From: Methanofervidicoccus sp. A16 | GTDB lineage: Archaea > AGJL01 > Methanococci > Methanococcales > Methanococcaceae | Direction: 5' to 3' | DNA length: 64,000 nt | Assembly (NCBI RefSeq): GCF_003351865.1 | Contig: NZ_CP022242.1 | Span: forward strand, 496,001-560,000 | In this document: piece after piece, positions 1 through 64,000 of the stretch | Numbering within the stretch: position 1 is the stretch's first letter | Layout: every line of letters starts with the position of its first letter | Made by a program: the position numbers and the translations under genes | The notes under the pieces: generated by a model | Told to the model about the DNA's origin: nothing | Seen by the model: only the letters and a program-made list of their open reading frames with translations | The model's database searches: none

Positions 1-233
1 ATATTTTTATTTTTAGTATAATAATAAATAAAAATTAAAAACAGGCAAACGCTCTTTTTAATAGCAAATATATATCAATCTTATCAGATATTTATCTTTG
101 AAAACAGTACTAAACAGACACATAGAATAGAAACTGTGAATAACAGAATTTGATCTAAAAACTTTTTAATTATCTCTCAATAGTCTAAAACCTTAAAACT
201 CAGGTATTATAATATATAAAAATTAAATTGACC
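1..233. other. AT-rich spacer, no gene seen
   Basis: I see no plausible reading frame, RNA gene or repeat copy here. It lies downstream of the minus-strand DHH gene and may hold its transcript end. The left part may be the edge of a feature outside the window. Confidence 0.5.
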
Positions 234-2507
234 CTACATACTTCTCAAGATATCTATAAACCTAGAGAGCACCTTATCTCTCAAACCCTCTACAAACTTG
301 ACACTTCCAGCACACTCATGCCCTCCTCCATCTATAGAGGCTTCTGGTATCTCCCTTATAAGTTGCTCCACTATGAGGTTTAGATTGAAGTTGAACCTCT
401 CACTGACTGCATCTGTAGCCCTAACTACTAGGAAATCTGGACCGTAGGCTATAGTTATAATAGGTGTCTCCTCTCCATACTTTTTAACTATACTGTCATG
501 TGCAAATCCACAGGTTTTTCCTGGTGGTGGGAAGGTAAATTTATGGGCGTACCTCTCCACATCTAAGGTACTCAGTATTATTCCATTTTCCAACTTCTCA
601 GTCTTCAAGGCAGGTAGTACTGCCCTCATCTGTCTATCAATCATCTCCATGGCCCTCTTATATAGGATATCTATCAACCTCTCATGTCTGTATATCTCCC
701 TCTTGTTTGTAGCCAGTATCTCCTCTACTATTCCCCTTCCACCCATAAACCTAAGATAGAATGCCTCGAAGTCCATACATAGGGCGATCTTCTCAAGATC
801 CTCTACAGTATACTCCTTACCACTGCCGTACTTCTTACTCCACTTTGTCAGATCCTTTAGGGCTATCTTTATATACTCCTCTACCTCCCTTCCCTTGGCA
901 TGATCTCCAACCACTGCTATACCTGGGAGGTGATTTATCTCCCCAGTTACATCCTTGTTTATCATCCTTGCGACCTCTGTTGCCAATACACCTGCTGTAA
1001 GATTACTATCTCCTCCAACTAAATAAGGATTTACATGGCCTGATATGTAGTCATCTACTTCTACCCTACCGTTAACAACCTCTCCAGGATAGTGGTGATC
1101 AATTACAATTACATCCATTCCAAAGGCTATAGCCTGGGAGATGGCGGGGATATCTTCATCTGTACTACCGTTATCGGTAAGTACTACTAAGGGCATCTTC
1201 TGGCCAAATCTCAGTTTATCCTCTAAGGAGTATACTAGGTCCTTGGTAACATCCTCTAACTCGTAGAATGGGGCTTTTGAGGGGCTTCTCTTAAAATAGT
1301 GCCACTGGGCATCTACATCTATGGAGAACTTACTAAGTATTGGTAGTATAGCCCTCTCCAATGCCAAACCTGCACAGTATCCATCGGTGTCTGCATGGTG
1401 TCTTATAATTACTGGTTTTCCGTCTAATATAGCTCTCCTTATCTTCTTTGCTACATGGGCCATCTTAGGTCTCAACCTCTCCAAAACTGGAGATTGTACT
1501 AGGAAATCTATATCACTATAGGGCTCTGATTTTTCATCTAACTTTTTCTCTATCTCTTTTTTAACTTCCTCGGCCTCTTTACCTTCCAACTTCTTTAACT
1601 TCAACCTTTCGATCTGAAGTCTTCCCTCTCTTATAGACACAGATCCAATAACGTCTATAATATCTCCAACGAGTACCTCAGGATGTGCCCTTAAACCTGC
1701 AATATCAAGGGCTGAAACCCATGCAGTTTCCGTTCCGTCTGTCACTGTGAAGATAGTTGGTCCAGGAGTCTGGGTTATCTGGATAACCTCCCCTCTAATA
1801 TGGACTATCTCATCCTTCATCTCTACAAGACCTTTATCTACGATCTCCTTTATAGTTATTAGAGGCACTTCCTTTTCAAGTTTCTCTACTGTGTAGTTGG
1901 TGAGAGGGATGTACCTAAAGTCTATCTCTCTCTTTTCAGGCCTTACATCTATAACCTGGACTATAACCTCGTCTCCTATTTTAAAATCACTTAATTTTTT
2001 ACCTACCATCTCCCGAGGTTTAAGTAGTCCCCTGGTCTGTTCATTGAGGGAGATAAAGACTCCGTACCTTTCAGTCCTTGATACTATACCTTTGTAGAAT
2101 TTACCTTCCTCTACATCTCCAACACTACATAGGTTGTCCAACTCATAGACAGTCTTTAAATTCTTCCTCCTTTCCTCCTCCTCTTTTTTACATATATCAC
2201 ATAGAGTAACATCTTTATACTCAGGATACTTTCCAATGTACCTACCACACTTTTCACACTTTACAACCTTTCCAGAACCTCCACAGTAATCACAGGTATC
2301 GTATACAGGTATCTTACCAGTACCTTCACAGTTTGGACAAGGTACTTCAGCGAGATCTAAGTCGTACTTTGATCTCTTAGAAACTCCCTTAAAATGGGAT
2401 TTCGTATCGAACTCGCATATATACCCAGTTCCCTCACAATCTGGACAGGTTTTATACCTTACAATCTTCTTTCCAGTACCCATACAAATTGGACACTTAT
2501 CTATCAT
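234..2507 (-). CDS. RecJ-like DHH phosphoesterase with DnaJ-type zinc finger and S1 domain
   Basis: 757 residues. The N-terminus carries four CxxCxGxG-type zinc motifs (about residues 5, 21, 57 and 72) like those of DnaJ. An S1 RNA-binding domain follows (about 130-205), then an OB-fold segment (about 225-310), then a DHH phosphoesterase core with HHADTDG and VIDHH metal motifs. A C-terminal GGGH motif is typical of DHHA1. This order matches the archaea-specific RecJ-like exonuclease family (COG1107). A role in single-stranded DNA or RNA degradation is inferred from the family. The ATG follows GTGATACC, a good ribosome binding site. It is transcribed alone; the next gene upstream on this strand is over 200 bp away. 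Confidence 0.85.
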   Translation of the reverse strand: MIDKCPICMGTGKKIVRYKTCPDCEGTGYICEFDTKSHFKGVSKRSKYDLDLAEVPCPNCEGTGKIPVYDTCDYCGGSGKVVKCEKCGRYIGKYPEYKDVTLCDICKKEEEERRKNLKTVYELDNLCSVGDVEEGKFYKGIVSRTERYGVFISLNEQTRGLLKPREMVGKKLSDFKIGDEVIVQVIDVRPEKREIDFRYIPLTNYTVEKLEKEVPLITIKEIVDKGLVEMKDEIVHIRGEVIQITQTPGPTIFTVTDGTETAWVSALDIAGLRAHPEVLVGDIIDVIGSVSIREGRLQIERLKLKKLEGKEAEEVKKEIEKKLDEKSEPYSDIDFLVQSPVLERLRPKMAHVAKKIRRAILDGKPVIIRHHADTDGYCAGLALERAILPILSKFSIDVDAQWHYFKRSPSKAPFYELEDVTKDLVYSLEDKLRFGQKMPLVVLTDNGSTDEDIPAISQAIAFGMDVIVIDHHYPGEVVNGRVEVDDYISGHVNPYLVGGDSNLTAGVLATEVARMINKDVTGEINHLPGIAVVGDHAKGREVEEYIKIALKDLTKWSKKYGSGKEYTVEDLEKIALCMDFEAFYLRFMGGRGIVEEILATNKREIYRHERLIDILYKRAMEMIDRQMRAVLPALKTEKLENGIILSTLDVERYAHKFTFPPPGKTCGFAHDSIVKKYGEETPIITIAYGPDFLVVRATDAVSERFNFNLNLIVEQLIREIPEASIDGGGHECAGSVKFVEGLRDKVLSRFIDILRSM

Positions 2508-2741
2508 GGTATCACTCTTAGAGGTTTGATATATTTGTGTAAATTTGTTATAAGAAATATAAAAACTTAAAATATAGAAGTTGAAAATAGGGATTTAATT
2601 ATTAATAATATTAATTAGTATTAAGATAGTTGAAATAGAAGAGATAATCAGAGATGATACTAAAAAACTATAACTTATAAAATCGGAAGGATAATTTTCC
2701 TTATTTTTATTAAAATTATAAAAATTAAAAAAATATTTAAA

Positions 2742-3665
2742 TTAATCGTTATCCTCTTCTACCTTAGGAGAGGCGTAGAATTTTCCATATTCTTTCTGAG
2801 TCTTCTTACTCATTAACTTATCTATGGATAATTTCATAACTGTAGCATAGATATCTATCAGATCTCTATACTTTACCTCTGGTAGTCCTGTATAGAGGAA
2901 CAGTATCTTTTTAACTACCTTTGCCATACTATTATTTACGAAATAGGTTGAGAGAGCCTCTGCTAAAGGTTCAAGTGGTGGATATCCCATTCCTAGAGGC
3001 ATTCTCTTTTTATAGAACCTCTCTCCATATTTAATACCCACTACCTGGGAGAATCTAATATGTATCATATTTTCTGATATCTTATCCATTCTCTCGAGGA
3101 TATTTAACCACCACTTTGCATCTGCCTTTTCAGATGCTTCTACCAGATCACCAGTTTCGTAAACCTTTAACTCATTTAGGAATATATTCTCCAACTGTAG
3201 GGATGGTATTATCTTTATTCCCTCCTCTTTTGCAGCCTTGACAAGTTCTTCAATTTCATCTAATGTACCAAACTCCTCCTCATTGGTAGCAGGTTCTGGA
3301 GAGTATATCATTTCACTGTTTATACTATTGAACTTCTTCAGAATCTCTAGATGGACATTTAGATCTCCTGCTCCTATTCTCCTACCAAGATGGTAATTGT
3401 ATATCTTAGCACCAGAGATTGTAGCCCTCTCTATCGCTGTAAGATGGGCCTTTAATCCCCTCTCAGATGTTAGGTTATAGTAAGGACCATGTGCCACAAT
3501 TAAAGTAAAGTACTTTTCTCCTATTTTTCTATAATCTTCGTAATAATCTGTTGACATCCTCTTAGATAGGACAGCAGGAGGTATCTCTGTGATCCTTGTA
3601 CCTAAGAGTGCAGCCTGTTTAAGTGTAGAGAGTGCATTGTAGGTACCCCATTCAAATAGTATCAT
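2742..3665 (-). CDS. xylose isomerase / endonuclease IV-like TIM-barrel protein
   Basis: 307 residues. Segments such as LIVAHGPYYNL near residue 57, KIYNYHLG near 87 and the EPATNEEEFGTLDEIEELV stretch in the middle resemble the AP endonuclease family 2 (xylose isomerase-like) barrel, in which His, Glu and Asp residues bind metals. The match is to the fold. I cannot assign DNA repair activity, because archaeal members of this group are largely uncharacterised. The start is an ATG after a weak AGGTGAAATGCT-type site. It is divergent from gar1, with a 278 bp spacer between them. Confidence 0.6.
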   Translation of the reverse strand: MILFEWGTYNALSTLKQAALLGTRITEIPPAVLSKRMSTDYYEDYRKIGEKYFTLIVAHGPYYNLTSERGLKAHLTAIERATISGAKIYNYHLGRRIGAGDLNVHLEILKKFNSINSEMIYSPEPATNEEEFGTLDEIEELVKAAKEEGIKIIPSLQLENIFLNELKVYETGDLVEASEKADAKWWLNILERMDKISENMIHIRFSQVVGIKYGERFYKKRMPLGMGYPPLEPLAEALSTYFVNNSMAKVVKKILFLYTGLPEVKYRDLIDIYATVMKLSIDKLMSKKTQKEYGKFYASPKVEEDND

Positions 3666-3837
3666 AGCATTTCACCTTTTTAACAATGTTTTAAGGATTA
3701 TTGTATTTGTTATTATATTTATCTATTATTATTTTTATATTTTTTATTTTTATAGTTTAAGAGAGTCCTGTCAATAAGTAGGTGTTAGTTATTGGAATAT
3801 ATTGATAAACACAAGAGATACTTATATATATATTTTT

Positions 3838-3852
3838 CGAAAAGTTTATATA
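3838..3852 (+). promoter_or_regulatory. archaeal promoter (BRE plus TATA box) for gar1-tfb
   Basis: CGAAAAGTTTATATA is a canonical purine-rich BRE followed by a TATA box. Transcription would begin near 3875, giving a leader of roughly 70 nt before the gar1 GTG. Confidence 0.7.
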
Positions 3853-3943
3853 GTAGTTCTTCAAAAGGTGTATTGGGATGTAGCATGTAGGAGTTTATAT
3901 TCATACTTCTAAATCTATAAGTTAATCAAAGTGGAGGAGTACC

Positions 3944-4210
3944 GTGAGGAGGGTAGAGATACTACATGAACTGCCCAACGGGAAGATCGTTGGTAGGGTA
4001 AATTATCAACCTAAGTTGAAATCAACTGTTTTTTTAGATAGATCTAAAAGAAGAGTGTTAGGGAGGGTGTATGAGGTTTTTGGTCCAGTAAATAAACCCT
4101 ACGTCTCTATCCTGTCCATAAATGATACTGCAAAGAAGATAGCACTACGTCGTAGGGAGGCCTTTATTTTAGATGAAAAGAGAGGTAGGAGACACTCCAA
4201 TAAAAAGTAA
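3944..4210 (+). CDS. gar1: H/ACA RNA-protein component Gar1
   Basis: 88 residues, matching the small beta-barrel Gar1 protein of archaeal H/ACA ribonucleoproteins that guide pseudouridylation of rRNA. The GKIVGRV opening and the RVLGRVYEVFGPVNKPYVSI core are typical. The start is GTG, preceded by GGAGGAG. It sits 43 bp ahead of tfb with no promoter visible between them, so the two are probably cotranscribed; I recall the same pairing in other Methanococcales. Confidence 0.9.
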   Translation: MRRVEILHELPNGKIVGRVNYQPKLKSTVFLDRSKRRVLGRVYEVFGPVNKPYVSILSINDTAKKIALRRREAFILDEKRGRRHSNKK

Positions 4211-4253
4211 ATAATAAGAACCACCTTAAAAAGTTGTTTTAACGGTGTGAATT

Positions 4254-5252
4254 ATGAAAATGGAGACTGTAGAAAAAGAGGGTGTCGTAGAAAAAGAAAA
4301 AAATAAAGAAAAAAAAGAATCAAAAAATGTTATTCTTGAAAAGGAGGAGGAGTTAGTCTGTCCTATATGTAATAGTAAAAATATAATTAAAGATTACGAG
4401 AGAGCAGAAATTGTATGTGCAGACTGTGGTTGTGTCTTACAGCAGAATCTATTTGATACAGGACCAGAGTGGAGGGCCTTCGACCATGAGCAGAGGGTAA
4501 AGAGAAGTAGGGTAGGGGCTCCAATAACATACACTATTCATGATAAGGGATTATCTACAGTTATCGACTGGAGGAATAAAGACAGTTATGGTAAAGATAT
4601 CTCTGCAGAGAGGAGGGCTCAACTCTACAGGTTGAGAAAGTGGCAGAGAAGAATTAGAGTATCAGATGCCTCGGAGAGAAATCTGGCCTATGCTCTTTCA
4701 GAGTTAGATAGAATTGCATCTAAGTTAGGACTTCCAAGGAATGTAAGAGAGAATGCTGCAATCCTCTATAGAGGTGCTGTAGAGAAGGGACTTATTAGAG
4801 GTAGAAGTATAGAAGGTGTAGCAGCAGCCGCCCTCTACGCCGCCTGTAGAATATGTAAGGTTCCAAGGACATTAGATGAAATTGCTGAAGTCTCCAGAGT
4901 AGATAGAAAGGAGATAGGTAGAACCTACAGGTTCCTAACAAGGGAGTTGAATATAAAGTTGGCTCCAACAAGTCCAATAGATTACGTCCCAAGATTTGCC
5001 TCTGAACTTAATCTACCTGGAGAGGTGGAGTCTAAGGCTATTGCCATCCTTCAGAAGGCAAGTGAGAAGGGGTTAACAAGTGGTAGAGGCCCAACAGGTG
5101 TAGCTGCAGCTGCAATATACATCGCCAGCGTACTCCATGGAACAAGAAGAACCCAGAGAGAGGTTGCTGATGTTGCAGGTGTTACAGAGGTTACTATAAG
5201 AAATAGATACAAGGAGTTGACAGAACACTTGGACATAGATGTAACTCTTTAA
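4254..5252 (+). CDS. tfb: transcription initiation factor TFB
   Basis: 332 residues. After a Lys/Glu-rich N-terminal extension of about 33 residues comes a zinc ribbon (CPICNSKN...CADCG, about residues 37-60). The B-finger/B-linker follows ([21 protein letters not shown]), then two cyclin folds. The second cyclin fold ends in a helix-turn-helix ([19 protein letters not shown]) that reads the BRE. TFB recruits RNA polymerase to TBP-TATA complexes. The reading frame is uninterrupted, whereas the M. jannaschii TFB gene is known to carry an intein. The ATG follows GGTGTGA. Confidence 0.96.
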
Positions 5253-5256
5253 AAAC

Positions 5257-5267
5257 TTTTTTATTTA
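5257..5267 (+). terminator. T-rich terminator after tfb
   Basis: A CTTTTTTATTT run lies directly after the tfb stop codon, as expected of archaeal oligo-T termination. No hairpin is needed or seen. Confidence 0.45.
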
Positions 5268-5505
5268 TTAATTTTTAGTCCATGTTTTAAATAATGATTA
5301 TAATAATATTTTTTATTACTCTCATAAATTTATAAAAATATTCAAAAATTTAAAAATAGAAAAATGAGGGATCTAAATATGAGGACTATTTGACAAAATT
5401 AAGAAGAAGAGTATTAAACCTACATCCATTATTGTTAAAAAAAGTAAAATCTTAGATAAAACTGAGAGTGTTGAAAAAGTAGAGAGTAATACTGATAAAG
5501 TTATA

Positions 5506-7650
5506 ATGCCACCAACAGAAGTAGTTAAAAAACCTGTTATAAAAGAAGAGGTTCCAGTACCAAAACCTTGGAAAGAGCATCCTATTAAATTTGAAAAGCC
5601 GAGTATAGTATCACCCTCAAATGCTATAGATACCTATACTGTAAAAGTAGAAGATATGGAGTTTGAGGTAGTTATAGAAAAAAAAGATGGATATATGCAC
5701 TATACAATACCTGAGGTAGACCAAATATTAAGTATACTGTCAAAATTACCAAATAATAATGTTCAGGAGATAAAAACAGATATATCAGAGGGAGAGTTCA
5801 ATAGTATTGGTGAAATATACGGATATCTGTTAAACTATGTAGAAAAGTACGATTTAGACCTCAAAGATCCAGAAATTAGAAGTTTAGCAAAGTACTTCTA
5901 TCTGGCTATTGGTAAATTAGGATTTTTGGAGATACCTTTAAATGATGATAGATTAGAGGAAATAATGGTAAATGGGGAATATAAATACGCCTATGTATTC
6001 CATAGGAAGTACCAGATGTGTAAAACCAACATCTATTTTGATGAGGAAGAATTAAGGAGAATTATAGAGAATATAGCACTACTTGCAGGAAGAACTATAG
6101 ACGCCAGAACTCCTATGTTAGATGCATTTTTACCTGATGGAAGTAGAGTTAACGCTACAATAAAGGAGGTTACACCAGAGGGGAATACTTTAACTATCCG
6201 TAAATTTACAAAAGATCCTTTAACAGTTGTTGATCTTATAAAATTTGGAACCTTCAACTTTGAATTTGCAGCCTTCCTATGGCAGGCTGTAGAGGGGTAC
6301 TTTGGTGCTAAACCAGCTAATACCTTAATTGCAGGAGGTACAGGTTCTGGTAAGACTACAACCCTCAACGTAATATCTATGTTCTCCATGTATACCGACA
6401 GAATAGTTACTATTGAAGATACTCCAGAACTTCAAATACCTCACGATCATGTAATAAAGATGATAACTAGGCCTCCAAGACCTGGAGTTCCTGGCTACGA
6501 GATTACTATGAACGACTTAATTAAAAACGCCCTGAGGATGAGACCTGATAGGATATTTGTAGGAGAGGTTAGAGGAGAGGAGGCCCACTCCCTCTTAGTA
6601 GCTATGAACACTGGTCATGACGGTGCATTAATTGGTGGGGAGTTAATTTATTTATCTGATGGAACAGTTGTGGAAATAGGAGATTTTGTAGATAGGTTCT
6701 TTGAGAAAGGGTACAAAGTAGTAGAGGAAGATAATGGATTTAAATGGATAGATGTATCTAAGGAGGGCGTATATATCAAAAGTTTCAACAAGAGTTCCTT
6801 GAAAATTGAGAACAAATTGATATCTCACGTCTGGAGAAAGAGGTACTCTGGAAAACTTCTAAGAATAAAGACTGAAGGTAATAGAGAGATAACCCTTACT
6901 TATGATCATCCAGTTTATGTACTACGAGGTATTATTTTCGAGGTGAACGCCTCCTCCTTGGAGGTTGGAGATTACATAGCCATTCCTAGGGAAGATATAG
7001 GAGGAGAAAGATGGGATACAATTAACAGGAGTGTTATAGGTGGGGATGTAATAGCAGAGAGCCTATATATTCCAAGTATGGATATCTCCTGGGATAGAGT
7101 TGTTTCCATTGAGGAAGTTGAATACGATGGTTATATATACGATCTTACAGTTGAGGATAACCACACCTATATAGCAGGAAGTAACGGAGGTATTGTAGTC
7201 TCTAACTGTTCTGGAACTATCCACGCAAATAGTGCAAGTGAAGCTATACTTAGACTAATAAATCCACCGATGAACGTTCCTAAGATCATGTTATCCTCTC
7301 TCGACTTTATCATAAACCAGCAGAGAGTTAAGAGAAACAGAAAAACTATAAGGAGAATACTGGAAGTTATAGAAATTGGAGGTTCTAGTGAGGATATATC
7401 AAAGACCCTCCTCTTTACTTATAACAGTCTAGAGGATACTTTAAAAAGAGAAGGAATCTGTATGTGGGAGGAAGAGGTTTGTAAAATTGCTGGTATAACT
7501 AGGGAGGAGTTAATAGAAGATAGACTTAACAGAATTGAAGTATTAAAGTATGCTGTTAGAAACAATATAAGAGATATAGAAAGTGTTGGTAGTTTAATAA
7601 GAAGATATCAGGAGGATCCAGAGAGATTACTCAAGAGTATAAGGCTCTAA
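5506..7650 (+). CDS. klbA: KlbA / GspE-family secretion ATPase interrupted by a mini-intein
   Basis: From the first in-frame ATG the precursor is 714 residues. The Walker A motif AGGTGSGKTTT is at about 276-286 and an acidic DRIFVGEVRGEE box at about 348. An intein sits at residues 374-567, and the extein resumes with CSGTIHANS. The mature protein would be a hexameric type II/IV secretion (VirB11/PilT) ATPase driving a pilus-like system with the two membrane proteins that follow. The true N-terminus is doubtful. The frame is open back to 5383 and would encode GLFDKIKKKS, and an ATG with a GGGATCT site lies at 5379 but one base out of frame. A single extra A near 5382, real or a sequencing error, would explain this. 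Confidence 0.9.
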   Translation: MPPTEVVKKPVIKEEVPVPKPWKEHPIKFEKPSIVSPSNAIDTYTVKVEDMEFEVVIEKKDGYMHYTIPEVDQILSILSKLPNNNVQEIKTDISEGEFNSIGEIYGYLLNYVEKYDLDLKDPEIRSLAKYFYLAIGKLGFLEIPLNDDRLEEIMVNGEYKYAYVFHRKYQMCKTNIYFDEEELRRIIENIALLAGRTIDARTPMLDAFLPDGSRVNATIKEVTPEGNTLTIRKFTKDPLTVVDLIKFGTFNFEFAAFLWQAVEGYFGAKPANTLIAGGTGSGKTTTLNVISMFSMYTDRIVTIEDTPELQIPHDHVIKMITRPPRPGVPGYEITMNDLIKNALRMRPDRIFVGEVRGEEAHSLLVAMNTGHDGALIGGELIYLSDGTVVEIGDFVDRFFEKGYKVVEEDNGFKWIDVSKEGVYIKSFNKSSLKIENKLISHVWRKRYSGKLLRIKTEGNREITLTYDHPVYVLRGIIFEVNASSLEVGDYIAIPREDIGGERWDTINRSVIGGDVIAESLYIPSMDISWDRVVSIEEVEYDGYIYDLTVEDNHTYIAGSNGGIVVSNCSGTIHANSASEAILRLINPPMNVPKIMLSSLDFIINQQRVKRNRKTIRRILEVIEIGGSSEDISKTLLFTYNSLEDTLKREGICMWEEEVCKIAGITREELIEDRLNRIEVLKYAVRNNIRDIESVGSLIRRYQEDPERLLKSIRL
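6625..7206 (+). other. mini-intein in KlbA, class 2 type starting with Ala
   Basis: 194 residues with no homing endonuclease domain. Block A starts ALIGGELIYLSDG immediately after extein GHDG. Block B contains TYDHPVYV, block F contains YDLTVEDNHTYIAG, and block G ends VVSN before Cys+1. Position 1 is Ala, so splicing should use direct attack by Cys+1 on the N-terminal peptide bond, as described for the M. jannaschii KlbA intein at this site. The residue before the terminal Asn is Ser, not the usual His. From memory the M. jannaschii homologue is about 168 residues, so this copy is longer in the middle. Confidence 0.92.
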
Positions 7651-7661
7651 TTTTCTTTTTT
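7651..7661 (+). terminator. T-rich stretch after klbA
   Basis: TTTTCTTTTTT follows the klbA stop codon. It may terminate part of the transcripts. The platform genes start about 180 bp further on. Confidence 0.35.
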
Positions 7662-7792
7662 ATCTTATCACATTCTTATAAGGGTATTATTGGAATCATT
7701 GGTATAGTTAGGATATATTATTTTAAAAACACTTGATAACAAAGTATAAATACTTTTCAATTTTAAAACATAAATTTAAAATAGTTATCTTT

Positions 7793-7818
7793 CCTCCCTG
7801 CCCCTATAAAGGGCGAGG
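7793..7818 (+). other. GC-rich hairpin in the leader of the first platform gene
   Basis: CCTC and GCCC pair with GGGC and GAGG around the loop CTATAAA, with a 3-base bulge. The patch is strikingly GC-rich in very AT-rich DNA and ends 14 bases before the likely start. It could be an mRNA leader structure, or may be chance. Confidence 0.4.
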
Positions 7819-7831
7819 TTGTATGGTGGGT

Positions 7832-8965
7832 ATGATGGTAAATATAACTCTAGAAAAGTTAAAAATATTATTTAAAGAATTTTTAGAGGCGATTAAAAAA
7901 TATTTTTTATGGATAATAGATGCCATAGACAGGTTGATCTATTTTAAATTAAATATTGGAAGGGCCAGGGGGCATGTAAAAAGGAAGAAAATTTCTTTAG
8001 GAGATATTAAGAAATTAATTGATGAATATAAAGATATCGATGAAGACATAATGAAATTCTACGATATTGAAGAGTATATAGACTACGAGAAAATTTTAGA
8101 GAGAAAAAAATTAGAAGAAATAGAGATAGACTTAGATGAACTACTAGAACGTTCTTATATGAATATTTTAAAAGATTATATTACAAATTTTTCTTACTGT
8201 GTAATCCGTAGTAAATATTTGCCCTCTTTAAGAGATTTTCATTATATAGGTATTAGGGATATAAATAAGTATTTTTTGAAGGTAATTATTATATCTGTTG
8301 TTGTAGGAATAATATACTTTTTGAACTTTATAGATAATATATTCATAGGTTTAATAAATGGACTATTTGCAAGTATATTGACAATTGTTGCAGGTATATA
8401 CTATCCAAAGATAAAACTTATTCTATTTAGAGGAGATATAAAAATCCAAATAATGGTAACACTCCTAGATATGATAGCATCACTAAATGCCGGACTATCT
8501 CTACAGGAGTGTATTAAGAAAATAGCAGAAAACCCTGAATATGGTATCCCCTCCTTTGAATTTAAAGGAGTTATCTACGATATTGAAAAAGGAGGTTATA
8601 GTTTTAAAGAGGCTTTAGAGAGGGCGAGATTTAGAACTAAAATACCTCTAATGAAAAAGTTATACACTCAACTTATAGTGGCTGTAGATAAGGGAGGGAC
8701 TCAACTTCTGTTAAAAAGTCTATACAACGATATCCTTAGAGAATCAATGGCTAAAATAGACTCATCGAAGTTCCAAATAACAAATTTAGGTAATCTAATA
8801 TTTGGTGTAGGTATAATCCTCCCTTTCTCAGGGATGATGCTTTCAGCAATTCAGGGGAATACAGGTTTTAGTGGTATAATAGATACTGTAGATTTAATTC
8901 TGACAAAGATAGCCCCTATATCAACAGCCATCTTTGCAATATTTATAAAGTTAAAAATTGAGTGA
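7832..8965 (+). CDS. type II secretion system F (TadC/PilC-like) membrane platform protein
   Basis: About 378 residues from ATG 7832. The frame is open further upstream to 7733, but the GGTGGG before the ATG-ATG pair supports the later start. A charged N-terminal cytoplasmic region of about 150 residues is followed by two membrane helices (VIIISVVVGIIYFL and the next segment). A T2SSF domain with the typical LNAGLSLQECI segment follows, then two C-terminal helices. It is the inner-membrane platform that works with the KlbA ATPase to assemble pilus-like filaments or secrete substrates. Confidence 0.75.
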   Translation: MMVNITLEKLKILFKEFLEAIKKYFLWIIDAIDRLIYFKLNIGRARGHVKRKKISLGDIKKLIDEYKDIDEDIMKFYDIEEYIDYEKILERKKLEEIEIDLDELLERSYMNILKDYITNFSYCVIRSKYLPSLRDFHYIGIRDINKYFLKVIIISVVVGIIYFLNFIDNIFIGLINGLFASILTIVAGIYYPKIKLILFRGDIKIQIMVTLLDMIASLNAGLSLQECIKKIAENPEYGIPSFEFKGVIYDIEKGGYSFKEALERARFRTKIPLMKKLYTQLIVAVDKGGTQLLLKSLYNDILRESMAKIDSSKFQITNLGNLIFGVGIILPFSGMMLSAIQGNTGFSGIIDTVDLILTKIAPISTAIFAIFIKLKIE

Positions 8966-8969
8966 AATA

Positions 8970-9857
8970 ATGATAAGTCTTCAAGACTTATATTTGTACA
9001 CAATCAGACGTAATATTATTTTGTTAAAGGAATGTGGTATCAGGATAAGCGAGAGAGCATATCTAATAACTATAGCACTCTCTGCAGTAATACCTATTCT
9101 GTTGAAATACTTCTTAAATCTTACTTTAAAAAGTTTCATCATACTACTTATAATGTACTCTCTCTCTGTATTTGTACTTCCTAGGATTATCTACGATATA
9201 AAAATAGAGAGATTTGAGCGTAATTTACCTAAGGCTCTCTATGTAATGGTATTGGCGTTAGAATCTGGACGTTCAGTAGTAGATGCCATCAATGAAGTTA
9301 TCGAGAGTAATATAAAAGAGGTTGATATAGTCTTTTTAAAAATAGTTAAGTTGATCACCGATAAAAAATTAAGTTTTGAAGATGCTGTACTTTTAGTTTC
9401 AACAAGTATGGATTCAAAGATATTTAGATTACTTGGGAGGTTACTTATTGAAAATAGGAAATATGGAGGAGAGTTAGCAAAAACTTTAGCTACTCTTGCA
9501 AAAACTCTAGAAGACTTGGAAAATCTAAGAACACAGTTGTTAAGTGTTACTGCAAACGGTCTTGCAGTAGGATTAATAATACTCTGTGGAGTTGTTCCTG
9601 CAACTGCAGGTATCATTGGTGGTTATCTAAACATAACTGCAGCATTACTACCTAATGGAACTCCTGTAACACCGCAAGAGATAGCAAAATGTATGGAGAT
9701 TATCCAAATAGGCACAGGAATATTTGGATTTTTGTTTACTATTCCCCTTTTCGGTTTAAAGTTTAGTAGAATGGTAGTAGGTAGTACCCTATGTATGACC
9801 TTTGGTATGTTGTCTTTCTACGTTACACTCAATATGACGAAGTTTCTCTTCACCTAA
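8970..9857 (+). CDS. second type II secretion system F membrane platform protein
   Basis: 295 residues from ATG 8970; a TTG at 8958 is also in frame. The region just ahead overlaps the stop of the preceding gene, so translation is probably coupled. It has two N-terminal helices, a cytoplasmic T2SSF segment (LPKALYVMVLALESGRSVVDAI) and two or three C-terminal helices. Paired F proteins of this kind are usual in archaeal type IV filament loci. No pilin or prepilin peptidase gene is seen nearby. Its last 69 bases overlap the oppositely transcribed HD gene. Confidence 0.75.
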   Translation: MISLQDLYLYTIRRNIILLKECGIRISERAYLITIALSAVIPILLKYFLNLTLKSFIILLIMYSLSVFVLPRIIYDIKIERFERNLPKALYVMVLALESGRSVVDAINEVIESNIKEVDIVFLKIVKLITDKKLSFEDAVLLVSTSMDSKIFRLLGRLLIENRKYGGELAKTLATLAKTLEDLENLRTQLLSVTANGLAVGLIILCGVVPATAGIIGGYLNITAALLPNGTPVTPQEIAKCMEIIQIGTGIFGFLFTIPLFGLKFSRMVVGSTLCMTFGMLSFYVTLNMTKFLFT

Positions 9858-10460
9858 TAGTAGATTAATTTCATCGTTTAACCTTAAAATCCTCAGTATC
9901 ACTGGATGATTTATACTGTCACAGGATAATCTTCTTTTAAATTTTTCCACCACGAAGTTTATATCCACTCTCCTTGTACCACTTATCAGATTATCACAGT
10001 GTGCCACAAGTTTCTCCTCCACTGTTGTGGGGATGTAGTCCCTTGGAGGTAATCCTAACTGGACAGCCTCCTCTTTTGGAATCCCTCCTCCAATATGCCT
10101 CTCTACTATTAAAGCCAGTTCCTCACCTAAGTTGTACTTCCTTACTATCTTTCCCCCCTCAACTCCATGTTTTATACCATGGGTTCTACTTCGCCCTATG
10201 TCGTGAAGTAGTGCACCATATACTGCCAGATCTAGATCTATATTATGGCCTTTGCTCTTTAATTTTAAACCAACTTCGTAGGTGTAAAGAGATACAGCCA
10301 AACAATGCATCACTACGTCTCTACTACATAACTCTAAGAGTAGATGGTAGTACTTTCTAAATTTCTCGTTATGAACATAGGGAAATATGTTAGATATCTC
10401 TGAGATATATCTATCCTCTCCATTTAGAGTTGTGTATATTTTGTTTAATAGTTCCTCCAT
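9789..10460 (-). CDS. HD-domain phosphohydrolase (HDIG, TIGR00295-like)
   Basis: 223 residues. The metal-binding HD motif is seen as VVMHCLAVSLYTYEV, then GALLHDIGRSRTHGIKHGVEGG, ERHIGGG and AHCDNLI, the layout of small archaeal HDIG hydrolases. The substrate is unknown; nucleotides are typical of the superfamily. The ATG follows GGTGACTCT. The 3' end runs convergently into the second platform gene, so the last 23 codons share DNA with it. Confidence 0.75.
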   Translation of the reverse strand: MEELLNKIYTTLNGEDRYISEISNIFPYVHNEKFRKYYHLLLELCSRDVVMHCLAVSLYTYEVGLKLKSKGHNIDLDLAVYGALLHDIGRSRTHGIKHGVEGGKIVRKYNLGEELALIVERHIGGGIPKEEAVQLGLPPRDYIPTTVEEKLVAHCDNLISGTRRVDINFVVEKFKRRLSCDSINHPVILRILRLNDEINLLLGEEKLRHIECNVERQHTKGHT

Positions 10461-10702
10461 AGAGTCACCTTTTTATTGATATAGAGAGTGATATAAAAGA
10501 GGTAAAAATGTATTTTTATTATATCAAAATTATTTTTAATTATTTATAATATAAGATTAAAGGATAATATTTTTCAATAAATATTAAAATAATTTACATT
10601 TAAATAGTAAAAAATATAATTGAAGGAATTAAAAAAGAAAACTTTTTATATTTATCTTGGGCTGTTTTCTAACTTCTAATTATTGATAGAGATATTAGAG
10701 TT

Positions 10703-11827
10703 TTATATTTTTATTTTTAACAGTGGTAAAAACCTATCCCCTATACAACTCCCTAAGATGTTCCCTCTCATATCTATAATAATACAACTGAAGTCTATTT
10801 TTTTCCACCTACTTTTAGTTCTCTCAACTACCCTCCTCGCTATATCGTTAAACACCTGATGAAGAATTCCCTCCTCCCTTAGGATGCCTATTATCTCCTC
10901 TGTGGTGTTTCCATAAAGTATCCTCCTTAAGATATCCTTATTCTCTATATATAGGGAACTATAAGCAGTCAATATCTCGTTTCTCCCATCTGCAACCTTA
11001 GAGTGGGTATTGTATATACCTCCTGCAAGTTTAACAATCTTTCCAGCATGTCCAAATATAAGGATGCCCTCAACTCCCTTCTCCTCTCCCTTATCTATCA
11101 TAAAATCCCAGAAGTTGGAAACCTCCACTATCTGGTCCTCCTCAACATTTAGAAGTTTCTTTGCATAGTTAGTACCTATATTTCCAGGTGTATATACCAA
11201 CATCCTGTGATTCTTCGCCAGGGCGATGTCTATCTGTGGCACCAACGACTCCCTATAAGCCTCATTGGACATGGGCCTAACTATACCTGTAGTTCCAAGG
11301 ATTGATATACCCCCCACTATCCCAAGTTTGGGATTCAGTGTCTTCTTATACAACTCCTCACCTTTGGGAACGGAGACCTTCACTATAGCCCCCTCATCTT
11401 TATCTAGAAGAGGAGTTATGTTTCTAATAATAAGTTCCCGAGGTTTTGGATTTATAGCCCAGTCTCCCTTTTTAACCTGTAATCCCTCCTTTGTAACGAT
11501 ACCTACACCTTTCCCACCAACTATCTTGACCCTCTCCCCTCCCTCCCACTTTACGATCTTGGTATCCACTATAATTTCTATTCCATTAGTAATGTCTATA
11601 TCCTCTCCTGCAAACTTCCTAATAGTGACTGTAGCACTTTTGGAATAGATATCTCCTTCCACCTTCTCCACAGGTATTATAAGTATATCTCCCCTATCGT
11701 TCTCTATCTTTACGTAATCTAACTTCACACCTTTCTTTAAGTAGTAAATACCACAGTATGCCCCCGCTGCAGCACAGGCACCTGTTGTATACCCGTACTT
11801 TTTCTCTCTTCTGAAGTCGTATATCAT
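10703..11827 (-). CDS. cbiD: cobalt-precorrin-5B (C1)-methyltransferase CbiD
   Basis: About 374 residues. The opening YGYTTGACAAAGAYCGIYYL is the CbiD signature, and segments such as GIVGGISILGTTGIVRPMSNEAY and LIFGHAGKIVKLAGGIYNTHS are highly conserved. CbiD adds a methyl group at C1 during anaerobic (early cobalt) cobamide synthesis, needed for methyltransfer corrinoids. I prefer ATG 11827, preceded by a TGAT site, over the TTG six bases upstream. It is a single gene followed by an AT-rich spacer. cbiH lies about 51 kb away, so the pathway is scattered. Confidence 0.92.
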   Translation of the reverse strand: MIYDFRREKKYGYTTGACAAAGAYCGIYYLKKGVKLDYVKIENDRGDILIIPVEKVEGDIYSKSATVTIRKFAGEDIDITNGIEIIVDTKIVKWEGGERVKIVGGKGVGIVTKEGLQVKKGDWAINPKPRELIIRNITPLLDKDEGAIVKVSVPKGEELYKKTLNPKLGIVGGISILGTTGIVRPMSNEAYRESLVPQIDIALAKNHRMLVYTPGNIGTNYAKKLLNVEEDQIVEVSNFWDFMIDKGEEKGVEGILIFGHAGKIVKLAGGIYNTHSKVADGRNEILTAYSSLYIENKDILRRILYGNTTEEIIGILREEGILHQVFNDIARRVVERTKSRWKKIDFSCIIIDMRGNILGSCIGDRFLPLLKIKI

Positions 11828-11918
11828 ACTCAATCATCTTTTTAATATAATTTTTAATTTTATTAAAAAAATTATAATAATAATAATTAAAATTAGAATA
11901 TAGATAATATATTAAAAA

Positions 11919-12135
11919 ACCCTAATTCCCATCAAAAAAATTCTGATAAGAATAACTATAATTATAAAAAATAAAAGTATAAAAAAAGGTATTAAAATCA
12001 AAATAAGAGATAGATGATCTCTCCTGAAATACTATAAGATACTATAGAAGTGGAGCAGATCCTTCTTAACAGGTTGCTATTATTAATTTTATTATCTTTT
12101 TATTATCTAAATCTTACTTTGATGGGAATTAAGGT
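11919..12135 (-). mobile_element. MITE-like element, family A (copy 1)
   Basis: 217 bp bounded by ACCCTAATTCCCATCAAAAA on the left and the inverted TTTGATGGGAATTAAGGT on the right. The interior carries the family A core, found in five other places, read here on the minus strand. It has no coding capacity. No clear target duplication is visible at this copy, and a half-element is joined to its right end. Confidence 0.75.
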
Positions 12136-12228
12136 TTATTTTATTATTATCCCTCTTAAGATTTTTATTATTCTTATTATGATAATTATTATTTTTTAAT
12201 AATTACAATCATTAATGGGAACTAGGGT
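12136..12228. repeat. half-element D joined to family A copy 1
   Basis: About 93 bp ending in AATGGGAACTAGGGT, another copy of the shared terminal repeat. A related half-element, with the ATCTTAAGAGG-like interior, abuts family A copies at 37923-37991 and 44013-44108. Confidence 0.6.
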
Positions 12229-12394
12229 TAAAAAATTAGAATTAAATCTTTAAAAAACTAGCATAAACAGATTAAATAATTCTTGAATATCTCTGAATAC
12301 TTGAGAAGTGGATTCCATATATTCCTTAACAAGAACTGTTGTTTATGGATTTTATCATATTTCCAGTTTTTTATTATTTTTATTATTTTAAACT

Positions 12395-12600
12395 AATAAC
12401 GATCATCCGGGATCTTGAATAAAAAATAATAATTATAAGATCCAAAAAATAATTAATATTATTAAAAAATAAAAATCTTGGACATTTAATACCCAAATAA
12501 AGAATAAATACAGGTGAAAAAGCAAAATCTAGTATCTGTCTCTTGGACTTATACTAAGTATTGGAGAAACAGGCGAGATTTCTATTAATTCTTTTTCTTA
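12395..12600 (+). repeat. family C structured intergenic repeat (copy 1)
   Basis: It contains a three-level hairpin at 12525-12581: AAATCT with AGATTT, CTGTCTC with GAGAAACAG, and ACTTA with TAAGT around the loop TAC. The tail that follows is T-rich (TCTTTTTCTTAAGAAAATTTTT). The same layout with different stem bases recurs at 14458-14514 and elsewhere. It lies about 110 bp before the next gene and could be a separate RNA, a leader structure or a non-autonomous element. Confidence 0.55.
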
Positions 12601-12711
12601 AGAAAATTTTTATCTTTCTTTTTTATTTATTTTTTACTCTTATTAATGATTATAGTTTATAAAGCCATACTGGACTATATTATTATTTTATTATTAAAGT
12701 ATGGTGGTACG

Positions 12712-14055
12712 ATGGATATAGAAGAATATGTACGGAGACGTTTAAGAAAGAATATACCTGAAGACGTTATTATTGAGGAGGGTGTTAAGATAGTTATGGA
12801 GTTTAAAAAGATAGATGAGCAACTGGCTAGGGAATTCCTTGAGGCGGTTCTAAAGGAGGTGAAAACGGTAGAATCTTACAAGAATATAGAGGATCCAAAA
12901 CTAAAAAGTCTTCTAGAATACAAAAGATCTGGAGTTAGCATGGGAGAGATAGGTGGAGGTAGTAGGGGAGAGGGCGATTTCTTTCTACACCAACAGATAG
13001 GGAAGATCATCGAGAGTACCAACCAGAAAACAGTTGTAGATACTAGGGATCAGGATGACGGTGGAGTTGTGGAGGCAGAGGGTAAGTATATAGTAGCCAC
13101 AATTGATGGTACTCACTCCAGGTTAAGTGAATTCCCCTTCTTGGCAGGTTTCCATGTGACAAGGGCATGTCTAAGGGATGTATACGTTATGGGTGCAGAA
13201 CCTGTTGCCCTTATAAGTGATGTCCATCTGGCAGATGATGGAGATGTGTCCAAGATACTAGATTTTACAGCAGGTATATGTGCAGTATCTGAGAGTATAG
13301 GGGTGCCACTGGTTGCAGGGAGTACCCTTAGAGTAGGGGGAGATATGGTATTGGGGGAGAGGATGGTAAGTGCAGTGGGGGCTATTGGTGTGATAAAGGA
13401 TGCCCTTCCTACTGCAAGGAGGAGGGCTGAAGTTGGAGATATAATCCTTATGACTAGGGGGAGTGGAGGAGGTACTATAGCAACAACTGCCATATACCAT
13501 GGGATGTTTTCAGTAGTTTATGAGACTCTCAATATAGATTTCTTGAAGGCATGTAAGGAGTTATTTGAGAGTGATCTGGTGAAGTACATCCATGTTATGA
13601 CAGATGTGACAAATGGAGGACTGAGGGGGGACGCCTACGAGATTTCAAGATCTGCCAAGGTTTCCTTAGAGTTCTACATGGATAAGGTACTTGATGTTAT
13701 AAACCCTAAGGTTTTAGAGATGCTGGAAAAGTTAAATATAGATCCCTTAGGTGTATCTATAGACAGTCTCTTGATAATAACACCTGAGGAGTACGCAGAT
13801 GAGATAATGAAAAAAACTGGTGCTAAGGTGGTAGGGAAAGTGAAGGAGGGAGAGGGGAGTTATATCATAGATGGAGATCGGAAGATACCTCTTATTCCAG
13901 GGTTTAGGGAGTCTCCATATACACCTGTAAAGAAGGTTGTAGATAAGATGAAACCTGATAAGGAGGAACTTGAACGTATGAAGAGAAAGATAGAGGAGGC
14001 CTGTAGAGAGGCTATTAAAAAGAAGGATTTTGTGAAAAATTTGCTGTTAAAATAA
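12712..14055 (+). CDS. AIR synthase-related (PurM/SelD/ThiL-like) protein
   Basis: 448 residues from ATG 12712, which follows GGTGGTACG; the open frame extends to 12646 but lacks a site there. A helical N-terminal region of about 85 residues precedes a PurM-like fold with a Gly-rich loop (GEIGGGSRGEGDFF), metal/ATP-binding DDGGVVE and an ATIDGTHSR motif, and the FHVTRACLRDVYVMGAEPVALISDVHLAD dimer core. The C-terminal domain begins near GDIILMTRGSGGG. Relatives use ATP to activate carboxyl or selenium groups. Methanogens carry PurM-like proteins of unknown role (for example methanogenesis marker 2), and this may be one of them. Confidence 0.7.
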   Translation: MDIEEYVRRRLRKNIPEDVIIEEGVKIVMEFKKIDEQLAREFLEAVLKEVKTVESYKNIEDPKLKSLLEYKRSGVSMGEIGGGSRGEGDFFLHQQIGKIIESTNQKTVVDTRDQDDGGVVEAEGKYIVATIDGTHSRLSEFPFLAGFHVTRACLRDVYVMGAEPVALISDVHLADDGDVSKILDFTAGICAVSESIGVPLVAGSTLRVGGDMVLGERMVSAVGAIGVIKDALPTARRRAEVGDIILMTRGSGGGTIATTAIYHGMFSVVYETLNIDFLKACKELFESDLVKYIHVMTDVTNGGLRGDAYEISRSAKVSLEFYMDKVLDVINPKVLEMLEKLNIDPLGVSIDSLLIITPEEYADEIMKKTGAKVVGKVKEGEGSYIIDGDRKIPLIPGFRESPYTPVKKVVDKMKPDKEELERMKRKIEEACREAIKKKDFVKNLLLK

Positions 14056-14344
14056 TTATCTTTAGTTTGAGATAATTGAGATCTTTGACAATGACTCTAT
14101 AATACTAAATTTTAAAGGGAGTATATAACTCTCCAGTATTTAGGGATGAATATGTTTTTAATATAATTTTATTTACATCATACAACAACTGTCTAGGATT
14201 AATAAAATTAATCTATAAAAATCCCAAAAATTAATTAAGAATATTAAATAAATAGATCTCACTAATATAAGTTCTTAGAAATAAAGTCTTGGAATCTTAT
14301 TTTTCTTGAATAATTTTTAATTATAACTTTAAACAAAACCACTG
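14056..14344. other. AT-rich spacer
   Basis: No gene is seen between the PurM-like gene and the family C repeat. A second weakly similar AT-rich stretch runs up to about 14340. The aroA promoter is probably in the 14540-14650 interval. Confidence 0.4.
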
Positions 14345-14540
14345 TACTTAAGAACAATCCTGGAAATCTTAATAAAAATAATAATTTGATCAAAAAATAA
14401 AAATCTTTAAATTGCTAATGTGCCCTAATAAAGAATTAATACTTAGTGAAAAGAATAAAATTCCCCACTGTTATCCTTTACCTTACACTTAGCACTAGGA
14501 AAAGAGGGGAATTTCTATTAACTAAATTTTTCCTTATTTT
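14345..14540 (+). repeat. family C structured intergenic repeat (copy 2)
   Basis: AAATTCCCC at 14458-14466 pairs perfectly with GGGGAATTT at 14506-14514, enclosing an inner TCCT/AGGA pair and the CACTTAGCACTAGG motif. The segment upstream (CTAATGTGCCCTAATAAAGAATTAATAC) parallels copy 1. The stem bases differ from copy 1 but pairing is kept. It lies about 130 bp before aroA. Confidence 0.6.
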
Positions 14541-14669
14541 TTATGTTCTGTTTTACTATATCCTAAAATTATTATATACTTAACCATAATTTTTTATATC
14601 ATCTTTTCTCACATGTTTTCAGCACATCTTGAAATTCCTAATATATTAAAAATTATCTGGTGAAATATT

Positions 14670-15962
14670 ATGCTTATAGTGGAGAGAACAGAGGAACTTA
14701 GAGGGACTGTAAATGCACCACCTTCAAAGTCCTACACTCATAGAGCTGTAATATGTGCATCCCTGGGAGATGGAGTGTCTAAGATTGTAAATCCTCTTAA
14801 CAGTGAAGACTGTCTATCCTCTGTAAATGGCTGTATATCTTTAGGAGCCAATATAGATATAGGGGAGGATACATGGGTTGTGGAAGGGAATTACAACAGT
14901 CCAAAGACACCTGATAACGTTATAGATGTTAAAAACAGTGGTACAACTTTAAGAATACTTACAGGTATCTCCTCCCAGATACCTAAGGGCTACGCTATAT
15001 TAACTGGAGATGAGTCTATAAGGAGAAGGCCTATGGGGCCTCTATTAGATGCATTGAATCAACTGGATATTACCGCTTTTTCCTCTAAGATGGACGGTAC
15101 CCCTCCTGTAGTTGTCAAAGGTGGGAAGATAAAGAATAACCTTGTAAAAATAAGGGGAGACGTAAGTTCCCAATTTATTACATCCCTTATGATGACACTA
15201 CCTTTCTCTCAGGAGGACAGTGAGATAGTACTAACTACACCTTTAAAGTCTGCCCCCTACTTAGATATAACTATGGATGTACTTGAGAGGTTTGGGATAA
15301 AGGTAGTGAAAGATAATGAGGGATATGGTAGATTTCTTGTAGAGGGAAATCAGAGGTATAAGCCCTGTAATTATACAGTTGAGGGAGATTACTCCTCTGC
15401 CTCCTACATCATCGCCGCTGGAGTACTTTTGAACTCTGAGATTGTCATTAAAAATCTCTTTCAAAACTCTAAACAGGGGGATAAAAGAATAGTTAGTATT
15501 TTAAGGGAGATGGGTGCCCATATCAAGGTAAAGGAGGATAGATTAATAATAGAGGGATCTTATCACCTTGAGGGTATCTCTATAGATGTAAAGGATATAC
15601 CAGATCTTGTGCCTACTATCGCCGTCTTGGGATGTTTTGCTGAAGGTAGAACTGAAATTTACAACGGAGAACATGTTAGATTCAAGGAGTGTGATAGACT
15701 ACATGCCTGTGCAGTAGAGTTGGGGAAGATGGGTGCTAAGATAAGGGAGAAACCTGATGGACTTGTAATAGAGGGGGTAGGAAAGTTGAAGGGTGCTAAG
15801 TTGAACACCTATGGAGATCACAGGCTTGTAATGGCATTTACAGTTGCAGGACTTTTGGCAGAAGGGAGGACTGTAATTGAGGGGGAGGAGAGTGTAAAGG
15901 TATCCTTCCCAGACTTTATCTCTGTGATGAGATCTCTTGGTGCCAATTTAGTAGTTAAATAA
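14670..15962 (+). CDS. aroA: 3-phosphoshikimate 1-carboxyvinyltransferase (EPSP synthase)
   Basis: 430 residues, the usual length. It shows the PEP/shikimate-binding PPSKSYTHRA near the N-terminus, KNSGTTLRILTG, the GDESIRRRPMGPL loop, GDVSSQFITSLMM, and the C-terminal RFKECDRL and YGDHRLVMAF motifs. It catalyses the sixth step of the shikimate pathway to aromatic amino acids. The ATG follows GGTGAAATATT. The next gene starts 10 bp downstream, so the two are likely cotranscribed. Confidence 0.95.
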   Translation: MLIVERTEELRGTVNAPPSKSYTHRAVICASLGDGVSKIVNPLNSEDCLSSVNGCISLGANIDIGEDTWVVEGNYNSPKTPDNVIDVKNSGTTLRILTGISSQIPKGYAILTGDESIRRRPMGPLLDALNQLDITAFSSKMDGTPPVVVKGGKIKNNLVKIRGDVSSQFITSLMMTLPFSQEDSEIVLTTPLKSAPYLDITMDVLERFGIKVVKDNEGYGRFLVEGNQRYKPCNYTVEGDYSSASYIIAAGVLLNSEIVIKNLFQNSKQGDKRIVSILREMGAHIKVKEDRLIIEGSYHLEGISIDVKDIPDLVPTIAVLGCFAEGRTEIYNGEHVRFKECDRLHACAVELGKMGAKIREKPDGLVIEGVGKLKGAKLNTYGDHRLVMAFTVAGLLAEGRTVIEGEESVKVSFPDFISVMRSLGANLVVK

Positions 15963-15971
15963 GGGGATATT

Positions 15972-17471
15972 ATGAAAGATGGGAGAGAGGTTATAGGGTA
16001 TATAGTGGGGGAGACTACAACAACGGAGGTTACATTTCTATCAAATAAAATACCTGAAGTAGGTAGTTATGTCTCTATAGAGTATCCAAATGGAAGGGAA
16101 GTTTTAGGTATGATAGAGGGGGTTATGCAAAGTTGTCCTATCTTCAACGAGGTGTTAAGTGTAGAAGATATATTAAAATTGAGAAAATTGGAGAGGGAGG
16201 ATTCCTACCAGGTTATAGGTAAGATAAAGATATTAGGAGATGTGGAGGAGAAGAAGATACCTAAGATACCTCCAAAACCAGGTACAGAGGTATATTCAGC
16301 CAGTGAAGAGGTTTTAAAAAGGATGTTCTCCGAGGGACACATAGAGATAGGAAGACTGCTATCTAAAAATATACCTGTAAAGTTAGATGTCAATATGTTA
16401 TGTTCTAGACATTTGGCAATACTGGCTATAACTGGGATGGGAAAATCTAACACCGTTGCAGTACTCCTCTCGGAGTTAAACAGGTTGAAGGCTACAGTAC
16501 TTGTCTTCGATATACATGGAGAGTACAAGTATATAGAGTCCTTCGACGATAATAACAGGTTGAGGATTAATATCATAGAACCGAAGATAAACGTATACGA
16601 GATAAGTAGTGATAGTCTAGCAGATCTCGCCGGAGTAGATGCTGCTGCTACGAAACAGAGGCCCTATATTAGAAGGGCCATAGATAATATAAAGAAGGAG
16701 TACAGGGAAAGTGATTTCCAGTCTGCAGAGGACTATATAAACTGTATTATAAATGAGTTGGAGGGTTTCTTAGAGGAGAGTAGGAGGGACGCTGACAGTA
16801 TACATACTGCAATATTCAGACTTAAGGATATGTTGAAGTTTAAGAATCATCTTATAACCCTACACTACAACCCTATAGAGAAGATAAAGGAGAATTACAT
16901 CAATATACTACCTTTAGAGGGCTTAGATGAAAATGACATGGATATTATTATATCCTATATCTCAAAGGAGATACTGGCAGATAGAAAGAGGGCACTTCGG
17001 GAAGGTTATCCAAAACCTATATTTATAGTACTTGAGGAGGCTCATCTCGTTATTCCAAAGAACAGGAATACAAGATCGAAACTCCATATATCCAGGATAG
17101 CGAGGGAGGGTAGGAAATTTGGAGTAGGTCTCTGTTTAGTATCCCAGAGACCTAAGACCTTGGACCCCGAGGCACTCTCACAGTGTAATAACCTTATTAT
17201 CTCGAAGTTAATTGAACCTCACGATCAACAACATGTACAACAGGCTTCAGAGAGTTTAAGTGAGGATCTCCTTAAACAACTCCCTGGGTTGAATGTAGGA
17301 GAGGCTATAATAATAGGCCCCGCTCTAAGTATCCCAGCCCTTGTTAAGATAAACAAATTTAACGGTAGATACGGAGGGGAGGATTTAGATATTGTAGGAA
17401 TATGGGAGAGATCCTACAGTGAGAGAAATAGAGAGGAGGAGCCTTTGGGAGATTACGACGGGTTGGATTAA
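15972..17471 (+). CDS. HerA-like DNA translocase/helicase ATPase
   Basis: 499 residues. An N-terminal HAS-type barrel (about 1-100) precedes the ATPase core with Walker A ITGMGKSN near 153-160, DIHGEY, and Walker B PIFIVLEEAHLVIP. The motif LCLVSQRPKTLDPEALSQCNN follows, as in HerA. HerA acts with the NurA nuclease in DNA end resection. No nurA lies nearby, so this may be the resection enzyme or one of the related DUF87 ATPases. The ATG follows GGGGATATT. Confidence 0.82.
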   Translation: MKDGREVIGYIVGETTTTEVTFLSNKIPEVGSYVSIEYPNGREVLGMIEGVMQSCPIFNEVLSVEDILKLRKLEREDSYQVIGKIKILGDVEEKKIPKIPPKPGTEVYSASEEVLKRMFSEGHIEIGRLLSKNIPVKLDVNMLCSRHLAILAITGMGKSNTVAVLLSELNRLKATVLVFDIHGEYKYIESFDDNNRLRINIIEPKINVYEISSDSLADLAGVDAAATKQRPYIRRAIDNIKKEYRESDFQSAEDYINCIINELEGFLEESRRDADSIHTAIFRLKDMLKFKNHLITLHYNPIEKIKENYINILPLEGLDENDMDIIISYISKEILADRKRALREGYPKPIFIVLEEAHLVIPKNRNTRSKLHISRIAREGRKFGVGLCLVSQRPKTLDPEALSQCNNLIISKLIEPHDQQHVQQASESLSEDLLKQLPGLNVGEAIIIGPALSIPALVKINKFNGRYGGEDLDIVGIWERSYSERNREEEPLGDYDGLD

Positions 17472-17820
17472 TTTAGTAATTATAAGGTAATAATAATTTA
17501 TCTTAATTTTTAGTCGGAAAGTAATGATTTAAAAATATAATTAGGATAAAAATAATAATAAAAAATAATGAAGAAGTTGTTTAAAGAGTAAAACCTCGAA
17601 TATAAATATATCTACTCTTTACTCCTTAATATATCGAAGAAAGGATGAATTTTCCATCAAATCTTAGTATTTATTTAATAAAGACTCTTGAAAATATTTA
17701 ATAGTTTATTTTCTTTTTTATGATTTTTTCCTTAGATTTATTTATTTTTATATAATTATTTTTATTTTATCAACAATAATTATTATTTTAATTAAATGAT
17801 TAAAAAACTAGAAAAAACTC
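17472..17820. other. convergent spacer, AT-rich
   Basis: This lies between two convergent genes and holds no plausible gene. Around 17580-17665 there is a diverged stretch resembling family C (ACTCCTTAATAT and GGATGAATTTTCC), too weak to call. T-rich runs at 17705-17760 may end transcripts from both sides. Confidence 0.4.
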
Positions 17821-19287
17821 TTACAATGACATATCTAAATCTAAAAACTTATGAGCCCACTTTTTAAGATAGTATTCAAAGTTTTTACCCTCCTTCATCC
17901 TCTTATCTGTATCTATTAGAGGAATCTCCAACTCAAAGTCTAACCCCATGGCACTTCTACAGAAACTCTCGTAGTCTATCTCTACCTCAGGTATAAATCC
18001 TCTACTATCCCCACCCTCTCCCTTTTTAACACCTATTACCTTTACCCCTATCTCCTCTCCTATCTTCCTAACCTTCTCAAAGATCTGAAAGTCGTAAACC
18101 CTGTTTAATATTATGCCCCTTACATCCACCCCCATACTCTTTAGAAGGGAGTAATAACTTAAACCCTCTACAAAGGCTCCCTCAATACCCCCTTTACTAC
18201 AGGAGGATATAACATACACTGGAAAACCTAGAAGTTTTGACACCTCAGCACTACTGTAGTTCTTTTCCCTTAGGGCACCTGTAAAGGCACCCATAACGCC
18301 CTCCACTATATAGTACTTATAATCAGACTCCTCAACAAACCTTAAAAACTCCTCAACATCACACCATCCTCTATCTCCAATTTTTATACTACTGTACTTC
18401 AACATAGGCTCCCTTAAGATATAGAGGGATGGAACGATATCCCTAACATCAGGACCGATCTTCGCAACAAACGTTTTTCCATCTAATTTGGAGACTATAC
18501 TAGTTAATAAAAAAGTTTTTCCAGATTGGGAACCTGTAGATAGGAGAATTACTCCTCTTTTTTTATTTTCCTCTTCTTCTTTCTCATGTCTTTTTCTATT
18601 GGGGTATATTATAGATTTTCTTTTCAACTTCTCTTTTAAATCCCTATTCTTATTTAGTATAGCCTTATACTCCTCCTCATCTACTCCTAAACTCTCCAAT
18701 AAACTCCTCTTTATATTTTCGTTATCTAAAAATCCATGAACCATAGTACCGTATATATTCTTCCAATATACTCCAGAGACTATATAACTCTCCTCTTTAA
18801 GATACCTATAGTTCAACTTTTTAACTTTGGACCTTGTTAGTACCTTCACCCCCTTACCTAACTTTATATCTCCGTAGGTATGACAGTGGAACCCTTCTCC
18901 CCTATCTCCACATTTTCCAAAGATACAGTTATCCATCAATTTAAACTCTACCCTATCTGTACATATTAAGGGAGAAAATTCCACATCTAACAGACCTAAC
19001 CCCTCCCTGAATATTGGATACTGGCTTTTCCTCCCTATATCCACCCTTTTAGATAGTACCTGAAACCCACTACATACTCCGAATAGTATCCCATCAAATT
19101 CTAGAAGGTATTTTTTTAATCTCTCATTTAGAGAGAAACTTTCTATAAGACTGCCTCCTGGTATTATCAACATATCTAAATCTTTAATAGTATGGATATT
19201 ATCCTCGTTAACTGCTAAGGTAGGCAGATCTCCAAAGTTTTCAAAACATGGAAGGGATCCTTTTATATCCAATATTCCAATTTCCAT
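17821..19287 (-). CDS. CobB/CobQ-like amidotransferase-ATPase with reversed domain order
   Basis: About 488 residues from ATG 19287; the frame is open to a TTG at 19329. The first half is a class I glutamine amidotransferase domain with nucleophile GVCSGFQVL and histidine GTMVHGF. A charged linker rich in Lys and Glu follows (about 225-250). The second half is a dethiobiotin-synthetase-like P-loop domain with STGSQSGKT and VEGVMGAF. CobB, CobQ and CfbB normally have the ATPase first. An amidation role in a corrinoid or F430-type pathway is plausible, but the substrate is unknown. Confidence 0.75.
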   Translation of the reverse strand: MEIGILDIKGSLPCFENFGDLPTLAVNEDNIHTIKDLDMLIIPGGSLIESFSLNERLKKYLLEFDGILFGVCSGFQVLSKRVDIGRKSQYPIFREGLGLLDVEFSPLICTDRVEFKLMDNCIFGKCGDRGEGFHCHTYGDIKLGKGVKVLTRSKVKKLNYRYLKEESYIVSGVYWKNIYGTMVHGFLDNENIKRSLLESLGVDEEEYKAILNKNRDLKEKLKRKSIIYPNRKRHEKEEEENKKRGVILLSTGSQSGKTFLLTSIVSKLDGKTFVAKIGPDVRDIVPSLYILREPMLKYSSIKIGDRGWCDVEEFLRFVEESDYKYYIVEGVMGAFTGALREKNYSSAEVSKLLGFPVYVISSCSKGGIEGAFVEGLSYYSLLKSMGVDVRGIILNRVYDFQIFEKVRKIGEEIGVKVIGVKKGEGGDSRGFIPEVEIDYESFCRSAMGLDFELEIPLIDTDKRMKEGKNFEYYLKKWAHKFLDLDMSL

Positions 19288-19421
19288 GGTTATCTCTGAT
19301 ATTTTTAATAGAATTAAATAACTATACAATATTTAAAGTTTTGTTATCTGATTAGGTTTAATTTCTATATTATAGGAGAGGTATGGTTTGGAAAAACATA
19401 ATGATTATAAAAAAATATAGA

Positions 19422-19850
19422 ACCTTAATTCCCATCAAAGTAACGATTTAAATAATAAAAATAATAAAAAAGACTAGAAAAAACCCTGGTTTTCATCAGT
19501 AGTGATTAAAAGAACAATGAAAATGATAATTGTTAAATAAAAACATGATTAAAATAATCAATATAAAACTATATAAAAATCATTAAATACCCTAAGATCT
19601 TTCTAATCACTTAGGTAAGATAGGAGATCTTACTCTGAATCCCTGTATTAGAGAGTATTCGGAGGGTTATTCTCCCCCAATCTTCTTTGTTAAAATTTCT
19701 GTATTTGAGATAAATAGAAGTTTTTATTTTAAACCTTTTTCTTTATTTTTTATTTTTATTAATTTTTATAATTATTTTTATTTTTTTTATTTTTATAATT
19801 ATTCTTTATTATTTTTTTAAAATTATCCTTTTGATGGGGAATTATAGGGT
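19422..19850 (+). mobile_element. composite MITE-like element (A end plus family B) with 9 bp target duplication
   Basis: The unit starts ACCTTAATTCCCATCAAAG and ends in the inverted GATGGGGAATTATAGGGT. It is flanked by exact copies of AAATATAGA (19413-19421 and 19851-19859). About 70 bp of family A left end is followed by a family B copy starting at 19493, with its CCTAAGATCTTTC and AGGAGATCTTAC core. No open reading frame is present. Confidence 0.8.
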
Positions 19851-19859
19851 AAATATAGA

Positions 19860-20655
19860 AATAATTAATTGTAAAATAGAATAATCCTAAATATTAAAAA
19901 CTATAAAAACCATCCTTTTATTGTGTTCTTTTGAGAGATTCTAAACTTTAGGTAATTTAGAATAGATCTATTAAAATCTTTTTTCCCTAAATAGGTTATC
20001 TTTCATCCTTACTCTATAGGTAGGGTCTTATCAACAAGAGATTCTTATTTTTATCTATAAAACTTTTTATTTCATTTTTTATTAATTTTTTATATCTTTT
20101 AAATTTCATTAAAAATCCTGAATAAAACATTTATACAAAAACATTATACAAAAATAATTAAAATAAATATAATTTAAAATTAAAAAAGAAACTAAAAATT
20201 CTTAAAAAGAAGGTTGATGAAAATTCCTATTCTACTTCTCCAGTATTTTTTACTTACCAACCTGTGTATTATTCTTTTTAGATATATTTAATCTTTTACA
20301 ATTCTTTATTTTTTATTATTTTAATTTTAAATTATTTTTTATAATTATATTATTTTTTAATCAAAATTCTCATAGGTTATTTTTTGGTTATAGTAATAAT
20401 AATTAATTTTGCCAAAATTATGATAATATGTTAAAATAAGAAGAAGCTATTTGTAAAAATTTAAACTTAAGAAGTTTCTCTATATTTCCGGAATTATGAA
20501 AAAAGAAGATCCTCTCTAACTGAATTTTGTATCATGACAGAATTTTCTACCCTTATTTTTCTAGTGTTTTTTATTATTTTATTTAATTTTATTTCTTAGT
20601 TTCATAACAAATCAGTTAAAAAAGATAAAACATAATAAAATATTTTTTTAAATAA
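19860..20655. other. long AT-rich spacer before sppA (convergent side)
   Basis: No gene is seen. A TTCTAAA/TTTAGAA inverted repeat lies at 19939-19962. A family C-like motif is at 20195-20265. Another short GC-richer patch at 20485-20565 is not assigned. Confidence 0.4.
20195..20265 (-). repeat. family C-like repeat (partial)
   Basis: On the minus strand it reads ACTGGAGAAG, then GGAATTTTCATCAACC and a TTCTTTTTAAGAATTTTT tail, matching the right half of other family C copies. The left half is not clear. Confidence 0.4.
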
Positions 20656-21579
20656 TCATTGAGGGAAGAACATATATGCCTCTTCATCTATCTCTTCACC
20701 AAATCCCTTTCCTATCCCATAACCTAAATTATATATCAACTGTGACATTAGGTTAAAAAATCCAGTGTATGTGTGGGGCGTATAATCAACAATCGCTGGG
20801 TTGGATATATTTGCCAATTTCTTGGCCATTTCCACAGCATCCTCTTCAGTTCCTATGTAGTCCACAAGACCAACTTTTTTAGCACCATATCCTGAGTATA
20901 TCTTACCATCAGCAACTTTCAGTGTCTCTTCAACTGTCATGTTTCTGTTCTCTGCAACCCATTTAACAAAATCCATATAGATCTCGTTTATTATACTCTC
21001 TAAGTACTCCTTTTCCTCTGGTGTTAAAGGTCTATAGGGAGATCCTATATCTTTGTATTTTCCAGCCTTTATTACAGTTACATTTACACCAAGTTTTCTC
21101 ATAAGTTCATAGTACTGGATCATATCCATTCTAACTCCAATACTGCCGACGATAGAGTGTTTTTCTGCCACTATACAGGTTGCAGGTGCTATTGCCATAT
21201 AGGCTCCCGATGCACCTACAGTTTCAATATAGGCTATAACAGGTTTCTTCTTAGATACTTCTTTGACCTTTCTTGCAAGTTTCTCACTTGCTATAACCTC
21301 TCCCCCAGGACTATTTACCCTTAAGATTATTGCTTTAATGGTGGGGTCTTTTTCTGCCCTATCTAAAGCCTCTATATAGTCCTCAACACCGATATCCTCT
21401 TTAAAGAAAGAGCTATCCTGGGGGCGAAGTATTAACATTCCCTCTATATCTATCCTCGCAATATTCCCTCCCGAAATCTCACCTACGCCTATAAATAGTA
21501 CAGTAGCTCCAATAATAAGAGTCAATAGTAGTAGTACTATCAATAAAAATATCCCCACTATGACATACTTTCTGTCCAT
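20656..21579 (-). CDS. sppA: signal peptide peptidase SppA (S49 family)
   Basis: 307 residues. An N-terminal membrane anchor (about residues 6-32) is followed by one S49 catalytic domain. The nucleophile lies in GASGAYMAIAPA and the general base Lys in VIKAGKYKDIGSPYRPLTPEE. The oxyanion segment ILRVNSPGGEV is also present. This short form has one catalytic unit and would degrade signal-peptide remnants and membrane fragments. It lies 17 bp downstream of the RPA-like gene, so both are probably in one transcript. Confidence 0.9.
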   Translation of the reverse strand: MDRKYVIVGIFLLIVLLLLTLIIGATVLFIGVGEISGGNIARIDIEGMLILRPQDSSFFKEDIGVEDYIEALDRAEKDPTIKAIILRVNSPGGEVIASEKLARKVKEVSKKKPVIAYIETVGASGAYMAIAPATCIVAEKHSIVGSIGVRMDMIQYYELMRKLGVNVTVIKAGKYKDIGSPYRPLTPEEKEYLESIINEIYMDFVKWVAENRNMTVEETLKVADGKIYSGYGAKKVGLVDYIGTEEDAVEMAKKLANISNPAIVDYTPHTYTGFFNLMSQLIYNLGYGIGKGFGEEIDEEAYMFFPQ

Positions 21580-21596
21580 CCTCTCACAATACTATT

Positions 21597-22229
21597 TTAT
21601 TGTACTGCTTTATAAATACCGGCTTTAGGTTCGTATATGTAACCTTCCTCCAGCAACTCTTCCAGAATTTTGTCAAGTTCATATTCGTCTATTTTAACTA
21701 TCTTTAACAACTCCTCATATCCCACAGACTCTCTATCCTTTATTATTTTTAAAACCATATCTTTTATATCCCCCTCTTCTCTGTATACGTCTTCAAACAT
21801 CTCCTCACTTATTAAATCCTCCTTATCGCCTTCACTGTAATCTTTAGGGCTCTTTTCACCTTCATCCTCCATATACTTCCTTGTTATTTCAATCTCCAGA
21901 TCTCTTAATTCCCTCCATTTATCCCTATTCTCATTCCTTATCTTATAAAGTTCTAAAGAAATATAAGGAGATCCTTCAAATTGACTAACTCTTCCAATCA
22001 CATCTATAAGATCCTTCTCTTTAATATCCTTTCCTTTCTTTTCAAAATCTTTAACAATTACACCTCCCTCTAATTCAAACATAAGTATGGAGGTTTCAGA
22101 TACTTTCTTTACTTCTCCCAGTATCCTAACACGATGTATTCTCTTACCCTCTATAATTAAGGTATTATCTACCACCTCATTTTCTAAGAACTCTTCTGGT
22201 CTAATCTTGTATGCAGTCCATCTTATCAT
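21597..22229 (-). CDS. RPA-associated OB-fold / winged-helix protein
   Basis: 210 residues. The N-terminal half (TLIIEGKRIHRVRILGEVKKV to about residue 105) is an OB fold of the RPA32 type. An acidic linker (about 118-150) leads to a C-terminal winged helix (VLKIIKDRESVGYEELLKIVKIDEYELDKILEEL). This arrangement matches the archaeal RPA-associated family (COG3390), accessory subunits of the single-stranded-DNA-binding complex. The ATG follows GGTGAAGGT. Confidence 0.75.
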   Translation of the reverse strand: MIRWTAYKIRPEEFLENEVVDNTLIIEGKRIHRVRILGEVKKVSETSILMFELEGGVIVKDFEKKGKDIKEKDLIDVIGRVSQFEGSPYISLELYKIRNENRDKWRELRDLEIEITRKYMEDEGEKSPKDYSEGDKEDLISEEMFEDVYREEGDIKDMVLKIIKDRESVGYEELLKIVKIDEYELDKILEELLEEGYIYEPKAGIYKAVQ

Positions 22230-22344
22230 ACCTTCACCTAAAAGTAATCATACTTAACTCTTAATTGTCGATCTAATATAAAAAAGTAATAAATATTATA
22301 ATTATATATATAAATTCATCAATATAATGCTCTAAAAATAAAAA

Positions 22345-22432
22345 TGGTGCAGGGGGGGGGATTTGAACCCCCGAACCCCTATGGGACTGGATCTTAAGTC
22401 CAGCGCCGTTGGCCAGGCTTGGCAACCCCTGC
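22345..22432 (-). tRNA. tRNA-Leu (anticodon UAA)
   Basis: 88 nt including an encoded CCA. The acceptor arm GCAGGGG pairs with CCCCTGC. The anticodon stem CTGGA/TCCAG encloses CTTAAGA, giving anticodon UAA. A long variable arm and a GGGGG/CCCCC T-stem identify a class II leucine tRNA. No intron is present. Confidence 0.97.
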
Positions 22433-22460
22433 GATTAAATCCATCATTAGAATATAACAT

Positions 22461-22480
22461 ACATATATATAAAGTTTTCG
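22461..22480 (-). promoter_or_regulatory. promoter of tRNA-Leu
   Basis: Read on the minus strand, CGAAAACTTTATATATATGT is a BRE/TATA box about 35 bp before the mature 5' end. The family B element begins only 17 bp further upstream, with its target duplication in between. Confidence 0.75.
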
Positions 22481-22496
22481 GTTAATAAAATATTCT

Positions 22497-22818
22497 ACCT
22501 TAGTTCCCATCAGTAGTGATTAAAAGAATAATAAATCAATATAAAAATCATTAAATATCCTAAGATCTTTCCGGAACCCTTAGTTAAGATAGGAGATCTT
22601 ATGATCTTATTCTGAATCCCTGTATTAGAAGATCTTCAGAGGACCATTCTCCTTCAATATTATTTTAAAATTAGTTTGTATCTAGGATGATAGGAGTTTT
22701 CTGTTTTTTAAACATTTTTATTTTATTATTTATTTTTAAATTTTCTTTTTTATCATAATTATTTTTTTATAATTATCCTTATTATTCTTTAAATTATCAT
22801 TTTGATGGGAACTAGAGT
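22497..22818 (+). mobile_element. MITE-like element, family B, with 8 bp target duplication
   Basis: 322 bp from ACCTTAGTTCCCATCAG to TGATGGGAACTAGAGT. It is flanked by exact AATATTCT repeats (22489-22496 and 22819-22826). The core holds CCTAAGATCTTTCC, AGGAGATCTTATG and other short palindromic patches shared with the copies near 19600, 35250 and 45900. It is non-coding and intact at both ends. Confidence 0.85.
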
Positions 22819-22962
22819 AATATTCTACATTCAAGATGTTTCCTGAATATACTTTATTTTTAATATTTTTTATTCTATTGATAAATTAAATATAAAAACT
22901 AAAAAACAATATATTTTACATCCTTAAATTCCAAACCTCTAAAGACGGTGAAAGGTGATAAC

Positions 22963-24357
22963 TTGGAGAATTTCTCAGAGTGGTACAGTGAAATATTGGA
23001 GAGGGCTGAAATATACGATGTTAGATATCCTATAAAGGGCTGTGGTGTCTACCTACCATATGGATTTAAGATTAGGAGATATACCTTTGATATATTACGA
23101 AGGCTATTAGAGGAAAGGGGGCATGAGGAGGTCCTCTTTCCCCTACTTATTCCTGAGGATCTTCTTGCAAAGGAGGGAGAACATATAAAGGGATTTGAGG
23201 ACGAGGTATTCTGGGTAACCCATGGGGGGAAAAAGCCCCTAGAGGTAAAACTTGCACTGAGACCTACCTCTGAGACATCCATATACTATATGATGAAACT
23301 GTGGATAAAGGTACATAAGGACCTCCCTATAAAACTATTCCAGGTTGTAAATACCTTCAGATACGAGACAAAACATACAAGACCCCTTATAAGGTTGAGA
23401 GAGATAATGACATTTAAGGAGGCACATACCGCCCATGCAACAATGGAAGATGCTGAAAATCAGGTTAAAGAGGCTATAGAGATATACAAAGAGTTTTTCC
23501 ATGAGTTAGGCATTCCAGTTATTGTATCTAGGAGGCCAGAGTGGGATAAATTCCCAGGTGCTGAGTATACAGTAGCCTTTGATACCATATTCCCAGATGG
23601 TAGAGCGATACAGATAGGTACTGTCCATAATTTGGGACAGAACTTTTCAAAGACTTTTGATTTAGAGTTTGAAACATTAGAAGGAGGAAAAGATTACGTT
23701 TATCAAACATGCTACGGTATATCTGACAGGGCAATAGCCTCAATTATAGCAATCCATGGAGATGAGAAAGGCCTTATTCTACCTCCTAACGTCGCTCCAA
23801 TCCAGGTGGTTATAGTACCTCTACTGTTTAAGGGAAAGAGAGAGATTGTAGAAAATAAAGCAACAGAGTTGTACAACCTGTTAAAGGAAACAGGGATCAG
23901 AGTAAAAATAGACGATAGAGACATTAGACCAGGGAGGAAGTTCAACGACTGGGAACTTAGAGGGGTGCCAGTTAGGATAGAGGTGGGTCCAAAGGACGTA
24001 GAGAATAAGATGGTTACTATCTACAGGAGAGATACAGGGGAGAAGTATCAAATAAAAGAAGAGGAGGTTAAAGATGAAATATTAAATCTCCTAGAGAGGA
24101 TAAAGGATAACCTGAGAGAGAGGGCTAAAGAGAGGATGGAAAAATACATTACCCTTGTAGATTACACCGAAGATGCTCCAATTGAAGAGGTTGGAAACAG
24201 AGTTAAAGAAATACTTAAGGAGAAAAAAGGAATAGCCTTAATACCTTACAGTGAGAGTATCTATAATGAAGACTTTGAGGAGAAGATAGAGGCGTCCATT
24301 CTTGGAACAACTGAATACAATGGGGAAAAATACATTGCAGTGGGAAGAACATATTAA
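22963..24357 (+). CDS. proS: prolyl-tRNA synthetase
   Basis: About 464 residues from TTG 22963, which follows GGTGATAAC; a GTG at 22948 is in frame but lies before this site. From memory the N-terminus fits the M. jannaschii enzyme (FSEWYS...YDVRYPIKGCGVYLPYGFKIRRY). Class II motifs are clear: ALRPTSET (motif 2 region), FRYETKHTRPLIRLREIMTFKEAHT, and GISDRAIASIIAIHGDEKGLILPP (motif 3). The anticodon-binding domain follows. It is the archaeal/eukaryotic-type enzyme without an editing insertion. Confidence 0.96.
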   Translation: MENFSEWYSEILERAEIYDVRYPIKGCGVYLPYGFKIRRYTFDILRRLLEERGHEEVLFPLLIPEDLLAKEGEHIKGFEDEVFWVTHGGKKPLEVKLALRPTSETSIYYMMKLWIKVHKDLPIKLFQVVNTFRYETKHTRPLIRLREIMTFKEAHTAHATMEDAENQVKEAIEIYKEFFHELGIPVIVSRRPEWDKFPGAEYTVAFDTIFPDGRAIQIGTVHNLGQNFSKTFDLEFETLEGGKDYVYQTCYGISDRAIASIIAIHGDEKGLILPPNVAPIQVVIVPLLFKGKREIVENKATELYNLLKETGIRVKIDDRDIRPGRKFNDWELRGVPVRIEVGPKDVENKMVTIYRRDTGEKYQIKEEEVKDEILNLLERIKDNLRERAKERMEKYITLVDYTEDAPIEEVGNRVKEILKEKKGIALIPYSESIYNEDFEEKIEASILGTTEYNGEKYIAVGRTY

Positions 24358-24379
24358 ACATTTTTTGGTGTTAGTATTC

Positions 24380-24775
24380 ATGTTGGAGTTGTCCCAAAAT
24401 CTGAAAGAGATTCTTTTAATTGGACTTGGAGGATTCCTTGGAGCAGTGACTAGGTATATTTTAAGTAACACAATACCTGTTGTATTTGAAATGCCCCTAG
24501 GAACCTTCGGAGTTAATTTAATAGGTAGTTTTATAATGGGATTCTTTATGTACTCACCTTTGAATGAGATCTATCCCCAGTATAGGTTTCTTATAGTCAC
24601 AGGATTCTGTGGAGCCCTATCTACCTTCTCTACATTCAGTTATGAAAATCTCTTCCTATTGGAAAAGGGTTTTATCATTAAGGTAGTATTGAATATCCTC
24701 TTAAATGTTGTAGGGTGTATATTGGCAGTGTATTTAGGTAAATCCCTCTCTATCTCCCTCTTTGGAGAGGTATAA
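24380..24775 (+). CDS. crcB: fluoride exporter CrcB/Fluc
   Basis: 131 residues from ATG 24380, downstream of GGTG. Four membrane segments are visible. Conserved motifs are GGFLGAVTRY, PLGTFGVNLIGSFIMGFF and TGFCGALSTFSTFSYE, the last with the pore Phe/Thr residues typical of dimeric Fluc channels. It removes cytoplasmic fluoride. It starts 22 bp after proS and is followed closely by the DUF89 gene, suggesting a three-gene transcript. No room exists for a fluoride riboswitch ahead of it. Confidence 0.9.
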   Translation: MLELSQNLKEILLIGLGGFLGAVTRYILSNTIPVVFEMPLGTFGVNLIGSFIMGFFMYSPLNEIYPQYRFLIVTGFCGALSTFSTFSYENLFLLEKGFIIKVVLNILLNVVGCILAVYLGKSLSISLFGEV

Positions 24776-24792
24776 AATTAAAGGGTGATCCC

Positions 24793-25665
24793 TTGAAGAT
24801 TAAACCAGAGTGCGCCATATGTATTGTAAGGCAGGTTGTAGATGCTGTTAAGGAGATATCCAAGGAGGAGGAAGTACAGTTTAAACTGGTGAGTTCTACC
24901 CTCTCATGTATAAAGGAGGTTTATGGTCCTGACGCTGTTCCCGCCTGGATGGGAACTAAGGTACATAGATACCTTAAAAGGATAAGTGGCAACAAGGATC
25001 CCTACAGGTGTCTAAAAGATAGGGCCAATAAGTTGGCTATGGAATATCTTAAGAGTATAGAGGAGGATCTAAAAAAGTACAAGGATAAACCTCCATTGGA
25101 GAGATTAAGGTATAAGGTAAAATTAGCCATTGCAGGAAATGTAATTGACTTTGGTCCCTATAGTACAGATGTGGACATAGATAGGAAGTTAAAGGAGACC
25201 TTAGAGGGAGAGTTAAAGATCGATCACAGTAGGGAACTATTTCAGGATCTAAAGAAGTATAATAAAATACTCTATATATGTGATAACGCAGGTGAGATAA
25301 CCTTTGATAAGATACTCATTGAAGAGTTAAAGGAATACTGTGAAGTTATAGCCTCTGTAAAAGGAGGTCCTATATTGAACGATGCTACACTGGAAGATGC
25401 TAAATACGTAGGTCTCGATAAGGTGGTAAAGGTAATAACCACAGGTTATGATGTTATAGGAATTGATTTAGAAGAATCCTCTGAGGAGTTCTTAAGGGAG
25501 TTTGAGAGGGCAGATATAATTATTGCCAAGGGAATGGGCAACTTTGAGAGTTTAACTGAGTACTCCATTGATAAACCAATATACTATATATTTAAGGCTA
25601 AGTGTTCCCCTGTAGCCCAGTTTGTAGGTGTTGAGGTTGGAGATAATATACTTTTAAAATATTAA
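24793..25665 (+). CDS. DUF89 (ARMT1-like) damage-control phosphatase
   Basis: 290 residues starting at TTG, with GGTGATCCC just upstream. It carries KPECAICIVRQ near the N-terminus. The DUF89 metal-phosphatase motifs follow: YICDNAGEITFDKILIEEL, SVKGGPILNDATLEDA and IIAKGMGNFESL. Members remove phosphate from damaged or unwanted sugar phosphates in a metal-dependent way; the exact substrate here is unknown. Confidence 0.82.
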   Translation: MKIKPECAICIVRQVVDAVKEISKEEEVQFKLVSSTLSCIKEVYGPDAVPAWMGTKVHRYLKRISGNKDPYRCLKDRANKLAMEYLKSIEEDLKKYKDKPPLERLRYKVKLAIAGNVIDFGPYSTDVDIDRKLKETLEGELKIDHSRELFQDLKKYNKILYICDNAGEITFDKILIEELKEYCEVIASVKGGPILNDATLEDAKYVGLDKVVKVITTGYDVIGIDLEESSEEFLREFERADIIIAKGMGNFESLTEYSIDKPIYYIFKAKCSPVAQFVGVEVGDNILLKY

Positions 25666-25744
25666 AAAATTTAAATAAGTTAAAATAAATAATAATAAGA
25701 AAAAAGTTATTGAAAATTATAATAAAAAATATGAAAAAAATTAT

Positions 25745-25830
25745 CCCGTAGATTATACCAGATACTAAAAAAACAGATGGAAATTTCTGTTAAACCTTTT
25801 TTAAGAATTTTTTATCTTTTTTTTCTTTTT
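25745..25830 (+). repeat. family C-like repeat (right half)
   Basis: AGATACTAAAAAAACAG is followed by GGAAATTTCTGTTAAACC and a TTTTTTAAGAATTTTTT tail. It directly follows the DUF89 gene, where it could act as a transcript end. Confidence 0.45.
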
Positions 25831-25866
25831 GAGATTTTTTATTTTTATATTTATTATAATTATTTT

Positions 25867-26202
25867 TTAGAAGAACAGTAAATTACCCAGTGCTAAAATC
25901 AACAACATACCCATAAAACCAAGATGGGCAGAGTATATCCCAGTATTTTGGAACTGTGTTTTTAGTATATTACAGATAGTACTACATATAGTAAGTGGAG
26001 TGAGTATCTGTAGAAGTATTGCAAGGTAAAATATTATACTGTTAGAAAATATCAGTGAAAGTAAAGTAAATATAAAGGCAAGTATTAAAGATACAAAGTG
26101 AGGCATAAGTCTCATTCCTGTTAATCTAAAGGTAGCAAATCCTGAGAGCATACTACCAAAAAGTACAGCTAAAGATACTAAGGATACTACACTATCACCC
26201 AA
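25867..26202 (-). CDS. small four-helix membrane protein of unknown function
   Basis: About 111 residues from TTG 26202, which follows GGTGG; a GTG at 26211 is the alternative. Nearly the whole protein is hydrophobic, with four likely membrane helices (for example SVVSLVSLAVLFGSML and LGFMGMLLILALGNLLFF). I do not recognise the family. It is last in a minus-strand group of redox and sulfur genes, which suggests but does not show a linked role. Confidence 0.55.
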   Translation of the reverse strand: MGDSVVSLVSLAVLFGSMLSGFATFRLTGMRLMPHFVSLILAFIFTLLSLIFSNSIIFYLAILLQILTPLTICSTICNILKTQFQNTGIYSAHLGFMGMLLILALGNLLFF

Positions 26203-26260
26203 TTTAACCACCTTCTAATATTTTTATATATCTTTTACTGTCTTAGAGAACACCAGACAC

Positions 26261-27079
26261 TTACAACCACACAGGCCTAACGTTAGGTTTTGAGAGGTAG
26301 TTAAAGAATGTAGGTGCCCCTGCAATTTCGAAACCTTCGTCTAGATTCTCTCTAGTGATCCCTCTAAACTCTGCACTTAACTCACATACGTAGATCTTGA
26401 CTCCCTTCTTTACAACATCCTTCACTAGATCACTTAACTTGGGAAATGCTGGATGTTTTACCTTATCACATTCACCTTTCTGGGCTAAACTGGCACCGTC
26501 TAACATGAGAAATATAGTTGGTTTCAACTTCATCCTTAGGGCAATATCTGCCATCATAAAGGTGGAGTACGCTCTCTCTGCATTTCCAGTACCTGTGGTG
26601 TTTATGATAAATATTTCATCTATATTTACAGATTTAAGATCCTCCTTTTTCTTCTCTCCCTTCTTCACCAGTATTCTATAGTTCCCATCTTCCAGTTCCT
26701 CAACAGAGAGTATCTCATGACCAATACCTTTCAGTCCCTCTGTTAGATCTGTTAGAGCATTTTTACCTGCTATTATCTCCAATACCTCTCCAACATTCAT
26801 CTTCTCCAGTATATCAGATACTATCATTATAGGCCCTGGACAGGTTGCCCCAACAACGTTTATAGATTTAGAAGTTTCGATATCTCCAACGTGTATTTTA
26901 ACGATGTTGTTGTCAACCTCTACCTTGTAGTCCATCTTATCTGCAAGATCCTTTATAGCCTTTATCTGATGCTCCCCATCTGTTTCAACAATAAGTAGTC
27001 CCTTCTTCATCTTCCTGAGTACAGATTCAACAAGTATCTCAGGACTTCTTAGGCCCTTAACTGATATCTCTCTTATCAT
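26261..27079 (-). CDS. TusA-TusA-DsrE fusion sulfur carrier protein
   Basis: 272 residues. The first TusA-like fold has lost its cysteine (RSPE where CPxP is expected, near residue 11). The second has an intact ATCPGPIMIVSDILEKM motif near residue 79. A C-terminal DsrE-like domain follows (IFIINTTGTGNAERAYSTFMMADIALRM). Such proteins relay persulfide sulfur. In methanogens that make cofactors and thiolated tRNA from sulfide this is a plausible delivery protein, but the partner is not known. The ATG follows AAGGATACT. Confidence 0.8.
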   Translation of the reverse strand: MIREISVKGLRSPEILVESVLRKMKKGLLIVETDGEHQIKAIKDLADKMDYKVEVDNNIVKIHVGDIETSKSINVVGATCPGPIMIVSDILEKMNVGEVLEIIAGKNALTDLTEGLKGIGHEILSVEELEDGNYRILVKKGEKKKEDLKSVNIDEIFIINTTGTGNAERAYSTFMMADIALRMKLKPTIFLMLDGASLAQKGECDKVKHPAFPKLSDLVKDVVKKGVKIYVCELSAEFRGITRENLDEGFEIAGAPTFFNYLSKPNVRPVWL

Positions 27080-27101
27080 AGTATCCTTTTCATATTTTTA
27101 T

Positions 27102-27311
27102 TTAATACTTTTTATTTAATACATTTTTTAAGATATTACATTCAGGATAGACTATATCCTCTATTTCATCACAATACTCTTCTAATATAACTTTAATAGA
27201 GTTTAAAGTGTCCATACCTTTACATATACCACAGTTTATTACAAGATCATCTTCATTGGGATTTCTTGAATTATTGTATTTACAAAGTATCCATAGTTTC
27301 ATAGATATCAT
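27102..27311 (-). CDS. small cysteine-rich protein
   Basis: 69 residues, or 66 if the second ATG at 27302 is used. Cysteines occur as LCKY, NCGICKG, YCDE and PECN, so a metal site or redox role is possible. I do not recognise a family. It lies between the TusA fusion and the thioredoxin on the same strand, which supports it being a real gene. Only a weak TGAT site precedes the second ATG. Confidence 0.5.
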   Translation of the reverse strand: MISMKLWILCKYNNSRNPNEDDLVINCGICKGMDTLNSIKVILEEYCDEIEDIVYPECNILKNVLNKKY

Positions 27312-27359
27312 TATATGGATATTTTTAAAATAAAAATTATTATAATTATAAATAAGGAA

Positions 27360-27611
27360 TTAAATGTATTTGGCTATTTTTTCCCTCAATGCCTCCTTTG
27401 TAGGGGCTCCAACGAAGGCAACCTCTCCATCGATTACTATAGTAGGTACTGCCATAATTCCATATTCTGCAGCCTTCTCAGGTTCCTTCATAACGTCTAT
27501 ATACTCTACCTCTATTCCTTTACCTATCTCTGAAACTACCTCCTCAACAACCCTCTTTGCAGGAGGACAGTGAGGACACATTGGAGATGTGAATACCAGT
27601 ATCTTTACCAT
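27360..27611 (-). CDS. small thioredoxin with CPHC active site
   Basis: 83 residues from ATG 27611, which is spaced correctly from GGAGG; an ATG six bases earlier is too close. The sequence VKILVFTSPMCPHCPPAKRVVEEV and AVPTIVIDG make it a short thioredoxin/glutaredoxin-like protein, closely resembling M. jannaschii Mj0307 as I remember it. It is a cytoplasmic disulfide reductase in the same transcript as the DUF169 and TusA genes. Confidence 0.88.
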   Translation of the reverse strand: MVKILVFTSPMCPHCPPAKRVVEEVVSEIGKGIEVEYIDVMKEPEKAAEYGIMAVPTIVIDGEVAFVGAPTKEALREKIAKYI

Positions 27612-27635
27612 ACTCATTACCTCCTATCTTTTTTA

Positions 27636-28319
27636 TTATCCCCAGATTTCTTTGAAGTGTTCCAATGCCTTAACGATATTCTCTAAATCAGAGGGCGGGA
27701 ATGCAAATATCATTTCCCCATCCTCTATACGAGCGTATTTCCTGGAACCGTTACATCCCAAGGTAGCATTTGCAACTCCCCTAACCTTAACAGCAGCCAC
27801 TGCATCTGCACATAGGGATTGGATACCTGCAAAGTCTCCCTGGAACCTTCCTCCCTCTTTGTAGAGTAATGCCTGTACCAGCCTTAGAATCTTCTTTGGT
27901 GTAGCTATAACCAGTATTGAGTCTGGTTCAAAGTCTGCATCACTTAGAGGTGCATATACACTTGCGTATATCTCTTCCTTAACTCTAGGTATAGCCTCTA
28001 CAGTCCTTATTGCAGCCTCCTCTGTTTCAAAGTTACCTAACTTGTGGTATAACTTACCTGTGGCCAAGGGTTCTGGAGGGTTTTGAAGAATTCCTATTGC
28101 ATAGGCCCCTCCTTTACATAAGTGTTTTTCCAAGGTAGCATAGAATTTCTTTCCTTCCTTCCTTGCTATTTGAACCATTTCACAGTGCCTTACTTGGTTT
28201 TCTATTTCACTATAATTTTCAGGGATCTCATCTTTAGATTTTGCAAGTTTTACAGCAACTGGAGGATATTCCAATCCTAGTAATTCCTCCAACTTTTTAC
28301 CTAATTCTTTAACATCCAA
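27636..28319 (-). CDS. DUF169 family protein
   Basis: About 227 residues from TTG 28319, which follows GGTGATTGCC; a GTG at 28328 is also in frame. The YPPVAVKLAKSKDEIP opening, CEMVQIARKEGKKFY, LCKGGAYAIG and CADAVAAV segments fit DUF169. It has several conserved cysteines but no assigned reaction. First gene of the minus-strand redox cluster, it is preceded by a palindrome-bearing promoter. Confidence 0.75.
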   Translation of the reverse strand: MDVKELGKKLEELLGLEYPPVAVKLAKSKDEIPENYSEIENQVRHCEMVQIARKEGKKFYATLEKHLCKGGAYAIGILQNPPEPLATGKLYHKLGNFETEEAAIRTVEAIPRVKEEIYASVYAPLSDADFEPDSILVIATPKKILRLVQALLYKEGGRFQGDFAGIQSLCADAVAAVKVRGVANATLGCNGSRKYARIEDGEMIFAFPPSDLENIVKALEHFKEIWG

Positions 28320-28414
28320 GGCAATCACCAGTATTATTTTTTGTTAATATATTTTGGTTGTAATATGAAATATATTATTATTCTTTATTTAAAGTTTTTT
28401 AATTGTTTACTATC

Positions 28415-28449
28415 TTCATAGTTGTGTTAATTGTATACACTACTATGAA
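28415..28449. promoter_or_regulatory. long palindrome, likely operator of the DUF169 cluster
   Basis: TTCATAGT and GTGT on the left pair with ACAC and ACTATGAA on the right around a 9-base centre, a near-perfect 13-base arm. It lies just downstream of a minus-strand TATA box, at the expected start site, as a repressor site would. Confidence 0.5.
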
Positions 28450-28460
28450 CACCTGTTTAC

Positions 28461-28480
28461 ATATATAAATTTTTCTAGTA
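28461..28480 (-). promoter_or_regulatory. possible promoter of the DUF169 cluster
   Basis: On the minus strand CTAGAAAAATTTATATAT gives a BRE/TATA box. Transcription would start near 28436, inside the palindrome, leaving a leader of about 110 nt. Weaker TATA-like boxes closer to the gene cannot be excluded. Confidence 0.45.
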
Positions 28481-28493
28481 GAGAGGGGGGTCC

Positions 28494-29203
28494 GGGGTCC
28501 TGTCCACATAAAACAAACATCATATATAACAATGTACATAAGATACTATTATGCTAAGAGTAAAAGATATTATAAAGAAATTAAAAATCTTTAAGAGGAA
28601 CAAAATACCTATAGAAATTAAAACACTCGCCATTGCAACCTACATTCAGACATCTTCAGTAAGAAGGACTGCCAGAATTCTTTCAGAGATTTATCCAGTC
28701 TCAAAAACATCAGTTTGGAACTGGATAAATAAGTTTAAAGAAGAATTATCCATTACAACAGAGGAAAGAGAAAGAGATCTAATAGCGGTGGATGAAACTG
28801 TTGTTAAAGGTGGCGGGAAGCACTATTACGTTTATTCAGCTGTAGATGTTGAGAGGAATGAATTAATTTTAATGAGAGTCTATACAATAAGGAATCATCT
28901 AATTACGAGGTCCTTTGTAAAGAAAGTACTGAAGTACTGTAGGGGTGAGCCTAAATTCCTTATAGATAAAGCCCCATGGCTAATTAGTGCTCTAAAAAGT
29001 CTTAATTTAAACTTTGAACATCAGACTTTTGGGCGGGGGAGTTTGATAGAATCGGTGTTTTCTTCTCTGAAGCAGAGGGTAAAGATCTTTTTCTGCTCTA
29101 TTAATGCTAAAAATCCTGTTAGAAACTGGAACTTCTTTTGTAGGTTATTTGTTCTGTATTATAATAAACTGAGGTGGTGTTTATGTTAAGTGGACAGGTC
29201 CCA
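28494..29203 (+). mobile_element. short insertion sequence, IS6-like
   Basis: About 710 bp. The left end GGGGTCCTGTCCACATAAAA and the inverted right end TGGGACCTGTCCACTTAACA match at most positions. One intact transposase gene fills it. I could not find a convincing target duplication. Its ends do not resemble the ACCYTARTTCCC ends of the MITE-like elements. Confidence 0.8.
28551..29189 (+). CDS. DDE transposase, IS6/IS240-like
   Basis: 212 residues. An N-terminal helix-turn-helix (SSVRRTARILSEIYPVSKTS) precedes a compact DDE core. The likely catalytic residues are D81 (LIAVDETVV), D139 (FLIDKAPWL) and E167 (GSLIESVFSSL). Length and layout fit short archaeal IS6-type transposases. No frameshift is seen, so the element may be active. 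The family name rests on pattern memory, not a search. Confidence 0.8.
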   Translation: MLRVKDIIKKLKIFKRNKIPIEIKTLAIATYIQTSSVRRTARILSEIYPVSKTSVWNWINKFKEELSITTEERERDLIAVDETVVKGGGKHYYVYSAVDVERNELILMRVYTIRNHLITRSFVKKVLKYCRGEPKFLIDKAPWLISALKSLNLNFEHQTFGRGSLIESVFSSLKQRVKIFFCSINAKNPVRNWNFFCRLFVLYYNKLRWCLC

Positions 29204-29263
29204 GATTTTTTATAGAAACTGGATTTATTTATAAAAATAAATCGAAAAAATAAAAATTTTAAA

Positions 29264-29365
29264 ACTGTTAATACCTAATAAAAACTGATAAAAAAGTTAA
29301 AATATGGCTCCAGTACTCCAAACTACACTGATACTGAAGACTTTAACCCTTCAAGAGTTTTATTT
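29264..29365 (+). repeat. family C-like repeat next to the insertion sequence
   Basis: AAACTGTTAATACCTAATAAAAACTG matches the left module of other family C copies (for example 32420-32455 read in reverse). ACACTGATACTGAAG and a CTTCAAGAGTTTTATTTTTTT tail follow. It lies just after the convergent 3' end of the 29377-29676 gene. Confidence 0.45.
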
Positions 29366-29376
29366 TTTTATTTATC

Positions 29377-29676
29377 TCAGTTCTCCTCTTTATAGCAACC
29401 TATAGCCTTTAACTTCCCCTCTATAGTAATTTCCTTATCCTTTCTATCATCGATCTTTAAAGTACTCAGTACCCTTACAGTATCATTAAGTACAGTTTCA
29501 TGAGCCTCTTTGAAGGCCCTTATTATCTCATCTAAGTCCCCTTCCAATACAGTTCCCATTGCGCAAGGTTCAACTTTTAAATTGTATTTTTTAAAAACCT
29601 CTATAGCCTTCTTTACGTATTTGGAGATACTTGGGCCCTCTCCAATGGGCACTATACTAACCTCTGCAACTGGCAT
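29377..29676 (-). CDS. thiamine-binding protein (MTH1187/YkoF family)
   Basis: 99 residues. VAEVSIVPIGEGPSISKYVKKAIEVF and the VEPCAMGTVLEGDLDEI centre are typical of the COG0011 ferredoxin-like fold that binds thiamine or related HMP compounds as a tetramer. The ATG follows GGAGATAGT. It lies 50 bp downstream of pdxS on the same strand and may be cotranscribed with it. Confidence 0.85.
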   Translation of the reverse strand: MPVAEVSIVPIGEGPSISKYVKKAIEVFKKYNLKVEPCAMGTVLEGDLDEIIRAFKEAHETVLNDTVRVLSTLKIDDRKDKEITIEGKLKAIGCYKEEN

Positions 29677-29728
29677 ACTATCTCCTAAAAACTTTATAAA
29701 AAAATTTTAAACTTCATACTATTTATAA

Positions 29729-30625
29729 TTAATTCCCTCTCTTAGCGAGACGATCCTTTTCAGGTAAACTCTCTATATCAATACCTGGCATAGGTTCTCC
29801 AAGGTTCTTACTAACCTCTGCTATAACATCAGGTTTATCGTAGTTATAAGTTGCTTCAACAATAGCCCTAGCCCTCTCCTCTGGATTCTCAGATTTGAAG
29901 ATACCTGAACCTACAAATACTCCATCACATCCCAACTGCATCATCATGGCGGCATCTGCAGGTGTGGCAATACCTCCTGCAGCGAAATTTACAACAGGTA
30001 ATCTCCTCAACTTGGCAACCTCGTATAGGAGATCTACAGGTACCTTTAACACTCTAGCCATCTGTAGAAGTTCCCTGTCTAATCCCATCTCGTAGTATCC
30101 AACCACCCTTGCAATACCTTCATTTACAGTTCTTACATGTCTAACTGCCTCTACAACGTTACCAGTTCCTGCCTCTCCCTTGGTTCTTATCATGGCTGCT
30201 CCTTCATCTATCCTCCTAAGTGCCTCTCCTAAATCCCTGGCACCACATACAAAGGGCACTATAAATCTCTTCTTGTCTATGTGATGCACATCGTCTGCAG
30301 GTGTAAGTACCTCACTCTCATCTATCATATCTACACCAATAGCCTCTAAGACCTGGGCCTCGACAAAGTGTCCTATCCTCACCTTAGCCATTACAGGGAT
30401 GGATACTGCATCTTTAATATCTAAGATCAGTTGAGGATCTGACATCCTTGCAACTCCTCCCTGGGCTCTTATATCTGCAGGTACTCTTTCCAAGGCCATC
30501 ACCGCAGTAGCCCCAGCATCCTCGGCAATCTGTGCCTGTTCAACACTTGTAACATCCATTATAACTCCGTACTTTACCATCTTAGCAAATCCTCTCTTTA
30601 GAAGTTCTGTACCTACCTTTCTCAT
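29729..30625 (-). CDS. pdxS: pyridoxal 5'-phosphate synthase lyase subunit PdxS
   Basis: 298 residues, the usual length. The TIM barrel shows [18 protein letters not shown]-like and [21 protein letters not shown] segments, the Schiff-base Lys region [14 protein letters not shown], and [19 protein letters not shown]. PdxS condenses ribose 5-phosphate, glyceraldehyde 3-phosphate and ammonia to PLP. Its partner glutaminase PdxT is not in this window. The ATG follows GGTGAAACT. It is divergent from gap, which handles one of its substrates. Confidence 0.96.
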
Positions 30626-30671
30626 AGTTTCACCTTTTAGTTTTTGATATTACTTTATATCCTTAAACTAA

Positions 30672-30683
30672 ATTTATATAATA
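30672..30683 (+). promoter_or_regulatory. TATA box of gap
   Basis: AAATTTATATAA lies about 45 bp before the gap start, consistent with a short leader. The region is symmetrical enough to serve pdxS on the other strand as well. Confidence 0.5.
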
Positions 30684-30690
30684 TATTAAC

Positions 30691-30707
30691 GGTATAATAC
30701 TTATACC
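30691..30707. promoter_or_regulatory. perfect 7+3+7 palindrome at the gap start site
   Basis: GGTATAA-TAC-TTATACC is a perfect inverted repeat between the TATA box and the gap ribosome binding site, about where transcription should start. It may bind a repressor controlling gap, and possibly pdxS. Confidence 0.5.
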
Positions 30708-30727
30708 ATCACATGGAGGGATACACT

Positions 30728-31747
30728 ATGGTAAAAGTTCTAATAAACGGATACGGTTCCATAGGTAAGAGGGTGGCAGATGCAGTTGCAAAGCAGAAGG
30801 ATATGGAGGTAATTGGTGTTACCAAGACAAAGCCAGACTTTGAAGCAAGGTTAGCTATAGAGAAGGGATATAAACTATATACTGCTATTCCAGAGAGGAA
30901 ATCCCTCTTCGAGGAGAAAGGGATAGAAATTGAAGGTACAATCTTCGACGTTATAGAGGAGGCAGATATTGTAGTGGACTGTACTCCTGGTGGAGTAGGA
31001 AAGGAGAACCTAAAAATGTATAAAGAGTACAAGGTGAAGGCTATACTTCAAGGTGGTGAAAAGGCACAGTACGTAGAGGACAACTTCAATGTACTCTGGA
31101 GTTATGACAGGTGTTATGGCAGGGATTACGTAAGAGTAGTATCCTGTAATACCACTGGACTCTGTAGAATACTCTACGCCATAGATTCAGTAACCGATAT
31201 TGTAAAAGTAAGGGCGGTACTTGTAAGGAGAGGAGCAGATCCCAATGATGTAAAGAGAGGACCTATAAATGCTATAGTACCTAACCCTCCAACTTTACCC
31301 TCCCACCATGGACCTGATGTAGTCTCTGTAATTCCAGAACTTGAAGGGAAGATATTCACCTCTGCAGTAGTTGTACCTACTACCTTGATGCATATGCATA
31401 CAGTTATGGTGGAGACGACAGGTACCACTAAGGAGGATATCCTTGAGGGCATAGAGAGAACTCCAAGGGTAATTACAGTAAGTGCAGAAGAGGGACTTAA
31501 CTCAACTGCCACAATAATAGAGTTTGCAAGGGATATAGGAAGGATGAGATACGACCTTTACGAGATCGCAGTATGGGAGGAGAGTATCAACGTGGTGGAT
31601 AAGGAGGTATTCCTGATGCAGGCTATCCACCAGGAGAGCGATGTAGTACCTGAAAATATAGACTGTATAAGATCTATGTTGGAGATGGTAGATGACAATA
31701 TAAAGTCTATAGAGATGACAAATAAGGCTCTGGGACTGTTGAAGTAA
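30728..31747 (+). CDS. gap: archaeal glyceraldehyde-3-phosphate dehydrogenase
   Basis: 339 residues from ATG 30728, which follows GGAGGGAT; an ATG 15 bases upstream lies ahead of that site. The Rossmann motif [17 protein letters not shown], the catalytic [14 protein letters not shown] and the [11 protein letters not shown] segment mark the archaeal type II enzyme. In an autotrophic methanogen it mainly works in gluconeogenesis, with NADP or NAD. It is followed by a T-rich stretch and a long spacer of repeats. Confidence 0.95.
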
Positions 31748-31774
31748 TAGGTAGTTAATAGTTCTTTAAAAATT

Positions 31775-31782
31775 TCTTTTTT
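31775..31782 (+). terminator. T-rich stretch after gap
   Basis: TTCTTTTTTA lies about 25 bp after the gap stop codon and is a likely oligo-T terminator. Confidence 0.35.
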
Positions 31783-31900
31783 ATATTAATTTGAACTTTA
31801 CGTCGAAATACTTATTTTATACTCAAATCTTCTCGATCTTTATCACAACTCCTCGGATTTCGATTTAAATAATACAATAATATAAATATAATTTTTTAAT

Positions 31901-32224
31901 ACCCTAGTTCCCACCAAAATGATAATTTAAAGAATAATAAAAATAATTATAAAAATTAATAAAAATAAAAATAATAAAGAAAAGATTTTAAAATAAAAAC
32001 TTCTATCATCTCAGATATAACATTTTAAAAAGAAGATTGAAGGAGAAAAATCTTCATAATAAAATTAATAACAGCAACTGGTTAGGGAGGATCTACTCCA
32101 CTTTCATAGAGTATCTTAGAGCACCCTAGGAGAGACTATTTATCTCTTATTCTTTTATTATATTTATTACTTTTATTATAATTATTATTATTTTTATCAG
32201 GATTTTTTTGATGGGAATTAAGGT
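31901..32224. mobile_element. composite MITE-like element (B half plus A half)
   Basis: 324 bp. It starts ACCCTAGTTCCCACC with about 140 bp of family B (minus orientation) and continues into the family A core (GGATCTACTCCACTTTC). It ends TTTTGATGGGAATTAAGGT. The flanks TTTTTTAAT and TTTTAAAAT match at 7 of 9 positions, perhaps a decayed target duplication. Confidence 0.7.
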
Positions 32225-32299
32225 TTTTAAAATTTTATAATAAAAATTATAATTTTTAGTAAAAAAGTAAAATATAATTAGATAGAAAAGATAAGAAAA

Positions 32300-32460
32300 T
32301 AAAATAATAAGAGAAAAGTAAAAAACTCTTAAAAAAGGTTTAACAGAAACCTCTCATGCTCCTCCAGTGGTCAGTGCAAACTAGAGGACAAGGGTTGTAT
32401 ATTTTTTTTTGCCCCTATTTTGTTTTTATTAGGCATTAACAGTTTTTAGAATGTTTGTTC
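32300..32460 (-). repeat. family C structured intergenic repeat
   Basis: AACC (32348-32351) pairs with GGTT (32393-32396), and CCTC (32361-32364) with GAGG (32384-32387). The minus-strand tail reads GGTTTCTGTTAAACC then TTTTTTAAGAGTTTTTT, a small hairpin plus T-runs. The left module TTAATGCCTAATAAAAAC is at 32420-32445 on the minus strand. Confidence 0.55.
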
Positions 32461-32797
32461 TTCAGATTTCAATTATTATTCTCTTTTTAATAATTATTAT
32501 TTTTTTTTATTAATTTTTTTATTTATTTAAGATCTCTTAATGGTTTTAGTTAGCACAATAATTATTTTTTTGTTCGTGATAATAATGATTATAAAAATAA
32601 TTAAAATAAAAGTTTTAAAATCACTAAAAAGGAATGAAAACTAAAATCCCGTTGCAGTTTTTAGAATGTCTTAAACACTTTGAATTTTCGTTAACTCTTC
32701 TTCTTAGGGTTTTTTACTTTTTTATTTTATTCATCTTAAGTATAGTTCTATTATTAGTTTAAAAATTATATACTAATCATCTCTAGCACTTATTAAA
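32461..32797. other. AT-rich spacer with a partial repeat
   Basis: No gene is seen. CAGTTTTTAGAATGT at about 32658 repeats a string at 32448. Together with AATTTTCGTTAACTCTTC it looks like a second, damaged family C copy at about 32640-32720. Confidence 0.4.
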
Positions 32798-33877
32798 TCA
32801 CTCCAGTATCTCATACAGCGTATTCCTCTCCTTAGGAATTCTACCTATCTCTCTAATAATACTTCTTATCTCCTCTACAGATAGACTGACACCGTACTCA
32901 GCACCTGCAGCCCTGGAGATGTTCTCCTCCATAAGGGTTCCTCCAAAGTCGTTGGCACCGCATCTTAGGGCAACCTGGGCCATCTTTATCCCTAACTTTA
33001 CCCATGACACCTGGATATTCCTTATAAGATCTTTGAAGAGTATCCTGCTTATTGCATAGATCTTAAGATCCTCTATACCTGTCGCACCTCTCCTTGCTCT
33101 CCCGTTGAGGTATATAGGGGCTAATCTATACATGAACGTTAAAGGCACAAACTCTGTAAATCCTCCAGTTTCCTCCTGTATCTCCTTTAAAATAAAGAGA
33201 TGTTTAACTATATGTTCATATTCCTCGATGTGGCCGTACATTATAGTACATGTTGTTTTTATCCCTAACTTATGAGCTGTTTTTATTATATCTATCCACT
33301 CCCTTGTAGAGAGTTTAGAGGGACAGAGTTCTGATCGGATAGAGTCATCTAGAATCTCTGCCGCCGTCCCAGGCATGGTGTTTAATCCTTTTTCCTTCAG
33401 TATCTTTAACGCCTCCTTTACATTGAGACCTGCATTCTCACTTGCAAATTTAACCTCCATTGGAGAGAATGCATGGATATGGATACCTCCGTAAGGTTCA
33501 GTAACTCTATGGACTTTTTCCAGTATCTCCCCTTGAAAGTAAGTATCCACCTTAGGATGGAGTCCTCCCTGGATACATACCTCTGTACATCCCATCTTTT
33601 TTGCCTCTAGGGCTCTTCTAGCTATTTCATTCACATCTAAAAAGTAGGCTCTCCTATCTCCCATATTTACTCTGAAGGCACAGAATTTACAGTCTCCTAC
33701 ACAGATGTTGGTATAATTGATGTTCCTGTTAACTACGTAGGTTACTACATCTCCTACGATAACCTTCCTAAGAGTATCTCCCACCTTTAAGATATCAAAT
33801 AGATTTTCATCATCCTCAAAAAGTTCTAAACACTCCTTTTTTGAAATATTCTTTGTGTACAGTTTATCTAGGTCCAT
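32798..33877 (-). CDS. cofH: FO synthase subunit 2 (CofH)
   Basis: 359 residues. It is a radical SAM enzyme with CVGDCKFCAF (CxxxCxxC cluster) at about 60-69, CIQGGLHP, and a C-terminal CGANDFGGTLMEENISRAAGA segment typical of CofH/MqnE-type enzymes. With CofG, it joins tyrosine to the ribityl-uracil precursor to make FO, the deazaflavin core of coenzyme F420. cofG is not in the window. The ATG follows GGTGATTTT. It is divergent from mer, an F420-using enzyme. Confidence 0.93.
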   Translation of the reverse strand: MDLDKLYTKNISKKECLELFEDDENLFDILKVGDTLRKVIVGDVVTYVVNRNINYTNICVGDCKFCAFRVNMGDRRAYFLDVNEIARRALEAKKMGCTEVCIQGGLHPKVDTYFQGEILEKVHRVTEPYGGIHIHAFSPMEVKFASENAGLNVKEALKILKEKGLNTMPGTAAEILDDSIRSELCPSKLSTREWIDIIKTAHKLGIKTTCTIMYGHIEEYEHIVKHLFILKEIQEETGGFTEFVPLTFMYRLAPIYLNGRARRGATGIEDLKIYAISRILFKDLIRNIQVSWVKLGIKMAQVALRCGANDFGGTLMEENISRAAGAEYGVSLSVEEIRSIIREIGRIPKERNTLYEILE

Positions 33878-34082
33878 AAAATCACCGTAGAAAAGAGTTA
33901 ACAGTTAATACTATATTAAAATTTTTATACCATAGGATTTTAGAATATATGATATCCCATATTAGATTTTTAAATTGCTCAGAATATTTAAAAGTTATAT
34001 TTATATTTTTCTATTTGATTTAATGAGAATTAAATATATATTAATAAAATTTAATAATAAATAAAGATATAACAACACCTAG

Positions 34083-35063
<981 letters not shown>

Positions 35064-35108
35064 TTAGAGTTATAATCTTATCTCTTTTTATTTTAATTAT
35101 AATTTTAA

Positions 35109-35372
35109 ACCTTAATTCCCCTCAAAATGATAAATTTAAAGAATAATAAAAATAATTATAAAAATAATAATTATAATAAATAAAAATAAAAAATAAGAAA
35201 AAGTTTTAAAATAAAAACTTCTATAATCTTCTGGATATCTTTTAATACAGGGATTCAGAGTAAAATCTCCTATCTTACTTAAGTGTTCGGAAAGATCCTA
35301 AAGGTATTTAATAGTTTTTATTATTGATCATTTTCATTGTTCTTTTAATCACTGCTTGGTGGAAACTAAGGT
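35109..35372 (-). mobile_element. MITE-like element, family B (copy 3)
   Basis: 264 bp from ACCTTAATTCCCCTC to CTTGGTGGAAACTAAGGT, carrying the family B core on the minus strand (GGATTCAGAGTAAAATCTCC and GTTCGGAAAGATCCTAA). No exact target duplication is seen. It separates mer from ribK. Confidence 0.75.
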
Positions 35373-35440
35373 TATTATAATATAAATAATAAAATAATAA
35401 AACTTAAATTTTCACAACTAATAATACATACTGTGATAGT

Positions 35441-35827
35441 ATGACAGTACTTTACGGGAGAGTAACCTCTGGGAGGGGAGAAGGTAGATATTTTATGTCT
35501 TTAAAACCATACAGGGAGAGATTTAAAAGTATATTAGGGTACTATCCTTACGAGGGAACGTTAAATATCAAGTTAAGTGAGTATATTCCCTTAGATACAT
35601 CTAAGTGTTTTAAGATAGATGGTTTCGAATACAAAGGTAAGAAATACTACGGTGTAAAAGTCCTCCCTGCAAAGGTATCCAAGGATGAATTCGCTATAAA
35701 AGGTGCCCTAATATTCCCGGAGAAATCTAACCATCCCAAGGACATAGTGGAGGTAATATCACCGTTGAATCTAAGAAATTACCTATTTTTAAAAAATGGA
35801 GATATTGTTAAGATAATTGTAGAGTGA
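35441..35827 (+). CDS. ribK: CTP-dependent riboflavin kinase
   Basis: 128 residues. The VTSGRGEGRYFMSLKPYRERF opening, GYYPYEGTLNIKL and YYGVKVLPAKV segments match archaeal RibK (M. jannaschii MJ0056), a cradle-loop barrel that phosphorylates riboflavin to FMN with CTP instead of ATP. The ATG follows GTGATAGT. trpF starts 6 bp after its stop, so the two are cotranscribed. Confidence 0.93.
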   Translation: MTVLYGRVTSGRGEGRYFMSLKPYRERFKSILGYYPYEGTLNIKLSEYIPLDTSKCFKIDGFEYKGKKYYGVKVLPAKVSKDEFAIKGALIFPEKSNHPKDIVEVISPLNLRNYLFLKNGDIVKIIVE

Positions 35828-35833
35828 TACTGA

Positions 35834-36460
35834 ATGTTTATTAAAATATGTGGTGTTAAAACTGAGAGGGAGTTAAATATAGTGGAGAAGTATGCCGACG
35901 CCACAGGGGTGATAGTGGAGTCAGAATCTAAAAGGAGGATAAGTTTAGATAGGGCTAAGGAGTTGATAGAAACTTCCAGTATCCCAGTATTTACAGTCTC
36001 TACATTGGAGGATTTTAAATCTTGGTCAGAGGTTATAGAAAAAACTGAAACTGAGTATATTCAGATCCATTCAGATATGGATGTTGGAACTGTAGAAAGG
36101 TTAAAGGACGAATACAGTGTATTTATAATGAAAGTTTTTAAAGTACCTAAGAGGAGCACTTTCCCTGAGAGAGATGCAGAGGATCTTATAAATAAGATAG
36201 CAGAGTATAAAGATATAGTGGATAGGATCCTCTTGGATACAGGTAAAGGATGTGGAGTTACTCACGATCACAGGGTAAGTAAGATAATCTGTAAAAAATT
36301 CGATGTAGTACTTGCAGGGGGGCTGAACCCAGAGAATGTTAGGGAAATTGTGGATTACGTACAACCTTTTGGGGTGGATGTATCAAGTGGTGTTGAAAAG
36401 GAAGGTGAGAAGAGTGAAGATCTAATAAGATCCTTTGTAGAAAGTTTAAAAATGATATAA
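35834..36460 (+). CDS. trpF: phosphoribosylanthranilate isomerase
   Basis: 208 residues. FIKICGVKTERELNI at the start, RILLDTGKGCGVTHDH in the middle and VLAGGLNPENVREI near the end are TrpF motifs; the catalytic Cys is in KICGV. It performs the Amadori rearrangement step of tryptophan synthesis. Other trp genes are absent here, and it sits between ribK and a HAD protein. The ATG follows GTGATACTGA. Confidence 0.9.
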   Translation: MFIKICGVKTERELNIVEKYADATGVIVESESKRRISLDRAKELIETSSIPVFTVSTLEDFKSWSEVIEKTETEYIQIHSDMDVGTVERLKDEYSVFIMKVFKVPKRSTFPERDAEDLINKIAEYKDIVDRILLDTGKGCGVTHDHRVSKIICKKFDVVLAGGLNPENVREIVDYVQPFGVDVSSGVEKEGEKSEDLIRSFVESLKMI

Positions 36461-36469
36461 CGGGATCCT

Positions 36470-37243
36470 ATGAAAACTGCCGTAGTTTTTGACTGCTCTG
36501 GTACCTTGGTGGATGTTAAAAGGATCGTCAAAGAGATAGAATCCCAGAAGTTTCTATGTAATCATCAGACTGTAGATATCGTAGATAAAAAGAGAGGTAG
36601 AGTTTTAGTTGTTATAGGGGAGAATATTCCTCTTTTAAATTTAGATCCAGATATGCCAATGAGGGATCTACTTGAGAGGATAAAGTGGAGGATCACATAC
36701 TGCCACCCTCCAATCTTCAAGGGAAATATTCTAAAAGATTGTAAAACTAAGGTAAAGGAACTACAGGACCCTGCAAATATACTTAACAGGTTTAACATTG
36801 AAACAGATCCTGGATACGCCCTGATCTGTGATACTGTAAAGGGAAGAATAGAGTATACCATTGCCACCGGAGGTTGTCTATTTGAGGGAGTGCATGAAGC
36901 CATAGAAGAGTTGAAGGATATGGGAGTGGAGATATATATAGCCTCTGGGGATAGTAAGTACGCCATTGAAAAGTTAAGTAGGTTAATAGGTATTGACAAG
37001 GATCACATCCTCCCAGAGGCACATCAACACCTTAAGAGGGACTTAGTGTTAAAGTTAAAGAGAAAAGGGTATAAAGTAGTTATGGTAGGGGATGGAACTA
37101 ACGATGTACCTGCAATGCTTGAGAGTGATCTATCGGTTATCAACTTACAGGGAGGCAAGGTTTCAAAAAAGGCATTAGATACTGCAGATGTGAAGATAGA
37201 GAATATTGGGGAGATAGTGGATATAGTTAAGAGATTGAAGTAA
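36470..37243 (+). CDS. HAD-family protein resembling a soluble P-type ATPase domain
   Basis: 257 residues. The HAD motifs are VFDCSGTLVDVKR (nucleophile D with SGT rather than the KTGT of P-type ATPases), IYIASGDSKYAIEKL, and KVVMVGDGTNDVPAML. A cap-like insertion of about 110 residues lies between the first two. It fits the archaeal COG4087-like soluble group; a phosphatase role is likely but the substrate is unknown. The ATG follows GGGATCCT, 9 bp after trpF. Confidence 0.75.
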   Translation: MKTAVVFDCSGTLVDVKRIVKEIESQKFLCNHQTVDIVDKKRGRVLVVIGENIPLLNLDPDMPMRDLLERIKWRITYCHPPIFKGNILKDCKTKVKELQDPANILNRFNIETDPGYALICDTVKGRIEYTIATGGCLFEGVHEAIEELKDMGVEIYIASGDSKYAIEKLSRLIGIDKDHILPEAHQHLKRDLVLKLKRKGYKVVMVGDGTNDVPAMLESDLSVINLQGGKVSKKALDTADVKIENIGEIVDIVKRLK

Positions 37244-37664
37244 AGATAATTAAAAAATATTTATAATAAATAAAATATACTGTTAAAAAACAGTTAAAAA
37301 AGAAAAAATATTTAATTATAGCTATATTTTTAATGTTTTTATGTTTTTATTATGATATTTATAAACTCTTGTTTCTATCAAAAATATTATAAGATTAATA
37401 ATTATTTACACAATATAAAAAATAAAACAAAAGAAACTGTTTAAAAATAAATACCTTCCATCTACTTCGAATAAAATTTTGTGAAAGTATACTAAGTGAT
37501 ATTTTTATCCATTTCTTAAATACTGGAGGAAAGAATTATCCATCTAATAAGGATTGACACTAATCTTTTAACTACAACTGTGAATATTCTTAATCTTATT
37601 CTAGTGTTCAGGAAAATCTTACAAGATAGATATTGTTAAATAGATTATTTTTTTAATTATTAAT
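37244..37664. other. AT-rich spacer with possible family C remnants
   Basis: No gene is seen. The interval 37450-37575 has CCTTCCATCTACTTC and TTAAATACTGGAGG, resembling family C motifs in both orientations, but no clean stem could be drawn. Confidence 0.35.
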
Positions 37665-37922
37665 ACTCTAATTTCCATTAAAGTAACGATTTAAATAATA
37701 AAAATAATAAAAAAGACTGGAAAAAATATTGAAATATGATATTTTATAATAAAAATTAATAATAGCAACCTGCTAAGAAGGATCTGCTCTACTTCCATAG
37801 CATCTTATAGCATCCCAGGAGAGATTATCTATCTCTTATTTTTGATCTTAATACCTTCTTTTTATTGCTTTTATTATAATTATTGTTATTTTTATTAGAA
37901 TTTTTTTAATGGGAATTAGGGT
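37665..37922 (+). mobile_element. MITE-like element, family A (copy)
   Basis: 258 bp from ACTCTAATTTCCATTAAAG to AATGGGAATTAGGGT, with the core AATAGCAACCTGCTAAGAAG and GGATCTGCTCTACTTCC. No target duplication is visible. Confidence 0.72.
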
Positions 37923-37991
37923 GTTTATTTATTTTATTATTCTTTTTAAGATTTTTATTATAATAATTACTACTTTAATGGAAATTAAGAT
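37923..37991. repeat. half-element D joined to family A
   Basis: About 69 bp ending TTTAATGGAAATTAAGAT, a diverged shared end. Its interior resembles 12136-12228. The remaining DNA to 38115 holds no recognisable feature. Confidence 0.5.
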
Positions 37992-38115
37992 TTTATAAAA
38001 TTTAAAATTTTTAAAAATATTTTCTCATACCCTTAAACGCCTTAGATTAACAACAACATCTAACACACCACCTTCTTAGTACCCATGGACACATAGAATG
38101 ATAGTAATAGGATTT

Positions 38116-39324
38116 TTACCTTAAAACTTCACAAGCCCTTTTCACCTTTTTTACAACATCTACTCCATCCTCTCCGAATATAATAACCTTATCCTTGAAG
38201 TAGATAGCATCAGGCACTCCCTCAAATTTCTCATATACTACCTTTATGCCCTCCTCTATTCCTCTGATTTCCATCCCATCAGGTAAGGGAAAAAGGGAAA
38301 ATCCACACTTCCTTAGAGTTTCTAAGATATCCGAAGAGCACTTTATTGTTATTGCACCTCTAACCTTGGGATCGTAATAGTTGGCGGTAATTATCGCCTT
38401 GGATACAATATTGGAGACTCCAAACTTCACATATTCAACTGCACCTTTTCCTGTAATCCTTAAACTGGCAATATCTTCAATATCCCTTGGAAGGATGAGA
38501 CACTCTCCAATGTAAGAATCGCCCTCTGGAATAAGAGATTGGAGATCCATTTCCCTTAGTAGATGGAGGGCGTAGTATAAACTCTTTAGTATTCTCTCCC
38601 TGTTTATATATATAGGATTGGAGTTATATCCGTACTTCGTCTTAGTTGCATATATCACAGATGCCAACACCACTCTCTTTCCCTCCTCGATGGCATCTAC
38701 AATATTATATCCCTTTGCAATAAAGGATGCCACTGCAGAGGCAAATACACAACCTGTACCATGCACCTCCCTATCTATCTTCCTCCCTCTGAACCTCCTT
38801 ATTATCTTACCTTTATAGAGGAGTTTATCCTCAATCCCAGTTATCAGTATGTAGTTGTTCCCCTTCTCTAAATCCTTAAAATACTTAGACTGTCTTATTA
38901 TGTTGTACTCCTGAGAGTTAGGGAGTATTAAAAGGGATCTTTTAAAGAGTTTAAAATACTTTTCCAGGGTTTTCTCATCTATGAAGTTATAGCCTGTTGT
39001 AGATCTTAAAACAGGATCACACACTATTTTAAAGTTGTATTCTTTATGATACTTTAAAAGTACATCTATAGCGTCCTCAGTTAATACTCCAGTCTTTACA
39101 ATAGGTACTTGGAAGTCCTCAAATATAGCCTGAAGTTGATCCTCTATTACATCCCTTGGAAGATCCATCTTAGAATATACCCTCTTGTTGTTTTGAGGTA
39201 TTAAAGAGGTGATCACAGTTAAAGGATTACATCCTACTACCTCAACTGTCTTCACATCTGCAACAATCCCTGCTCCACCTGTAGGATCATAACCTCCAAC
39301 TAATAGGACATTCACCTTTGACAT
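38116..39324 (-). CDS. thiDN: ThiD-ThiN fusion: HMP-phosphate kinase / thiamine-phosphate synthase
   Basis: About 402 residues from the MSKVNVLL start; in-frame starts at 39357 and 39333 also exist. The N-terminal ribokinase-like ThiD part shows GGYDPTGGAGIVADVKT and GTGCVFASAVASFIAKG. The C-terminal 160 residues, after LHLLREMDLQSLIPEGDS, form the ThiN domain that joins HMP-PP and thiazole phosphate in archaea lacking ThiE. One protein thus covers two late steps of thiamine synthesis. Its 5' end overlaps mptE. Confidence 0.9.
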   Translation of the reverse strand: MSKVNVLLVGGYDPTGGAGIVADVKTVEVVGCNPLTVITSLIPQNNKRVYSKMDLPRDVIEDQLQAIFEDFQVPIVKTGVLTEDAIDVLLKYHKEYNFKIVCDPVLRSTTGYNFIDEKTLEKYFKLFKRSLLILPNSQEYNIIRQSKYFKDLEKGNNYILITGIEDKLLYKGKIIRRFRGRKIDREVHGTGCVFASAVASFIAKGYNIVDAIEEGKRVVLASVIYATKTKYGYNSNPIYINRERILKSLYYALHLLREMDLQSLIPEGDSYIGECLILPRDIEDIASLRITGKGAVEYVKFGVSNIVSKAIITANYYDPKVRGAITIKCSSDILETLRKCGFSLFPLPDGMEIRGIEEGIKVVYEKFEGVPDAIYFKDKVIIFGEDGVDVVKKVKRACEVLR

Positions 39325-40046
39325 CTTATCCATTCCTCTATAGATAATATTACACATTTTCCATGCTCTTTAAGGTACTCTACTAACTCCTTAGCATACC
39401 TTAACTTCTTTATCTTAATATCATCCCCTTTCTCTACCTCCCTCCTTAGGTTCGGCCTTGAGTACTTAGTTATATACTCTCCAAAGTCCATACCACAGAG
39501 TACTATTCTCTTAGCACCGTAATACTCTGCAAGGAAACAACACCTATCACCGTCTGTAAATCCCCCATAGTTAATAAGTCCTGGAATCTGGACAGGAACC
39601 TGATAACTTCCTACAACATTCTTCAATTTCGGTAGATATTTTTTTATCCTGTCTATGTTATCTCCATGGGCATGTACTACAACTATGGATCCCTTCCTAT
39701 TACTCTCCAATATACTATCCATATCTCCATCTAGATCTGAAACTATTATATCTGGAAGGATGCCCTCCTCCAGTAGAGCCTTTGTTGCCCCATCTGCAGA
39801 GATGATTACTTCTATCTCTTTCAGAGTTTTTAATATCCCTATATGCCTCTTTATAGAGGGACCAGCCCCAACTACATAGACAGTTTTACCCTCTATTAAC
39901 TCCCTTAGCCTCTCCACTGGGACGTTATTTTTTAGCCTATCAATTAGATCCTTCAGTAGTAATCCACTCTTTAAATCCATCTCCTGATCAAATTTAAAAT
40001 CCTCTATAATCTTAGAGTATATAGGTGCCCAATCTTTGAGGTTCAT
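39312..40046 (-). CDS. mptE: 6-hydroxymethyl-7,8-dihydropterin diphosphokinase MptE
   Basis: 244 residues from ATG 40046, downstream of GTGAAG; a GTG at 40055 overlaps that site. It carries VYVVGAGPSIKRHI, the acidic SDLDGDMDSI motif and VVHAHGDNIDRI, matching the archaeal MptE (DUF115-related) kinase. MptE makes the activated pterin for tetrahydromethanopterin, the one-carbon carrier used by Mer. It is coupled to thiDN by overlap. Confidence 0.88.
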   Translation of the reverse strand: MNLKDWAPIYSKIIEDFKFDQEMDLKSGLLLKDLIDRLKNNVPVERLRELIEGKTVYVVGAGPSIKRHIGILKTLKEIEVIISADGATKALLEEGILPDIIVSDLDGDMDSILESNRKGSIVVVHAHGDNIDRIKKYLPKLKNVVGSYQVPVQIPGLINYGGFTDGDRCCFLAEYYGAKRIVLCGMDFGEYITKYSRPNLRREVEKGDDIKIKKLRYAKELVEYLKEHGKCVILSIEEWIRCQR

Positions 40047-40193
40047 AATCTTCACTATTTTATATATTAAGACTTTTTAATTATTATAATTATTTTTAAT
40101 AATTATTTTATTAAAATTTTTTAAGGTAATATAGATTAATATAAATAGTCTATTCTACTATAATTGTTAGAAATGCAATATTAGGTGATCAAT

Positions 40194-41504
40194 GTGAAAT
40201 TCCCAGGAAACGACATGATAACTGTAGAGGATGGAGTCCTAAAGATAGATGGATACAGTGCAAAGGAACTTGCAGAGAAGTACGGTACTCCTCTATATGT
40301 AATGAGTGAAAATCAGATAGTAAGAAACTACAGAGCGTACGAAAATGCATTTAAGGAGTATAAGAAAAAAACAGGGAAGGATTTTATTCTTTGCTACGCC
40401 TACAAGGCAAATTCCAACTTAGCTATTACAAGGTTGTTATCTAAGTTGGGAAGTGGTGCAGATGTTGTAAGTGGCGGTGAGTTGTATATAGCGAGACTTT
40501 CCAAGGTGCCACCTGAGAAGATAGTATTCAACGGGAACTGTAAAACAGAGGAAGAGATTGTAATGGGAATTGAGAGTAATATAAGGGCTTTCAACGTAGA
40601 TAGTATAAGTGAGTTGATATTAATAGATGAGATAGCGGGGGAGATGGGAGTTGTGGCAAATGTTGCATTTAGGATAAACCCAGATGTGGATCCAAAGACA
40701 CATCCTAAGATATCCACAGGTTTAAAGAGGAGTAAATTTGGACTTGATGTCCAATCTGGTATGGCTATGAAGGCTATAAAGATGGCTCTAGATATGGATA
40801 ACGTAAATGTTGTAGGACTACACTGCCATATAGGATCCCAACTGACAGATCTCTCTCCATTTGTGGAGGAGACTAAGAAAGTTATGGACTTTGTTGTGGA
40901 GTTGGAAAAGGAGGGCATAAAGGTGGAGGATGTTAACTTAGGAGGTGGTTTAGGGATACCCTATCATAAAGACAAAGAGGTACCTACTCCCTATCAGTTA
41001 GCAGAGGTTATAATTAATACTATTATGGAGTACGAAGATAAGGTAGATCTACCTAACCTCCTCCTTGAGCCTGGAAGAAGTATTGTAGGAACAGCTGGGG
41101 TGCTCCTTGGAAAGGTTCATCACATAAAGGAGACTCCTTATGGAAAGTGGGTAATGATAGATGCAGGTATGAACGACATGATGAGACCTGCAATATACGA
41201 CGCCTACCATGAGATAGTGCCCTGTGTACTTAGGGAGGAAAAGGAGGTTGTAAATATTGCTGGAGGACTATGTGAGAGTTCAGATGTCTTTGGAAGGGAT
41301 AGAAATATTCCAAAGGTTGGTGTTGGTGATATAGTGGCTATACTTGATGTTGGGGCATACGGTATAAGTATGGCAAACAACTACAACGGTAGGGGAAGGC
41401 CAAGGATGGTACTAACTAGTGATAAGGGAGTCTTTGTTATCAGGGAGAGGGAAACTTACGGAGATCTTATTGCAAAGGATATTGTACCTGGACATCTACT
41501 TTAA
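40194..41504 (+). CDS. lysA: diaminopimelate decarboxylase
   Basis: 436 residues from GTG 40194, which follows GGTGATC; a GTG nine bases earlier lies inside that site. The PLP-binding lysine is in LCYAYKANSNLAI. HCHIGSQ, LGGGLGIPY, EPGRSIVG and the C-terminal GLCESSDVFGRDR and GAYGISMANNYNGR segments are all present. It makes lysine from meso-diaminopimelate. Transcribed alone. Confidence 0.95.
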   Translation: MKFPGNDMITVEDGVLKIDGYSAKELAEKYGTPLYVMSENQIVRNYRAYENAFKEYKKKTGKDFILCYAYKANSNLAITRLLSKLGSGADVVSGGELYIARLSKVPPEKIVFNGNCKTEEEIVMGIESNIRAFNVDSISELILIDEIAGEMGVVANVAFRINPDVDPKTHPKISTGLKRSKFGLDVQSGMAMKAIKMALDMDNVNVVGLHCHIGSQLTDLSPFVEETKKVMDFVVELEKEGIKVEDVNLGGGLGIPYHKDKEVPTPYQLAEVIINTIMEYEDKVDLPNLLLEPGRSIVGTAGVLLGKVHHIKETPYGKWVMIDAGMNDMMRPAIYDAYHEIVPCVLREEKEVVNIAGGLCESSDVFGRDRNIPKVGVGDIVAILDVGAYGISMANNYNGRGRPRMVLTSDKGVFVIRERETYGDLIAKDIVPGHLL

Positions 41505-41631
41505 ACCCTGGGAAAAAGAGAGTATTATAGATAACAAGATAAAATTAAATTTTTTCCTAGTATATCTAGAAATTTTTTATTTTTTTATTTTATTATTATT
41601 TTAACTATTTTTTAAGTACTCTAAATCGTTA

Positions 41632-42027
41632 TCATTTCTTCCCTACCAACTCTTTAAAACTTAGGGCTATAGGAAAGATCTTGTAGTAGTCTATCAAATA
41701 ATTTTTACCCTCCAACTTTAACAGGTAGGGATCTATAAATAGTATATCTCTCTTTATCTTTATTGCAATATAGGGCCTGGCTCCAAATGTCTCTGAAAAA
41801 ATTAAAAGTTTTAGAATATTCTCCTTTGAGATATAAAAACTTTCCTTAGATGTAGATTTACATTCAAAGGCGTAGATCTCTCCCTTTCTCCCTGCTATAA
41901 GATCTACTCCATGACTACCTGCACTCCTAACTACTGCAAAACCCTCTCTCTCAAGTATTCTCTTAAGTTCCCACTCAAATTTTGTGCCCTTCCTATACTT
42001 AGAATTGCCCCTACCCAAAGTACACAC
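41632..42027 (-). CDS. hjc: Holliday junction resolvase Hjc
   Basis: 131 residues. The nuclease core has KGTKFEWELKRILEREGF, then SAGSHGVDLIAGRKGEIYAFECKSTSKE with the E...D...ExK metal-binding pattern of archaeal Hjc. It cleaves four-way DNA junctions in recombination. The given start is GTG; a TTG at 42018 with AGGTG before it is equally likely. It directly abuts the gene upstream. Confidence 0.9.
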   Translation of the reverse strand: MCTLGRGNSKYRKGTKFEWELKRILEREGFAVVRSAGSHGVDLIAGRKGEIYAFECKSTSKESFYISKENILKLLIFSETFGARPYIAIKIKRDILFIDPYLLKLEGKNYLIDYYKIFPIALSFKELVGKK

Positions 42028-42483
42028 CTATAGAATATTGGATAACTCCTTCTCTACAGTCTCCTTGAACTTTTCAATATCTAACTTTTTATACCTACTG
42101 ATAATCTCCCTATACTTCTCCTCGATCTCCCTCTCATCTAAATTACCCTTTTCCAACTCATCCAACCCTTTAGATATTAACTCCAAGGTTCTCTGCTCTG
42201 CCTCCAACTGGTGGAATCCAAACCTAGGACCTCCCCCTCTATAGGCTCTACATACCCTTTTATCCCATATTGGATACCCCCTATCCTTACAGAAGATCTT
42301 GTTCTTCTCTAAGTTCCTAACGATGTTTGCAACCTCATCAACAACCTCATCCTCCCCCTCTATATAGGCTCCAAAACATGTTTCCTTTACCTTGATGTTA
42401 TAATTTAGGGAGTTTAAAAACCTGAAAAGCCTTGAAGGGGATGTTTTAGCATCCTCAGATAGAACTATAACTTTTGTTTTCAC
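42028..42483 (-). CDS. probable methanogenesis marker protein 6-like
   Basis: 151 residues from GTG, with GGTGGTACT before it. The N-terminal half resembles a ferredoxin-like fold (VIVLSEDAKTSPSRLFRFLNSL and VKETCFGAYIEGE), followed by the conserved CRAYRGGGPRFGFHQLEAEQ stretch and a helical tail. From memory this layout fits methanogenesis marker 6 (DUF2102), a methanogen-restricted protein of unknown function. The assignment is tentative. It lies immediately upstream of hjc on the same strand. Confidence 0.55.
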   Translation of the reverse strand: MKTKVIVLSEDAKTSPSRLFRFLNSLNYNIKVKETCFGAYIEGEDEVVDEVANIVRNLEKNKIFCKDRGYPIWDKRVCRAYRGGGPRFGFHQLEAEQRTLELISKGLDELEKGNLDEREIEEKYREIISRYKKLDIEKFKETVEKELSNIL

Positions 42484-42568
42484 AGTACCACCGTAGTATT
42501 TTTTATCAACAATTTAAATTATTATTTAATATTAATTATTATCATTATCTTTATTAATATGTGGTAGT

Positions 42569-43201
42569 ATGGAGATTTCAGGAGTTGTACTCTCAGGAGG
42601 TAATGCAAAGAGATTAGGTGGTGAGAAACCATTTAGAAAATTTGGAAAAGGTTATCTAATAGAAGGTACCATTAAAGTACTTGTGGAGATGAAGATCCCT
42701 TTCGTTGTAGTATTTAAACATATGAGGTATTTGGATAGGGAAAATATTGATAAGATAAACTACCTGCTGAGGAGATACAGACAGAGTATAACTTGGGATA
42801 TAGTATATAACGGAGGACCTATAGTAGGAATATTCTCTGGTATGAGGGTAATAGAGGGAGATTGGATACTTGTACTACCCTGTGATACTCCCTTTATAAG
42901 TAAGAGATCTGTAGAAAACCTACTCAAATACATAGAGATTGCAGAATCTAAGAAATACAACTGTATAGTCCCTAGGCATGAGGATGGGCATATCGAACCC
43001 CTATTTTCCCTCTACAAGAGATCTTCTTTAAGTACTTTGGAAAGGTTATTAAAGGAGAAAGAGCGAGGAATTCCTATCAGAGCGTTGATCCACAGGTTGA
43101 ACCCTCTATATGTACCCTCAAAGAATATAGATAAAAGTAAAAAGGTATTCACAAATATAAATACCTTTGAGGATCTAAGGAGAGTTATAAAGGAAGACTA
43201 G
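42569..43201 (+). CDS. mobA: MobA-like nucleotidyltransferase (molybdopterin guanylyltransferase)
   Basis: 210 residues. VVLSGGNAKRLGGEKPFRKFG is the nucleotide-binding signature, with YNGGPIVGIFSGM and VLPCDTPFISK further on. MobA attaches GMP to molybdopterin for the tungsten or molybdenum formylmethanofuran dehydrogenase and formate dehydrogenase. The ATG follows GTGGTAGT. nfeD starts 20 bp after its stop codon. Confidence 0.85.
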   Translation: MEISGVVLSGGNAKRLGGEKPFRKFGKGYLIEGTIKVLVEMKIPFVVVFKHMRYLDRENIDKINYLLRRYRQSITWDIVYNGGPIVGIFSGMRVIEGDWILVLPCDTPFISKRSVENLLKYIEIAESKKYNCIVPRHEDGHIEPLFSLYKRSSLSTLERLLKEKERGIPIRALIHRLNPLYVPSKNIDKSKKVFTNINTFEDLRRVIKED

Positions 43202-43220
43202 ATATCTCTACGGTGATTCC

Positions 43221-43652
43221 ATGGAATTCTATATAGGACATTTACTTATCTTAGTTGGACTAATCATTATACTCCTTGAATCTATTTTACCTGGCCTTTA
43301 CTTTCCAGCAGTTGGGATAGCCCTAACTATATATGGTATAATGTTACTATATGCACCATCTCTGGCACTACCTCTCGCCCTCCTTGCAGGGATAACCACA
43401 GTTGTTATTTTACAGAATATGGTATATAGGGTAAAAGGAGATATAAAGATAGGACCTGAGAAATATATAGGAAGAGAGATAGTTTTACCTGTAGATTTAG
43501 ATGAGACTGGACAGGCCCTAATTACCATAGATAACGAAAAGTGGCATATTAAAAGCAGAGAGCCTTTAAAAAAAGGTGATAAGGTTAGAATAGTTGGAGT
43601 TGAAGGTGTATTCTTAGTTGTAGAGAAGGTTAAAAAGGATTATAAAAAATAA
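43221..43652 (+). CDS. short NfeD-like membrane protein
   Basis: 143 residues. Two or three membrane helices (LILVGLIIILLESILPG and the next 50 residues) are followed by a C-terminal OB-fold domain with GREIVLPVDLDETGQALI and KKGDKVRIVGVEGVFLVVE. This is the short NfeD form often linked to membrane proteases or stomatins, though none is adjacent here. The ATG follows GGTGATTCC. Confidence 0.8.
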   Translation: MEFYIGHLLILVGLIIILLESILPGLYFPAVGIALTIYGIMLLYAPSLALPLALLAGITTVVILQNMVYRVKGDIKIGPEKYIGREIVLPVDLDETGQALITIDNEKWHIKSREPLKKGDKVRIVGVEGVFLVVEKVKKDYKK

Positions 43653-43682
43653 TATTTTGAATGATCAATATATTTTTATTAA

Positions 43683-44568
43683 ATTCCAGTTCCCATCAAG
43701 ACCGTGATTAGAAGAATAATAAAAATAACGATATTTATAAAAATTAATAAATAAAAAGGAGGACAGATAACTTCTTAAAAAGAGAGATCGGTAAAATCCA
43801 GCCCTACTTTCCCAGTGTTTAGTGTTGTTTAAGATATTAGAATCAATTTTTATTATTTCACCTATAGTTTGTCCTTTATTACGATTTTAAATGTTCTTTA
43901 TTATTTTTTATTTTTATTTAAACCTTAATTCTCATTAAAGTAATGATTTGAATAATAAAAATAATAAAAAAGACTAGAAAAAATATTAAAATATAATATC
44001 CAATAAAATTAAACCTTAATTCCCATCAAGACTGTGATTAGAAGAATAATAAAAATAAAAATATTATAATAAAAAATAATAAAAATCTTAAGAGGAGTAA
44101 TAAAATAAACCTTATTCCCATCATAATAAGATTTAGATAATAAAAATAATAAAGAAGACTGAGAAAATATTAAAATATGGATAATAATAGCAGACTGTTA
44201 GGGAGGATCTGTTTTATCCCTACAGTATCTTAGAGCATTCCAGGAGAAATTATTTATCTCTTGTTTTAATTTCAATAATTTTAATACTTCTTTTTATATT
44301 TTTATTTTTTATAATTATTGTTATTCTTATTAGAATTTTTTGATGGGAATTAATAAAAATAAGAATAATAAAAAGGACTAGAAAAAAAATATTAAATATC
44401 TTTAATAAAATTAATAATAGCCAGCCTGTTAGGAAGGATCTACTCCACTCCATAGAGTATCTTAGAGCGTCCTAGGAGAGACTATTTATCTCTCTTATTA
44501 ATACCTTCTTTTTATACGTTTATTATAATTATTGCTGTTCTTATCAGGATTTTTAATGGGAATTAGGT
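43683..44568. mobile_element. 886 bp nested cluster of MITE-like elements with 9 bp target duplication
   Basis: The whole block is flanked by exact TTTTATTAA (43674-43682 and 44569-44577). Inside are repeated shared ends at about 43683, 43922, 44013 and 44109, with inverted ends near 44345 and 44568. Two family A cores lie at about 44183-44263 and 44411-44495, with a family C hairpin region at about 43770-43880. This looks like one insertion that later received others. Confidence 0.78.
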
Positions 44569-44715
44569 TTTTATTAAAAAAGTAATAGATAGATTACCCA
44601 CTTTTTATATTTAGATTCCTGAATTAAGTTAAGATTTTTATTATTATAATTATTATTTTTTAAAGTTAAAATATCACATACTCAACATATTTAGAAGGAT
44701 ACTGGAGGAGTTTAT

Positions 44716-45663
44716 ATGTCATATATAGATATTTTTCTTATATCATTTAAAACTGCTCTGATTTACACTGTAAAGGTACTCTCTATAGTACTTCCCACCA
44801 TCTTTGTTATGAACTATCTAATCAACTCTGGTATTATGGAGAAAATCTTGAAGAGGATGCTACCCCTTATAAAACACCTGAATATAAATCCCCTCTCCCT
44901 ATCCTCTATATTGGCCTGTTTATTTAGTCCTACAGTTGGATACTCTATTTTAGCAGAAGGTTTAAGGAGTAATAAGATAAGTGAAAAAGAGGTAATTGCA
45001 ACCTCCCTTGCAAACTCTTTCCCATCTATCCTCTCCCATACCTTTACATTCTTCCTCCCTGTTGTAATACCTATATTAGGCCTAACTGGAGTAGCCTTTT
45101 TATTTATAAGGTTAGGTATAGCACTTGTAAAAAGTATAGTGGGATTACTCTATCTAAATAAGTTGTCAAGGAATGGGAATATTGAAAGGGAGTTGGAGAT
45201 AAAGGGTTATAAAAAGAGAGATATTAAAGACTCCTTCTACAGCACATTGAAATTCTCGAGGAAGTTAGTGCCTGTAATGTTTATTACAATGTTCTTAGTC
45301 GTGTTTCTATCTAAATTAGGTATTTTTCAATACCTAAATAACTTAATTATGCCCATAACTGAGAGATTTCATTTAAATCCAAATGTTGGTCTGCTGGCCT
45401 TAACTGAAGTGATAAACGTCTATGGAGCCGTAGTAATGGCTGGAGAATTTTTAAGAGAGAATATACTAAGTTCCAAGGAGGTACTGATAGGTCTTACTAT
45501 AGGAAATGTAATAACCTTCTCATCTCGGTATGTAAAACACTCCCTACCTCTTCATATCTCCCTCTTTGGACCGAAACTTGGAACTAAAATAGTTATGATA
45601 AATGGAGCCATTACTCTATTCTTAGATATAATAATAATAATAGGGTTTCTAATATTGATATAA
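44716..45663 (+). CDS. nucleoside-recognition (Gate) domain membrane protein
   Basis: 315 residues with about eight membrane helices arranged as two Gate-type halves: IDIFLISFKTALIYTVKVLSIVLPTIF, SPTVGYSILAEGL, then LKFSRKLVPVMFITMFLVVFL. The motifs resemble the spore-maturation / nucleoside-recognition family of membrane proteins of unsettled substrate. The ATG follows GGAGGAG. It is isolated by repeat-rich spacers on both sides. Confidence 0.75.
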   Translation: MSYIDIFLISFKTALIYTVKVLSIVLPTIFVMNYLINSGIMEKILKRMLPLIKHLNINPLSLSSILACLFSPTVGYSILAEGLRSNKISEKEVIATSLANSFPSILSHTFTFFLPVVIPILGLTGVAFLFIRLGIALVKSIVGLLYLNKLSRNGNIERELEIKGYKKRDIKDSFYSTLKFSRKLVPVMFITMFLVVFLSKLGIFQYLNNLIMPITERFHLNPNVGLLALTEVINVYGAVVMAGEFLRENILSSKEVLIGLTIGNVITFSSRYVKHSLPLHISLFGPKLGTKIVMINGAITLFLDIIIIIGFLILI

Positions 45664-45742
45664 ACTTTAGTCATGGACATAACTTTTTAAACTTATAATT
45701 AAAAATAATAATGTTAATAAAAATAAAAAATAATTATTATAA

Positions 45743-46112
45743 CCCTACTTCCCATCTCAAAAAGATAGTTTAAAGAATAATAAGGATAATTATAAAAATA
45801 ATAAAATAAGAAGAGGTTTTAAAATAAAAACTTCTATAATCTTAGATACAAAATTTTAAAAGAAGATTGGAGGGGATGGTCCTCTGTATATCTTACTAAA
45901 TAGTGATATCAGAATAAGATCTCCTATCTTACCTAAGGGTTCGGAAAGATCCTAAGGATATCTAATATTTTTATATTGATTATTTTCATTGTTCTTTTAA
46001 TCACTACTTGGTGGGAACTAAGGTTCTTATTTTGATTTTAATACCTTCTTTTTATTATTTTTATTATAATTATTGTTATTCTTATCAGAATTTTTTTGAT
46101 GGGAATTAGGGT
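45743..46112. mobile_element. composite MITE-like element (family B plus A half) with 8 bp target duplication
   Basis: A full family B copy (minus orientation, 45743-46024, ending CTTGGTGGGAACTAAGGT) is followed by the right half of family A ending GATGGGAATTAGGGT. The whole is flanked by exact TTATTATA at 45735-45742 and 46113-46120. Confidence 0.78.
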
Positions 46113-46164
46113 TTATTATAATAATAACCATTAATAAAAAATAGTTAAAAATTAATAAATAAAA

Positions 46165-46290
46165 AAGTAAAAAACTCTTAAGATGAAGGATTAACAAAAA
46201 TCCCCCCGCCTCCCCCTACTCACTATAGCCAGGAGGATAAGGGTTATTATTTTACTTTTTTGTCCGTATTAGCTCTTTATTATGGTATTT
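46165..46290 (-). repeat. family C structured intergenic repeat
   Basis: CCTCC (46209-46213) pairs with GGAGG (46232-46236), and the outer AATCCC can pair with GGGTT (46241-46245) with one bulge. The minus strand ends with GGATTTTTGTTAATCC and then a T-rich AAGAGTTTTTT run. The rest of the spacer up to 46417 has nothing recognisable. Confidence 0.55.
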
Positions 46291-46417
46291 TAATAATTTT
46301 TTATTTTTTTGATTTTAATTATTCTTTTTCTTTTTATAATTATTATTTCTTTTAATAATTTCTTATTTTTTATTCAGGATCCAGATAATTGTCGTTAATT
46401 TAAAAACCTTCTGTTTA

Positions 46418-47641
46418 TTATTTAATAAAATCCTTTATAAAACCTCCAAAAAATTTTTTAAATATTCCCTCTAATACCCTTGAGGGATTGTCCATATCCC
46501 CCTCCCTTACTATATAATCTACAAGTTCTCTCTTCTCGATAAACTCTAAAAGTTTATCTATCATACTGTCATCCATCCTCTTTAAGAGATCTCTGAATTT
46601 AAGTCCAAAGTCGATCTCTCTACCTATCTCCCTTCTCCAGAGTGTGTGGTATCTCTTGAGATACTCCATATCGTATTCTCCATTGAGATACTCCCCTATG
46701 ATCCTCCCACAGATCTTGCCACACTTTGCTCCGTAGTACAATCCCCCTCCACTTAAAGGCTTTACCTGTCCCGCAGCATCTCCAACGAGGAGGAGGTTGT
46801 TTTTAACTGTTTCTTTTGCGTATCCTATAGGAAGGGCACCTACAGAGAACTCCACAGGGACACCATCCTTCAACATCTGGGAAACTACAGGATGATTCTC
46901 TATAAAGTTAATAAGTTTCCTATACCCATCTGATGTATCACATAAACCAACCCTTACCCTGTCCTTTCCCATGGGAATTATCCAGGCGAAGAAATCCTTA
47001 GAGTAGGTTCTATCTAAAAATACGTAGACAAGATCATTGTCAACATCTACATTTACCATCTCAAGTTGTGCCCCAGAAAGTACCTCCCTCCTCATAGGAA
47101 TTCCTGCAGATCTTCCAATACTTGATTTTACCCCATCTGCACCAACTATAACCTTGGGATTTAAATGGTAGTCATCCCCCATAAAACTTACAGATAGAGA
47201 GTATCTCTTTTCCTCCTTAAGGAGGTTCTTGAGATTGAGGAATTTCTCTTTTTTTAATCTATTCTCCTCCTGACAATAGGAAGGTATAACTAGTCTACCA
47301 TAGGCTTTAAGTAGAAAATCAACATTCTTAGAGGCCCTCTTTGCTATGTCTTTATCCATAATCTTCCTTTCAAATACATAGGCCCTGATATCTCTATCTT
47401 CAATTTTTATACATCTATTCTTTGAAAATATATAGGCACCCCTAACTTTGTTCACCACACCTTTCGGATATCCCAACTCCTTAACACCCTCCTTACTAAC
47501 AAGCCCTCCACACTGTAGAGGAACTCCTACAGTACTATGTTCCTCAACAATCAATACCTTATGATGTTTTATATTTTCTCCTGTAATACAACCTACCGGC
47601 CCTCCTCCAACGATAACAACGTCGTATCTATCAAAGTCCAT
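46418..47641 (-). CDS. geranylgeranyl reductase family flavoprotein
   Basis: 407 residues. The FAD-binding opening YDVVIVGGGPVGCITGENI, the QCGGLVSKEGV segment, KVIVGADGVKSSIGR, and LLVGDAAGQVKPLSGGGLYYG define the family. It most likely saturates geranylgeranyl chains of archaeal ether lipids; paralogues with other isoprenoid substrates exist in methanogens. The ATG lies after a weak AACGGGAAACT. Confidence 0.88.
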   Translation of the reverse strand: MDFDRYDVVIVGGGPVGCITGENIKHHKVLIVEEHSTVGVPLQCGGLVSKEGVKELGYPKGVVNKVRGAYIFSKNRCIKIEDRDIRAYVFERKIMDKDIAKRASKNVDFLLKAYGRLVIPSYCQEENRLKKEKFLNLKNLLKEEKRYSLSVSFMGDDYHLNPKVIVGADGVKSSIGRSAGIPMRREVLSGAQLEMVNVDVDNDLVYVFLDRTYSKDFFAWIIPMGKDRVRVGLCDTSDGYRKLINFIENHPVVSQMLKDGVPVEFSVGALPIGYAKETVKNNLLLVGDAAGQVKPLSGGGLYYGAKCGKICGRIIGEYLNGEYDMEYLKRYHTLWRREIGREIDFGLKFRDLLKRMDDSMIDKLLEFIEKRELVDYIVREGDMDNPSRVLEGIFKKFFGGFIKDFIK

Positions 47642-47993
47642 AGTTTCCCGTTCTAAATCCTTATTTTTTATGATGTCTCTAGAGGTTAGATATATTTAGA
47701 TTTTTAAATTCTATTGAAGAATTTGATAAGAAGGAAATAAAAAATAATAATTTTATAATTAATATAAAAAATTAAATTAATAAGTAGATTGAAAAATCTC
47801 ATGGTCATAGGATTATTTAAAAGGAGAAAAAAGTTAATCTCTTATTATTGTCTCCTAAGTACTGAAGAGTTAAATAGAAATCTCTGATAGTTTGTTCTTC
47901 TTAGGTCGTATTTCAGGAAGGTATTCTGGAGATTTTACTTCTTTTTTATATTATAATCATTATTAAAGTTTAATATAAAAGAGCGGTGATCCC
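47642..47993. other. spacer with a family C-like motif
   Basis: No gene is seen. 47830-47875 (minus orientation) has AATCTCTTATTATTGTCTCC and AAGTACTGAAG, resembling family C copies near 62300 and 12550. The ferredoxin promoter is probably the AAAGTTTAATATAAAAG stretch ending about 10 bp before its ribosome binding site. Confidence 0.4.
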
Positions 47994-48155
47994 ATGAAGG
48001 TGTTAGATAGATGTATTGGATGTGGCAACTGTGTTCCATTCTGTCCCTTTGGAGCGATCAGTAGTTATGGAAGGGCTATTATAAGTAGGGATCTATGTAG
48101 AGAGTGTAAATTATGTATTAAATACTGTCCAATAGACGCTATTGTAGATAAATAA
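47994..48155 (+). CDS. 53-residue ferredoxin with two 4Fe-4S motifs
   Basis: A short gene beginning MKVLDRCIGCGNC, with CIGCGNCVPFCPFGAI and CRECKLCIKYCPIDAI, two complete CxxCxxCxxxCP motifs separated by only 16 residues. It is a minimal bacterial-type 2[4Fe-4S] ferredoxin for low-potential electron transfer. The ATG follows a perfect GGTGATCCC. It ends 3 bp before the nuclease gene. Confidence 0.93.
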   Translation: MKVLDRCIGCGNCVPFCPFGAISSYGRAIISRDLCRECKLCIKYCPIDAIVDK

Positions 48156-48158
48156 AAT

Positions 48159-48737
48159 ATGGAAGGTGGAAATATTAGGATCGTCTCCCTTCTATTGATT
48201 ATTCTAATGATTTCAGGATGTCTCACTACCACTTTTCAGGGCGATTATTACGATCCCTATCAATTTATAGAGAGTCATGAGCACTTTGTAGGAGAGGTTG
48301 TTAAAGTTGTAGATGGAGATACTGTATGGGTTAGATGTGAAAATGGAAGTTTATATAAAATAAGAATTCTAGGGATAGATACTCCGGAAATAAATCATAG
48401 AAACAATCCCTATGAGTACTATACCTACGATGGAACTCCTATAACTAACACCACACACTTAAAACTCTGGGGCTACAGGGCAAAGGAGTATGTGGAGAAT
48501 AAGTTAAAGGGTAAAGAAGTTATTGTAGTATTTGATAGGATGTCTCCAAAAAGGGATAGGTATAACAGATATTTGGCTTACATATTTGTAGATGGTAGAG
48601 ATCTTGGGGAGGATTTGATAATAAATGGTTATGCTAGGGTATACTATTCTCAATTTGAACTGTTAGAGAGATACTTGGAGTATGAAAAGTATGCTAAGGA
48701 ACATAGAATAGGAATGTGGAACTACAGTAATACATAA
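48159..48737 (+). CDS. secreted thermonuclease-like (SNase) lipoprotein
   Basis: 192 residues. A hydrophobic N-terminus ends in ISGC, a lipobox-like anchor site. The staphylococcal-nuclease fold follows, with VVKVVDGDTVWVRC, IRILGIDTPEI, LKGKEVIVVFDRMSPKRDRYNRYLAYIFVDG and RVYYS, including the Arg/Asp/Glu residues expected of active enzymes. It is probably attached outside the membrane and degrades nucleic acids. The start has no clear ribosome binding site, so translation may be coupled to the ferredoxin. Confidence 0.85.
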   Translation: MEGGNIRIVSLLLIILMISGCLTTTFQGDYYDPYQFIESHEHFVGEVVKVVDGDTVWVRCENGSLYKIRILGIDTPEINHRNNPYEYYTYDGTPITNTTHLKLWGYRAKEYVENKLKGKEVIVVFDRMSPKRDRYNRYLAYIFVDGRDLGEDLIINGYARVYYSQFELLERYLEYEKYAKEHRIGMWNYSNT

Positions 48738-48749
48738 AAGGTGGGAATG

Positions 48750-49661
48750 ATGAAGTGCAAATTCTGTAAAGGGGAGGTATATATTAAACTTCACCATCCA
48801 AAGATGTATCTCTGTAGGGAGCATTTTATAGAATACTTTGAAAGAAAGGTTAGAAGGACTATCGATAGATACAAACTTTTAAAGGAGGATGAAAGAATAT
48901 TAGTTGCTTTAAGTGGTGGAAAAGACTCTGCAGTTCTCTCCTACGTACTTAAAAAGTTAAACTATCCTATCCAGTGTCTCTATATCAACCTTGGAATTGG
49001 AAAATACTCTGACAGATGTGAGGAGTATGCTAAAAAACAATGTGAAGTGATAGACGCTCCTCTTCATGTAGTTAGAATTAGGGAACTTTTAGGGGCTGGA
49101 GTTGGCGAACTTAGAACTTCCCGTCCTACATGTTCCTACTGTGGAACTACAAAGAGGTATATATCCAACAAGTTTGCCTATGATAACAACTTTGATGTTG
49201 TGGTTACAGGGCATAACTTAGATGATGAGGCATCTTTTATTTTTGGCAATATACTTAACTGGAGTACTCAATATCTTGCTAAACAGGGTCCTATCCTTCC
49301 CGGTGAAGGTAAATTTGTAAAGAGAGTTAAACCACTCTATGAGATCACAGAGAGGGAAATTGTTGCATATGCCTCAGCAGTTGGGATAGAGTATGTAACT
49401 GATAAATGTCCCTATTCAAAGGGGGCCATTACACTGAAATATAAGGAGGTTATTAATCAGTTGGAAGAAATGAGACCTGGAACAAAGATAAAGTTTGTGA
49501 GGGGATTTCTAAAGAAGAGGTGTCTCTTTGAGGGAGAGGTTGAAAGGGGAGAGATTAAAGAGTGTAAGGTCTGTGATATGCCCTCAGGTGGAGAGGTATG
49601 TTCATTCTGCCGTATTTGGGGTCTTAGGGAGGTTGTTGATTTAGTGAAGGGATGTAAATAG
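48750..49661 (+). CDS. TtuA/Ncs6-type tRNA 2-thiolation enzyme
   Basis: About 304 residues from ATG 48750, after GGTGGG; a GTG at 48741 is also in frame. An N-terminal zinc ribbon (CKFC...LCREH) precedes the PP-loop SGGKDSAVLSY. The cluster-binding cysteine in CSYCGTTKR, GHNLDDEA, DKCPYS and a C-terminal second zinc site (CKVCDMPSGGEVCSFC) follow. It matches the TIGR00269 family that thiolates tRNA uridines, using an Fe-S cluster. Confidence 0.88.
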   Translation: MKCKFCKGEVYIKLHHPKMYLCREHFIEYFERKVRRTIDRYKLLKEDERILVALSGGKDSAVLSYVLKKLNYPIQCLYINLGIGKYSDRCEEYAKKQCEVIDAPLHVVRIRELLGAGVGELRTSRPTCSYCGTTKRYISNKFAYDNNFDVVVTGHNLDDEASFIFGNILNWSTQYLAKQGPILPGEGKFVKRVKPLYEITEREIVAYASAVGIEYVTDKCPYSKGAITLKYKEVINQLEEMRPGTKIKFVRGFLKKRCLFEGEVERGEIKECKVCDMPSGGEVCSFCRIWGLREVVDLVKGCK

Positions 49662-49914
49662 AAATGGAAAATATTAGAAACAGAAAAAAGAGATTATTTT
49701 TCAGAGTATATAATCAAGGACATAACATTTTAAACCAATTAAAAACAAAAATTAATAAATAAAAAATAACTAAAAATAATAAGAGATAAATAAAAATTAT
49801 TTAGAGTATCATCCCACTACCTAGTGTCTAGTGTATGTCTAGAAATATTGATAGAATTACTTATCTGTACTATTTCTTACACTTATTTTTATTTCATATA
49901 TTATCTATTTCTAT
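49662..49914. other. spacer with a family C copy
   Basis: 49795-49875 (minus orientation) reads ATCATCCCACTACC, then TAGTGTCTAGTG, matching the family C motif. No gene is seen. Confidence 0.4.
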
Positions 49915-49923
49915 TAAATTATA

Positions 49924-50147
49924 ACCCTATTCCCATCAAAGTAATAATTTGAATAATAAAAATATATAATAAAAAAGTAATAAAATTAATAATAGCAACC
50001 TGTGAGGAAGGATCTGTTCCACTTCTATAGCATCTTATAGTATCCCAGGAAGGGATCATTTATCTCTTATTAATACCTTACTTATACTTTTTATTATTAT
50101 CTTTATAATTATTGTTCTTATCAGAATTTTTTTAATGGAAATAAGGT
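49924..50147 (+). mobile_element. MITE-like element, family A, with 9 bp target duplication
   Basis: 224 bp from ACCCTATTCCCATCAAAG to TTAATGGAAATAAGGT, with the family A core AATAGCAACCTGTGAGGAAG and CTATAGCATCTTATAG. Exact TAAATTATA copies flank it (49915-49923 and 50148-50156). It is the cleanest single copy of family A here. Confidence 0.85.
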
Positions 50148-50378
50148 TAAATTATAATAATATATTATTTTTATCTCAATCTTCTAATTCCTTCATGGTT
50201 GTTATTTTAGTTATAAAATAAAATTAAATTATTTTTTATATTTGGATCCTTATGAATCTTTATTTTTTTACAATAAATTTTTCTTCTATATCCTGAACTT
50301 GTTAAACTTCTTAAGTTTGGGTCTTCAATATTAGATTTTAAGATATTAATGCTTCTGTCTAATATTCTGTTCATAATC

Positions 50379-50396
50379 TATGAATAATTATTCATA
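50379..50396. promoter_or_regulatory. perfect 18 bp palindrome upstream of the secreted phosphoesterase promoter
   Basis: TATGAATAATTATTCATA is its own reverse complement. It ends just before the TATA box at about 50405-50413 (TTTTATATA), where a regulator could block or recruit TFB. Confidence 0.55.
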
Positions 50397-50404
50397 ATAG
50401 TTAA

Positions 50405-50413
50405 TTTTATATA
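50405..50413 (+). promoter_or_regulatory. TATA box of the secreted phosphoesterase gene
   Basis: TTTTATATA lies between the two inverted repeats and would place the start site near 50437, giving a leader of about 58 nt. Confidence 0.5.
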
Positions 50414-50436
50414 CTAGATGTGAGCACCATAATTTT

Positions 50437-50456
50437 CTGTGGACATAGATCCACAG
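50437..50456 (+). promoter_or_regulatory. 7+6+7 inverted repeat at the start of the leader
   Basis: CTGTGGA and TCCACAG flank CATAGA. The position fits the first 20 nt of the transcript, so it may be an operator or a 5' hairpin protecting the mRNA. Confidence 0.5.
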
Positions 50457-50494
50457 TTAGATATCTAATGAATTAAAATAAGGTAGGTGAAGGT

Positions 50495-53400
50495 ATGAAT
50501 AGGAATATATTACTAATTTTGCTATTGGGTATCTTATCTCTAGCAGTATGCTATGGGGATGAGGTAAATATCGCATACGTCCATGAACACTTTGATTCTC
50601 TACTGAAATCTAAAGATGAAGTTAATGTCACAGGTATTGTCACGGCAAAATTTAGCGATAAGTTAATAGTAATCCAAGACGATACGGCAGGTATCTGGTT
50701 ATATAATAGTGGTGGTGTATTCTCAGATGTGGAGGTTGGAGATGAAATAAACGTTGTAGGGACATTGGATAAATATAAAGGATTAAGGGAGATAGTATCT
50801 ACCAAAGTAGTCATACTAAGCCACAATAACAAATTACCAGATCCAAAGGTTGTTCAAATTAAGGATATAAACAATGAAAGTTTAATGGGAACTTTAATAA
50901 AATTGTATAAAGTTGAGGCTACACATGTAGATGGTAAAAAATTCAAAGTTGCAGATGCAACTGGAGAAATCGGAGGATATATCAAATACAGTGATAACAA
51001 CCCATTAAATACTGGAGACTTCGTAGATCTTATATCCGTTGTAGGATGCTATGACAATATACAGGTAAATCCAAGAAGTGATGAGGATATTACAATATAT
51101 CCTAAAACAGAGGCAGTAATAGACATATCCTTAGGAAAGGTAACCTTCAAAAACAATAAAACATTGAGATTCAGTTACGGTATTGGAAGCGGTGCATTCT
51201 ATAAGGATGGAATAATCTACGCCATTACAGATAGGGGACCAAACATCGATGTTGATGATACAGAGAAGATATTAGGAGTGGATGCAGAGGAGGAGTATAA
51301 TTTAAGTGAAGATGGAAAGATATTCCCAATTCCAGACTACACTCCAACGATATTCTTAATAAATGCCTCAAACTATGAGATAATCGGAAATATTACCTTA
51401 AAAGATAAATATGGAAATAAAATTACAGGATTGACAAATCCAATTCCTTCGACAGAGTTGGCATACGACAGTAACTTTAATCTATTGGATCACGATCCAA
51501 ATGGAATTGATTCTGAAGCAATAGTAGTACTATCAAATGGAAGTTTCTGGATAGGTGAAGAATACAGTCCAAGTATACTATTAGTTGCTCCTGATGGAAG
51601 AATAATTAAAAGAATAGTTCCTGAAGGGCTAGAAAAGTACTATGTCAATGCAACCTATGATGTAGTTGGAGGATTGCCATCTATTATTGCTAAGAGACAC
51701 TTAAATAGAGGTATTGAGGCACTTGCTCTATCTCCTGATGAAAAGTATCTATACTTCGCACTTCAGAGCCCAATAGACAACCCTAATAATAAAAACTATA
51801 AAAAATCAAGGATCATTAGGCTGTTTAAATACGATTTAAATAATGAAAAGGTTGTAGGAGAGTATGTATATACTTTAGATACTCCTGAAACCTTCAAACT
51901 GGATAATACCGACAAACAAAAGAAGGTAAAATTAAGTGAAATGGTCTGTGTAGGCGACGATGAACTCATTGTATTGGAAAGAGTATCTGCAACTACAAAA
52001 TTGTACTATGTAAAATTAAATGGAACGAACATATACAATACAAAATGGGACGATGAAGATACCCAACCATGTTTAGATGAATTGAAGGTAGAAGAGTTAA
52101 AGGACTACAACATAACTCCTCTCCAGAAAATATTGGTATTTGACAATGGAGAATCTAAAATAATATTGCCTAAAAAAATAGAGGGAATTGCAAGGGATGG
52201 AAATACCTTATACCTATTAAATGACAATGACTTTGAAATAGAGGGGGATAAATCCACAATTTCAAAGATAAGGATTAAAATACCAAAAACCAATATCTCC
52301 CAAAACTACGGAAGTATTTTCTTTATACATCTCGCAGATATTCACATCTGTGATGACGATGAAGTTAATGAAGTATTTGGAGGTACAGTACCTCCTGTAA
52401 CTACAACAGAAGAGGCAGTTGAAGAGGTAATAAGATTCCAACCTGAGGTAGTTGTACAGACTGGAGATATAGTAGCACTGGCAGATAGGTACGATCTAGA
52501 TACTGATGAAAGATGGTATAAGTTGGTAAATGCTACAATATATACGCCTATAAATAAGACAGCAGGTATTCCATTCCTATTTGCACCTGGAAACCATGAT
52601 CCAGCAGGAATTACATTGGATAATGTAGATAAATCTGATCCTAGATACGGCGACGGATTACTTCTAAAGTATCTATTAAGTGATAAAGGTAAAACATACT
52701 ACTCCTATGACTATGGAAATTACCACTTTGTAGTCATAGATCCTGTGGAAACAGAAGAAAGTGGATACAGAGCGGTTAGATTACCTAGAGAGCAGTTAGA
52801 ATGGTTAAGAAGTGATTTAGAAAAGAACAGTGATAAGTTTATCATCATAAGTTATCACCAACCATTAGGTTCCTGGGAAGATGAATACTATAATGAGTTT
52901 TTGGATATAGTTTCCCAATACAACGGCCATATATTACTCATTGCTGGACATACTCATGACAATAGAATAATGACTATAAACGGAGTTCCTGAGCATCAGG
53001 GAGGGGCAGTTTGTGGAGATTGGTGGCAAACTGGTAAAACTCCTGATGGTAATCCAATAGGGTATACCATATACTATATAGAAAATGGTACTATCTACAG
53101 ATTCTACAAAGGTATTGGATATACACAGCAGATCAATTTACTCTCCCCAAGGGACGTTGTATTAAATGGTACAACTCCAATTGAATTGAATGTATATTAC
53201 GAAAACAAAACCATAGTTAATATAACCTATAAGATAGACAATGAAGGAACATTACATCCTCTAAACTTTACTCTGATCAACGTTACAAAAACATGGTGGT
53301 ACAACGCCAAGGGCGATGTAATCATAACTCCTGATATGTTAGACGACAGAAAACACAATATAACAATAATCGTCACAGCAAAGGATGGTAGTACCTTTAA

Positions 53401-54763
53401 CAGAACATTCCACTACAAATTCTCAAATAATACCATAATGAAGATCGCAGAGATAATTAATGATACTAACTTTAATGACTACTATGGATTATTTACAACA
53501 ATAAATGGAACTATATCAATGGTTACACGTAATGGGAACCTACTTCAAATTGTAGATGATTCAGGGGATATAATAATATGGGCAGGGGACTGTAAACATG
53601 ATAACTTCACAAAAGGGCAGAAAGTGATACTAAGGGGACAAATAACTCAGTTTAAAGGTACTAAGGAACTGAAGTTAATAAGTGGTTCCGATGTGATAGT
53701 ATATGGGTTCGAAAATATATCCGTAAGATTGATAGTTCTCCCAAATATTGAAACTGCCTACAAAAACTTCAGTGCCTTAAAAAATAAATACGTTGAAGTA
53801 AAGGGAGTTGTAACTGCAGTATTTGGAGATTTAGTGGCTATTCAAGATGATACCAGAGGTATTGAGTTATGGTTAGGAGAAATAAACCACGGTCCTATTA
53901 ACTTAGGAGATGTAGTAACTGTAAGGGGACAGTTGACAACATACAACAACATGATAGAGATCGTTGTAGGAAGGGAGGAAGATCTAATAATAAATGGAAG
54001 TGCACCAATACCTGATCCAAAGGAAATTACTATCAACGAGATCCCAGAGAACCTAGGAAACTTGGTTATAGTAAAGGGCCTAACTGTAGAATCAGTGGAC
54101 GATAGAAAGATAGTTGTAAGTGATGGAACAAATACAACAGTACTATACTGTAAGATGGCAGGTTTCAATCCTTCAAGTATTGTGAAGGTGGGAGATAAAA
54201 TAGGTGTAGTGGGAATAGCACATCTCTATAAACAATACTATGAAATACTTCCGAGAAGTAAAGAAGATATAATATTCTCAACAACTGGTAACGGTAGAAT
54301 CATCACCCTCAATAAAGGCTGGAACGCTATCTCAATACCTCACAGGGCAAACATATCCTTCAGTGATCCAGAGACTGTAACATCCATAATAACCTACTAC
54401 AACAACACCTGGCATAACAAAACCAACTTAGAACCACTCTACGGATACTACATCTACTGCCACAACGACACCTACATGTACATACAATACATCACCCCAG
54501 AGAAACCTACAGCACCACCTGTGAGAGATGTATACAAAGGCTGGAACCTCGTTGGAGTAAATCCAGGAAAGAATGATATCAATGGAGTAAGAGTGATAGA
54601 CTTCGTACTACCTGTAGAGGACTCATGGATAATGATACTTGATCTCGATGGAAACCTCTATACTAAAAATGACAACCTCTTCAATGTGCTACTTTACCCA
54701 TACGAAGTCTATTGGATGTACTGTAAAGAGGATGATATGTTAGCTGGAAGGAATCTATATTAA
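50495..54763 (+). CDS. 1,422-residue secreted protein: phytase-like esterase plus calcineurin-like phosphoesterase with OB folds
   Basis: A signal peptide (about 1-22) is followed by two OB-fold units (about 25-200). An esterase-like/phytase-like domain follows (about 205-600: AITDRGPNIDVDD, FWIGEEYSPSILLVAPDG, RGIEALALSPDEKYLYFALQ). A metallophosphoesterase comes next, with ADIH near 613, QTGDI near 654, PGNHDPAG near 699, SYHQP near 787 and AGHTHDNR near 817. Three further OB folds occupy about 975-1260, and two KGWN-type repeats lie at the C-terminus. The combination suggests extracellular release of phosphate from organophosphates or nucleic acids. The ATG follows GGTGAAGGT. Confidence 0.88.
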   Translation: MNRNILLILLLGILSLAVCYGDEVNIAYVHEHFDSLLKSKDEVNVTGIVTAKFSDKLIVIQDDTAGIWLYNSGGVFSDVEVGDEINVVGTLDKYKGLREIVSTKVVILSHNNKLPDPKVVQIKDINNESLMGTLIKLYKVEATHVDGKKFKVADATGEIGGYIKYSDNNPLNTGDFVDLISVVGCYDNIQVNPRSDEDITIYPKTEAVIDISLGKVTFKNNKTLRFSYGIGSGAFYKDGIIYAITDRGPNIDVDDTEKILGVDAEEEYNLSEDGKIFPIPDYTPTIFLINASNYEIIGNITLKDKYGNKITGLTNPIPSTELAYDSNFNLLDHDPNGIDSEAIVVLSNGSFWIGEEYSPSILLVAPDGRIIKRIVPEGLEKYYVNATYDVVGGLPSIIAKRHLNRGIEALALSPDEKYLYFALQSPIDNPNNKNYKKSRIIRLFKYDLNNEKVVGEYVYTLDTPETFKLDNTDKQKKVKLSEMVCVGDDELIVLERVSATTKLYYVKLNGTNIYNTKWDDEDTQPCLDELKVEELKDYNITPLQKILVFDNGESKIILPKKIEGIARDGNTLYLLNDNDFEIEGDKSTISKIRIKIPKTNISQNYGSIFFIHLADIHICDDDEVNEVFGGTVPPVTTTEEAVEEVIRFQPEVVVQTGDIVALADRYDLDTDERWYKLVNATIYTPINKTAGIPFLFAPGNHDPAGITLDNVDKSDPRYGDGLLLKYLLSDKGKTYYSYDYGNYHFVVIDPVETEESGYRAVRLPREQLEWLRSDLEKNSDKFIIISYHQPLGSWEDEYYNEFLDIVSQYNGHILLIAGHTHDNRIMTINGVPEHQGGAVCGDWWQTGKTPDGNPIGYTIYYIENGTIYRFYKGIGYTQQINLLSPRDVVLNGTTPIELNVYYENKTIVNITYKIDNEGTLHPLNFTLINVTKTWWYNAKGDVIITPDMLDDRKHNITIIVTAKDGSTFNRTFHYKFSNNTIMKIAEIINDTNFNDYYGLFTTINGTISMVTRNGNLLQIVDDSGDIIIWAGDCKHDNFTKGQKVILRGQITQFKGTKELKLISGSDVIVYGFENISVRLIVLPNIETAYKNFSALKNKYVEVKGVVTAVFGDLVAIQDDTRGIELWLGEINHGPINLGDVVTVRGQLTTYNNMIEIVVGREEDLIINGSAPIPDPKEITINEIPENLGNLVIVKGLTVESVDDRKIVVSDGTNTTVLYCKMAGFNPSSIVKVGDKIGVVGIAHLYKQYYEILPRSKEDIIFSTTGNGRIITLNKGWNAISIPHRANISFSDPETVTSIITYYNNTWHNKTNLEPLYGYYIYCHNDTYMYIQYITPEKPTAPPVRDVYKGWNLVGVNPGKNDINGVRVIDFVLPVEDSWIMILDLDGNLYTKNDNLFNVLLYPYEVYWMYCKEDDMLAGRNLY

Positions 54764-54828
54764 ATCCTTCTACTTCTACTATCCCTTATTTTTTTAATAA
54801 CTTTTTAAACAATTACTACGGTGATTTT

Positions 54829-56337
54829 ATGAAATGTGGGGTAAAAATATACTCTGTAATTTTTATCTTAGGATTCCTTTTATCACACAGTAGTTTCGCT
54901 GAAAGTTTCAATGTGCCAGAACTACCTGCCCAGTACTATGGAAAAGTTATCTCTCCAACCCCTTTAAATGGTTCTATTGAGGCAAAAATAGACAATGAAA
55001 CCTACGCTACTATACCTCTAGTTAATAATGCCTTTGGAGGTCCTACATATTTAGATGGGAAATTGTTAGTATATGCACCGGGAAAGAAAGATAAAGAGGT
55101 TAAGTTCTACCTAAATGGTACTATCTTACTTAACGCCTCAGATACTATAAAATACAAGGCAGGAGACGTTAGATTTATTAAATTGTACTACAACATAAAT
55201 ACTACAAAATTGAAAATTCTAAAAGAAATTGTAGTGTTGGATGAGGAAAATATAACAGATATCATCGATATTAATAATGTATCAACCTATAATATAAGTA
55301 ATTTAGAAGTGGTAGAGATACCCTTAGAAAGTATTGGAGATACAGTAATCATTCCAAAAGTTGTTAATGTAACTTTAAAAATAAAAAATATTACTAAGAT
55401 TATTGAAAATCTAAACAAAACCCTTAATGTAGCAGATAAGATTAAAAACGTAGAAATCAGAAACGAATCCGATGTAAAAGAAATAGTTGAAAAGATTGCA
55501 GAAAACATTACACCAGTAATAGCTGTGAACTTCACTATAGCTAATGAAACGGTAGAAGAATCTGAAAAGGTTGGAAACAAGATAATATCTACCATCTCCT
55601 TCAACGCAGTTAATACCTCCAAGAAAGGATTCATAACAGTTAGAGTACCAATAGGTAATCTAACAGTGGAGAACGTCACAGTATCCAATGGAACTACCAC
55701 AGTAGAACTGAATGAATGGAAGGGTAATAACACACACAACAAAATAGGATGGTACATAGGATGGTACAGAATACCCACTGAAGGAGTGTTAGAAATAACT
55801 CTAATAAAAGATCCTAAAGTAAAAGTCACTCTTTCAGCAGAATTACCACCAAAGAAAACCCCCACCTATATCCCCACTGGAGGAGGAGCAGGTCCATCAC
55901 CTATCACCAAGGTAGTAGCAAAGGATATTAAATCAGAAAAGATAAGGGACTTCGTATACAGGACAAGAGTTGCCGTAGGTTCAGAGATAGACATCAACCT
56001 CTCTGCAAAATATCTAAAAACTGACATAGATCTAATAGATACACCCTTCGAGATAAAAGAAGACTGTATCCTCATAGGAGGTCCTGTAGCGAATCCAGTG
56101 GTGAAAAAGTACCTGAATTACTTCCCAGTGAGGGTAACTAACGAGTATCCAGGAAGGTATAAGGGAGTGATAGAGGTAATAAAGATCGATGGCCACACAG
56201 TTGTTCTCTTGGCAGGTTCCGACAGATGGGGTACAAAGGCGGCAGTGGAGTACTTCAAAACCTTGGAGGATCTCCCAGATGAGCCTATCTTTGTGGAGTG
56301 GAGGAATGGAAAAGCAGTAAAGATAGAGAGGCCTTAA
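54829..56337 (+). CDS. secreted S-layer-like protein
   Basis: 502 residues. A signal peptide (about 1-24) is followed by a Thr/Asn-rich beta region with many N-x-S/T sites. A Pro/Gly linker (PPKKTPTYIPTGGGAGPSP, about 344-362) leads to a C-terminal domain with CILIGGPVANPVVKKYL and VVLLAGSDRWGTKAAVEYF, which recalls the C-terminal domain of methanococcal S-layer proteins. It is probably anchored in or on the cell wall. It lies 65 bp downstream of the phosphoesterase gene, with GGTGATTTT before its ATG, so both are likely expressed together. Confidence 0.72.
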   Translation: MKCGVKIYSVIFILGFLLSHSSFAESFNVPELPAQYYGKVISPTPLNGSIEAKIDNETYATIPLVNNAFGGPTYLDGKLLVYAPGKKDKEVKFYLNGTILLNASDTIKYKAGDVRFIKLYYNINTTKLKILKEIVVLDEENITDIIDINNVSTYNISNLEVVEIPLESIGDTVIIPKVVNVTLKIKNITKIIENLNKTLNVADKIKNVEIRNESDVKEIVEKIAENITPVIAVNFTIANETVEESEKVGNKIISTISFNAVNTSKKGFITVRVPIGNLTVENVTVSNGTTTVELNEWKGNNTHNKIGWYIGWYRIPTEGVLEITLIKDPKVKVTLSAELPPKKTPTYIPTGGGAGPSPITKVVAKDIKSEKIRDFVYRTRVAVGSEIDINLSAKYLKTDIDLIDTPFEIKEDCILIGGPVANPVVKKYLNYFPVRVTNEYPGRYKGVIEVIKIDGHTVVLLAGSDRWGTKAAVEYFKTLEDLPDEPIFVEWRNGKAVKIERP

Positions 56338-56361
56338 TTAATATTTTATTTTTTTTTAATA

Positions 56362-57405
56362 TTACTCAATAGGAAACCTCAGTATCGCCCCAATACCACC
56401 TAACGCCCTCAACTGTTTTCCTGCATCATGCTCTGTAGATATAATTACAGATTTGCCTCCGATGGATTCAACGGAGTTTATAAGTTTCTCAACTAAATCT
56501 CTATTTTTCCTTAGAAACTCATCAGATATAAGTAATATATCTACTGCAGAGTAGTCTATAGCCTTTTTAACCTCCTCTAAACCGTAAACACCTAAATTTC
56601 CTTTTGAAATCTCCTCTAAAAGTTTCTCCACTAGTTGAGTTTCTTCACTCAATCTTGCCTGGCCGTATATCCTATCTACCATTCCAGATTTTAAGACCTC
56701 GTTAAGTCCTAGTCTTCCAGTATGGTTTATAGACTCGAATACTGTCCTCTTATAGATATCCTTATGTTTTTCGGCAAGATACTTCTGGAAGTTATTCTTA
56801 CCAAATCCAGGACCTGCTACAAGAATTTTCCCCTCGTAAGGCTTCAGAACCTCTACAATCTCCTTGTAGTAGTTATGTCTCTCCTGTTCCAACCGCTTTG
56901 GATCTAACTTCTTAGATATATTGGATTTTATATGTGCCAACTCCTTTACTCCATACTCCCTTATAAGATATACGTTGCACTCACTGTCATCCATAATAAC
57001 AACTACTATCTTTGGCTTTTTTGTAGATTCCTCAGCACTTTTTAACCTCTCTAAATCCCATCTCTTCCACTCCTTCTGAATACTAACCTCTGTTAAAGGC
57101 TCTATATCTATGGTATGGTAGGCTCCAAGGGGTATATCGTCAGGTCCATGTACTATCCTACCACTTACTCTCAACCTATTTGTATCCTCATGGAAGAGGA
57201 CTTTTTCCACTTTTAATCCCAAGAATACCTTTCTCTTAGCACCTCTATCGGCCCTTAACTTATCTCCCTTATCTTCCACCCTTCTCTCTGTCAGTGCCCA
57301 CACTATGTTATCTTTCTCTATAATATTGTATAGATGCCAGAGATCGTCTAAATTCTCAGGTATAACTTTGAGTGTATCCTTTTCCGAAGTTTCCAGGATC
57401 TTCAT
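56362..57405 (-). CDS. pelA: Pelota homologue (mRNA surveillance)
   Basis: 347 residues, the usual length. The N-terminal Sm-like domain (PENLDDLWHLYNII...RRVEDKGDKLRADRGAKRKVFLGLKVEKV) is followed by eRF1-like domains 2 and 3 (GPGFGKNNFQKYLAEKH; ILLISDEFLRKNRDLVEKL). It lacks the GGQ motif of release factors. With aEF1A or ABCE1 it rescues stalled ribosomes. The ATG follows GGTAAGATC. Convergent with the S-layer-like gene. Confidence 0.95.
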   Translation of the reverse strand: MKILETSEKDTLKVIPENLDDLWHLYNIIEKDNIVWALTERRVEDKGDKLRADRGAKRKVFLGLKVEKVLFHEDTNRLRVSGRIVHGPDDIPLGAYHTIDIEPLTEVSIQKEWKRWDLERLKSAEESTKKPKIVVVIMDDSECNVYLIREYGVKELAHIKSNISKKLDPKRLEQERHNYYKEIVEVLKPYEGKILVAGPGFGKNNFQKYLAEKHKDIYKRTVFESINHTGRLGLNEVLKSGMVDRIYGQARLSEETQLVEKLLEEISKGNLGVYGLEEVKKAIDYSAVDILLISDEFLRKNRDLVEKLINSVESIGGKSVIISTEHDAGKQLRALGGIGAILRFPIE

Positions 57406-57638
57406 AGATCTTACCCTTTTTTAATTTGTTGGATAAATATTATCAAATAATAAATAGTTGTAAGTTATGTCTTCATTAAACTTTCAATCATAATTTAGAA
57501 TAATTCATATCTTTAAAAATCTTGATAATAAAAATAAAATAATTATTTTAATTTTTATAAGAAAATATAAATAGTAATCTCAAAATGGATTTTAAAAGAT
57601 TAGGATAATGTTATAGGAGATTCTTACTTGGTGAGTAG

Positions 57639-58661
57639 ATGAAAAGGTACAAGATATGTGTCATAGAAGGGGATGGAATAGGTAAAGAGGTAATACCTGA
57701 GACTGTCAGGGTACTTGAGAACCTTGGAGATTTCCAATTTATAAAGGAGTATGCAGGGTACGAGTGTTTTAAGAGGTACGGTGATGCCATACCTGAGAGG
57801 ACAATAGAGACAGCAAAGGAGTGTGACGCCATACTCTTCGGGGCGGTAACCACTCCAAAACCTCATGAGTTAGAGGGCAAGATATACAGGAGTCCTATTC
57901 TTACCTTGAGGAGAGAGTTGGATCTCTATGCAAATATTCGGCCTATATCCAACTTCAGAGATATTGACTTTATAATAATTAGGGAGAATACAGAGGGACT
58001 TTACGTAGGTAGGGAGTATTACAACCCATACACCGAAGAGGCAGTTGCAGAGAGGGTAATATCTAAGAAGGGATGTTATAGAATAGTGAAATTTGCATTT
58101 GAGTATGCACTGAAACATCATAGGAAAAAGGTAACTTGTGTTCACAAGGCTAACGTCTTAAGGATAACAGATGGGCTATTTTTAAAGATATTTTATCAGG
58201 TAAGTGAGGACTACAAAAAATACAACATAGAAACTAACGACTATCTGGTGGATGCTACAGCCATGTATATGGTAAAGGATCCTAAGATCTTTGACGTCAT
58301 AGTTACTACCAATCTATTTGGTGATATACTCTCCGATGAGGCATCAGGGTTGATAGGAGGCCTTGGTTTAGCACCCTCTGCAAACATCGGAGATAAATAC
58401 GGACTATTTGAACCTGTCCATGGCTCTGCACCAGATATAGCAGGGAAGGGTATAGCAAACCCCTTAGCCTCAATACTAAGTGGTGCCATGATGCTCTACT
58501 ACCTTGGGATGAAGAAGGAGAGTAAGATCTTGAGAATGGCAGTTAAATCTGTAGTTGAAAAGGGATATACAACACCAGATTTAGGGGGAAATTTAAAAAC
58601 TAAAGAGGTTACAGATAAAGTTATAGAGGAGGTAAGGAGATACTCAGAGGTGCTACTGTGA
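57639..58661 (+). CDS. aksF: homoisocitrate-type dehydrogenase AksF
   Basis: 340 residues of the isocitrate/isopropylmalate dehydrogenase family: VIEGDGIGKEVIPETV, RSPILTLRRELDLYANIRP, IIRENTEGLYVG, VTTNLFGDILSDEASGLIGGLG and FEPVHGSAPDIAGKGIANP. The LFGAVTTPKP segment and the SPILTLR substrate loop resemble M. jannaschii AksF more than its LeuB. AksF makes the 2-oxo acids for coenzyme B (and biotin). LeuB activity cannot be excluded. The ATG follows GGTGAGTAG. Confidence 0.82.
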   Translation: MKRYKICVIEGDGIGKEVIPETVRVLENLGDFQFIKEYAGYECFKRYGDAIPERTIETAKECDAILFGAVTTPKPHELEGKIYRSPILTLRRELDLYANIRPISNFRDIDFIIIRENTEGLYVGREYYNPYTEEAVAERVISKKGCYRIVKFAFEYALKHHRKKVTCVHKANVLRITDGLFLKIFYQVSEDYKKYNIETNDYLVDATAMYMVKDPKIFDVIVTTNLFGDILSDEASGLIGGLGLAPSANIGDKYGLFEPVHGSAPDIAGKGIANPLASILSGAMMLYYLGMKKESKILRMAVKSVVEKGYTTPDLGGNLKTKEVTDKVIEEVRRYSEVLL

Positions 58662-58909
58662 GGGTTAAGTACAGGATGAGGATACCTGGAGATGAGGTAG
58701 TATATAGGAGTTTAAAGGTAGATGATGTTAATGAGGGGCTTATAATAGAGACGTCTTACCAGGAAAAGGATAATATATTAGAACTTTACGTAGAGACTGA
58801 CTCTATAGGTTCCCTGAAGAATATATTAGACGACTACTTTAAAAATTACGAGATGTCCTTTAGGATCTTAGAGTTAGTTAGAGAAGAGTATAAGGGGGAT
58901 AGCAGGTGA
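58658..58909 (+). CDS. pcc1: KEOPS complex subunit Pcc1
   Basis: 83 residues starting at a GTG that overlaps the aksF stop by 4 bases (GTGA). The small alpha/beta fold with VVYRSLKVDDVN, DSIGSLKNILDDYFKN and a helical C-terminus fits Pcc1, the dimerisation subunit of KEOPS. KEOPS adds threonylcarbamoyl to A37 of ANN-reading tRNAs. Kae1 and Bud32 are not in the window. Confidence 0.8.
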   Translation: MRVKYRMRIPGDEVVYRSLKVDDVNEGLIIETSYQEKDNILELYVETDSIGSLKNILDDYFKNYEMSFRILELVREEYKGDSR

Positions 58910-59463
58910 ATCTGAAGGATATTAGCAAGTGTCTCACTGCAAACTTCGATATAAGGTATGTAATAAGAGGGATCATCGACGGATCTCTATCTTCCCTTGG
59001 AGTTATAATAGGAGCCAGTGGAGGTGACGTCTCCCTTATAATTACAGCAGGCATAGGTGGAGGAGTGGCAAATGGTATCTCCAACATCTTAGGGGCGTTA
59101 ACTGCAGAGAGGGCTATAGTGGAGAGTGTAAGGATGTCCCAGGAGAGAGTACTTTTAAGAGAGGAAGGTTATTTAAAATCCTCCCAAGCCTACAGAGATG
59201 CATTGAACAGAACAACTATAAGTGGTATATGGGATGGGCTATCTACAACTTTTGGCTCTATAATACCTATAACTCCATTTTTCATCTTTCCAAAGGAGAT
59301 TGCCCTCTTCCTTGCAGTTGCAATAACTACAATTATACTCTTTGCCTTAGGTGTCTTTATAGGAAAGATGTCCAAGGAAAACCTTATATTTTCAGGGGTT
59401 AAAATGGCTGTGGTAGGATTATTGGTTGCCCTGATAAGTTTTGTAATTGAGAATATACTGTAG
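58906..59463 (+). CDS. VIT1/CCC1-like membrane protein (TIGR00267 type)
   Basis: 185 residues from a GTG overlapping the pcc1 stop by 4 bases. About five membrane helices are present. The IRGIIDGSLSSLGVIIGASGG opening and the NGISNILGALTAERAI and KSSQAYRDALNRTTISGIWDGLSTTFGSIIP segments are typical of the archaeal VIT1/CCC1 group, which includes iron and manganese transporters. Substrate is not shown here, though an feoA gene lies 0.7 kb downstream. Confidence 0.78.
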   Translation: MNLKDISKCLTANFDIRYVIRGIIDGSLSSLGVIIGASGGDVSLIITAGIGGGVANGISNILGALTAERAIVESVRMSQERVLLREEGYLKSSQAYRDALNRTTISGIWDGLSTTFGSIIPITPFFIFPKEIALFLAVAITTIILFALGVFIGKMSKENLIFSGVKMAVVGLLVALISFVIENIL

Positions 59464-59470
59464 TGGAATT

Positions 59471-59950
59471 ATGAGGAGTAGGGAGTTGTTTAAGAGACTG
59501 AAGGAGATGGCAAAGGAATTTAGTATCCAGGATCTTATGAATGTAAGGGTGTTCTTAGAGGAGGATATGAAGTATTTACCAGAGAACTATAAAGAACAGT
59601 ACCTGAAAAATCAGATCATGTACTTTATGAATACATTGAAGGAGATAAAGAGGAAGGGGGATGATGATATTGAGGATTATCCAATAGATGAGGGAAAATT
59701 AAGGGATCTCCTTGAGAGGATAGAGGGTTTTAAAAGGGGAGTTAAAGGGGAGGATTCATTTATTAAACTCTCTAAGATCGTAGTACCTTATTTAATATTC
59801 ATAGAGAAAAAACCACTACATCCTGTAGGAACGAGGTTTCCTGGAGGGAAGTGCATAGTAAAAAGAGGAGACAAGTACTACTGTCCAGTGAAGAATAAAC
59901 AGAGAAATGAGTACTCTCTATGTGAGTTCTGTGTATGTGAAGAGTTGTAG
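59471..59950 (+). CDS. DUF2115 (UPF0305) protein
   Basis: 159 residues from ATG 59471, preceded by GTGGAATT. The helical N-terminal part (LFKRLKEMAKEFSIQDLMNVRVFLEEDMKYLP) and C-terminal cysteines in GKCIVKRGDKYYCPVKNKQ and CEFCVCEEL match DUF2115. The four or five Cys residues could hold zinc or an Fe-S cluster. Its function is unknown. It is the last gene of the aksF chain. Confidence 0.75.
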   Translation: MRSRELFKRLKEMAKEFSIQDLMNVRVFLEEDMKYLPENYKEQYLKNQIMYFMNTLKEIKRKGDDDIEDYPIDEGKLRDLLERIEGFKRGVKGEDSFIKLSKIVVPYLIFIEKKPLHPVGTRFPGGKCIVKRGDKYYCPVKNKQRNEYSLCEFCVCEEL

Positions 59951-60185
59951 GTTTTATAAGATAGTAATTAAAAAAATAATAATTAATATTCTAAACAGTG
60001 AGTTTTTTCTAATTTTTAATAGAACTAAGGTTATTTATTCAGTCTATAGTCGGTGAGAATTTGGGGTTTCTCTTCAATATTATGATTTTTATATTAGAAT
60101 TTTTAATTTTTATTATCATTATTATTTTTAACAGGGATAAAATATTTTAATAATTATTATAAAAATCTCATTGTTAGGTGATAAT

Positions 60186-60389
60186 ATGGATAGTCTTGCA
60201 GATAAAGGTCCAGGTATCTACACCGTTGTAAAAATAACTAAGCCCTGTAGCAAGTTCTACCAGTTGGGAATAGTGCCAGGCTCTAAAATAATGGTAATCT
60301 CAAATGATAAGGGACCAATTATAGTAAGAGTTGGGAACTGTAAGATAGCCATAGGGCGAGGTTTGGCAAGGCATATAATTGTGGCGTAA
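60186..60389 (+). CDS. feoA: FeoA-domain protein
   Basis: 67 residues from ATG 60186, after GGTGATAAT. The SH3-like FeoA fold is recognised from GIYTVVKITKPCSKFYQLGIVPGSKIMV and VRVGNCKIAIGRGLARHIIV. FeoA normally assists the FeoB ferrous iron transporter, but no feoB follows. It might serve a distant FeoB or act as a stand-alone domain. A glycosyltransferase gene starts 19 bp downstream. Confidence 0.85.
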   Translation: MDSLADKGPGIYTVVKITKPCSKFYQLGIVPGSKIMVISNDKGPIIVRVGNCKIAIGRGLARHIIVA

Positions 60390-60408
60390 AAGATAGAGCG
60401 GGATTACT

Positions 60409-61101
60409 ATGGATAAGGAAGATATTTACATTGTTGTACCTGCATACAATGAAGAGAAGGTAATTAAAGATACCCTAAGAAAGTTAAAGAGTGAGGGCTA
60501 TCACAATATTATAGTAGTTGATGACGGTAGTAAGGACAAAACATCCAATATAGCAAGGGAGGAGGGAGTTATCCTCTGTAGGCATATTATCAACAGAGGT
60601 TTAGGGGGAGCCTTAGGTACAGGTATAAAGTGTGCCCTGGAGTACAATCCAAAGGTGATAGTAACCTTCGATGCAGATGGACAACATGATCCCAAGGATA
60701 TAGAGAAGGTTGTGAAACCTATCCTATACGAAGGTTACGATATGGTAGTAGGTAGTAGGTTAATGGATAGAGAGGAGTTAAAAAACATGCCTGTAGTAAA
60801 GAGGGTGGGGAATATATTATTAAATGTTATAACCTACCTCCTTGGAGGTTATCTCGTTACAGACAGTCAAAGTGGTTTAAGGGCGTTCTCCAAGAGGGCT
60901 GCAGAGGTAATACTCTCTAACTTAAAGAGTAATAGATACGAGGTTTCCTCGGAGTTTATAATAATAGCGAGAAGGGAAGGGTTGAAATTTAAAGAGGTAC
61001 CTATAAAGACAATATATACAGAGTACTCCATGTCAAGGGGTACAAATGTGATCACAGGTATCAAGATACTTATTAAGTTGATAATTCAGAGGTTGATGTA
61101 A
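60409..61101 (+). CDS. family 2 glycosyltransferase (dolichol-phosphate mannosyltransferase-like)
   Basis: 230 residues. IYIVVPAYNEEKVIKDTLRKL, VVDDGSKDKT, NRGLGGALGTGIKCAL and FDADGQHDP (DxD metal motif) are the GT-A catalytic features. A SQSGLRAFSKRA segment and a terminal amphipathic helix are as in DPM1-like enzymes lacking membrane helices. It probably loads a sugar onto dolichol phosphate for N-glycosylation of archaellins and S-layer. The ATG follows GGGATTACT. Confidence 0.87.
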   Translation: MDKEDIYIVVPAYNEEKVIKDTLRKLKSEGYHNIIVVDDGSKDKTSNIAREEGVILCRHIINRGLGGALGTGIKCALEYNPKVIVTFDADGQHDPKDIEKVVKPILYEGYDMVVGSRLMDREELKNMPVVKRVGNILLNVITYLLGGYLVTDSQSGLRAFSKRAAEVILSNLKSNRYEVSSEFIIIARREGLKFKEVPIKTIYTEYSMSRGTNVITGIKILIKLIIQRLM

Positions 61102-61111
61102 AAGTGATACT

Positions 61112-61708
61112 ATGCATTACTTCTCTGAAAAACCAACATCTGCCCATAGGGAGAGGTTAATTGAGGCTATCTTAAGGGGTAAGAGGTTTATATTTAAAAC
61201 AGACAGTGGTGTATTCTCCCCTAAAAAAGTAGATAAGGGCACTAAGGTACTTGTAGAGGCTCTAGAGTTGGATAAAGGGGATAAGTTATTGGATGTTGGT
61301 TGCGGATATGGGGTTATAGGCATAAGTGTATGTGATGAGGTAGATAGTGTAGTCATGACAGATATAAACAGGAGGGCTGTGAAACTTGCAAGAGAAAATA
61401 TAAAACTAAACAACTTAGAGGATAGAAACATCGAGGTACTTCATAGTGATCTATACGAGAAGGTGAAGGATAGAAGATTTACCAAGATCGTATCAAATCC
61501 TCCAATAAAGGCGGGAAAGGAAGTTGTTCATAGAATAGTTAGGGAAGGTAAAGAACTGCTGGAGAAAGATGGTAGTATATGGTTAGTAGTCCAAAGGAAG
61601 CATGGAGCAAAATCCCTTGCAAAGTATATGGAGGAGATATTTGGCAACGTTAGGGCTGTTACTGTAAAGGGAGGATATAGGGTGCTTACCTCTAAGAGAG
61701 AGGATTGA
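61112..61708 (+). CDS. RsmC-like class I SAM methyltransferase (MJ0882 family)
   Basis: 198 residues. KFIFK-type N-terminus TDSGVFSPKKVDKGTKVLVEAL leads to motif I LLDVGCGYGVIGI and TDINRRAVKLARENI. VSNPPIKAGKEVVHRI follows, where NPPI marks methylation of an exocyclic amine. The sequence resembles M. jannaschii MJ0882, a guanine-N2 rRNA methyltransferase candidate. The ATG follows GTGATACT, 10 bp after the glycosyltransferase. Confidence 0.85.
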   Translation: MHYFSEKPTSAHRERLIEAILRGKRFIFKTDSGVFSPKKVDKGTKVLVEALELDKGDKLLDVGCGYGVIGISVCDEVDSVVMTDINRRAVKLARENIKLNNLEDRNIEVLHSDLYEKVKDRRFTKIVSNPPIKAGKEVVHRIVREGKELLEKDGSIWLVVQRKHGAKSLAKYMEEIFGNVRAVTVKGGYRVLTSKRED

Positions 61709-61734
61709 AATATTAATATTAAAAAGGTGATACT

Positions 61735-62142
61735 ATGGATGGAACAGATCTAAATAAAGTAGAGAAGTTTATAAAGGATGTAGGGAGTAGTTGGGAGGCA
61801 GAATTAAATATAATTAAAGAACTGGTAAAGGATGTAGATAAAGGCTATAAAATTATTTACTACGAGATGAAAAAGAAAAATATTGGGATCACAGTCCTTC
61901 TTAGTTTTCTCCTACCTGGACTTGGACATATCTACATTGGATGTATTATAAGAGGTATAATAATATCTATTGTTTTTACAGTTTCTGTATTCCTCTGTTT
62001 ATTACTTATAGGTCTTCTTACCACTCCTTTAATATGGATATATAGTATTTACGACTCCTATAGGTTGGCAAAGGATTACAACACAAAACTATTTAAAATA
62101 TTATTTGTAGACCAGGAGAATTCAGGGGAAACAGGGTTCTAA
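61735..62142 (+). CDS. TM2-domain-like membrane protein
   Basis: 135 residues. A soluble helical N-terminus (about 1-48) is followed by two or three membrane helices with the TM2-type LLSFLLPGLGHIYIGCIIRGIII, a second hydrophobic segment and the SIYDSYRLAKDYN ending. TM2 proteins are widespread and mostly uncharacterised. The ATG follows GGTGATACT, 26 bp after the methyltransferase. Confidence 0.7.
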   Translation: MDGTDLNKVEKFIKDVGSSWEAELNIIKELVKDVDKGYKIIYYEMKKKNIGITVLLSFLLPGLGHIYIGCIIRGIIISIVFTVSVFLCLLLIGLLTTPLIWIYSIYDSYRLAKDYNTKLFKILFVDQENSGETGF

Positions 62143-62279
62143 GTATTATTTTATCCTTAACAGGAGATATATTGTATTAGAATTAAAAATCTCTAGAAAA
62201 CTTTTTTATTTTTTAAATAAATAGTTATACATACAATTTTAAAACTTATAATATTTAATTAATAAAAAATAGAAAGAAT

Positions 62280-62345
62280 AAAGTCTAGAAAGGGACAAAA
62301 TAGGAATCTCGTCCGTTTCTTCAGTACTCAGTATATACTAGAGAA
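62280..62345 (-). repeat. family C-like repeat
   Basis: TTCT and AGTA pair with TACT and AGAA around CTCAGTATA, with GGAATCTCGTCC at the outer side. On the minus strand it reads ACTGAGTACTGAAG, then GAGATTCC and a T-rich run, the family C layout. It lies between convergent genes. Confidence 0.45.
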
Positions 62346-62396
62346 TTAAATAAATGAAAAAGGAAATAATAAAATTTACTCGACTTTTAAAGACAA

Positions 62397-63152
62397 TTAC
62401 ACCTTATACTTATCTAAATACCCTCTAGGTGTAACCATCTTATTACAGATCACCTTTGTATTACTATTCCCTACTATCACAGTGGTGTTCATATCTATAA
62501 ATTTCATATACTTATCTAAGTTGCTACATATATCTCCTATAGTGGTAATTCTGTACTCCTCTCCCTCCCTTCCACCATTTTTAACGATACCTACTATATA
62601 ATCTACTCCTCTTTTCTCCCCGTACTCCCTTATAATCTCTACAGTCCTTAAGAAAGGTTCCCTCCTGGATCTACTTAGAGGGTTGTACAACACTAAAACA
62701 AAATCTCCCTCTAAGGCACACCTTACTCTCCTAAGGATAACTTCCAGAGGTGTAAGTAGATCACTTAGACTGACAACTACAAAGTCATGGTTTAGAGGGG
62801 CACCTAAGATAGCAGAGGATATACTGGCGGCGGTGACACCACTTACTACCTTTATAGGTACCTTGCAGTTATCCTTTTCTGCCAACTCATAAACTAAGGA
62901 GGCCATACCGTATATAGTGGCGTCTCCACTGGATACCAGTGCAACATCCCTCTTCTCTGCCTCCTTCAATGCATACCTTACACGCTCTATCTCCTTTTTC
63001 ATTCCAGTTGTATATACCTCCTTCCTGAACCTCTCTATATACTTCCTATATCCACTGTAGCACACTATAAGATCTACACTCTTTAATACCTCCTCAGATT
63101 CCCTTGTAAAGTATTTTTCTCCACCTGGGCCTATTCCCACTACGTAGAGCAT
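62397..63152 (-). CDS. cbiH: cobalt-precorrin-3 C17-methyltransferase CbiH
   Basis: 251 residues. The tetrapyrrole methylase opening LYVVGIGPGGEKYFT, VSSGDATIYGMASLVYEL and VKVVSGVTAASISSAILGAPLNHDFVVVSLSDLLTP are CbiH/CobJ motifs. It methylates C17 and contracts the corrin ring in anaerobic cobamide synthesis. The ATG follows GGGATAGT, 7 bp after the DUF2100 gene. Confidence 0.92.
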   Translation of the reverse strand: MLYVVGIGPGGEKYFTRESEEVLKSVDLIVCYSGYRKYIERFRKEVYTTGMKKEIERVRYALKEAEKRDVALVSSGDATIYGMASLVYELAEKDNCKVPIKVVSGVTAASISSAILGAPLNHDFVVVSLSDLLTPLEVILRRVRCALEGDFVLVLYNPLSRSRREPFLRTVEIIREYGEKRGVDYIVGIVKNGGREGEEYRITTIGDICSNLDKYMKFIDMNTTVIVGNSNTKVICNKMVTPRGYLDKYKV

Positions 63153-63159
63153 ACTATCC

Positions 63160-63819
63160 CTATAGATCGAGATCTTCTACACTTATCTTCTTGGCACCGT
63201 ATAACTCTTTAGCCCTTAAATATACCAACTGATCTCCCTTATTATTCTCATCTACTATAACTATTATTTCAGAGGGTTTCAGTTTATCTATTAACTTACT
63301 TATCTCTCTTTTTACAATCTCACACTTTTTAGAGATACCTTTAAGGGCCTTTTCACTTATATCAGGTCTTATTACCTTCATATCCTCTGGATGTAGAACT
63401 CCATCTGTAGATACTACGTTTATCTCTGGCATTTTACTTTTTAAACTTCTCAGTAGTTTTTTACTACTAACTATATACAGCACATCTTTTTTTAACTTAA
63501 TCCCTCCCTGGAATTTGAAACCAAAACCCTCTAACACCTTATTTAAGTGTCTTTTACACTTGAATATCAACTTACAGAATTCCTTAGCCTCTTTATCATT
63601 TAGTTTATGGTGAGGTGCCTTCCTATAGAGGTAGTCATCAGCCTCAATAAGGGCGTATATTGCATTTTTGAATTCCTCTACATTTATCTTACCTGGTTTT
63701 GCATCTCTGTAGGATATAGAGGTTTCTACTTCTGGAATATTTTTTTCCTTAGTATTTAAAGTGTGAATAGTAGAGATAGCCTTCTTTATCAGGGTTTTAG
63801 AATCCTCCATTCTGTCCAT
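63160..63819 (-). CDS. methanogen protein of the DUF2100 type
   Basis: 219 residues. A helical N-terminal half has KAPHHKLNDKEAKEFCKLIFKCKRHLNKVL in its middle, and an alpha/beta C-terminal half has VLYIVSSKKLLRSLKSKMPEINVVSTDG and IIVIVDENNKGDQLVYLRAKELYG. I assign it to DUF2100 from memory with moderate certainty. Its function is unknown. It precedes cbiH by 7 bp on the same strand. The ATG follows GTGATACT. Confidence 0.6.
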   Translation of the reverse strand: MDRMEDSKTLIKKAISTIHTLNTKEKNIPEVETSISYRDAKPGKINVEEFKNAIYALIEADDYLYRKAPHHKLNDKEAKEFCKLIFKCKRHLNKVLEGFGFKFQGGIKLKKDVLYIVSSKKLLRSLKSKMPEINVVSTDGVLHPEDMKVIRPDISEKALKGISKKCEIVKREISKLIDKLKPSEIIVIVDENNKGDQLVYLRAKELYGAKKISVEDLDL

Positions 63820-63895
63820 AGTATCACGTTTTTATTGTATTAAAGAATTATTTAAAAAATAATAATTATAATAAAAATTATAATAATAAAAAATC

Positions 63896-64000
63896 TTATT
63901 TCACCTCCTTTGAAAAAAATATTTTCCTATTAAACCAGAAGAATACTCCTAAGTCAAGACCTACAGATAATGGTACAATTAAATACCTATTTACACTTAT
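63896..64000 (-). CDS. C-terminal fragment of a membrane protein, cut by the window edge
   Basis: The last 34 codons before a TAA read ISVNRYLIVPLSVGLDLGVF followed by FWFNRK, then end SKEVK. A hydrophobic segment before a basic tail suggests a final membrane helix. The AGGAGGTGA near its stop could also be a ribosome binding site for a downstream gene, but the 77 bp to the DUF2100 start hold its own site. I cannot name the family. Confidence 0.5.
   Translation of the reverse strand: MSVNRYLIVPLSVGLDLGVFFWFNRKIFFSKEVK

Follow-up and report, generated by a model that had tools for sequence, protein, structure and literature searches.

What is the 322-bp segment that adjoins the promoter of a tRNA-Leu gene in Methanofervidicoccus sp. 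A16, what brought it there, and does it serve its neighbour? The segment belongs to the stretch of 64,000 nucleotides analysed here (the window, G000:C1:496001-560000), which derives from a genome of 1,504,113 bp that is 99.94% complete (G000). The neighbourhood encodes, among others, prolyl-tRNA ligase, CofH and a protein of the S-layer family; this gene content and the related genomes point to Methanococcales. The original prediction, a 322-bp element carrying the terminal repeat of its family between exact flanking repeats, was borne out:

22489..22496, no strand: left target-site duplication AATATTCT, exact, read from the sequence
22497..22818, plus strand: full-length family B MITE, 322 bp, with no coding sequence (longest open stretch 41 codons)
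22497..22512, plus strand: left terminal inverted repeat ACCTTAGTTCCCATCA, matching IS982-family ends in G023 and G028 at 16/16 positions
22542..22708, plus strand: family B core, the less AT-rich centre of the element; 53 copies aligned
22803..22818, minus strand: right terminal inverted repeat ACTCTAGTTCCCATCA (minus-strand reading), read from the sequence
22819..22826, no strand: right target-site duplication AATATTCT, exact, read from the sequence

The element thus has the features of a MITE: it is short and non-coding, it is bounded by terminal inverted repeats (ACCTTAGTTCCCATCA and ACTCTAGTTCCCATCA), it lies within an exact duplication of its target (AATATTCT), its family has many dispersed copies, and an empty-site allele exists for another family B copy, in the genome G006. 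Its ends are of the type ACC[C/T]TARTTCCCATCA. The cores of families A and B had been described as unrelated; this holds for their middle parts, but the two families have in common their ends of about 16 bp and some of the AT-rich arm sequence.

The end motif TARTTCCCATCA is abundant in the 1.504-Mb genome, with 185 exact occurrences against 0 for the reversed control, and 434 against 12 when up to one mismatch is allowed, a density of about one motif per 3.5 kb. Halving some 420 ends suggests about 200 elements, which might make up 4% of the genome; the estimate is rough because composites carry three or more ends. A DNA search with the 322-bp element returned 114 matches in G000, many of them partial, and a profile search found 57 well-covered B cores in 43 stretches around copies together with the window (the sampled stretches). 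Outside this setting, no B core was found in viral contigs, plasmids or phages, and a search of genome contigs, from which G000 itself may be excluded, gave a single chance-like match of 20 bp in a Ruminococcaceae MAG. The motif count in the genome G004 was discounted, since most of it does not represent transposon ends: in L142 and L143 the 12-bp motif recurs every 117–120 bp within coding repeats (...SITPDGNYIVAG...) of a protein that is probably beta-propeller-like, so that counts alone would mistake it for transposon ends. Within the window, B cores had been predicted near 19600, 35270 and 45900, and all three were recovered. The relevant copies are:

19484..19785, plus strand: further B copy (core 19574-19729), identified by its core, with a poorly matching right end
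31901..32224, no strand: A/B hybrid, an A-type half joined to a B-type half
35110..35372, minus strand: further B copy, identified by its core
37665..37922, plus strand: family A copy with ends as in B, used as a comparison case
45742..46112, minus strand: B core (45821-45973) in an element whose outer ends are of types B and A, flanked by the exact 8-bp duplication TTATTATA, of low complexity

All nine elements of the window are intergenic, an outcome equalled by none of 20,000 random placements. The window contains one further repeat: positions 28747-29201 (455 bp, overlapping the open reading frame 28551-29189) are 99.8% identical to G000:C1:1060000-1060454. No MITE pair comes near this identity, and the stretch may have been duplicated recently or may be a mobile gene of another sort. 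Further along, 50495-54763 encodes a predicted secreted protein of 1422 amino acids, which contains a metallophosphoesterase region and weakly resembles nucleases of the ExeM/NucH type.

Evidence for mobility came from the flanks. We tested end pairs lying 150–800 bp apart for a duplication directly outside ACC...GGT. Exact duplications of 8–10 bp were found at 30 of the 152 end pairs in the sampled stretches, against 0.56 expected from random pairing, and at 9 of 28 full-length B copies (0.47 expected). Low-complexity duplications are frequent, and several are not of this kind (TTCTATACA, ATTCTTAG, CAATATCT and AATATTCT). Mobility is further supported by the B copy at G000:C1:348724-349015, whose insertion site is cleanly empty in G006: TATTTATTT occurs there once, and identity across the junction is 89%. 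For the window copy, the order of tRNA-Leu and proS and the promoter block are common to four relatives (G001, G004, G005 and G010), none of which carries the element; no sister genome holding the segment as ancestral DNA was found among these syntenic relatives. Homology of G001 and G004 to the window locus ends at 22488, the base preceding the duplication. To the right of the element, the spacer could not be aligned with relatives and is too diverged to give a base-exact empty site for this copy. The window insertion is younger than the split from G001, or it was lost in the relatives.

The ends shared by the two families had suggested that one transposase moves both. When ends were typed as A, B or C by the bases following the inverted repeat, exact duplications were found around same-type elements (B-left with B-right, A-left with A-right) and also around elements of mixed type: A-right with B-right (L113), A-left with B-right (L130, L094), B-right with A-left (L122) and the element at 45742-46112 of the window. 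The third type, C, occurs in duplicated targets with A-right (L110, L112, L116) and with B-right (L117). As exact duplications surround elements that combine an A-type with a B-type end, families A and B are evidently moved by one machinery, as had been proposed.

Which machinery this may be is indicated by the ends themselves. The B left-end consensus matches IS982-family ends of G023 and G028 at 16/16 positions; on the right, the consensus ACCCTAGTTCCCATCA shows 16/16 identity to an IS982 end of G006. Both start with AC. Matching ends bound elements of about 0.9–1.05 kb in G006, G014, G023 and G028, the proteins of which match the IS982 model. G023 and G028 appear to be Methanocaldococcus-like and G014 Methanotorris-like, and G006 would belong to the same genus as G000; IS982 has been reported in Methanotorris formicicus and Methanocaldococcus bathoardescens (PMC7335449). 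These IS copies are flanked by repeats of 7–8 bp (TTAAATT in G006, TTAAAAA and GATAATTA in G023), compared with 8–10 bp here, in a family whose direct repeats vary in length, with values including 0 to 10, and whose AC ends are conserved (PMC7335449). In the 99.9%-complete G000, no intact IS982 transposase was found with the IS982 model or with protein searches, so the identity of the mover is drawn from relatives. The sole IS982 copy found there is decayed (G000:C1:217981-218344, with the end ACCCTAGTTCTCATTA) and, this fragment being the only IS982 gene found, the MITE family looks orphaned in G000. In G007, of the same genus, 74 matches include dozens of decayed IS982 transposase fragments, against this single relic.

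We also asked whether the B core might be what is left of an IS982 gene, and rejected the idea: no match was obtained, though the same queries recovered the relic as a positive control. The cores contain no transposase-derived sequence (best tblastn E value 1.7), and past the 16-bp ends the sub-terminal regions show weak similarity to IS982. These comparisons therefore lend no support to an origin of the element through internal deletion of a known IS982.

Taken together, 22497-22818 is very probably an IS982-type MITE that was mobilised in trans by IS982 and whose family is now probably immobile. An IS982 transposase supplied in trans would have placed a non-coding core, bounded by 16-bp ends such as Methanococcales IS982-family elements carry, upstream of tRNA-Leu and duplicated 8 bp of the target. 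The same transposase would also have moved family A, end type C and the mixed A/B composites, because, as we propose, mobilisation depends on the outer ends alone. Later, decay would have reduced the resident IS982 gene to a fragment, leaving the family probably immobile unless a transposase enters from outside.

The alternative that survives best, still an improbable one, is that a transposase from outside the IS982 family, with convergent ends, moved the elements. No intact IS982 was found in G000, the search covered only part of the transposase families, and the duplications here (8–10 bp) are somewhat longer than the 7–8 bp read at IS982 copies; against this stand the near-complete or complete identity of the ends to IS982 in four relatives, the relic in G000 itself, and the variable direct repeats and conserved AC ends of the IS982 family (PMC7335449).

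The position of the IS982-type MITE raises the question of a function at its neighbour, for which two features matter:

22345..22432, minus strand: tRNA-Leu (TAA), found by ARAGORN and Rfam
~22464..22484, minus strand: BRE/TATA-like promoter block of tRNA-Leu (AACCGAAAACTTTATATATA), resembling the block of tRNA-Thr and conserved in G001 and G004

The element had been placed 17 bp from the BRE/TATA box; it does adjoin the block, which resembles that of tRNA-Thr in G000, but it begins 12–16 bp from it. An effect on the tRNA promoter, or a benefit from it, had also been suggested and found no support here, since the block is intact in the window and conserved in relatives that lack the element. 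Insertion linked to tRNA genes was rejected as well, such a gene being present in only 2 of the 43 other copy-bearing stretches.

That the core is kept as an RNA or regulatory module for neighbours such as tRNA-Leu is more improbable still. It is more conserved and less AT-rich than the arms, and the window copy adjoins a promoter; however, the folding energy of the B core is no better than that of shuffled sequences (z 0.58 and 0.20), and an alignment of the B copies revealed no conserved RNA structure on either strand. Among 53 copies, none of seven consensus pairs showed compensatory change, no pair having changed on both sides, and nothing was found on the minus strand. B copies are sited between convergent genes too, not just at promoters. 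The wholly intergenic placement of the window elements fits tolerance rather than a role. For a copy beside a promoter in this genome, plain insertion into AT-rich intergenic DNA, or tolerance there, is the explanation to weigh first.

Median pairwise identity among full-length B copies is 81%, and perfect duplications are still present in many. Copies are mosaic in a PHI-like test (0.367 for neighbouring informative sites versus 0.482 after permutation, 0/2000 permutations), adjacent sites being more compatible than in permutations. B is nested inside A at several loci, and a 752-bp nested composite block is common to two loci at 94% identity; we infer that copies have recombined or undergone gene conversion with one another. 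Family B is also present in G001 (73–86% identity), so the family is older than the split from that genome. In the comparison of L184 and L186 with L096, G000 is 87–94% identical to G006 and G007, whereas other loci are nearer G001 and G004, and gene transfer between lineages at the L096 locus is possible. Spread by recombination and duplication instead of transposition, which the mosaic copies and the shared block of about 750 bp might suggest, is the least credible reading and already contradicted for copies with target duplications, since exact duplications some 50 times above expectation, together with an empty site that holds the target only once, require insertion.

A broader scheme, which we offer tentatively and consider possible rather than likely, is that these are orphan, end-compatible MITEs with several unrelated cores that recombined into mixed-end composites, survive in a genome whose transposase has been lost and are re-mobilised only by a transferred IS982, selection on the cores being for intact ends and not for parentage.

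MITEs of other archaea such as Sulfolobus are likewise short and non-coding and depend on an IS transposase acting in trans, with parent families that differ from IS982. We found no published description of the present Methanococcales elements in the open-access papers searched. IS982-type MITEs as such are already known; distinctive here are the several unrelated cores, the interchangeable ends and the missing resident transposase. With these elements the range of IS982-type MITEs, known from a bacterial endosymbiont, now includes a methanogenic archaeon, in which they are very dense; the clean target duplications at mixed A/B elements show that the ends of unrelated families are interchangeable; and the reduction of the parent gene to a fragment provides a natural case of the fate of MITEs after transposase loss. 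The AC-ended terminal repeats of about 16 bp and the variable direct repeats are those of the IS982 family (PMC7335449), but the window element has 322 bp and no transposase sequence. The closest parallel is MITECca01 of Cardinium cOegib, an IS982-derived MITE of about 240 bp without a gene, present in 169 copies that make up 3.5% of the chromosome and lie mostly in intergenic regions or within other mobile elements (PMC9769881). Both have IS982-type ends, no gene and a high copy number. Cardinium, however, keeps intact parental IS982 copies, whereas no intact parent was found in G000, and in place of one dominant core the archaeal host carries two or more unrelated cores whose ends are interchangeable.
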